Positions 1-33,449 of a DNA stretch of 33,449 nucleotides are shown here, piece after piece. The DNA is taken from positions 1 through 33,449 of the forward strand of contig JACRAL010000142.1 in the NCBI GenBank assembly GCA_016213435.1. Direction: 5' to 3'. Below the pieces are notes generated by a model that made no database searches, was not told the DNA's origin, and saw nothing but the letters and a program-made list of their open reading frames with translations. The stretch's first letter is position 1. Each line of letters starts with the position of its first letter. A program made the translations under genes and the position numbers. This stretch comes from Bacteroidota bacterium (lineage in GTDB: Bacteria; Bacteroidota; Bacteroidia; Palsa-948).

Positions 1-498
1 CGGTACTTTATAGGACAAACCAAATGATACAACAATAAATTTTTATTGTGTCGCTTATATATATGCTCACTCACACAACAAAGATACTAAACACTAACAG
101 CCACCCCGCAGCAGAGCTGCGAGGAATTCATTCGATTAAACAAGTAAGTCAGCTATTCCTTTACTACATGGAAATTTTTGACTGAACGAGGTCTGTTGGT
201 AGCTAATCTGCTTTCTAGATTCTGATGTATAAAAGCCGTGTAGATAGCATGCCTTCATCCGTTTTTCATACATCCCTAAATTTTTCCCTTAACAGAATTT
301 AACATTTTGCAATTTGCCTGTCAGGCATAAAATCGTACTTTCGAATCCTCTCTGATGCGAATCGCTGCTTCGGAAAGGAATTCATTATCTAAACATTTGA
401 AGAAAAAAATACTTTTTTTTTTTTTTGATTATTGTTAATCTTCTCTTGAAATAAGTAAACAAAATTCGATTTAAAATACCCAATCAAAAAATCATATC
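1..498. other. Gene-free region with palindromes and a poly-T run
   Basis: I see no convincing coding sequence. It contains an 8-bp-arm palindrome at 32-49 (ACAATAAA tt TTTATTGT), the REP-like hairpin at 104-124, two GGAATTCATT segments (about 122 and 377) that may mark degenerate repeat copies, and a run of 14 T at 413-426. The last 70 bases are AT-rich and should hold the promoter of the M16 gene, but I could not find a clear TAnnTTTG box. A gene running in from the left edge cannot be excluded. Confidence 0.5.
104..124. repeat. REP-like hairpin, left copy
   Basis: A 21-nt imperfect palindrome (CCCCGCAGC, AGA loop, GCTGCGAGG; one mismatched pair). The identical 21-mer occurs in the same orientation at 33320-33340. 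It sits in the gene-free leader before the M16 peptidase gene and looks like a dispersed palindromic element rather than a terminator, as no T-run follows it. Confidence 0.75.
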
Positions 499-3381
499 AT
501 GCGTACAACAAAAATTATTTCTGTCCTGATTCCACTTACTATCGGGGCATTTGCTTTTTCTTTCACAACAAAACAAAGTTCTGAAAAATCTGCAGCAGTT
601 CCCTCACAGGAAGGCGCCAAGATGATAGAGAAGGTTACCAAAAAACCAGGCGAGCTTATTATACCCTACGAAAAATGGCAGTTATCAAATGGCATGATCA
701 TCGTAATCCACGAAGATCATTCAGATCCGATTGTTTATACGGATGTTACTTATCATGTTGGTTCGAACAGAGAACAGGTTGGACGTTCGGGATTCGCGCA
801 TTTTTTCGAACACATGATGTTTCAGGGATCAGAGCATCTCGGAAAAGGAGAGCATTTCAAAATAGTTTCTGATGCAGGAGGAACATTAAATGGGTCAACA
901 AATTTTGATCGCACTAATTATTGGGAAATTGTTCCATCCAATTATCTTGAAAAAACATTTTGGCTTGAATCTGATCGTATGGGATTTTTGCTCGATTCAG
1001 TTACTGTCACAAAGTTCGAAAATCAACGCGAGACCGTAAAGAACGAACGTGGTCAAAATTATGATAACCGTCCTTATGGATTATCATTTGAAAAAACGCT
1101 CGAAGCGCTTTTTCCTTATGGACATCCTTATTCCTGGTCAACGATCGGTTACATAGAAGATTTGAATCGTGTAGATGTAGGAGATCTGAAACGATTTTTC
1201 CTACGCTGGTACGGACCGAACAACGCGGTTCTTACAGTGGCAGGCGATGTGAATCCTGCTGAAGTGGTGAAACTTGCAGAAAAATATTTTGGTTCTATTC
1301 CGCGAGGTCCGGAAGTTAAAAATATCGAGAAGAAAACTGCAGTACTGGATAAAGACAGATATATCTCATACGAAGACAATATCCGTTTCCCGATGCTTAT
1401 GGTTACTTTTCCTTCTGTTCCTTCTTATGATAAAGACGAAGCTCCTCTTGATGCGCTTGCTTCTATATTATCAGATGATAAAAATTCCATCTTTTATCAG
1501 AATTTTGTTAAAAAACAAGTAGCCTATGATGCAAACGTAAGTAATTTTTCCAGTGAAGTTGCAGGAATGTTTTTGGTATCTGTCCGCTCTATGCCTGATA
1601 AAACTTTGCCGCAGATGGATTCGCTTATACATGCCTCCTTGGCGGAATTTGAAAAACGCGGTGTAACAGAAGACGATCTAAAAAAGTACAAAGCAAATTA
1701 CGAATCAAGTACTATTAATTCTCTTAACAGCGTACGAGGAAAAGGAACGCAATTGGCTGCATATCAAACTTTCACCGGCAATGCTAACCAGATAAAAATA
1801 GACATGGAGCGCTACATGAAGATCACAAAAGAAGATGTGATGCGGGTATACAAACAGTACATAAAAAATAAATCTGCCGTTTATCTCAGCGTTGTTCCGA
1901 AGGGAAATCCAAACGCGGTGGACAAACCCAATAGTTTTGAAACGCCAAAACGCAATCCGGAAGATGGAAAAGAAAGTGCGGAATACAAAAATCTTTCTTA
2001 CAACAAAGCGAAAGACTCTTTTGACAGAAACAAAAGACCTGAAGCGGGATCAAATCCTGTGGTTAAGGTTCCTGATTTTTGGACAGAAAATTTTCCAAAC
2101 GGTTTGAAAACCATCGGGATGAAAAACGATGAAACTCCCACCGTGAACATTACTGTCTCTATGGAAATAGGACACCGCATGGATGCGCTTGGGAAAGCGG
2201 GACTCTCTTATCTTACTGCAAATCTGATGAATGAATCCACAAAAATGCATAGTGCAGAACAAATCAGCGATATGCTCAGCAGGCTCGGCAGTGCAGTATC
2301 CGTTAACACAGACGATGAAGAAATAACTATGAGTATTTCTTCTCTTACAAAAAATCTTGATGCCACACTGAAGATTGCAGATGAAATGCTTTTTCAGCCC
2401 AAGTTTGATAAAGAGGATTTCGACCGCCTGAAAGAAGAACAACTGCAAACCATCAATAACCAGTCAACTCAGCCGGTGGTGATAGCGAACAATGTTTACA
2501 AAAAAGTGCTTTATGGAAAAACCCATATCCTTTCCACTCCTGTTATCGGAACGAAAGAATCTGTGGCTACTCTCACGCTGGAGGATGTAACTAATTTTTA
2601 CGCAAAAAACTTTTCGCCTTCCATTGCCAAAGTGGTGGTAGCTGGAGATGTAACTAAAGAATCAGTTCTTCCAAAACTCGCTTTCTTAAAATCATGGCAG
2701 ACGAAGGAAGTGCAGAAAACTGAACAGCCGCCAATTCCGACAATTGAAAAAACAAAAATTTATTTTGTAAACAAAGACAACGCACCCCAGTCGGAGATCC
2801 GTATCGGCTACATCGCAATGCCCTATGACGCTACCGGAGAATATTACAAATCCATGTTAATGAACTATGTGCTGGGCGGTGCGTTTAACAGCCACATCAA
2901 CATGAATCTGCGTGAAACAAAGGGATGGACCTACGGTGTACGCTCCGGATTCTCAGGGAATAAATATGCAGGACCATTTACTGCCAGCGGAGGAATCAAA
3001 AGCAATGCCACTGACAGTTCTGTAGTTGAGTTTATGAAAGAGATAAAGAATTTTACTGCAATAGGAATCACGTCTGAGGAATTGCAATTTGTAAAAAATT
3101 CCATCGGTCAGCAGGATGCCCTCCGTTATGAAACCAACGGACAAAAAGCAGGTTTCGTAAAACGCATTCTTGAGTACAATCTTTCAAAGGATTTTGTAGA
3201 CAAACAGCAAGAAATTCTGAAAGCCATCACCAAACAGGATATTGATGAACTTGCAAAAAAACATCTGCCTTATAATAATATGGCAATTGTTATTGTAGGC
3301 AATAGGGCCAAAAATCTTGATCGCGTGAAAGCACTTGGCTACGAAGTGGTGGAATTGGATGCGGATGGGAATCAATTGTAA
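499..3381 (+). CDS. M16 family zinc metallopeptidase, two-module, exported
   Basis: A 960-residue insulinase/pitrilysin-type (M16) peptidase. An N-terminal hydrophobic stretch (residues about 4-22) looks like a signal peptide, so it should act in the periplasm or at the outer membrane. The inverted zinc motif HFFEH is at residues 101-105, with a glutamate-rich downstream segment (ENQRETVKNER) supplying the third ligand. The C-terminal half (from about residue 530) repeats the fold but has GLSYLTANLMNES where the zinc motif would be, as expected for the inactive second module of M16B proteins. Length matches two-module bacterial members. Its substrate cannot be told from sequence. It converges on tadA with a palindromic repeat between them. 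Little ambiguity about family. Confidence 0.93.
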   Translation: MRTTKIISVLIPLTIGAFAFSFTTKQSSEKSAAVPSQEGAKMIEKVTKKPGELIIPYEKWQLSNGMIIVIHEDHSDPIVYTDVTYHVGSNREQVGRSGFAHFFEHMMFQGSEHLGKGEHFKIVSDAGGTLNGSTNFDRTNYWEIVPSNYLEKTFWLESDRMGFLLDSVTVTKFENQRETVKNERGQNYDNRPYGLSFEKTLEALFPYGHPYSWSTIGYIEDLNRVDVGDLKRFFLRWYGPNNAVLTVAGDVNPAEVVKLAEKYFGSIPRGPEVKNIEKKTAVLDKDRYISYEDNIRFPMLMVTFPSVPSYDKDEAPLDALASILSDDKNSIFYQNFVKKQVAYDANVSNFSSEVAGMFLVSVRSMPDKTLPQMDSLIHASLAEFEKRGVTEDDLKKYKANYESSTINSLNSVRGKGTQLAAYQTFTGNANQIKIDMERYMKITKEDVMRVYKQYIKNKSAVYLSVVPKGNPNAVDKPNSFETPKRNPEDGKESAEYKNLSYNKAKDSFDRNKRPEAGSNPVVKVPDFWTENFPNGLKTIGMKNDETPTVNITVSMEIGHRMDALGKAGLSYLTANLMNESTKMHSAEQISDMLSRLGSAVSVNTDDEEITMSISSLTKNLDATLKIADEMLFQPKFDKEDFDRLKEEQLQTINNQSTQPVVIANNVYKKVLYGKTHILSTPVIGTKESVATLTLEDVTNFYAKNFSPSIAKVVVAGDVTKESVLPKLAFLKSWQTKEVQKTEQPPIPTIEKTKIYFVNKDNAPQSEIRIGYIAMPYDATGEYYKSMLMNYVLGGAFNSHINMNLRETKGWTYGVRSGFSGNKYAGPFTASGGIKSNATDSSVVEFMKEIKNFTAIGITSEELQFVKNSIGQQDALRYETNGQKAGFVKRILEYNLSKDFVDKQQEILKAITKQDIDELAKKHLPYNNMAIVIVGNRAKNLDRVKALGYEVVELDADGNQL

Positions 3382-3383
3382 AA

Positions 3384-3447
3384 CCCATCCCCCAACCCCT
3401 TCCCTTCGGACAACCGAAGGTTGGGAGCGAAGCTCGTTTAGGATGGG
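3384..3447. repeat. Palindromic element at the M16/tadA convergent junction
   Basis: CCCATCC (3384-3390) pairs with GGATGGG (3441-3447), and an inner CCTTCGGacaaCCGAAGG hairpin lies between. The right part reads, on the minus strand, CCATCCTAAACGAGC and encodes the last two residues and stop of TadA. The same sequence in the same frame ends the C5-epimerase gene at 31052-31060. It may also work as a bidirectional terminator, though no strong T-run follows. Confidence 0.75.
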
Positions 3448-3884
3448 CCTCTCTTCCTCCTAAAAAACTCTTTCATCAATTCGGAACATTCTTCTTTGAG
3501 AATGCCTGAAACTATTTTTGTTTTCGGATGAACTATTTTATCGTTTAGAACAGAATATCCCCTCTTTTCATCTTTCGCTCCGTAAACTATTTTTCCAAGT
3601 TGCGTCCAGAAACTTGCGCCTGCGCACATGGGGCAAGGTTCTATTGTAACGTACAATGTACACTCGTTCAGGTATTTTCCTCCAAGATAGGATGCTGCGG
3701 AAGTAAAAGCCTGCATCTCTGCATGCGCGGTGGAATCGGTGAGCCGTTCAGAAAGATTATGAGCCCGGGCAATTATTTTTCCATCGCACACTACCACAGC
3801 TCCTACAGGAACTTCATCCAGTTCAAATGCTTTGCGGGCTTCTTTGAGTGCCTCCTGCATGTAGTATTCATCATCTTTTTCCAT
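3438..3884 (-). CDS. tadA: tRNA-specific adenosine-34 deaminase TadA
   Basis: A 148-residue CDA-fold deaminase. The zinc motif HAE (His54, Glu56) and PCPMC (Cys84, Cys87) are intact, and the PVGAVVV strand that precedes the active site in TadA is present. TadA makes inosine at the wobble position of tRNA-Arg(ACG). Length is normal for the family. Free nucleoside or guanine deaminases share the fold, but the C-terminal helix and the MCAGA context favour TadA. The last residues (GPS) and stop come from a palindromic repeat. A TAATTTCG box 21 nt upstream of the start is a plausible promoter. It is divergent from aspS. Confidence 0.9.
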   Translation of the reverse strand: MEKDDEYYMQEALKEARKAFELDEVPVGAVVVCDGKIIARAHNLSERLTDSTAHAEMQAFTSAASYLGGKYLNECTLYVTIEPCPMCAGASFWTQLGKIVYGAKDEKRGYSVLNDKIVHPKTKIVSGILKEECSELMKEFFRRKRGPS

Positions 3885-3905
3885 GGTACGGATAACTAAT
3901 CATTG

Positions 3906-3913
3906 CGAAATTA
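3906..3913 (-). promoter_or_regulatory. Candidate -7 box for tadA (TAATTTCG)
   Basis: On the minus strand this reads TAATTTCG, one base from the Bacteroidota -7 consensus TAnnTTTG. It would give a leader of about 16 nt. I see no -33 TTTG, so the call rests on position and the -7 box alone. Confidence 0.4.
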
Positions 3914-3975
3914 CAAATTGTGGTGGTTGTTATTTTGAACGAAGCAAAGAATCTTTTCTGCTTTTACATTTTCCT

Positions 3976-3983
3976 TAACTTCG
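3976..3983 (+). promoter_or_regulatory. Candidate -7 box for aspS (TAACTTCG)
   Basis: TAACTTCG matches TAnnTTYG and would start transcription about 13 nt before the aspS ATG. The upstream 3931-3956 segment (TTGAACGAAGCAAAGAATC) resembles a dispersed Bacteroidota repeat and overlaps the spot where a -33 element would be. Confidence 0.4.
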
Positions 3984-4001
3984 CTTCTCAATTTTATATT
4001 T

Positions 4002-5846
4002 ATGTTACGTACACATACTTGCGGTGAGTTAAAAAAAGAAAATGAAGGGCAAATAGTATCCCTTTGCGGATGGGTTTCTACAACTCGTTTATTAGGTAAA
4101 TCTCTAGCATTTATTGACCTAAGGGATAGATATGGAATCACACAGATTAATTTTAATCTATTAGGGAAATTTTCAGAAAATGATAGTGCAGAAAAGAAAC
4201 AGTCAGGTTGGGAATCAAACTTGAATCTTATAAATAAATTAGGAAGAGAATTTGTAATTCAAGTTAAAGGGGAAGTTGTAGAGCGAAAAGCAAAAAATAA
4301 AAATATTCCAACGGGAGAAATTGAAGTCGAAATACATTCAGCAGATGCAATAACCATATTGAATGAATCCAAAACGCCACCTTTCACTATTGAAGATGAA
4401 TCCGATGGAGGCGATGAGCTGAGGATGAAATACCGTTACCTGGATCTTCGAAGAACTCCTATAAAAAATAATTTATTGCAGCGCCATAAAGTGGGTCAGG
4501 CAGTGCGCGAATATTTTGACAAGAATGGATTTGCAGATATAGAAACTCCTTTCCTCATCAAATCTACTCCTGAAGGAGCACGGGATTTTGTGGTGCCTTC
4601 ACGATTGAATCCCGGAGAATTTTATGCGCTTCCGCAGTCGCCACAAACCTTCAAGCAGTTGCTGATGGTTTCAGGCTTTGATCGTTATTATCAAGTTGTG
4701 AGATGTTTTCGTGATGAAGATCTGCGTGCAGACCGCCAGCCCGAATTCACTCAGATCGATTGCGAGATGAGCTTCGTGGAGCAGGAAGATGTTCTGCATA
4801 TGTTCGAAGGAATGGTGAAACACGTTTTCAAAAAAGTGCGCAATCTTGATCTGCCGAAGTTCCCAAGAATGACCTATGCCGATGCAATGAAATACTATGG
4901 CGTGGATAAACCGGATACAAGGTTTGAAATGAAGATTGTTGACCTCACCCCCAACCCCTCTCCCAAAGGAGAAGGGAGCGAAAACCTTGTGAGAGGTAAA
5001 GGCTTCAAAGTATATGACGATGCGGAGCTCATAGGAGGAATTTGCGCGAAGGATTGCGCTGAATACACACGCAAACAATTAGATGAACTTACAGAATGGG
5101 TAAAACGCCCACAGATCGGTGCCGGAGGATTGGGATATATCAAATACAATGCTGACGGAACACTAAAATCTTCTTTCGATAAATTTTTTGACGAAGCATC
5201 GCTGAAAAAAATTGCAGAGAAATTTTCTGCAACAACTGGAGACTTAATCTTAATTCTCGCAGGAGCTGAAACAAAAACCAGAAAAGCTTTGGGAGAACTT
5301 CGTTTGGAAATGGGAAATCGTTTGGGATTGCGCGACAAAAATAAATTTGAATGTCTGTGGGTTGTTGATTTTCCTTTGCTTGAATGGAACGAAGAAGAAC
5401 AGCGCTGGTTTGCAATGCATCATCCGTTCACTTCACCCAAGAAAGAAGATATGGACTGGATGTATAACGGATATACAGAAAAGAATTCTGCACATGCACC
5501 AAAAGCAAATGCTTATGATATTGTGATTAATGGAGTGGAAATAGGCGGAGGTTCTATCCGCATTCACAACAAAGAATTGCAGCAGCAAATGTTTAAAGTG
5601 CTTGGACTCACGAAAGAAGAAACAGAACAAAAATTCAGCTTCATCCTCAACGCTTTTGAATATGGCGCTCCACCGCATGGAGGAATTGCTTTTGGATTTG
5701 ACCGCCTATGCTCTATGGTGATCGCTAACGAAGATTATATCCGCGATTATATTGCCTTCCCGAAAAATAATTCAGGACGTGATGTGATGCTGGATTCTCC
5801 TTCACCGATTGATGAGAAACAGAAGAAGGAATTGGGATTGAAATAA
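4002..5846 (+). CDS. aspS: Aspartyl-tRNA synthetase with an in-frame repeat insertion
   Basis: A 614-residue class II synthetase that charges tRNA-Asp. In order: N-terminal OB anticodon-binding domain ([20 protein letters not shown]), class II motif 2 region ([35 protein letters not shown], shortened here), inserted GAD-type domain (about 285-420), and motif 3 ([10 protein letters not shown]) near the C-terminus. It is longer than the roughly 580-590 residues usual in the phylum. Part of the excess is residues about 315-332 ([12 protein letters not shown]), encoded by a C-rich palindromic repeat that interrupts the conserved ...L-VRGKGFKV segment. Another extra stretch lies in the N-domain (about 56-72). 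All class II motifs remain, so the enzyme should be active. Confidence 0.97.
4943..4996 (+). repeat. C-rich palindromic element inside aspS, in frame
   Basis: The segment starts CCTCACCCCCAACCCC, contains CTCTCCcaaaGGAGAAGG, and ends GTGAGAGG, giving an imperfect hairpin. It is translated as [10 protein letters not shown]. The family also occurs in the E1 gene (8465-8529) and a 65-aa ORF (25293-25343) in the same reading frame, and between genes (for example 23872-23905 and 31129-31163). Confidence 0.75.
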
Positions 5847-5847
5847 T

Positions 5848-5998
5848 AACCCCGCCCATTCCCTCCCCATTAGGGAGGGAGAAAAAATATTGCGATAGAC
5901 AATATCTTTCGTAAATTCGTGTTCATATTTATTGTCTCTCCACTTCATGAAAAATGAATATAAAGTCCTCCCTGAAGGGGAGGATTTAGGTGGGGCTC
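5848..5998. repeat. About 150-bp composite repeat between aspS and glmS
   Basis: The left end (ACCCCGCCCATTCCCTCCCC) is an imperfect inverted copy of the right end (GGGGAGGATTTAGGTGGGGC). Each end carries its own hairpin: CCCTCCCcattaGGGAGGG at 5861-5879 and CCTCCCtgaaGGGGAGG at 5967-5983. The AT-rich middle has no gene I can support. The arrangement is that of a small non-autonomous (MITE-like) element or two REP copies in inverted orientation. Confidence 0.6.
5861..5887 (+). terminator. Possible aspS terminator hairpin
   Basis: A perfect 7-bp stem (CCCTCCC/GGGAGGG, 5-nt loop) starts 14 nt after the aspS stop. It is followed by A-rich rather than T-rich DNA on the plus strand, so intrinsic termination of aspS is uncertain. 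The hairpin may simply be part of the repeat. Confidence 0.3.
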
Positions 5999-6013
5999 CT
6001 AAATTGAAATCAC

Positions 6014-7852
6014 ATGTGCGGCATAGTAGCATACATCGGAAACAAAGAAGCGTATCCTATCCTTATTAAAGGACTTCATCGTCTTGAATACCGAGGATAT
6101 GACAGTGCAGGAGTTGCGATTCTCAACTCAAAGCTCAATGTTTATAAATGCAAGGGGAAAGTATCGGACCTCGAAAAATACATAGCCAAAAAAGACACGC
6201 AGGGGAATATCGGCATCGGGCATACACGCTGGGCAACTCATGGAGCGCCAAACGATGTCAATGCCCATCCTCATTTTTCTCAGACAAAAAATCTTGTCAT
6301 TATTCACAACGGCATTATTGAGAATTACGCTCCGCTGAAAAAGGAATTGAAGAAACGAGGACATAAATTCCATAGTGATACGGATACAGAAGTACTTATC
6401 CATCTTATTGAAGATATTTATGTAAACGAAAGTGTTGAACTTGCGGAAGCAGTGCGTCAGGCGCTTACAGAAGTAATTGGCGCCTATGCAATCGTTGTTC
6501 TCTCGAAAGATAATCCGGATGAACTCATTGCGGCAAAAAAATCAAGTCCGCTTGTCATTGGGATCGGTAAGGGAGAATATTTTGTAGCATCGGATGCAAC
6601 ACCAATCATTGAATACACAAAAGATGTTGTTTATCTCGAAGATGAACAAATTGCTGTCATTCCACGAAAAGGAAAACTCCAGATAAAAACGATCCGCAAT
6701 AAAGCAAAAACTCCTTACATACAAACACTTGAAATGAAATTGGAAGCGCTTGAAAAAGGCGGCTACCCTCATTTCATGCTCAAAGAAATTTACGAGCAGC
6801 CTCGTTCCATCCGCGACAGCATGCGCGGGCGGCTTGTTGCAAAAGAAGGAAAAGTAAATCTTGGCGGCATAAAAGAGTATGAGCAGAAAATAATAAACGC
6901 AAAACGAATTATCATTGTTGCCTGCGGAACATCCTGGCACGCGGGGCTGGTGGCTGAATATTTATTTGAAGACCTTGCGCGCATACCGGTGGAAGTGGAA
7001 TACGCTTCAGAATTCCGCTATAGAAACCCTATCATAGGAGAAGATGATGTGGTGATAGCAATTTCCCAATCAGGCGAAACAGCAGACACACTTGCTGCGA
7101 TTGAACTTGCTAAATCAAAAGGAGCAACCATCATTGGAATATGTAATGTGGTAGGTTCAACTATTCCGCGCACCACACACGCAGGTTCCTATACACACGC
7201 AGGACCTGAGATCGGAGTAGCATCCACAAAAGCATTCACAGCACAAATTACCGTTCTCACCTTGATGGCGCTTCGCATTGCAAAGAAGCGGGGCACTATT
7301 TCTGTATCAAGATATTTTGAACTGATCAACGAACTGGATCAAATTCCTGCCAAGATCGAAAAAGTTCTTAAAAAAAATGACGAGGTTAAAAAACTTGCCA
7401 AAGTTTTCAAAGATGTAAAAAACTTTCTCTACCTCGGAAGAGGATATACTTTCCCCGTTGCGCTGGAAGGAGCACTGAAGTTGAAAGAAATTTCCTACAT
7501 CCATGCAGAAGGGTATCCTGCCGCTGAAATGAAACACGGACCTATCGCGCTCATAGATGAAAATATGCCCGTGGTTGTCATTGCTACGAAAGGTGCCTGG
7601 TACGAAAAAGTAGCGAGCAATATTCAGGAAGTAAAAGCGCGTAAAGGAAAGATTATTGCTATCGTTACCGAGCGTGACAAATCTGTGAAGAATCATGCCG
7701 ATTATATGATTGAAATTCCAGAAACGGACGAGATTCTCGTTCCACTTATATCTGTTGTTCCGCTCCAGTTACTTGCTTACCACATTGCCGTAATGCGTGG
7801 ATGCAATGTTGACCAGCCTAGAAATCTGGCAAAGAGTGTTACCGTAGAATAA
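6014..7852 (+). CDS. glmS: Glutamine-fructose-6-phosphate aminotransferase (isomerizing)
   Basis: A 612-residue cytoplasmic enzyme making glucosamine-6-phosphate, the first step toward UDP-GlcNAc for peptidoglycan and LPS. The start is fixed by MCGIVAYIG, since Cys2 becomes the N-terminal nucleophile of the glutaminase domain (residues 1 to about 225). Two SIS sugar-isomerase domains follow (CGTSWHAG near 300; ALEGALKLKEISYIHAEG near 490), and the C-terminus LAKSVTVE is the canonical tail. Length is standard. The region just upstream is a repeat element, so its promoter is unclear. I saw no glmS ribozyme upstream, and none is expected in this phylum. Confidence 0.98.
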   Translation: MCGIVAYIGNKEAYPILIKGLHRLEYRGYDSAGVAILNSKLNVYKCKGKVSDLEKYIAKKDTQGNIGIGHTRWATHGAPNDVNAHPHFSQTKNLVIIHNGIIENYAPLKKELKKRGHKFHSDTDTEVLIHLIEDIYVNESVELAEAVRQALTEVIGAYAIVVLSKDNPDELIAAKKSSPLVIGIGKGEYFVASDATPIIEYTKDVVYLEDEQIAVIPRKGKLQIKTIRNKAKTPYIQTLEMKLEALEKGGYPHFMLKEIYEQPRSIRDSMRGRLVAKEGKVNLGGIKEYEQKIINAKRIIIVACGTSWHAGLVAEYLFEDLARIPVEVEYASEFRYRNPIIGEDDVVIAISQSGETADTLAAIELAKSKGATIIGICNVVGSTIPRTTHAGSYTHAGPEIGVASTKAFTAQITVLTLMALRIAKKRGTISVSRYFELINELDQIPAKIEKVLKKNDEVKKLAKVFKDVKNFLYLGRGYTFPVALEGALKLKEISYIHAEGYPAAEMKHGPIALIDENMPVVVIATKGAWYEKVASNIQEVKARKGKIIAIVTERDKSVKNHADYMIEIPETDEILVPLISVVPLQLLAYHIAVMRGCNVDQPRNLAKSVTVE

Positions 7853-7948
7853 TTATTTTTCTTTGCCAAGAAAATCAAACGTTCTGCAGATTTACTGTTA
7901 GGAAAAATGTATTTCCAAATCTATTCCGTTGTCAATGATTATTGATTT

Positions 7949-8086
7949 CTATCTGCTAAGTTTTATAGTGTAGTAACTTAACGGAAATCCTGGACCTAAA
8001 GTATCTAATCCGTTAGAGAAAACTAGATCGTTTACTTTAGCATAGGAACTTGGGTTACCTGAAAAAACGAAAAAAATTCTCCTCAC
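7949..8086 (-). CDS. Possible 45-aa ORF or gene remnant downstream of E1
   Basis: A GTG-started ORF (MRRIFFVFSGNPSSYAKV...) just downstream of the E1 gene on the same strand. It has a low-GC third-position pattern like its neighbours and ends ...YYTIKLSR. I do not recognise it. The 7853-8103 gap holds nothing else I can support. It could be the decayed C-terminal end of a longer protein, or chance. Confidence 0.22.
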   Translation of the reverse strand: MRRIFFVFSGNPSSYAKVNDLVFSNGLDTLGPGFPLSYYTIKLSR

Positions 8087-8103
8087 TTTATTAAGTAGAA
8101 AAT

Positions 8104-10182
8104 TTAATACTTCAATAGCTCCATGAACTTTTTTTCAAACCTTTCTTTGGGTAAAAAGTTTTTCTCCAGTGTTTCGGTAAAAGGAACAGGAGTATCTAAA
8201 GAACCTTCGCGCATAACAGGAGCATCTAAATATTCAAAACAATGTTCGGTGATGAGTGCAGATAGCTCTCCTCCTATTCCTCCCGTGAGTGTGTCTTCGT
8301 GAAGGATGATTGCTTTCCCTGTTTTCTTTACAGAATTGAAAATAGTTTCAGTATCTAAGGGAACAAGTGAGCGAAGATCCACAAGTTCAACATTATCCAA
8401 TTTGTTTTTTTCAATTATTTCAAGAGCCCAGTGAACGCCCATGCCGTAGGTGATAACTGTCATCCCCTTTTCCGTTTCCCCCAAAGGGGGAAAAACTCCC
8501 TCCCCTTTGGAGGGGGTTGGAGTGGGGTAAATTCTTGCCTTCCCTATCGGAATCGTATAATATTCCTCCGGCACATTCTGCGTTATGCTTCTGTAAAGTG
8601 ATTTATGTTCGAAGAACATGACAGGATTACTATCTTCAAACGCAGCAAGTAAAAGTCCCTTCGCATCAGCTGGAAAAGCAGGGTAAACTATTTTCAATCC
8701 GGGAATGTGAAAAAACCATGCTTCGTTGCTTTGCGAATGAAACGGTCCGGCTGCAGACCCTGCACCTGTAGGCATGCGTACCACCACACTTGCATTCTGT
8801 CCCCAACGCCAATACGCCTTCGCTAAATTGTTGCATATCTGTGTCATGCCTTCACTCACAAAATCAGCAAACTGCATTTCCACCATCGCTTTCATTCCGT
8901 TGATTGAAAGTCCAAGTCCCGCACCAAGAATCGCGCTTTCGCAGAGCGGAGTGTTGCGCACTCTTTCTTTTCCGAACTCTTTTACAAAACCATCTGTGAT
9001 CTTAAAAACGCCTCCGTAATCTGCAATATCCTGTCCCATTAATATGAGGTTGGGATGTTTTCGCATGGCTAATCTCAATCCATCTGAAATGGAATCGATC
9101 AATCTCATCGACCTCCCCCTTTCCTCGTTTCGTCCTTTCTCCATTTCTTCTTGACGAATCGGGGAATCGGGGAATCGGGGAACAGGAGCAAATACATCTT
9201 TCAATTCTTCTTGAGTGGATGGCTCAATATTTTTCTCGTCAAAAGCAATTTCAATTCCTTGCTCAATTTCTTTTCTAATTTCTGATTTATATTTAGAAAT
9301 TATTTCAGTATTCAGAATTTTTTCGGCAAGAAGAAAATTCTCATAATTCAAAATCGGATCTTTTTTTCCCCATTCCTCAAAAAGTTTCGGGTCAATGTAT
9401 TTTGTCCCGCTCGCTTCTTCGTGCCCCCGCATGCGAAATGTGATGCACTCAAGTAGTATCGGTCTTGGATTTTCTCGAATAGATTCTGCGAGAGATTTTA
9501 CTGTATCATACACTTCCAGCACATTATTCCCATCGATCTGAACGGCTTCTATTCCATAGCCGATCGCTTTATCAATAAATTGTTTGCAGCGAAACTGTTC
9601 AGTACTTGGCGTACTCAAACCATAGCCGTTATTTTCTATCGCAAAGATTACGGGTAAATCCCACACCGCGGCAACATTAATACTCTCGTGAAAATCTCCT
9701 TCCGAAGTTCCTCCATCGCCAGTGTAAACAAGCGTAACTTTTTTTTCTTTTTTCAAAAGATGACCGAGAGCGATTCCATCCGCCACACCCATCTGAGGGC
9801 CAAGATGGGAAATCATTCCTATAATTTTATATTCCTGTGTGCCGAAATGAAAACTCCGATCGCGCCCTTTTGTAAAACCGCTTTTCTTTCCCTGAAACTG
9901 CGCGAACAATTTTTCCATCGGAATACCGCGCACCGTGAAAGTTCCGAGATTGCGGTGCATCGGCAGAATATACTCATCTTTCTGAAGTGCCATAGCAGAT
10001 CCTACACTGCTTGCTTCCTGCCCGATTCCAGAAAACCATTTTGTAATTTTTCCCTGCCTGAGAAGAATGAGCATCTTTTCTTCGATCATTCTTGGCTTTA
10101 TCAATTCCTTGTAGAGCGAAAGAAGTATTTCGTCAGAATATTTTTTCTTATTGAATTTTACGGGGGAATCTGCGGTTATCAT
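8104..10182 (-). CDS. Fused alpha/beta E1 of a 2-oxoacid dehydrogenase complex
   Basis: A 692-residue thiamine-diphosphate enzyme with the E1 alpha subunit (about 1-330) fused to E1 beta (about 360-692). This layout is common in Bacteroidota for branched-chain or pyruvate dehydrogenase-type complexes. The alpha half has the ThDP motif GDGGTSEGDFHESINV...IENNGYG. The beta half has MGQDIADYGGVFKIT and TPLCESAILGAGLGLSI. It would decarboxylate a 2-oxoacid and pass the acyl group to a lipoyl E2, which is not in this window. Two non-native pieces are visible: a proline-rich linker encoded by an 8-bp tandem repeat (residues about 335-342) and an insertion of about 20 residues (IYPTPTPSKGEGVFPP..., about 552-573) encoded by a palindromic repeat. 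Substrate choice (branched-chain or pyruvate) is not decided by sequence. Confidence 0.93.
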   Translation of the reverse strand: MITADSPVKFNKKKYSDEILLSLYKELIKPRMIEEKMLILLRQGKITKWFSGIGQEASSVGSAMALQKDEYILPMHRNLGTFTVRGIPMEKLFAQFQGKKSGFTKGRDRSFHFGTQEYKIIGMISHLGPQMGVADGIALGHLLKKEKKVTLVYTGDGGTSEGDFHESINVAAVWDLPVIFAIENNGYGLSTPSTEQFRCKQFIDKAIGYGIEAVQIDGNNVLEVYDTVKSLAESIRENPRPILLECITFRMRGHEEASGTKYIDPKLFEEWGKKDPILNYENFLLAEKILNTEIISKYKSEIRKEIEQGIEIAFDEKNIEPSTQEELKDVFAPVPRFPDSPIRQEEMEKGRNEERGRSMRLIDSISDGLRLAMRKHPNLILMGQDIADYGGVFKITDGFVKEFGKERVRNTPLCESAILGAGLGLSINGMKAMVEMQFADFVSEGMTQICNNLAKAYWRWGQNASVVVRMPTGAGSAAGPFHSQSNEAWFFHIPGLKIVYPAFPADAKGLLLAAFEDSNPVMFFEHKSLYRSITQNVPEEYYTIPIGKARIYPTPTPSKGEGVFPPLGETEKGMTVITYGMGVHWALEIIEKNKLDNVELVDLRSLVPLDTETIFNSVKKTGKAIILHEDTLTGGIGGELSALITEHCFEYLDAPVMREGSLDTPVPFTETLEKNFLPKERFEKKFMELLKY
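8465..8529 (-). repeat. Double-hairpin palindromic element inside the E1 gene, in frame
   Basis: It contains a perfect palindrome TTTCCCCCaaaGGGGGAAA (8475-8493) and a second hairpin built on CTCCAACCCCCTCC/AAAGGGGAGGGAG. It is translated as TPTPSKGEG, aligned in frame with [10 protein letters not shown] in AspRS. It interrupts the segment between IGKAR and TVITYGMGVHWAL, which I expect to be nearly contiguous in family members. Confidence 0.8.
9157..9180. repeat. Three tandem copies of AATCGGGG in the E1 linker
   Basis: Three exact 8-bp units (24 bp, so frame is kept) encode the Pro-rich RFPDSPI part of the linker between the alpha and beta modules. Copy number could change by slippage, but only multiples of three units keep the frame. 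Confidence 0.85.
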
Positions 10183-10212
10183 AGAGAATAATACCGAAAA
10201 AAAGGTAGAAAT

Positions 10213-10374
10213 ATGAGTAACAAAGGTAGTAACTTTGGGGAGTTCAAACAGCTACGAATTCAATGCAGGAAATACTTGTTTACCTTATATTATCTCTGGT
10301 ATCGCGGATATCTTACTTTCAGAAAAAAATCTGTTAAGGGGTGCAGTTCCTGTCCTGCCAACAAAAATGTTTAA
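10213..10374 (+). CDS. Possible 53-aa cysteine-containing small protein
   Basis: An ATG ORF (MSNKGSNFGEFKQLRIQC...) filling the gap between E1 and the SRPBCC gene, on the opposite strand to both. It has an aromatic middle (YLFTLYYLWYRGYLTF) and a CSSCPA motif near the end. The last 4 bases overlap the SRPBCC stop. It also covers the E1 promoter candidate, which argues against it. I do not recognise a family. Confidence 0.28.
   Translation: MSNKGSNFGEFKQLRIQCRKYLFTLYYLWYRGYLTFRKKSVKGCSSCPANKNV
10221..10248 (-). promoter_or_regulatory. Candidate Bacteroidota promoter for E1
   Basis: On the minus strand: TTTG (10248-10245), 16 nt, then TACCTTTG (10228-10221), matching the -33 TTTG / -7 TAnnTTTG architecture. 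Transcription would begin near 10216, giving a leader of about 34 nt to the E1 ATG. It is the only promoter here with both boxes. Confidence 0.55.
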
Positions 10375-10892
10375 TTGCTTGATTCAATAATTTTTTTCAA
10401 CTGCTCATACATTTTCTTCTCTCGTTTTATAAAAATGGATTTTGAAAGAACCAATAATGATTTTTGGAAAATATTTTTTCCTATAACATGATTGGTAGAT
10501 GTGATCTCTGTAACCGTTCCTTTATCAGTAAATCTTACTTCCATAACATTTGTCATCTCATCGTTTTCCATTTTAACAGCAAATACTTCGTTTTCTTTAA
10601 AAGTGACAAGTTCTTCCCTCATTACATAGGTATTTCCATCCTGCTCTATGATCATTTCCCATTTGCTTCCGGCTTCATTTTGTCTTCCGCTGATCCATTT
10701 TACATTTTTCAATCCCGGAATCCATTCTGATAACGCAAAAGGGCTGTTAAAAATTTTGAATGACTGTGCAACCGGTTTATTTACTGTGATCCTGTTCTCA
10801 AAATTAAGAGACGGCACAAAAATCCCCAGAGAGAAAAATACAGCTGCAAGCAAAAGAATGGCTGTCAAAATAATTTTTGAACTTTTTTTCAT
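10371..10892 (-). CDS. SRPBCC (START-like) superfamily protein with N-terminal membrane segment
   Basis: 173 residues from the chosen start (MKKSSKIILTAILLL). The longer ORF start at 10940 adds 16 residues encoded by a palindromic repeat and is rejected. One hydrophobic segment (about 7-29) is followed by a SRPBCC-like domain beginning FENRITVNKPVAQSFKIFNSPFALSEWIPGLKNVKW, typical of polyketide-cyclase/dehydrase-type ligand-binding folds. It is probably anchored in the inner membrane or exported. Function is unknown. It lies downstream of kynU on the same strand, 65 bp apart with the repeat between them. Confidence 0.8.
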   Translation of the reverse strand: MKKSSKIILTAILLLAAVFFSLGIFVPSLNFENRITVNKPVAQSFKIFNSPFALSEWIPGLKNVKWISGRQNEAGSKWEMIIEQDGNTYVMREELVTFKENEVFAVKMENDEMTNVMEVRFTDKGTVTEITSTNHVIGKNIFQKSLLVLSKSIFIKREKKMYEQLKKIIESSN

Positions 10893-10910
10893 GTAATTTA
10901 TTTTTATGTA

Positions 10911-10975
10911 ATTGCGAGGGGGATAAACGAGGAAAAGCAATCTCCGATAGGAGTACCTTACTTCGTTCGCAATGA
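10911..10975. repeat. Palindromic repeat joining kynU 3' end and SRPBCC 5' flank
   Basis: ATTGCGAG (10911-10918) is inverted against TTCGCAAT (10966-10973), with an inner hairpin CTCCgataGGAG (10942-10953). On the minus strand it starts GTCATTGCGAACGAAG, a form I recognise as a widespread Bacteroidota intergenic repeat. It encodes the final SLRTK-stop of KynU. Confidence 0.75.
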
Positions 10976-12226
10976 CATGGTTACTATTTCTCCAAAACGA
11001 TACACATCCTCAAACGAATTATACAAAGGCACAGGCGCCATGCGGATCACATTCGGTTCGCGCCAGTCGGCAATAACTCCCTGCCGGGTTAGCTGTTCAT
11101 GAAAAGGTTTTCCCAGTCCATGCGCAATCATGGAAAGTTGACATCCTCTTTCTTTAGGAGTTATTATTTCAAGTTTTTTATTTTTAAAATTTAAATTAAT
11201 CTCTTCAATGACAAATTCCAAATAACCTGTCAACTTCTTACTTTTCTCCGCCAAAGCATTCATCCCAGTTTCTTCAAAAATATCAACCGCTGCTTTGTGA
11301 CAAGCCATGGAAATGATCGGCACATTGCTCAGCGCCCAGGATTCTGCAGTAGGAATCGGCTTGAAACCTTTTTCCATTTTGAAGCGTGTAGATTTATCGT
11401 GACCCCACCATCCTGCAAAACGCGAAAGATCGTTTGTGTGGTGACGCTCGTGAACGAACGCACCTCCCACACTGCCGGGACCGGAGTTCAAATATTTATA
11501 GGTACACCATGCAGCAAAATCCACATTCCAGTCGTGTAAATTCAGTTTGATATTTCCTGCCGCGTGCGCCAGATCAAAACCAACCATCGCTCCTGCATTA
11601 TGCGCAACTTCGGTGATGGATTGCATATCAAACACCTGTCCGCTGTAATAATTTACGCCCCCGATGAAAACAAGCGCGAGTTCATTTTTATTTTTTTCGA
11701 TGGCAGATAAAACATCCTCGTGGCGGATAGTGTGTTCGCCTTTTCTTGGAGCAACTTCTATGATTGCATCGTCAGGAGCATAGCCATGAAATTTTACCTG
11801 TGATTCCAGAACATATTGATCGGATGGAAATGCTTTTGCTTCGCACAAAATTTTGTATCGTTCTTTAGTGGGGCAATAAAACGACACGAACAAAAAATGA
11901 ATGTTGCTCGTCAATTGATTCATCATTATCACTTCACTTGATTTTGCCCCAACGATCTTTGAAACCGGTTTTGCAAACAATTCGTGATAGGAAAACCAAG
12001 GATGCTTTGCCTGAAAATGTCCTTCCACTCCGTACTTCGCCCAATCGCTTAACTCCTGCTGAATGTATTTTGCAGTGGATCTCGGCTGAAGCCCGAGAGA
12101 ATTTCCTGTAAAATAAATTACATCCTTGCCTTTATGTTTCGGAAATAAAAACTTTGTTCGAAATTTTCTTAGCGGATCTATTGTATCCTGTGCTTTTGAA
12201 AACGGAAGTGTATTCGAATATTTCAT
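10958..12226 (-). CDS. kynU: Kynureninase
   Basis: A 422-residue PLP-dependent fold-type I enzyme that cleaves kynurenine or 3-hydroxykynurenine to anthranilate or 3-hydroxyanthranilate plus alanine in tryptophan breakdown. The PLP lysine is Lys244 in CTYKYLNSGPGS, and the PLP-pyridine aspartate lies in GFDLAHAAGN. The substrate-site segment GRQ..-like MNQLTSNIHFLFVSFYCPT and the C-terminal REPNVIRMAPVPLYNSFEDV are standard. Length is normal. The last five codons and stop fall in a palindromic repeat, so the original C-terminus may have been slightly longer or different. No other kynurenine pathway gene is in the window. Confidence 0.96.
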   Translation of the reverse strand: MKYSNTLPFSKAQDTIDPLRKFRTKFLFPKHKGKDVIYFTGNSLGLQPRSTAKYIQQELSDWAKYGVEGHFQAKHPWFSYHELFAKPVSKIVGAKSSEVIMMNQLTSNIHFLFVSFYCPTKERYKILCEAKAFPSDQYVLESQVKFHGYAPDDAIIEVAPRKGEHTIRHEDVLSAIEKNKNELALVFIGGVNYYSGQVFDMQSITEVAHNAGAMVGFDLAHAAGNIKLNLHDWNVDFAAWCTYKYLNSGPGSVGGAFVHERHHTNDLSRFAGWWGHDKSTRFKMEKGFKPIPTAESWALSNVPIISMACHKAAVDIFEETGMNALAEKSKKLTGYLEFVIEEINLNFKNKKLEIITPKERGCQLSMIAHGLGKPFHEQLTRQGVIADWREPNVIRMAPVPLYNSFEDVYRFGEIVTMSLRTK

Positions 12227-12294
12227 TGGGGTTTCTTGCTTCTTAGTGTCTTTACGGTAAAATATTAACCGCTAAGTCCAGAAGACACGAAGCC

Positions 12295-12310
12295 CAAAGA
12301 TATATCTTTG
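12295..12310. promoter_or_regulatory. Perfect 16-bp palindrome carrying divergent -7 boxes (kynU/hemL)
   Basis: CAAAGATATATCTTTG is a perfect palindrome in the 101-bp kynU-hemL gap. Each half reads as TATCTTTG, an exact TAnnTTTG -7 box, one per strand. The plus box would start hemL transcription about 13 nt before its ATG, and the minus box would start kynU with a leader of about 64 nt. It could equally be an operator for a dimeric regulator. No -33 TTTG is evident on either side. Confidence 0.5.
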
Positions 12311-12327
12311 TAGAGAATACCTTTTAT

Positions 12328-13650
12328 ATGAAGAAAGATAAATCCGAAAAACTTTTTGAAAAGGCAAAAAATTACTTTCCCGGTGGAGTTAACTCGCCTG
12401 TGCGTGCTTTTCGCTCGGTAGGCGGAACTCCATTGTTCATTGAACGCGGAAAAGGTTCTCACATCTGGGATGCCGATGGGAACGAATATATTGATTTCTG
12501 CTGTTCATGGGGACCGTTGATTCTGGGGCATGCAAACCCAAAGGTGGTGGATGCAATAAAAAAAACTGTAGAGAAGGGAAGTTCTTTCGGTGCGCCAACT
12601 GAACTGGAAAATAAACTGGCGGAATTGATTCTGACTAATAACAAATTCATTGAGAAAATAAGATTTGTGAGTTCGGGAACAGAAGCCGTGATGAGTGCAA
12701 TACGTTTGGCGAGAGGATTTACAAAGAGAAATAAAATTTTAAAGTTTGAAGGATGTTATCACGGACACAGCGATTCACTCTTGGTGAAAGCAGGTTCGGG
12801 CTTGGTAACTTTTGGAAATACTTCTTCTGCAGGAGTTCCTGAAGCGTTTGTGAATGAAACTATTGTTTGTCCGCTAAATAATAAGGATGCTGTAAAGGAA
12901 GCTTTCTCAAAATTCAAAAATGAAATCGCCTGTATCATCATCGAACCAATACCTGCCAACAATGGTTTGCTTTTACAAGACAAGGATTATATACAATTTC
13001 TCCACGATATCTGCACCGAAAATAAATCACTCCTAATTTTTGACGAGGTGATCTCGGGATTCAGAATCGGGTTCACTGGTGCAGCAGGTCATTACAATAT
13101 CAGACCAGATATTATTACTTACGGAAAAATTATCGGTGGCGGACTTCCGGTGGGAGCTTACGGAGCGAGTGCAGAAATTATGAATCATATTTCTCCAGAG
13201 GGTAATGTTTACCAGGCAGGAACTCTTTCCGGAAATCCTGTAGCAATGGCGGCAGGAATAGCACAGCTTACTGAATGCCTGAAACCGGGATTTTATGCTT
13301 CTCTTGAACGGAAGACACAGTTTTTAATAGAAGAAATTAACAAGTTGCAGGGTATAATCCCGATAACTATCGGGAAGAAGTTACAAGTTAAAATATTTTC
13401 AATTGGAAGTATTTTCTGGATTGCATTTTCAGATAAAGAAAAAATTCAAAGTGCTGAAGAAATTGCTGCTGATTCTATAAAACATTTTAGAAAAATGCAT
13501 CACGCACTTCTGGAGCATGGTGTTTATTTCGGACCCTCAGGATACGAAGTAAGCTTTGTGAGCAAAGCGCATACGGTCGAGGATTTGAGAAAATCAGCCG
13601 AAGTGATTGGGAAAATTTTGAAAAATATTCACTCCGTGGAAAACATGTAA
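12328..13650 (+). CDS. hemL: Glutamate-1-semialdehyde 2,1-aminomutase with an in-frame repeat insertion
   Basis: A 440-residue PLP enzyme making 5-aminolevulinate, the C5-pathway haem/tetrapyrrole precursor. N-terminal FPGGVNSPVRAF, the DEVISGFR segment and the PLP lysine Lys267 in TYGKIIGGGLPVGAYG are all canonical. Residues 339-355 (KLQGIIPITIGKKLQVK) are encoded by a palindromic element that also occurs in the PorU-like gene. They replace or extend a surface region before IFSIGSIFWIAF. The downstream domain continues in frame (GVYFGPSGYEVSFVS), so this is an insertion and not a frameshift. It converges on the PorU-like gene with 28 bp between stops. Confidence 0.96.
   Translation: MKKDKSEKLFEKAKNYFPGGVNSPVRAFRSVGGTPLFIERGKGSHIWDADGNEYIDFCCSWGPLILGHANPKVVDAIKKTVEKGSSFGAPTELENKLAELILTNNKFIEKIRFVSSGTEAVMSAIRLARGFTKRNKILKFEGCYHGHSDSLLVKAGSGLVTFGNTSSAGVPEAFVNETIVCPLNNKDAVKEAFSKFKNEIACIIIEPIPANNGLLLQDKDYIQFLHDICTENKSLLIFDEVISGFRIGFTGAAGHYNIRPDIITYGKIIGGGLPVGAYGASAEIMNHISPEGNVYQAGTLSGNPVAMAAGIAQLTECLKPGFYASLERKTQFLIEEINKLQGIIPITIGKKLQVKIFSIGSIFWIAFSDKEKIQSAEEIAADSIKHFRKMHHALLEHGVYFGPSGYEVSFVSKAHTVEDLRKSAEVIGKILKNIHSVENM
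13342..13392 (+). repeat. 51-nt palindromic element within hemL
   Basis: Core palindrome CCCGATAACTATCGGG (7-bp stem) flanked by AAGTTGCA- and TTACAAGTT-type arms. Gapless hand alignment to the complement of 18803-18853 gives 43 of 51 identical bases, and both are read in the same frame. Confidence 0.85.
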
Positions 13651-13678
13651 CAGGCAGAAAAAAGAACGAAAAATAATT

Positions 13679-16600
13679 TTACCGTATTAAATACATTTTT
13701 CCATAATCCTGAGTGAAAAACTGATCAGCTCCGCTCTCGCGCTGCTCAAGCGATTTGCCGTTTAGCTGTGTAACTACCCGATAAAGATAAATTCCATTTG
13801 CCAGCTGGTCGCCAAACATGTCTTTCCCGTCCCATGCGTAATCGGTAATGTTCCTTCCAATGTGAATTGGTCCAAGTTCAAATTTGTCAATTTCCTTCAC
13901 CAATTTTCCGGTAACAGTAAGAATTTGTATTTTAAAATAATCGGGCACAGCAGATCCTGTGAGTGTAAATACAAAGCGCGTGGAAGTGGAAAACGGATTC
14001 GGATAGTTTAGCGCATGGGTAACTGTTGGTCTATTGATTACTTCATAAGAAATATTGTATTCATTTCTGCCCGAAAAATTTCCGCTTTTATCTTTCCCCT
14101 GAACTTTTAACTGATAAACCCCATCGCTCAATGTAGGAGTATAATTGATTTTGCAACTATTATTACCCGGCAACACCGCAGGAGTGAATGAAAACTCTTG
14201 CAAATCAATTTTCTCAAAATCACTTTGTGAGGGACGTTTAAGAAAAAGCTGGAAACTGGTTATGTCAACTGCAAGAAATGTATTTTCATCTTTTACATTA
14301 ATAAGTATGTTCGGTTTTGCCGAAACAATATCCCCATTCATAATATGTACACCGTCAAAGGTAACATCCAGAAGAGGATTTACTTTGTCCACAGAAACAG
14401 AGAATGGAACCGTACCAATATTATTGAAATGATGTTCTTCCAACTGATGTTCTGTGTTGAAAGGATTTGCTTCAATCCATACGTAGTTTTGACCTCCGGG
14501 AAGATTTGTGGTTGAAAATCCGACATTAGCAATTAAAATGCTATCAACCAACAATGGTTTGAGTTTGATTGAATCGAACTGGACCTGATGTCTGTTCGCA
14601 TCATAAATCCAGGTATTCACCCACATACTATCCATGTTATAATCACCAATATTTTCAATTGCCAAACTAAACTTCATACTGTCGCCTTGCTGAACAGCAG
14701 GATTATGAAAAACATAATGCTTCACCGGATTGAGTGATGCCTCCGGAACACCGTCATAATATACCTGCCATTTTTTTAACTGGGGAGGTGTTTTCTTTAA
14801 TCGGTCCTTTACATAACCAAGCAATTGCAGATTCGGATAAGTGTCGGCATTGATAGTGGTATTAAGATTATAAATGTCAAATGAATCTTTTGAAATGCTT
14901 CTTATCAGTGTATCCATAGTTCCATCTTTTCGGATACCGATTATAGTAACTTTAAGGGTATCATAGGCAGCAGCAGCAGGATTACTATTCTGCTCGGGCG
15001 AAACATAACGCCAGTGCATGGAACTCCACTGGGAAGCAGGACCCACTATTTCGGAAAAAATTATCCCGCTGGATCTTTTTACGGAAAAAGTATCGGATAA
15101 AAAAATAGTATCGGTTTCTCTGTCTCCCAGTTTTTCAACTGCATTACCGCATTTATTGCCGATAAGAATATATGGCAAATTATTTTGCAAGTTTGGAAAC
15201 TGCGTACCGCCTATGGACTGAAATGCATGCACAAGACCGAGATTTGTATGCGGACTGTTTCCTCCGAGAAGATCCCCAAGGTTGTTATCATCATCTGTAT
15301 AAACAATCACTTTATAGCCGCAGGGGATAGAATCCTGTAAAAAACGTCTGAGTATATCCTGTTGGGCAGGAGTTTGAGTATAAAATTCCAATGCTTCTGA
15401 CTGATCATTTGGAATGCTGCCATATTTACCAGAACTATTGTTTTTCCAAGCTACGCCTGTAACAGGATCCAGCACCGAAACAATTACAGGAATATTCGGA
15501 TAAGAGAGGTGTAAAGCAGACCCCAAAGAATGGAGTGTATGCTGAAGTCCATCCATATAAAACCAAATCCGACTGAAATAGTTTCCACTTCCTTTTTTTG
15601 TATAGTTAAGAGTGCTTATTTCAATAATATGATTTTGTTTTTCAAACTCAAAGGTTCGGGTAATTCTGTTTGTATCTATATATTTAAATCTGTCTCCTTT
15701 CAGGAACTGGAAGAAATGCGACTGCCCCCATCCGCGTTTGCCCGGGATGTATTGAAAAGAACTTTCGCGCCACCTAAAATTTAAAAAATCACTCGTATCC
15801 CTTCTCACCCGCCAGAAATAAACAGTGCTGTCAGTTAATATTAACGGAGAAGGAGACCATGCGTTATACGGAACTTTAACTACTGATCCGCCCTGTGTAA
15901 CATATGCTGTTTTTTTCTGAGGGCTGTTAAATAAATCAGTCGTATCAATTTCAAAAATATAGCGGGCAGGAGCAGCAAATGGATTTGCTGTATTTGCCTT
16001 CAACATAATGGTGTCATTGGGAACAATTGCATACTTATACGGATAAACAGGAATAATATCTCCCGAATAGATCATGAGTGATACAGCATTCGAAATAGAA
16101 ATATCATTATTAAATTCATTCAGTTCTGTAATGGCGTTCCCCGAGTCCACATAAACTTCAAATTTGTTCAAACCGGAACCTTTCACAGGGTCAACAGGCA
16201 TGCGGATGGTGAGTGTGTCTTTATAATAAATATGAGGAAGGGTTCTGGAATAGGATGCGGATGTGCCGTCAGAAAAATGCCGGATAACAGTTATTGTTAC
16301 ACTGTCGTTAGTTGCTTTTCCAATATTAGTAATGATCACATTTACATCAAAAGAGTCCTGATCGGTGGAAACATACGAGGGAGAAAAATACAAGGAAGAG
16401 GTTGTTACAGCATAATCGGGCAATTTGCTCGAGTGAATGATAATAGAAGGATCTCCATGCAAGGTCAATTCAAGAATAGCAGCATTCATGAAAATATTTA
16501 CAGCATTCCCTTGTATGCTTTTGAAAGCTGCCTGAATATTTTTTCCAACAGATTGACCATATAGCTGCCGAGCCACTCCGTTATAAAATTGGGTGGTGAA

Positions 16601-18862
16601 TGCATTTAACTCGATGGGCGTTCCGGGTCCTGAAGAAGCAAGAACAGCAATCATTCCCCTATTTGAAAGAGTGTAAATCTCACTGGAGCTTATACCACCG
16701 GAGTAAGGAGACTGGTGAATATCTCCTGCCACACAGCCATCGGCAAGAAAAAAAGGATACTTGCCATTGGTATTATCATATTCATCAGGAGGCAAAATAT
16801 TGAATTCAAAAACAGTAGCTGAAGTATGACCAAAAAAAGAAATAATGGAAACTCCCGAATTAATAAGCCCTTTGATGGAATCAGAAAAAGAAACTTGTGT
16901 GGGAGAAGAAGAGTTTTTACAGAAAACATGTCCATGCCCTCCAAAACTTGTGTCTTCAATTATCTTTGCATAGTTATGTACATACCCGCAAAACCACTGC
17001 TGCTGATTTGCATCGGCTCCACCCGCAATAAAAATAGCATGCTTCATCCATTCATCGGGATCTGGAAGCGGATGTTCGTATTCCTTTACTTTAGTGAGAT
17101 AGGTATTTACTTCACTGATGTTCTTTGCTGCAAGCCGTCCGATGGGCACCGGTGATTCCAGCAAAGTGCCATTAAGACCTGCAACCAGCATGTTGTCGCA
17201 TGTGGGATAAGCAATAGAAGGCACAAAACTGATGGCATAATTCTTTCCGGTTGGATCAGAATAACTATTTTGATTTCTGATTTTATCCGGCTGAACGGAC
17301 TTGCCGATGAGGAAAAGATTTTGTGGGAGTGTTGGAAATTTATCCAGACAATAGTCCACAAAATGACGAATAGAGAATGGAAATTTTGGAATGCCGTAAC
17401 CAAATTCATCATACAAGTCATCAATATCTACTACCAATACATTATGATTTCCGCCTTCTGAACTTGCGCGGTAATCGGCATAAGCCGTAACTCCCTCATT
17501 TGCATTTGCTCCCATCAAAATTTTATTCGTGATAATAATAAATGCGGAGTCAACAGCCAATGCGGAATAATCTACAAAAGAGCCCGTTCCTCCCACCGGT
17601 TTGATAGAACTAATTGGAAGAAATTGTTTTTCCGACTTTACCACACAAAATTTTTCTACTCCTGAATTCGGTACAAGAGATTTATAAATACTGCCATTTT
17701 TTGTAATGGGAATCCGTACATGATTTGTTAGATCGTAGAGATAGGGGGACGAATTCAAATCAGTAAAATCGGAAAAATTATAATAAGATTGTGATTGCGA
17801 TAAATCCTGCGGTACATACATCTCATAATAAGTTTTATTTTCAAGATTTGATGTATGGGGGTATTTCAGGGTCACATACGGAACGGTGTTTCGACTGACA
17901 GAAAAACTTCCCGTAAGAGCAGCTATCACCACCTCGGTGCCGGGGGTACTAAAAGAAGCTGCCGGAAAAGAAAAGGATCCACTCAATAATCGGTATCCAT
18001 CAAAAGAATTAGTAGCGATAACAGAGTAAGTATTCGAACTGTTTTTGTATTTCACTTCTATAATATGGTCAGGGATTGCATACCAGTCATTCGATTCACC
18101 CATCATCGCATATTTTATTTGAACATTTGGAGCCATTGCTCCGGAATAAAGATTGGAAGTATTAAAATTTGCAGTATAGTTGCTGCCGGCATAAAAATCT
18201 CCACTGGACCAACCTTCCGATTCCTCATATTCAGGAAAATCAATATTTGTTACAGTAGAACTTCCATAATAATAGAGCGAATGATTCTCAATAATATCTT
18301 CTTTCAGAAAATAAGCTGAGGGAGAGAAATAAGTATAATTCGTATCTGAAAGAAAATCTATAATTCTTTTATTAGCAACTGAATTATTCCATGTGAGGAA
18401 ATAGGCCGAAGTGTCATTGAACAAGCTGTAATATGGATTGGGCTGGCGAACAGATTTATTGTACAATACCCCCTTGTACATAATCGAATCAAGCGATCCG
18501 TCATTCTTCTTTCCATAGAACTCTATGTAATCGGAAGAATTAAAAATGCCATCGGCTTCTCCTTTTACATAGATATGCTGCTCCTGTCCCCTAAAGAATA
18601 ACTGGAAGTTATGCGGGTCCAGAGATAAAAGAGAAATTCCTGCATTTGCCAAAGTCAAAGAGTCAATCCGATAAACCCCATTTTGCGCAACAGGAATTTT
18701 ATAATACTTCTGAGAAAAATTAATCCATTCGTTCCAATATACCTGTGACTGTGAAAAACCGAAAAAAGAAAGAAGAAAGAAGAAAGAAGAAAGAAGAATC
18801 TTCTTAACTTGTAATTTGTTCCCGATAGTTATCAGGATTACAACTTGCAATTTTTGCTTCAT
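13679..18862 (-). CDS. C25-family cysteine peptidase, PorU-type T9SS sortase candidate (PorU2-like)
   Basis: A 1727-residue exported protein. A signal-peptide core (ILLSSFFFLLSFFGFSQ) ends near residue 38. The C25 catalytic pair is recognisable as His679 (SFFGHTSA) and Cys710 (LADGCVAGD), the gingipain/PorU order and spacing. CARDB/Ig-like regions follow (from about 820; about 1395-1500), and the C-terminus has the NYPNPF...WDGKDMFGDQLANGIYLY...GKMYLIR module seen in PorU-type and FlgD-like CTDs. PorU removes the CTD of T9SS cargo and attaches lipid. This protein is longer than classical PorU (about 1100-1200) and resembles the long paralogue annotated PorU2 in some genomes. It starts inside the PorV-like stop (ATGA overlap), implying translational coupling. 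Its first 20 residues include a repeat-encoded KLQVVILITIGNKLQVK, which lengthens the signal n-region. Confidence 0.85.
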   Translation of the reverse strand: MKQKLQVVILITIGNKLQVKKILLSSFFFLLSFFGFSQSQVYWNEWINFSQKYYKIPVAQNGVYRIDSLTLANAGISLLSLDPHNFQLFFRGQEQHIYVKGEADGIFNSSDYIEFYGKKNDGSLDSIMYKGVLYNKSVRQPNPYYSLFNDTSAYFLTWNNSVANKRIIDFLSDTNYTYFSPSAYFLKEDIIENHSLYYYGSSTVTNIDFPEYEESEGWSSGDFYAGSNYTANFNTSNLYSGAMAPNVQIKYAMMGESNDWYAIPDHIIEVKYKNSSNTYSVIATNSFDGYRLLSGSFSFPAASFSTPGTEVVIAALTGSFSVSRNTVPYVTLKYPHTSNLENKTYYEMYVPQDLSQSQSYYNFSDFTDLNSSPYLYDLTNHVRIPITKNGSIYKSLVPNSGVEKFCVVKSEKQFLPISSIKPVGGTGSFVDYSALAVDSAFIIITNKILMGANANEGVTAYADYRASSEGGNHNVLVVDIDDLYDEFGYGIPKFPFSIRHFVDYCLDKFPTLPQNLFLIGKSVQPDKIRNQNSYSDPTGKNYAISFVPSIAYPTCDNMLVAGLNGTLLESPVPIGRLAAKNISEVNTYLTKVKEYEHPLPDPDEWMKHAIFIAGGADANQQQWFCGYVHNYAKIIEDTSFGGHGHVFCKNSSSPTQVSFSDSIKGLINSGVSIISFFGHTSATVFEFNILPPDEYDNTNGKYPFFLADGCVAGDIHQSPYSGGISSSEIYTLSNRGMIAVLASSGPGTPIELNAFTTQFYNGVARQLYGQSVGKNIQAAFKSIQGNAVNIFMNAAILELTLHGDPSIIIHSSKLPDYAVTTSSLYFSPSYVSTDQDSFDVNVIITNIGKATNDSVTITVIRHFSDGTSASYSRTLPHIYYKDTLTIRMPVDPVKGSGLNKFEVYVDSGNAITELNEFNNDISISNAVSLMIYSGDIIPVYPYKYAIVPNDTIMLKANTANPFAAPARYIFEIDTTDLFNSPQKKTAYVTQGGSVVKVPYNAWSPSPLILTDSTVYFWRVRRDTSDFLNFRWRESSFQYIPGKRGWGQSHFFQFLKGDRFKYIDTNRITRTFEFEKQNHIIEISTLNYTKKGSGNYFSRIWFYMDGLQHTLHSLGSALHLSYPNIPVIVSVLDPVTGVAWKNNSSGKYGSIPNDQSEALEFYTQTPAQQDILRRFLQDSIPCGYKVIVYTDDDNNLGDLLGGNSPHTNLGLVHAFQSIGGTQFPNLQNNLPYILIGNKCGNAVEKLGDRETDTIFLSDTFSVKRSSGIIFSEIVGPASQWSSMHWRYVSPEQNSNPAAAAYDTLKVTIIGIRKDGTMDTLIRSISKDSFDIYNLNTTINADTYPNLQLLGYVKDRLKKTPPQLKKWQVYYDGVPEASLNPVKHYVFHNPAVQQGDSMKFSLAIENIGDYNMDSMWVNTWIYDANRHQVQFDSIKLKPLLVDSILIANVGFSTTNLPGGQNYVWIEANPFNTEHQLEEHHFNNIGTVPFSVSVDKVNPLLDVTFDGVHIMNGDIVSAKPNILINVKDENTFLAVDITSFQLFLKRPSQSDFEKIDLQEFSFTPAVLPGNNSCKINYTPTLSDGVYQLKVQGKDKSGNFSGRNEYNISYEVINRPTVTHALNYPNPFSTSTRFVFTLTGSAVPDYFKIQILTVTGKLVKEIDKFELGPIHIGRNITDYAWDGKDMFGDQLANGIYLYRVVTQLNGKSLEQRESGADQFFTQDYGKMYLIR
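18803..18853 (-). repeat. 51-nt palindromic element at the PorU-like N-terminus
   Basis: Second copy of the hemL element, starting nine bases after the ATG. It encodes residues 4-20 (KLQVVILITIGNKLQVK), 13 of 17 identical to HemL 339-355. The central palindrome is CCCGATAgttATCAGG with two arm changes. Confidence 0.85.
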
Positions 18863-19938
18863 TTACCTTGTTTATTAATATCCAGTCTCAACGAAAAAAT
18901 ATTTGAATATAAAGCGATGGATTTGTTTCCTATATCTGTTCGTGCATAATCAATACTGATACGTTTGATTTTTACGCCAATTCCAAAGTTTGGTTGCATG
19001 GTTGTGACTCTTTTTCCGGTCACATCACTTTCATGCTGAATATTCATAATACCTGCTCTTAGAAATACTATGCTTTTATAGCCAAACTCCAATCCAAAAT
19101 GGGGGTCCCCGTTTATTAAGTTACTTTTAAGCACTACATTACGCATTCCATCAAAGGTTAAATCCATATTCATTTCAGCAAGCAGGGTAAGATCTTTCAT
19201 TAAATTACCTTTTTTTGCAACACCAATGATAAGACGCGGCAAAGTAAGCTCAATGGAATTGATAGGAATTTCATTGCCGGTTGCAGCAAAAACATCTTGC
19301 ATTTCCTGAGGTAAGTTGAAACTCCATGCGTTAAAGGTGGTGGTAATATCTCTTGCCATCGCTCCGAATTTCCATCCTTTGTAATCGTATTGCGCTCCGG
19401 CATCTAACCCAAATCCCCATGCTCCGGCAAATTTACCGACTATCCTGCGAATGATCTTAGCATTTGCACCCAGCGTAAGCCCTTTGATCTTTGGGGCACG
19501 GGCGTAGGAAAGAACAAAAGCGTAATCTGCCGCAGAAAATGGTTTAATATTATCATAATTCACATTTCCGGATGCATCAATTAATTCCGTAGTGTTAGGA
19601 ATATTGTCCACGGCAAATCGAACAACACTCAGCGCAATTGCACTGCTGCTGTCTAACCTTCTTGCAATGGCACCATAATCATATTTCGCTATACCCGCAA
19701 AATATTCTGCATGCATTAGTCCTACCTGCATGTCATTTTTGATTCCCATCAAACCGGCCGGATTCCAATAGCCGGAAGTTATATCGTTTACTGAAGAAAC
19801 ACAGGCATTTGACATTCCAAATGCACGTGCACCAATACCAATGGAAAGAAATTCATTGCTGTATTTGGGTGCTTGTCCAAACAAAAAATTTGGAAAAATA
19901 CTTGTAAAAATAAAAAAATGGAAAATGTATTTTTTCAT
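18859..19938 (-). CDS. PorV/PorQ-family outer-membrane protein
   Basis: 359 residues with a signal peptide (hydrophobic to about residue 20, then GQAPKYSNEFLSIGIGARAFGMSNA). The GIGARA..GMSNA..S...D..SGYWNPAGL block is the hallmark of the PorV/PorQ (UPF0164, FadL-like barrel) family. The rest is alternating strands typical of an outer-membrane barrel, ending in an R-L-D-I strand. In T9SS, PorV shuttles cargo from the translocon to the PorU attachment complex, and here the next gene overlaps by 4 bp and is PorU-like. Whether this is the main PorV, PorQ or a dedicated paralogue for the PorU2-like partner cannot be decided here. Confidence 0.88.
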   Translation of the reverse strand: MKKYIFHFFIFTSIFPNFLFGQAPKYSNEFLSIGIGARAFGMSNACVSSVNDITSGYWNPAGLMGIKNDMQVGLMHAEYFAGIAKYDYGAIARRLDSSSAIALSVVRFAVDNIPNTTELIDASGNVNYDNIKPFSAADYAFVLSYARAPKIKGLTLGANAKIIRRIVGKFAGAWGFGLDAGAQYDYKGWKFGAMARDITTTFNAWSFNLPQEMQDVFAATGNEIPINSIELTLPRLIIGVAKKGNLMKDLTLLAEMNMDLTFDGMRNVVLKSNLINGDPHFGLEFGYKSIVFLRAGIMNIQHESDVTGKRVTTMQPNFGIGVKIKRISIDYARTDIGNKSIALYSNIFSLRLDINKQGK

Positions 19939-20045
19939 TCTGAAGTAAAGTTAAAAATTATTTGGAGAATTACTAATTCATGGTAACATATTTTTGACCA
20001 GAATATTGTGCAATCATTCAGCCTTTTTACTTTGCTGCTATTTCA

Positions 20046-20143
20046 TCCTCTCACCAGTCCGATTAGTGGAGAAGAAAGGAATACAAATCCTCTCCGCCTA
20101 GGTGGAGAGAATTCTCGCTACCGGACGAGCAGATAGGTGGGAT
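20046..20143. repeat. Palindromic repeat between the RCC1 gene and the PorV-like gene
   Basis: Contains CTCTCCgcctaggtGGAGAG (about 20093-20110) and, on the minus strand, TCCCACCTATCTGCTCGTCCGG close to the RCC1-protein stop. It resembles the C-rich intergenic family elsewhere in the window and may act as a 3' stability or termination structure for the RCC1 transcript. The rest of the 210-bp gap shows no gene. Confidence 0.5.
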
Positions 20144-20148
20144 TTTTT

Positions 20149-23100
20149 TTATTTTATTACAAACTGCTTTTGTGTTTTTTCAAGATCACCATTGGTTACC
20201 TGCAATAAGTAACTTCCGCTGCTGAGGGCTGCGGTGCTTAGCTTTCTGGTAACAACTCCACTTTCGAGTGTTTCGGTATTGCTTATTACTTTTCTTCCTA
20301 TTATATCATATACTTTTACGCTCAGTTCTCCGCCATCTTCGCTGGCAATTATGTATTGTATGCTTCCGTCTGTGGAAGGATTGGGATAGATGGTAATAAT
20401 ATCCAATGTGCCGATATATACGGGGCGTATCTCGGAATAAGTAAACGCTCCGTTATAATCCATAGGTCTGAGGCGGTAATAAGAAATACCGCTATAGGGT
20501 TCATGGTCGTAAAAAATATAATTACGAGTAACGCTGCTGTTACCTGCACCCTTAACAGTTCCTATTTGTTCAAAGTTGATTCCATACTGGCTCCGCTCCA
20601 CAGCAAAGTAATCGCTGTTTATTTCGGTGGCCGTACTCCAGTAACACTTCACTAAACTATTGTTTTTCGCTATGGCATTAAAATACAGTAATTCAATGGG
20701 AAGCGGAACAAGAGAAATCTTGCAAAGTCCTATAGTTTGTACTGGAGTTTGGCGTTGTGTTGTTGTATTATCGCCTATTTGCCCCGTACTATTTCCACCC
20801 CAAGACCAAAGTGTGCTGTCATTTTTTATGGCATAAGAACCATTCCATCCTGTTGATACAACCCTTATTCCTGTAAGAAAGCCCACACCACCGGGGCCAA
20901 GTACCTGAACGGGAGCATTTTTATCTACCAACGTATTATCGCCTAACTGCCCATTGCTATTTAGTCCCCATGCCCAAACCGTGCCGTCATTTCTCAGTGC
21001 AATGGATTGATTATATCCTGCTGATATATCTGTAATGTTACATAAATTGGTGGTGCAGCCGGAGGCGCCAGTTACTACCTGTACAGGGGTTTTAATACAC
21101 CAACACCCGCCTGCAAAAACTGGAGCCAGTCCGTTACCTAATTGACCAAAAAAATTATTTCCCCATGCCCAAACCGTGCCGTCATTTTTTACGGCAAGGA
21201 CATGATCAGCTCCTGCATCAATTGCGAAAATGTTGCATAAATAGGTACCACAACCTGATGCTCCGGCCAATACTTGCACAGGAGTACTACTGGGAGTATT
21301 CCCTGGCGAATTGTTGCCTAATGCACCCTCTGCATTCTTACCCCAAGCCCAAACCGTACCATCATTTTTTAATGCAATTGAAAAATCATTTCCAGATGAC
21401 ACAGCAACAATACCCGTAAGAAATCCTACCCCTCCAGGTCCAACCACTTGTACTGGAGTAGAACGGTTTGTGGTCGTTCCATCGCCTAATTGACCCGATG
21501 GATTATTTCCCCAAGCCCAAACGGTGCTATCACTTTTCAGCGCAAGAGAATGTTGATACCCTGACGATACCTGTATGATCCCCGTAAGAAATCCTACTCC
21601 TCCAGGTCCGAGCACCTGCACGGGAGTTCTTCTCTCTGTAGTGGTACCATCACCCAATTGATATACAGTATTATCACCCCAAGCCCAAACGGTACCGTCA
21701 TTCTTTAAACCAAGTGAAAAATAATATCCCCCTGATCCCACAGATATGATATTGCTAATTGTCCATACCGCTGTTGGCACATGTTTTTCAAGGATGGTGT
21801 TATCGCCTATTTGACCATGATTATTGTATCCAAAAGACATGGCGCTGCCGTTAGTGCATACGGTAACGGCATTAGTGTTTGAAGCTGCAATAGTTTTGGC
21901 AGCTTTCCAACTGGGTAAAAAACCACCTATTCTTCGGCTTCCTGTGTATGATGTAGGGCTTGGAGTATAATTGGCTGTACCAATGGTTAAGGAAGTGCAT
22001 TCTGCATCTACCACATCACCAACAGTTGCTCCGGCAGGAACATCGTATGTTAACCAAAAATAATTTGTGCCTGCAGACAAAGTTTGTGTTCCTGTGATTG
22101 CGAATGAACCATTGGGAGATGCCAATGTGCCAAACAGTGTGGTGGTGGTAAATACGGATGAGGAGCCGGTATAATAAACATTGGCAGTAGTGATGTCGGT
22201 ACCCGGGTTTGTGCTTCCTGTTGTGTTTAAAGCAAAAGAAGTTACAGTTGGAGAACAACCTGCGGCCACAACAATTCGGATACCAATTATTTCAGCATTG
22301 CTTGTTCCCGGATTAATATTCGCAATATTATCTTGCGTAACGCTGCTGCCGGAATAAGCGGATCTTAGCGTTGCAGAAGTTGAGTTTATCGAACATGCAT
22401 TGGTTACTACGCACCTGTACGTATAATTATTCATACTAGTAGTTACTCCGGTAAGGGTTAATATATCGGTAGTGGCTCCGCTGTAAATTCCTCCATTGGT
22501 AATGTTGTTCCACGAAGAGATAAATTCCTGCCATTGATAAGTCAGTCCTCCTCCTGTAGTGGTAACACTAAACGAAGTAATGCCTGTTGAACATAGTTGA
22601 TCAACAGGCTGAACAGTAATGGGCTGATAAAAGGTTTGTGTTCCGCTTGTATCTGTAGACCCGGAATAGGCTGTAATACCTGTAAGGATAACAAAGTCTG
22701 CCGGAACTGTAGCGCTCACTTGAATGGTGTTTCCAGAAGTAGCAGAAGCAGCAATATCCATCGTTATCCAAAAATATTCAGTAGTAACTTTAGCGATGCC
22801 TATATAACTACTATAATTTGGAAATGTTTGAACACCCGGACCTGTAGGCGCAAGATTTGCACCGCATTGTGTAGCAGTAGAAAAATCATTGATGGCAGAA
22901 GCCCAAAGTTTAAAATTCAATATATCAGAGGCTATGTAAGTTCCAGTAGTTGTAAATGTAAATTGCCGTAAATATGCAAAACTTGAAGTCCCACCCGATA
23001 CATATACTGAAAAAGCATGAATAGGAACATTTAATGAACTTACACAAACATTAGCGGCAGGTATAACTATAGTATCTAAAGTTGCCGTATTAGCATATCC

Positions 23101-23172
23101 CGGCTGCCAAAAACAAAACTGGCAGAGGAAGATAAGCAGCGGTGCTACGAGGATAAAGATTTTGTTTTTCAT
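20149..23172 (-). CDS. T9SS-secreted RCC1 seven-bladed propeller protein with BNR-associated and Ig-like domains
   Basis: 1007 residues from the internal Met (MKNKIFILVAPLLIFLCQ, a good signal peptide). The track start at 23211 adds 13 residues without support. Order: two domains resembling those N-terminal to BNR neuraminidases (about 25-175; about 275-420), with an Ig-like domain between (QPVDQLCSTGITSFSVTT; YRCVVTN). Then seven RCC1 repeats (about 440-820) of the form VWAWGxNxxGQLGDGTTxxRxTPVQV. Then the pre-CTD domain (PLPIELLYFNA...EINSDYFAVERS) and a type A T9SS sorting domain (IYPNPSTDG...VYDIIGRKV...GSYLLQVTNGD...KQFVIK). Four repeats carry GPGGVGFLTGI. It is probably cell-surface attached or released. 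The binding partner is unknown. Confidence 0.9.
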   Translation of the reverse strand: MKNKIFILVAPLLIFLCQFCFWQPGYANTATLDTIVIPAANVCVSSLNVPIHAFSVYVSGGTSSFAYLRQFTFTTTGTYIASDILNFKLWASAINDFSTATQCGANLAPTGPGVQTFPNYSSYIGIAKVTTEYFWITMDIAASATSGNTIQVSATVPADFVILTGITAYSGSTDTSGTQTFYQPITVQPVDQLCSTGITSFSVTTTGGGLTYQWQEFISSWNNITNGGIYSGATTDILTLTGVTTSMNNYTYRCVVTNACSINSTSATLRSAYSGSSVTQDNIANINPGTSNAEIIGIRIVVAAGCSPTVTSFALNTTGSTNPGTDITTANVYYTGSSSVFTTTTLFGTLASPNGSFAITGTQTLSAGTNYFWLTYDVPAGATVGDVVDAECTSLTIGTANYTPSPTSYTGSRRIGGFLPSWKAAKTIAASNTNAVTVCTNGSAMSFGYNNHGQIGDNTILEKHVPTAVWTISNIISVGSGGYYFSLGLKNDGTVWAWGDNTVYQLGDGTTTERRTPVQVLGPGGVGFLTGIIQVSSGYQHSLALKSDSTVWAWGNNPSGQLGDGTTTNRSTPVQVVGPGGVGFLTGIVAVSSGNDFSIALKNDGTVWAWGKNAEGALGNNSPGNTPSSTPVQVLAGASGCGTYLCNIFAIDAGADHVLAVKNDGTVWAWGNNFFGQLGNGLAPVFAGGCWCIKTPVQVVTGASGCTTNLCNITDISAGYNQSIALRNDGTVWAWGLNSNGQLGDNTLVDKNAPVQVLGPGGVGFLTGIRVVSTGWNGSYAIKNDSTLWSWGGNSTGQIGDNTTTQRQTPVQTIGLCKISLVPLPIELLYFNAIAKNNSLVKCYWSTATEINSDYFAVERSQYGINFEQIGTVKGAGNSSVTRNYIFYDHEPYSGISYYRLRPMDYNGAFTYSEIRPVYIGTLDIITIYPNPSTDGSIQYIIASEDGGELSVKVYDIIGRKVISNTETLESGVVTRKLSTAALSSGSYLLQVTNGDLEKTQKQFVIK

Positions 23173-23180
23173 TTTGTGTG

Positions 23181-23402
23181 TTATAAAATTGTTCTTACTC
23201 GCTCGTTCCATATTTTTTCTCTTTCAGCACTAATCTTTTCTATCTCTTGGGGCGTTCTAACGCTGTGGGCATAGATGCTCACACTCGTTCTCCAGATTTT
23301 GTGCCGCTCGGCACGGACTGTTCTTCTCTCGGCACGAAACCTGACTTGCTCTCTTGTTTGTGCAGAGAACTTTTTGCGGAATAAGGGATTTAGTATTTTC
23401 AT
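23181..23402 (-). CDS. Doubtful 73-aa Arg-rich ORF built on palindromes
   Basis: Starts 12 nt after the stop of the 148-aa gene (MKILNPLFRKKFSAQ...) and runs to just before the RCC1 gene. Much of it is Arg/Glu-rich (RAERRTVRAERHKIW) and is encoded by two palindromes: GTGCCGctCGGCAC at 23301-23314 and GTGGGCAT-ag-ATGCTCAC at 23265-23282. It may be a repeat element with an accidental open frame. Spacing is compatible with a real operon member. Confidence 0.25.
   Translation of the reverse strand: MKILNPLFRKKFSAQTREQVRFRAERRTVRAERHKIWRTSVSIYAHSVRTPQEIEKISAEREKIWNERVRTIL
23265..23314. repeat. Two closely spaced palindromes upstream of the RCC1 gene
   Basis: GTGGGCATAGATGCTCAC (8-bp arms, one mismatch) and GTGCCGCTCGGCAC (perfect 6-bp arms), 18 nt apart. 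They lie between the 148-aa gene and the RCC1 gene and could be a composite repeat or an mRNA structure. Confidence 0.6.
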
Positions 23403-23414
23403 TTTGTTTTTGTT

Positions 23415-23861
23415 TTACGCATACACTCTTATTTCTATGGATGTATTGGTCATAAATCCATCGGTTGCTGTACCATTGGTGGAAAGCACTGTGCCCACTA
23501 TTATTCTATCGGCATCCACCGCTTTTGCCTGAATCATGTTGCTTCCTGCAGGATTTGCTGTGCATAGCACCAAGGTTTTATTGAGCGTGAACATGCCTGT
23601 TAAGGTTCCATAATATGCTCCGGCAGATAACCGTGTCCATACTATATTGCCTACGGTGTTTTCCAGCACAATGGCGGTGGGCGCAGCAGTGCCTGCCTGG
23701 GTGAGCAGCGCCACATATTTTTTATACCCGCCCGTGAGCAAGCCGGCTTTTACGCGTTTGTTTTTTGTTGCTGTGTTTGCATCCTCGCTGTCTATAATGA
23801 GCAGTTCGTCATTAGAAACAAGTGTTAGTTTTTCTGTTTTTTCCGACCATTTTTTTGCCAT
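23415..23861 (-). CDS. 148-aa hypothetical protein, phage-structural-like
   Basis: No signal peptide or membrane segment. The N-terminal LVSNDELLIIDSEDANTATKNKRVKAGLL resembles the short DELLIxDSxxxxxxKRV stretch near the N-termini of some phage tail or fibre proteins. The body has YVALLTQAGTAAPTAIVLENTVGNIVWTRLSAGAYYGTL, a pattern I recall from uncharacterised Bacteroidota proteins, some in phage-like settings. That recollection is unverified. The gene follows a C-rich repeat and is part of the minus-strand accessory patch. No other phage genes are recognisable nearby. Confidence 0.7.
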   Translation of the reverse strand: MAKKWSEKTEKLTLVSNDELLIIDSEDANTATKNKRVKAGLLTGGYKKYVALLTQAGTAAPTAIVLENTVGNIVWTRLSAGAYYGTLTGMFTLNKTLVLCTANPAGSNMIQAKAVDADRIIVGTVLSTNGTATDGFMTNTSIEIRVYA

Positions 23862-23871
23862 AGTGTGGAGC

Positions 23872-23905
23872 CCCCCTTAGTCCCCCCGAAGGGGGGAGAT
23901 TGGAG
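23872..23905. repeat. C/G-rich hairpin upstream of the 148-aa gene
   Basis: CCCCCCgaaGGGGGG at 23882-23896, followed by AGATTGGAG and preceded by CCCCCCTTAGT. It belongs to the same C-rich family as the copies inside aspS and E1. Confidence 0.65.
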
Positions 23906-23921
23906 TTTTATTAGTTATTGT

Positions 23922-24035
23922 TTATGTGTTTATTTTTTCTATGAACTTTTCCAGATTAGATACCAAAAGCATAGCAGATAATATCTGATGATTCTTAACC
24001 AATATTGTTTTTTCTTGCTTTTGTTCACTTTTCAT
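23922..24035 (-). CDS. Possible 37-aa small protein
   Basis: ATG ORF MKSEQKQEKTILVKNHQIL... ending EKFIEKINT. It is predicted helical (amphipathic ILSAMLLVSNLEKFIEKI) and lies directly after the 21-bp repeat tract on the same strand. Base composition fits the neighbours. I do not recognise it. It is too short for the ORF track. Confidence 0.35.
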   Translation of the reverse strand: MKSEQKQEKTILVKNHQILSAMLLVSNLEKFIEKINT

Positions 24036-24040
24036 AAGTA

Positions 24041-24206
24041 TTGTTTCATTTTATTTCAAATTTCTACTCGTTTAACTTAAAGTTTTCCCCATTTAGTTCA
24101 AATTTTCTCCCCCGAAGTTTAATCTTTCTCCCCCATTTATGAGTCTTTCTCCCCCGAATGTCAAAAATATTCCCCCGATATTGAATCTTTTTCCCCCTAT
24201 TTTCAT
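24041..24206 (-). repeat. Tandem 21-bp repeat tract with phased G5 runs
   Basis: On the minus strand GGGGGA starts each unit. The C5 runs on the plus strand begin at 24109, 24130, 24151, 24172 and 24193, exactly 21 bp apart, with a weaker CCCC at 24087 and decaying GAAA-type units toward 24041. Unit consensus is roughly GGGGGAGAAAGATTNAANNTC. It is not a CRISPR array, because there are no spacers. Confidence 0.85.
24093..24206 (-). CDS. Possible 37-aa heptad-repeat ORF encoded by the 21-bp tract
   Basis: ATG ORF reading MKIGGKRFNIGGIFLTFGGE... and continuing through five GG[KIE]xxxx heptads to GGENLN-stop. It starts 12 nt after the stop of the 341-aa gene. Because the unit is 21 bp, the frame is preserved across units and no stop arises until unit decay. 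A second stop-interrupted heptad, MGKTLS, follows. Whether it is translated is unknown. The tract may instead act as DNA or RNA. Confidence 0.35.
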   Translation of the reverse strand: MKIGGKRFNIGGIFLTFGGERLINGGERLNFGGENLN

Positions 24207-24218
24207 TCTTTTTCTCGT

Positions 24219-25244
24219 TTATCTGTTTCGTAATACCCTGAATTTACATGTAACGGTAGTAGAAGGGTTCACAACGGTAATCGTGCTATATCCTTTAATC
24301 ATTCCTAATATTTCACTTGGCTGAACGATGGCAGGTGTGCCTGTAGCGGTTTCCCCTTTATATACATGAACGGCAACGGTGCCTATATTGGTTAAAACAC
24401 TTCCAATAATAATACTGCTGATAGTAATTTGTTCGGCAGGTAGCACGGTGCTTATGCGTTCAGTGGGCGCTTGTGGCGAATCATCCACCGTGATGCCCCA
24501 TTCGCCTAATTTTTTTTCGCTGCCTTTATAAAGTTTCATCAGGTAATCTGTAATGGCATGCAGATGATCGAGCACAGGCTCCCATAAATTATCTCTCAGC
24601 TGGGTGGCTTCTTCGGCATTACGGCTCATGGCTAAGTGATTGGCATGAGCGGTCTCGGCTTCGGCAACGGCTATTGCATCTGCATTGATATCAACGCTAT
24701 GTTCGGTGAGGTAAGCGTTTAAAGGTCTTATGCTGGTGGCTGTGGCGGATTCGTAAAGCATGGTCTCGCTGTCTTCATACAGCATTTCTTCTTCGTCTTC
24801 GGCAAGCATATCGGCTATTGCTGCATAATTATTGTGCGTTGCTGCGATGTCTTTTACAAGCGCGGCACGGCTTATGAAATCGGGCGGATAATTTATCCGG
24901 TTTTGATTATCAACGGTAACGCCCCAGTCGCCTAGCAGCTGCACATTGGGGGCGTAAAAGGATTTTAGGAACTGAACTTCTGCGCGTGTGTTTGAAAAAA
25001 CGGGCTCGAATTTCAAATCGCGCAGCTGCACCTGCTCTTCGGCATCGCGCATAAATTGTTTTTGATTGGCATCGTGCGTGGCGGCTGTATTGGAGGCAGT
25101 GGTATCGTCATTCAGGTTGATGTTTTTCTGCACCAGCAGAGCGCTAAGCACGCTGCCTGCGCCATCGGCATCGTGTTTGGTTTTAACAAGCCGGAGCAGC
25201 TCTTTCTGCTCTGAAAAACTTTCCGGAAAATTTCTTCTTGCCAT
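24219..25244 (-). CDS. 341-aa hypothetical protein with an internal duplication
   Basis: No signal peptide. Two related segments are visible. In the first half, MRDAEEQVQLRDLKFEPVF is followed by LLGDWGVTVDNQ (about 65-112). In the second, SRNAEEATQLRDNLWEPVL is followed by KLGEWGITVDDS (about 200-255). An acidic spacer (AEDEEEMLYEDSETMLYE) lies between, and a beta-rich tail (EQITISSIIIGSVLTNIGTVAVHVYKGETATG) follows. I do not recognise a named family. DNA of the two halves has diverged, so the duplication is old. It is preceded by the 65-aa ORF 21 bp away and followed by the 21-bp tract, suggesting one transcript. Confidence 0.75.
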   Translation of the reverse strand: MARRNFPESFSEQKELLRLVKTKHDADGAGSVLSALLVQKNINLNDDTTASNTAATHDANQKQFMRDAEEQVQLRDLKFEPVFSNTRAEVQFLKSFYAPNVQLLGDWGVTVDNQNRINYPPDFISRAALVKDIAATHNNYAAIADMLAEDEEEMLYEDSETMLYESATATSIRPLNAYLTEHSVDINADAIAVAEAETAHANHLAMSRNAEEATQLRDNLWEPVLDHLHAITDYLMKLYKGSEKKLGEWGITVDDSPQAPTERISTVLPAEQITISSIIIGSVLTNIGTVAVHVYKGETATGTPAIVQPSEILGMIKGYSTITVVNPSTTVTCKFRVLRNR

Positions 25245-25265
25245 GGGGTGATGAGTTATTTGGAC

Positions 25266-25463
25266 CTAGTTTTTTTTGAAGCCACTCGTTTTTTGAAGGG
25301 GTAGGGACGCCTTTCTTCCCCTCTTTGAAGGGGCAAGGGGGCTTTTTGTTCCGCTCAGATCAGCTTCCCACAGCTTCTTCATCTCCTTTTGCCATTTTTT
25401 CCATTGGCGGATTTCCTTTTTGGTGGGTGGTGGTCCGGGTAATTCAAATCCGAGTGCTATCAT
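25266..25463 (-). CDS. 65-aa small protein with a repeat-encoded C-terminus
   Basis: The first ~37 residues (MIALGFELPGPPPTKKEIRQ, then WKKWQKEMKKLWEADLS) look like a real basic helical protein. The remainder (SPLAPSKRGRKASLPLQ...) is encoded by the C-rich palindromic repeat, in the frame that gives PSxKG in AspRS and E1. It starts the minus-strand run into the 341-aa gene. No family recognised. Confidence 0.45.
   Translation of the reverse strand: MIALGFELPGPPPTKKEIRQWKKWQKEMKKLWEADLSGTKSPLAPSKRGRKASLPLQKTSGFKKN
25293..25343 (-). repeat. C-rich palindromic element in the 65-aa ORF
   Basis: On the minus strand CCCCCTTGCCCCTTCAAAGAGGGGAAG, translated PLAPSKRG. It aligns in frame with the aspS and E1 copies (ccc-tcc-aaa-ggg versus cct-tca-aag-agg). 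Confidence 0.65.
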
Positions 25464-25493
25464 AGTGTTTGGTTTAGTCCCCCTTCGGGGGGC

Positions 25494-25542
25494 AATCCGC
25501 TCCGAAGGATTCCTTACAGAAAGGACTCCTTCGGAGCGGATT
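25494..25542. repeat. Perfect 16-bp inverted repeat in a divergent gap
   Basis: AATCCGCTCCGAAGGA (25494-25509) and TCCTTCGGAGCGGATT (25527-25542) are exact inverse complements around a 17-nt loop that itself holds CCTT/AAGG. Just upstream is CCCCCttcGGGGGG (25479-25492). It sits between the minus-strand 65-aa ORF and the plus-strand 513-aa gene. The rest of 25464-25713 shows no gene. Two similar TATCTTACAAnCATG strings occur at about 25610 and 25702. Confidence 0.8.
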
Positions 25543-25713
25543 TGGTGTTTTGTTTTTTCTATAACAAAGGTCGGTCAAAGAAACCGTGCCGGAGGAATAA
25601 CTTTCATTAGTATCTTACAAACATGATTTATAATATTTATTCGAAAGAATCTTTTCTTTGCTACGCATTAACAGAATTATGAATACCTTGCATCCTCATT
25701 ATATCTTACAATC

Positions 25714-27255
25714 ATGAAAAAGACCAGTGCTGCTCTTTTTGAGTTGATCCGCTCACTCAGCATGGCTGAAAAGAAGTATTTCAAAATTTTTTCCTCCTTG
25801 CAAAGCGGAGATAAAAGCTATCTGAAATTATATGATGCGATAGAAAGACAACGCGTGTATAATGAAGATGACATTCGCAGAACTTGCCGCGGACAAAATT
25901 TTCTGCTGCAGCTTCCTGTAGCCAAGAATCGTCTTTACAGCTATATTCTTCGAAGTCTTGAAATTTATCATAACAACGCAGACATTAATCTGCGCAGACA
26001 AATAAGCAAAGCCGGAATTCTTTTAGAAAAGGGACTTACCACGCAGGCGCTGAGATTATTAAAGACTTCCAAAGCAATCGCCTACGAGCATGAGCGATGG
26101 GAATTGCTGATGGAAATATTGGTGATAGAAAGAACTCCTTACACAACACTGGATTTGTTGGACATTTCTCATCTAAACAAAGAAATGGAAGCCGTATTGA
26201 AAAAATTAAACAACATTAATGACTACCGAAAAATACACCTTAAGGTAACAAACATGTTGAGAGAAGCAGGAACCATGCGCACAAAAAAGGAAGAATCGCT
26301 TGTTGAAAAACTACTACAACATCCTCTTTTACGCAATTCCAAACAGGCATCCTGTGCAGAAGCAAAAGCATGTTATTATGAAATTTGGTCTTTTTATTTT
26401 AGCTTTAAGCGGGACTTTGTTAGAGGATACAAAACATCAAAAGAACAATGTGATTTTATAGAAACACACTTTCACCAATTAAGAGATCCTGAAAAAAGAC
26501 ATTTGTTTGCCTTGAATATGTCCGTGATCTTCATTGGATATCTTTTACCTTCCTACTGCAATATGTATGGCGAAATGCAGGATCTGTTGCAAAAAATCCG
26601 CACTTATCCAACTGCTTCTCTTGTACTTAAAGCCACATTTTGGACATCTTCCTATGTAAATGAATTAAATACGCTCATGCTTACAAGTGACTTTGAAAAA
26701 GTATTTCCGGCTATAAAAGCGATAGAAGAAAATAAAGAGCTGCTGAATCAAGCCCCTGTTGTTTACAAAATGAACCTCTATTACAATATGTCCTATATGC
26801 TTTTTGGCGTAGGCAGCTATGACGAAGCATTGCACTGGATCAAAAAAATCTTGGACCAGCCCACAGACGAACTCCGGCAGGATGTACAGGCAGGTGCACG
26901 AATTCTCGATCTGCTCATCCATTACGAATTGCACAAGGACGAAGAATTTCTGGATTCATTGAAACGCAGCGCCCTGCATTTCCTTTCCACACGGCACCGA
27001 TTTTTCAAAGTAGAAGAGGCATTGATGTATTGCTTGCATCAAATTATGGGCAAGTCAATCAGCAGAAAAAAACGGAGCGCTGCTCTTCAAGAATTAAAAA
27101 CAAGCTTGCTGAAACTGATGAAGAACCCAATGGAAAAAGCAGCGTTAGAGGACTTTGACTTTCTGAGCTGGGTAGAAAGCAAAATTCAGAATAAAACTTT
27201 TGCGGAAGTGGTGAGAGAGAAAGCGAAACAATCTATAGGGTATCATGACCATTAA
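25714..27255 (+). CDS. 513-aa helical-repeat hypothetical protein
   Basis: Cytoplasmic by sequence (no signal or membrane segment). Almost wholly helical with TPR-like helix pairs, for example LEKGLTTQALRLLKTSKAIAYEHERWELL (about 108-136) and YYNMSYMLFGVGSYDEALHWIKKIL (about 354-378). N-terminal ALFELIRSLSMAEKKYFKIF resembles uncharacterised Bacteroidota proteins of similar length. No catalytic motif seen. It probably serves in protein-protein contacts. It converges on the 539-aa membrane protein with 36 bp between stops. Confidence 0.8.
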   Translation: MKKTSAALFELIRSLSMAEKKYFKIFSSLQSGDKSYLKLYDAIERQRVYNEDDIRRTCRGQNFLLQLPVAKNRLYSYILRSLEIYHNNADINLRRQISKAGILLEKGLTTQALRLLKTSKAIAYEHERWELLMEILVIERTPYTTLDLLDISHLNKEMEAVLKKLNNINDYRKIHLKVTNMLREAGTMRTKKEESLVEKLLQHPLLRNSKQASCAEAKACYYEIWSFYFSFKRDFVRGYKTSKEQCDFIETHFHQLRDPEKRHLFALNMSVIFIGYLLPSYCNMYGEMQDLLQKIRTYPTASLVLKATFWTSSYVNELNTLMLTSDFEKVFPAIKAIEENKELLNQAPVVYKMNLYYNMSYMLFGVGSYDEALHWIKKILDQPTDELRQDVQAGARILDLLIHYELHKDEEFLDSLKRSALHFLSTRHRFFKVEEALMYCLHQIMGKSISRKKRSAALQELKTSLLKLMKNPMEKAALEDFDFLSWVESKIQNKTFAEVVREKAKQSIGYHDH

Positions 27256-27291
27256 TTGAGTATCCTATTTTTTGACTAAACTAAAGTGAAA

Positions 27292-28911
27292 TCATTCTGC
27301 TTTTTTCCATATTCCGTTTGAGGTGTATATGAATATGGCATTTGAAGGAACCTCTTTCTTGAAAATAAGTTTATACGAGCATCCTGTGGAATCAAAAATA
27401 ACTTTGTATTCCTGTGTTTCATACGATTTTGGCCAGCCGTCAATACAAAAATGAGGCGTACGCTTTGCAGGACCGGTCACTTCAATAATATTATCTGATA
27501 TTTTTACCGATAGCAATGTATCAGTCCATGATTCCTGGTATGTTCCTGATATGACATGAATTTTTTCTACGGAATATTTATTATACCGCATATAAATTGT
27601 TTCCGGAAAAGACGAACGGAATGCCGCCACACCTTTGTAATAAGAAGGGACGTTGAGTACATATATATTATCGTATTTCAAAAACGGTTTATAATTTTGA
27701 ATTAACTGTGTGTAATATTCATTCGCAGAATTCCAAACAGTAATTGTCTGCATAAGCAGCATCCAGCTGAGAACGCAATACCCGATCAGCACAGGCAATG
27801 CAAACTTTTTCAGAAAGAAATACACTGCGGATACCAGAAAAATATAAAAGAAAGCGGAAGATTGATATCCGTATCTATCCGGATAAACATATTTTAAGAA
27901 GGAAGAATCGAGTGGCAAAACCGGAAGAAGCGCAATCGTGAAGCACACAAACATTGTCAGTAAAAAATATCCGTATTTTTTACTACTTTTTATTATTCTC
28001 TTGACAATAAGAGTAAAAACTGCACCTGATATGACGAGCAGCACAATACCTGTATAATAATTGCTGAAAATATTTCTTGCAAAAAGATCAACATTGTTAA
28101 GTGGCAAGTACCTGTAGAAAAGAAAAAACTTTGCCAGGTATTTTAGAAAAGTTTTTGCGTAATCGGTGGATTGAGTAATGCTTTCCACAGTTCCTCCATG
28201 CCAGAACCAGTGTCCGCTCCAGATCTTACATGCAATAAAAAAAACAGCTATGAAAAATAACTGCACTACGATTACCTGAGTAAATAACTGTTTGATAGAA
28301 ATCGAAGTTTTGTTTGTCCTCCTGAATAAAAGAAAGAGGACAATGTAGATCAGCGGGCATATTATCGTAAACTCATAGGAAAAAATTCCGAGTAAAAATA
28401 ACAGCTGAATGACAATTAATTTTTTTACGGAAGTAGCCGAAAGGAACAGGATAAAAAAATAAAATCCCATGAATGTTACAAATGCATGGAAAAGTCCGCG
28501 AAATAAAAGAGGCATCCAGACAACATATTCTGTCTGGTAGGGAGAAATTAAAAAAGCAAGAGCCGAAAAAAAAGCAATGACTGTTTCCTGTTTATGAAAA
28601 AAAAGTGTGAGCAGTTTCCTGGCAATTAAAAAAACAAGAAATGCATTAACAGCATGCAGCAGCGTAGAAGTAAGTATCCAGCAAACTGATGACATTCCAA
28701 ATACTTTATAAAGTAACTGGAGCAAAGGCAAGCCGACAAAATAAGGAGCGGAAAAATGTGCGCTTTCGTTGAAACCGGCAACAAATCCTTTTTCAAAAAG
28801 TAATAAATGCGAATAGTTATCGCCCGGAACAAAAATATTCAGGCAGTCTTTGTAGGTAAAAAATCCTATGGCGGTAAGAAGAAAAAAAACAATAAGGTTT
28901 TGCCTGCGCAT
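27292..28911 (-). CDS. Polytopic membrane protein, possible GT-C-type glycosyltransferase
   Basis: 539 residues with about ten hydrophobic segments spread over residues 6-400 and a soluble C-terminal part of about 140 residues. The first loop has FVPGDNYSHLLLFEKGF, an acidic residue soon after TM1 as in GT-C fold glycosyltransferases that use polyprenyl-phosphate sugars. That comparison is an inference from topology, as no definite family motif is seen. Divergent from pssA across 74 bp. Confidence 0.75.
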   Translation of the reverse strand: MRRQNLIVFFLLTAIGFFTYKDCLNIFVPGDNYSHLLLFEKGFVAGFNESAHFSAPYFVGLPLLQLLYKVFGMSSVCWILTSTLLHAVNAFLVFLIARKLLTLFFHKQETVIAFFSALAFLISPYQTEYVVWMPLLFRGLFHAFVTFMGFYFFILFLSATSVKKLIVIQLLFLLGIFSYEFTIICPLIYIVLFLLFRRTNKTSISIKQLFTQVIVVQLFFIAVFFIACKIWSGHWFWHGGTVESITQSTDYAKTFLKYLAKFFLFYRYLPLNNVDLFARNIFSNYYTGIVLLVISGAVFTLIVKRIIKSSKKYGYFLLTMFVCFTIALLPVLPLDSSFLKYVYPDRYGYQSSAFFYIFLVSAVYFFLKKFALPVLIGYCVLSWMLLMQTITVWNSANEYYTQLIQNYKPFLKYDNIYVLNVPSYYKGVAAFRSSFPETIYMRYNKYSVEKIHVISGTYQESWTDTLLSVKISDNIIEVTGPAKRTPHFCIDGWPKSYETQEYKVIFDSTGCSYKLIFKKEVPSNAIFIYTSNGIWKKAE

Positions 28912-28973
28912 TTATTGCTGTCGTTTATAAAATCAAAGATATTAAAAGAAGATATGCAAGAAAAAACCTTTCT

Positions 28974-28981
28974 TACCTTCG
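28974..28981 (+). promoter_or_regulatory. Candidate -7 box for pssA, implying a leaderless transcript
   Basis: TACCTTCG matches TAnnTTYG. With the box at -12 to -5, transcription would begin at 28986, exactly the GTG start codon. No -33 TTTG is evident. Confidence 0.35.
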
Positions 28982-28985
28982 TGTT

Positions 28986-29711
28986 GTGATAAAGAAAAAC
29001 ATCCCCAATCTTTTAACGCTTTGTAATTTGCTTTGCGGATGCATTGCTATTGTATTTGCGTTTGAAGGAAACCTAGTTTGGAGCGCATACATGGTTGGCA
29101 TTGCCTGTATTTTTGATTTCATGGATGGAATGTTTGCACGTCTTTTGAAAGCACATTCAGAAATAGGCAAGCAACTGGATTCACTGGCGGATATGGTGAG
29201 TTTTGGGGTTGTTCCCGGTATGATTATATTTAAATTAATAAATCAAACAATGATAACATGTGGAGCTGATATATTTGTAGCAGCACCAATTTCATTTTCA
29301 GGTTTTTTAGTAACTGCCTTTTCAGCAGTTCGTTTAGCTAAATTTAATTTAGATACAAGACAAACAGATTCTTTCATCGGAGTCCCCACACCTGCCAATA
29401 CAATTCTAATCTCATCACTACCTTTAATACTTCAATTCAATATTTCTAACACTTCATTTATTTTAAATCCATATTTTCTAATTGGACTGACTCTTATTAT
29501 GTCTTATCTCCTCATTGCTCCTCTCCAGCTCTTTGCACTCAAATTCAAAAATTTTTCATGGGCAGACAATAAAGTACGATACCTCTTTCTTGCACTCTCA
29601 TTATTGTTGTTGATTGTATTTCAGTTTGTAGGTATTCCTTTAATTATAATTTTGTACATCGTTTTATCCGTTATCAGTAATATTTTGACAAGAAGTAAAA
29701 CACAATCTTAG
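28986..29711 (+). CDS. pssA: CDP-diacylglycerol-serine O-phosphatidyltransferase
   Basis: 241 residues with a GTG start. The family N-terminus IPNLLTLCNLLCGC follows directly, and no upstream in-frame start exists. The CDP-alcohol phosphotransferase signature DG-x2-AR-x8-G-x3-D-x3-D is complete in DGMFARLLKAHSEIGKQLDS and the next residues LAD. About six to seven membrane helices. It makes phosphatidylserine, the precursor of phosphatidylethanolamine. The purS gene starts 4 bp after its stop, suggesting co-transcription. Confidence 0.94.
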   Translation: MIKKNIPNLLTLCNLLCGCIAIVFAFEGNLVWSAYMVGIACIFDFMDGMFARLLKAHSEIGKQLDSLADMVSFGVVPGMIIFKLINQTMITCGADIFVAAPISFSGFLVTAFSAVRLAKFNLDTRQTDSFIGVPTPANTILISSLPLILQFNISNTSFILNPYFLIGLTLIMSYLLIAPLQLFALKFKNFSWADNKVRYLFLALSLLLLIVFQFVGIPLIIILYIVLSVISNILTRSKTQS

Positions 29712-29715
29712 CAGT

Positions 29716-29973
29716 ATGCCAAAGTTCAAAGCAGAAATCAACGTAATGCCTCTCAAGGCACTTCTCGATCCGCAGGGAAAAGCAGTTACAGGCAGTATGA
29801 AAAATATCGGCCTGGCTGAAATAACAAATGTCCGTATCGGCAAGCATATTTCACTCGAAGTGGAAGCTTCCAGCAAAGAAGCCGCACAGAAAAAAGCCGA
29901 AGAATCCTGCAAAAAACTTCTCTCCAATCCTATTATGGAATACTTTGAACTTACGATAGAAGCAAGTAAGTGA
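29716..29973 (+). CDS. purS: Phosphoribosylformylglycinamidine synthase subunit PurS
   Basis: 85 residues, the usual PurS length. FKAEINVMPLKALLDPQGKAV matches the first strand and the conserved LDPQG..V turn, and the segments NVRIGKHISLEVEA and ...KLLSNPIMEYFEL are typical. PurS bridges PurL and PurQ in FGAM synthesis (purine pathway), but neither partner is nearby. A weak terminator-like hairpin follows. Confidence 0.92.
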   Translation: MPKFKAEINVMPLKALLDPQGKAVTGSMKNIGLAEITNVRIGKHISLEVEASSKEAAQKKAEESCKKLLSNPIMEYFELTIEASK

Positions 29974-29991
29974 TTTCTTTCAGGTTCCTTA

Positions 29992-30014
29992 CTCTTGCAT
30001 ACAAGAGAGTTTTT
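29992..30014 (+). terminator. Weak intrinsic terminator after purS
   Basis: 6-bp stem CTCTTG/CAAGAG with a 4-nt loop, then AG and five T. It lies 18 nt past the purS stop and 6 nt before the next ATG, so it could also be a leader structure of the epimerase gene. Confidence 0.35.
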
Positions 30015-30019
30015 ATCAA

Positions 30020-31060
30020 ATGACAAAAAAAATAATTTTTTTTGACTGGTTAATTCTATCTGTTATCCTGACAGTTATTATAGCTGAATACAAAGGAAAC
30101 GAATGGGAAGAAACCATCAGAAAAGGTTATTACAACTCAGTCCTTACAAAAGATTCTATTCCTGCAGAATTTAAAATCTCGATTGATTCATGCGGAATTC
30201 CCTATGTAAATTATTATAAGCGTAATGGAATAACAATCGGTAAGCAATACAATCCCACCATCATAAGCAACTATGCCCTTCAATACTATACCCCTTTTGA
30301 TCAGTCTAAAAATTCAGAAACTGAAAAATATTTTTACAACTGCGCACAGTGGCTCATTAACAATTTAACCTATACGGATGACTATGCGCTGTATATATTT
30401 AACTGGCAAGCTCCTTTTTATCCGCAACTACAAACTCCCTGGACATCCGGTATTGCATCAGGTTCTGCATTAAAAGTATTTGTGTATGCATACAAAAATT
30501 CTCACTCTGAAAAATATCTGGAAGTATCAAAACGTATTTTAAAGGGATTTTATGTTCCGATTGAGCAAGGCGGATTTTCTTGCCAAACAGATAGTGGCTG
30601 GTGGTTCGAAGAGTATGCCGATAAAAATGCAAAGGGACCTCATGTTTTAAACGGACATGTTTCTGCTCTTTTAGGTATCTATGATTTCTACAGAATTACA
30701 AAAAATGATTCTGCCTTTTTTTTATTTCAACAAGGAATAAAGGCGCTTAAACATTCTGTTCACTTATATGACCAAGGAGAAAACAATTGGAGTTATTATG
30801 ATATTTATAAAAAACCTGCTGACAAAAAATACCAGAGAACTATTGTTAAACAAATGAAACAATTATACGCGATAACCGGGGATTCTACTTTTTACAACTA
30901 TTGTATAAAATGGGAAACTCCTCTTAAAGAACCGTATTTGATCAGAATAGTAAAAGAAAAAAATCGCTCTGGGGGATTACTCGTTATAGGATTATGGGCG
31001 GGAATAATCATTGCAGGCATCTGTATCAGGAAATTGTTTTGCAATAAGAGTCCATCCTAA
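30020..31060 (+). CDS. D-glucuronyl C5-epimerase-like protein with membrane anchors
   Basis: 346 residues. The core (about 90-275) matches the glucuronyl C5-epimerase C-terminal fold: PWTSGIASGSALKVFVYAY, the GGFSC...GWWFEEYADKN block and VLNGHVSALLGIYDFYRIT, then YDQGENNWSYYD. The family interconverts D-glucuronate and L-iduronate in polysaccharides in animals, and bacterial members act on surface polymers. Hydrophobic segments at both ends (about 7-24 and 319-338) would place the catalytic domain outside the cytoplasm. The final PS-stop is supplied by a palindromic repeat also found at the tadA end. The substrate in this organism is unknown. Confidence 0.83.
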   Translation: MTKKIIFFDWLILSVILTVIIAEYKGNEWEETIRKGYYNSVLTKDSIPAEFKISIDSCGIPYVNYYKRNGITIGKQYNPTIISNYALQYYTPFDQSKNSETEKYFYNCAQWLINNLTYTDDYALYIFNWQAPFYPQLQTPWTSGIASGSALKVFVYAYKNSHSEKYLEVSKRILKGFYVPIEQGGFSCQTDSGWWFEEYADKNAKGPHVLNGHVSALLGIYDFYRITKNDSAFFLFQQGIKALKHSVHLYDQGENNWSYYDIYKKPADKKYQRTIVKQMKQLYAITGDSTFYNYCIKWETPLKEPYLIRIVKEKNRSGGLLVIGLWAGIIIAGICIRKLFCNKSPS

Positions 31061-31097
31061 ATGAGCTACGCTCGCAAGCCATGCTTGTCCGAAGGGA
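31052..31097 (+). repeat. Stop-codon-carrying palindromic element at the C5-epimerase 3' end
   Basis: CCATCCTAAATGAGCTACGC and on through TTGTCCGAAGGG aligns to the complement of 3399-3446 at tadA. In both, CCA TCC TAA is in frame as Pro-Ser-stop. A trailing GGAATAACTTTCA piece is also found at about 25599. Confidence 0.75.
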
Positions 31098-31128
31098 ATA
31101 ACTTTCAGTTCGCATGCATTATATGGAT

Positions 31129-31163
31129 TTATCTCCCCCCCCTTCGGGAGGGACGGGGTGGGC
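31129..31163. repeat. C-rich hairpin between the epimerase gene and lepA (convergent)
   Basis: CTCCC...GGGAG (31133-31150) followed by GACGGGGTGGGC. It is a member of the C-rich intergenic family and could help terminate both converging transcripts. Confidence 0.55.
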
Positions 31164-31165
31164 TT

Positions 31166-32962
31166 TTAATCTAATTTCAGTACCGCCACAAACGCACTTT
31201 GTGGAATTTCCACATTGCCGATCTGTTTCATTTTCTTTTTCCCTTCCTTTTGTTTTTCCAGAAGCTTACGCTTACGGGAAATATCCCCGCCATAACATTT
31301 TGCAGTGACATCTTTTCTCATAGCGGAAATTGTTTCGCGCGCAACAATTTTTGCACCGATAGCAGCTTGTATCGCAATCTGAAATTGCTGTTTAGGGATT
31401 AACTCTTTTAATTTTTCGCAGATCTTTCTGCCGAATTCGTGAGCGCGTGCCCGGTGTATGAGCGCAGAAAGCGCATCCACCTGATCACCATTCACCAGAA
31501 TATCAAGCTTCACCAAATCTGATTCTCGAAAATCAAAAGCATGGTAATCGAAGGATGCATATCCTTTAGAAATGCTTTTCAGCTTATCGTAAAAATCAAA
31601 TATCACTTCGCCCAGCGGAAGTTCAAAGGTAAGTTCCACTCTATCGGTAGTAAGATAAACTTGATTCTTGAAAATGCCACGTTTGTCCATGCAAAGATTC
31701 ATGATACTGCCAACAAACTCAGCTTTTGTAATTATGTTTGCAAGTATGATTGGCTCTTCCACTTTTTGCATTCTCGTTGGATCAGGCATTTCTGAAGGAT
31801 TGTTCATCACTTTCATTTCACCTTTTGTATCGAACACGCGATAACTTACGTTCGGCACGGTGGTGATCACGTTCATATTAAATTCACGATCCAATCTTTC
31901 CTGAATAATTTCCATGTGAAGCAATCCCAAAAATCCGCAGCGGAAACCGAATCCGAGAGCGGCAGAAGATTCCGGTTCCCAAGTTAACGAAGCATCGTTA
32001 AGCTGTAATTTTTCCATCGCCTCGCGTAGCTCTGCAAAATCATCGGTGCTTACAGGATAAATTCCTGCGAACACCATCGGTTTCACATCTTCAAAACCCT
32101 GGATGCGTTCCGCAGGATTTGACACCAGCGTAATGGTATCGCCTACTTTTACCTCGCTTGCTTTTTTAATTCCTGAAATAATATATCCTACGTTTCCTGT
32201 CTCCACAATATCTCTCGGAGATTGTTTCATTTTCAGAATTCCGATCTCATCTGCATTGTATTCATTGCCCGTTGCCAGAAATTTTATTTTGTCTCCTTTT
32301 TTTAATTCTCCATTGAAAATACGGAAGTATGCAACAATCCCTCTGAACGAATTGAACATGGAATCGAAAATGAGCGCTTGCAAAGGTTGTTTGGAATCTC
32401 CTTTTGGTGCAGGAATTTTTTCTATGATTGCAGCAAGAACTTCATCCATGCCCATTCCGGTTTTTCCGCTGGCTTTCAGAATGTCTTCACGTTTACAGCC
32501 AATGATGTCCACCATCTGGTCAGAAACCTCATCCGGCTTTGCCGCCTCCATATCGCATTTGTTCAGCACCGGAATAATTTCCAGGTTGTTATTCAGTGCG
32601 AGATAAAGATTTGAAATGGTTTGCGCCTGAATTCCCTGCGATGCGTCCACCAAAAGCAAAGCTCCTTCACAGGCGGCAATGGCGCGTGAAACTTCATAGG
32701 AAAAATCTACGTGACCAGGAGTATCAATCAGGTTGAGATAATATTTCTCTCCCTTGTACATGTACTCCATCTGAATCGCGTGGCTCTTGATAGTGATTCC
32801 GCGTTCGCGTTCAATGTCCATGTCGTCCAGTACCTGCGCCATCATATCGCGCTTAAGAACAGTTTGAGTGATTTCGAGCAAACGATCAGCCAGCGTGCTC
32901 TTGCCGTGATCGATGTGTGCAATAATACAGAAGTTGCGGATGTTTTTTAATGCAATGGACAT
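31166..32962 (-). CDS. lepA: Elongation factor 4 (LepA), ribosomal back-translocase GTPase
   Basis: 598 residues, standard length. G1 AHIDHGKST (15-23), switch [10 protein letters not shown] and G4 NKCD are intact. The EF4 signatures [14 protein letters not shown] and the C-terminal [25 protein letters not shown] are present, ending AFVAVLKLD. It binds the ribosome and promotes back-translocation or remodelling under stress. A TACCTTCG box lies about 68 nt upstream. Confidence 0.98.
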
Positions 32963-33029
32963 ATTGAAGACAAAAAATTAAAGTATAAATACCTGAAATC
33001 CCGATAACGCAGTTCATCGGGAAGGGGTG

Positions 33030-33037
33030 CGAAGGTA
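33030..33037 (-). promoter_or_regulatory. Candidate -7 box for lepA (TACCTTCG)
   Basis: Minus-strand TACCTTCGCA about 68 nt before the lepA ATG. Downstream of it is a palindrome TCCCGAT...ATCGGGA (about 32998-33021) in the leader. No -33 TTTG seen. Confidence 0.35.
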
Positions 33038-33142
33038 ACTAAAAAGAAGAATGGAGGAAATGCGTTTAAGGTATTGTTGCTGAGTGTACAATACTTTAAA
33101 AATTCAATAGAAATTTTTACATGCAGTTTCCGTTTTTGAAAC

Positions 33143-33304
33143 TTATTTTTTCTTAATACTCTTTGAAGCAATAAAGGCAAATAGTCCCTGAACTAATCCT
33201 GAAACAATTCCGATAACAGGTCCCATCATTAACATCATCAGTCGTGGATGTTCAGGCATAGGCATCTTTGCAGTTGATGCCCACATTTCAGGATTAAGCT
33301 GCAT
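33143..33304 (-). CDS. Small membrane protein, possibly truncated by a repeat
   Basis: 53 residues from ATG (MQLNPEMWASTAKMPMPEHP). One strong membrane segment LMMLMMGPVIGIVSGLVQGL extends to FAFIASK, with a basic tail SIKKK. The track start (TTG at 33346) would add residues encoded by the REP-like hairpin. I suspect the native N-terminus was lost when the repeat or the neighbouring element arrived, since the protein looks like the C-terminal part of a longer small membrane protein. No family named. Confidence 0.5.
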   Translation of the reverse strand: MQLNPEMWASTAKMPMPEHPRLMMLMMGPVIGIVSGLVQGLFAFIASKSIKKK

Positions 33305-33319
33305 ATAGGGAATGAATGA

Positions 33320-33340
33320 CCCCGCAGCAGAGCTGCGAGG
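33320..33340. repeat. REP-like hairpin, right copy
   Basis: Identical to the 21-mer at 104-124 (CCCCGCAGCAGAGCTGCGAG plus G). It lies between the small membrane protein and a partial ORF at the window edge that may be a transposase. Confidence 0.8.
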
Positions 33341-33361
33341 TATCAATACAAATACATTATA

Positions 33362-33448
33362 CTAAAATAGACGCAATTGATTCTTATGAAAATTTTTGTA
33401 CGTCCCCTTATCAGTCCCTTGCTCATGAATATATCGTTGAATCACTTC
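33362..33448 (-). CDS. Partial ORF at right edge, possible transposase C-terminus
   Basis: The last 28 codons of an ORF entering from the right: EVIQRYIHEQGTDKGTYKNF, then HKNQLRLF-stop. The pattern of a helix with YIxEQG and a terminal QLxLF is reminiscent of IS200/REP-associated Y1 transposase tails, but this is recollection and too short to prove. The REP-like hairpin 22 nt beyond its stop fits such a pairing. Confidence 0.35.
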   Translation of the reverse strand, partial: EVIQRYIHEQGTDKGTYKNFHKNQLRLF

Positions 33449-33449
33449 C

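Follow-up and report, generated by a model that had tools for sequence, protein, structure and literature searches.

Hairpins at the two ends of the window

The window, a stretch of 33,449 nucleotides, is the whole of one contig (C90) in an assembly of 216 contigs, and its positions 1 and 33449 are the contig ends. As the earlier note had recognized, an identical hairpin is present at both ends: the 21-mer CCCCGCAGCAGAGCTGCGAGG occurs exactly at 104-124 and again at 33320-33340. Given that 100 shuffled sequences yielded no match to the 21-mer even when up to three mismatches were allowed, chance is not expected to produce such a pair. The complementary strand, CCTCGCAGC-TCT-GCTGCGGGG, is predicted to fold as single-stranded DNA with an energy of -8.0 kcal/mol (z score, -4.0); read as CCTCGCAGCTCTGCTGCGGGG, it has a stem of 9 bp, one of them a T.G wobble, and a loop of 3 nt. 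The opposite strand folds less stably because the wobble turns into a C.A mismatch.

At the right edge, the hairpin is located between a small membrane-protein gene and a minus-strand frame (33362-33448) that encodes EVIQRYIHEQGTDKGTYKNFHKNQLRLF up to a stop codon. The features of both ends are listed below, all on the minus strand; LE and RE denote the left end (tnpA 5' side) and right end (tnpA 3' side) of an IS200-type element, and P0001 is the transposase of a complete copy described in the next section.

1-135, minus: LE of one IS200-type copy, with its edge common to 12 copies in this genome and its remainder beyond the contig start
3-74, minus: first 24 codons of tnpA, with a GTG start at 74; cut by the contig end; 88% identity to P0001 residues 2-25
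104-124, minus: LE subterminal hairpin, from the 21-mer match and single-stranded DNA folding
125-128, minus: putative left guide AATT, on the tnpA strand immediately 5' of the hairpin foot; complementary to TTTAA under the IS608 rule
136-140, minus: target and left cleavage site TTTAA, in flanking host DNA; invariant in 12 of 12 left flanks
33143-33311, minus: C-terminal part of a membrane-protein gene split by the insertion; homologues L117 and L118, halves joining in frame
33312-33449, minus: RE of a second IS200-type copy, with its edge common to 13 copies in this genome and its remainder beyond the contig end
33312-33316, minus: putative right cleavage site TTCAT, the extreme end of the element; from the guide rule, and kept in relatives
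33320-33340, minus: RE subterminal hairpin, the same as the LE hairpin, from the 21-mer match and single-stranded DNA folding
33341-33344, minus: putative right guide GATA, on the tnpA strand immediately 5' of the hairpin foot; complementary to TTCAT under the IS608 rule
33362-33448, minus: last 28 codons of tnpA and its stop, with the catalytic tyrosine motif YIHEQ; from the frame and the match to P0001

A multicopy element and its transposase

The 16-nt core of the hairpin has 29 exact occurrences in the genome (3.7 Mb) and three further occurrences with one or two mismatches, nearly all of them 100-130 nt from a contig edge. When aligned, these edges fell into two classes: 12 left ends, with the pattern TTTAA/TCGAATGAATT-hairpin followed by the start of tnpA (the slash marks the cut), and 13 right ends, in which the tnpA stop is followed by GATA-hairpin-TCATTCAT/T. 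Over the 130 nt that follow the cut, eleven of the 12 left ends are identical and the remaining one, on C131, has an extra T in tnpA; the 13 right ends show zero differences across the 133 nt compared. Outside the element boundaries the sequence is unique at every site. This is the signature of a multicopy insertion sequence collapsed by the assembler, and the genome contains at least 12-13 near-identical copies. Positions 1-135 are thus the other terminus of a further copy of the element found at the right edge: two copies, oriented alike, became the limits of the window when the assembler collapsed them, and the contig stops at 1 and 33449 because the repeat broke the assembly. The insertion sequence thereby accounts for the start and end points of the window. 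A second subfamily in the genome, represented by three left and two right ends, combines this hairpin with other flanks.

A complete copy (L075) is present in a sister species (genome G003). It measures 550 bp from cut to cut and consists of a single tnpA gene of about 150 codons between two identical hairpins. The right-edge frame is 75% identical to residues 123-150 of its product, P0001. Scored on this complete copy, the transposase passed the NCBIfam IS200/IS605 model NF033573 (129 bits; cut-off, 55) and matched Pfam Y1_Tnp with 119 bits; it is also homologous to the TnpA proteins of ISDra2 (2xm3/2xqc) and IS608 (2vjv), whose structures have been solved. The HVH motif is found in P0001 and in the copy on C131, and the catalytic motif in the window, YIHEQ, is of the Y---Q type. 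The earlier note's reading of the right-hand frame as a possible Y1 transposase C-terminus is therefore confirmed, and so is the check it set, that the hairpin should also flank the gene on the other side, where both the left ends and the complete sister copy carry it.

The length of about 550 bp and the tnpA-only content are taken from the sister copy, no complete copy from this genome having been read: none of the contigs here includes the middle of tnpA (approximately residues 69-122), as is expected when a repeat collapses, and copies here may have cargo inside that gap. On this evidence we consider it nearly certain that the window ends are the ends of a tnpA-only element of the IS200/IS605 family and that the feature at the right edge is its right end, the whole being about 550 bp if it resembles the sister copy.

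The element is an ordinary, probably recently active member of the IS200 group (TnpA subclass 1.1; Quentin et al. 2018, PMC6006769). It shares with that group a content of tnpA only, a protein of about 150 amino acids, the HVH and Y---Q motifs, a W with T after it, many near-identical copies, subterminal hairpins (here on the same strand at both ends) and insertion that evidently leaves no target duplication. It differs in having its own target (TTTAA) and hairpin sequence, and an N before HVH instead of the usual D. With ISDra2 and IS608 it shares a homologous TnpA, a hairpin at either end that marks the strand, a guide on the 5' side of both hairpins, predicted to pair with the cleavage site, and a preferred base after the cut. 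Their targets, in contrast, are TTAC and TTGAT, and ISDra2 carries tnpB in addition to tnpA. So does IS608 (PMC5934647).

The earlier note had suggested a different identity, in which the gene is a RAYT (TnpA-REP, class 2), that is, a domesticated Y1 transposase, present in single copy, by which a dispersed REP palindrome is spread. A short palindrome does flank a Y1 transposase here, RAYTs share the HUH-Y1 fold and likewise have a palindrome next to their gene, and the genome contains a true RAYT-like gene on C124 (L034) and a second on C19/C84 (L035/L016), both with a Y---NP motif. P0001, however, failed the NCBIfam model for REP-associated tyrosine transposases, REP_Tyr_transpos (28 bits; cut-off, 80), whereas the RAYT-like gene on C124, used as a control, scored 98 bits with that model and 18 bits with the IS200/IS605 model. 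The Y---Q motif is the signature of IS200 transposases and Y---NP that of RAYTs (PMC6006769). RAYTs are further marked by low copy number, a GTAG/GTGG guide and numerous scattered REPs. The window element has none of these traits: its transposase occurs in a dozen near-identical copies, the tetranucleotides 5' of its hairpins are AATT and GATA, and the hairpin belongs to the element at both ends, with one solo palindrome genome-wide and every other clear copy an element end. The RAYT proposal is thus refuted by the model scores, the Y motif, the guide and the genomic distribution; we regard it as very improbable, and a false lead is removed. Least credible of all is that the hairpins are chance structures or plain transcription terminators beside unrelated genes: a GC-rich hairpin soon after a stop codon can terminate transcription, and this one may incidentally terminate that of tnpA, but as a sole explanation this is refuted by the shuffles, by the more than 25 contig edges at which copies keep fixed element boundaries, and by the hairpin's presence upstream of tnpA and its co-variation between the two ends.

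Interrupted genes, target and guide code

The membrane-protein frame at 33143-33311 lacks its first half, as had been suspected. Full-length homologues of about 130 amino acids are present in two sister genomes (L117 and L118), and the missing N-terminal 78 or so codons are found on contig C114, at its left-end edge. When the C114 sequence that ends in TTTAA is placed ahead of the window sequence running down from 33311, a single frame results, ...MLFFNPYMQLNPEMW..., from which it is evident that the gene is split by the insertion-sequence copy at the right edge; this accounts for the truncated look of the gene adjoining lepA. Rejoining a second pair of contigs, C19 and C84, restores the RAYT-like gene L035/L016, which is cut inside its Y motif, YIHFN/PVEAGF. 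It was hit there because YIHFN/P is encoded by a TTTAAT target. No target duplication was found at either rejoined site (C114-C90 and C19-C84). For the left copy no empty site was obtained, homologues of the left flank within the genus beginning hundreds of bases from the insertion point.

TTTAA is the target in all 12 left flanks, usually with T as the next base. The reading frame alone leaves the cut ambiguous by one base, and the ambiguity is resolved by the guide code, which favors TTTAA/T ... TTCAT/T. For IS608, the cleavage-site positions -3 and -4 are the partners of guide bases 1 and 2 (PMC5934647). That guide base 4 pairs with position -1 is our own reading of the published guides and sites (AAAG with TTAC, GAAT with TCAA). 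With the cuts TTTAA/T and TTCAT/T, all three guide pairs form in all 28 left-end entries (copies of this genome, relatives and solos), although these sequences are related and AT-rich and some also fit the rule one base upstream. Among the 11 right-end patterns all three pairs form in all but two, L087 and L088 in relatives, which have two of three. With the cut moved one base further, left ends of the AATT and ATTT types retain no more than one pair. The alternative cut TTTAAT/C ... TTCATT/ restores the frame too and was rejected, as it breaks the guide rule and misfits the right end L008, in which G, not T, follows the cut. That G is explained by the preferred cut, which makes the base target position +1, where a preference is known in ISDra2 and IS608 (PMC5934647). 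Together, the flanks, rejoined frames and guide code indicate that insertion is at TTTAA/T without target duplication.

Guides and sites change together: AATT occurs with TTTAA, AATA with TTTAT, ATTT with TATAA, GATA with TTCAT and GATG with TTCAC. Compensatory changes at all three IS608-derived positions in natural IS200 elements provide a comparative check of the targeting code. The cut and the hairpin are 11 nt apart, with 10 nt between them in a second type; the spacing is 12 nt in L086 and 17 nt in this genome's second subfamily.

If the element behaves like IS608 and ISDra2, the hairpins at its two ends would be bound by a dimer of TnpA on the strand that encodes tnpA, and the guides 5' of the hairpins (AATT on the left, GATA on the right) would pair with the cleavage sites (TTTAA/ and TTCAT/). 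A single strand would then leave as a circle of single-stranded DNA, as in the family generally, and reinsert 3' of a new TTTAA, usually before a T, leaving the target unduplicated. The DNA of these genomes itself shows the family of the transposase, the structure of the ends, the target, the lack of duplication at two sites, the guide complementarity and the interruption of two genes; strand specificity and present activity would be as in the family.

Relatives, solo copies and other repeats

We compared 22 related elements, mostly from Bacteroidota. Their stems include the variants CGCAGC, CGAAGC, CGAGGC, CGATGC and CGGGGC, among others. The LE and RE hairpins of the same element differ by a mean edit distance of 1.8, as against 4.1 for shuffled pairings (none of 10,000 shuffles was as low), a statistic to which kinship of the elements contributes. 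Because paired hairpins stay alike while varying between elements, the palindrome evolves with the element as a putative transposase-binding site. The left and right hairpins of IS608 are also the same (PMC7290912). In seven of the relatives (L082, L083, L089-L092 and L110) the RE hairpin has an extra stem T (for example, CGATGGCTCTGCCTCG) that is absent from the LE hairpin and resembles the unpaired T of IS608. Matches to a 13-mer in other genomes of the class (L037-L040, L044, L045, L047 and L049) are without element flanks and look like chance.

Solo copies with a single hairpin were found at two TTTAA targets: L015 (C84:11418), the one clear solo copy in the 3.7 Mb of this genome, and L041 (C57:15788 of G001). 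Apart from the solo of this genome, 396 genomes of the phylum yielded one similar sequence. Both solos are about 45 nt long, with a single hairpin between the right and the left outer end. Like PATEs (palindrome-associated ends-only IS605 derivatives; PMC7290912), the solo at C84:11418 keeps both outer ends without tnpA, but a single hairpin serves both ends, as is expected from deletion between two direct hairpin repeats. Such deletion best explains the solos and is more economical than the improbable alternative that they are minimal mobile elements on which an IS200 TnpA acts in trans; if true, they would be an initial stage in the change of an IS200 end into a REP-like repeat. G001 yielded no tnpA of this group.

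Finally, we note two other repeats in the window. Positions 3400-3446 and 31052-31098 form an inverted pair (83% complementary) that contains GGACAACCGAAGGTTG and is part of a dispersed palindrome family with 31 matches in the genome at up to one mismatch, as against two for a reversed control; as a candidate REP-like repeat this family is preferable to the 21-mer hairpin. Positions 20765-21838 contain at least six diverged direct repeats, spaced about 153-195 nt apart (most commonly 168 nt), that fit a minus-strand repeat protein, perhaps of the RCC1 type.
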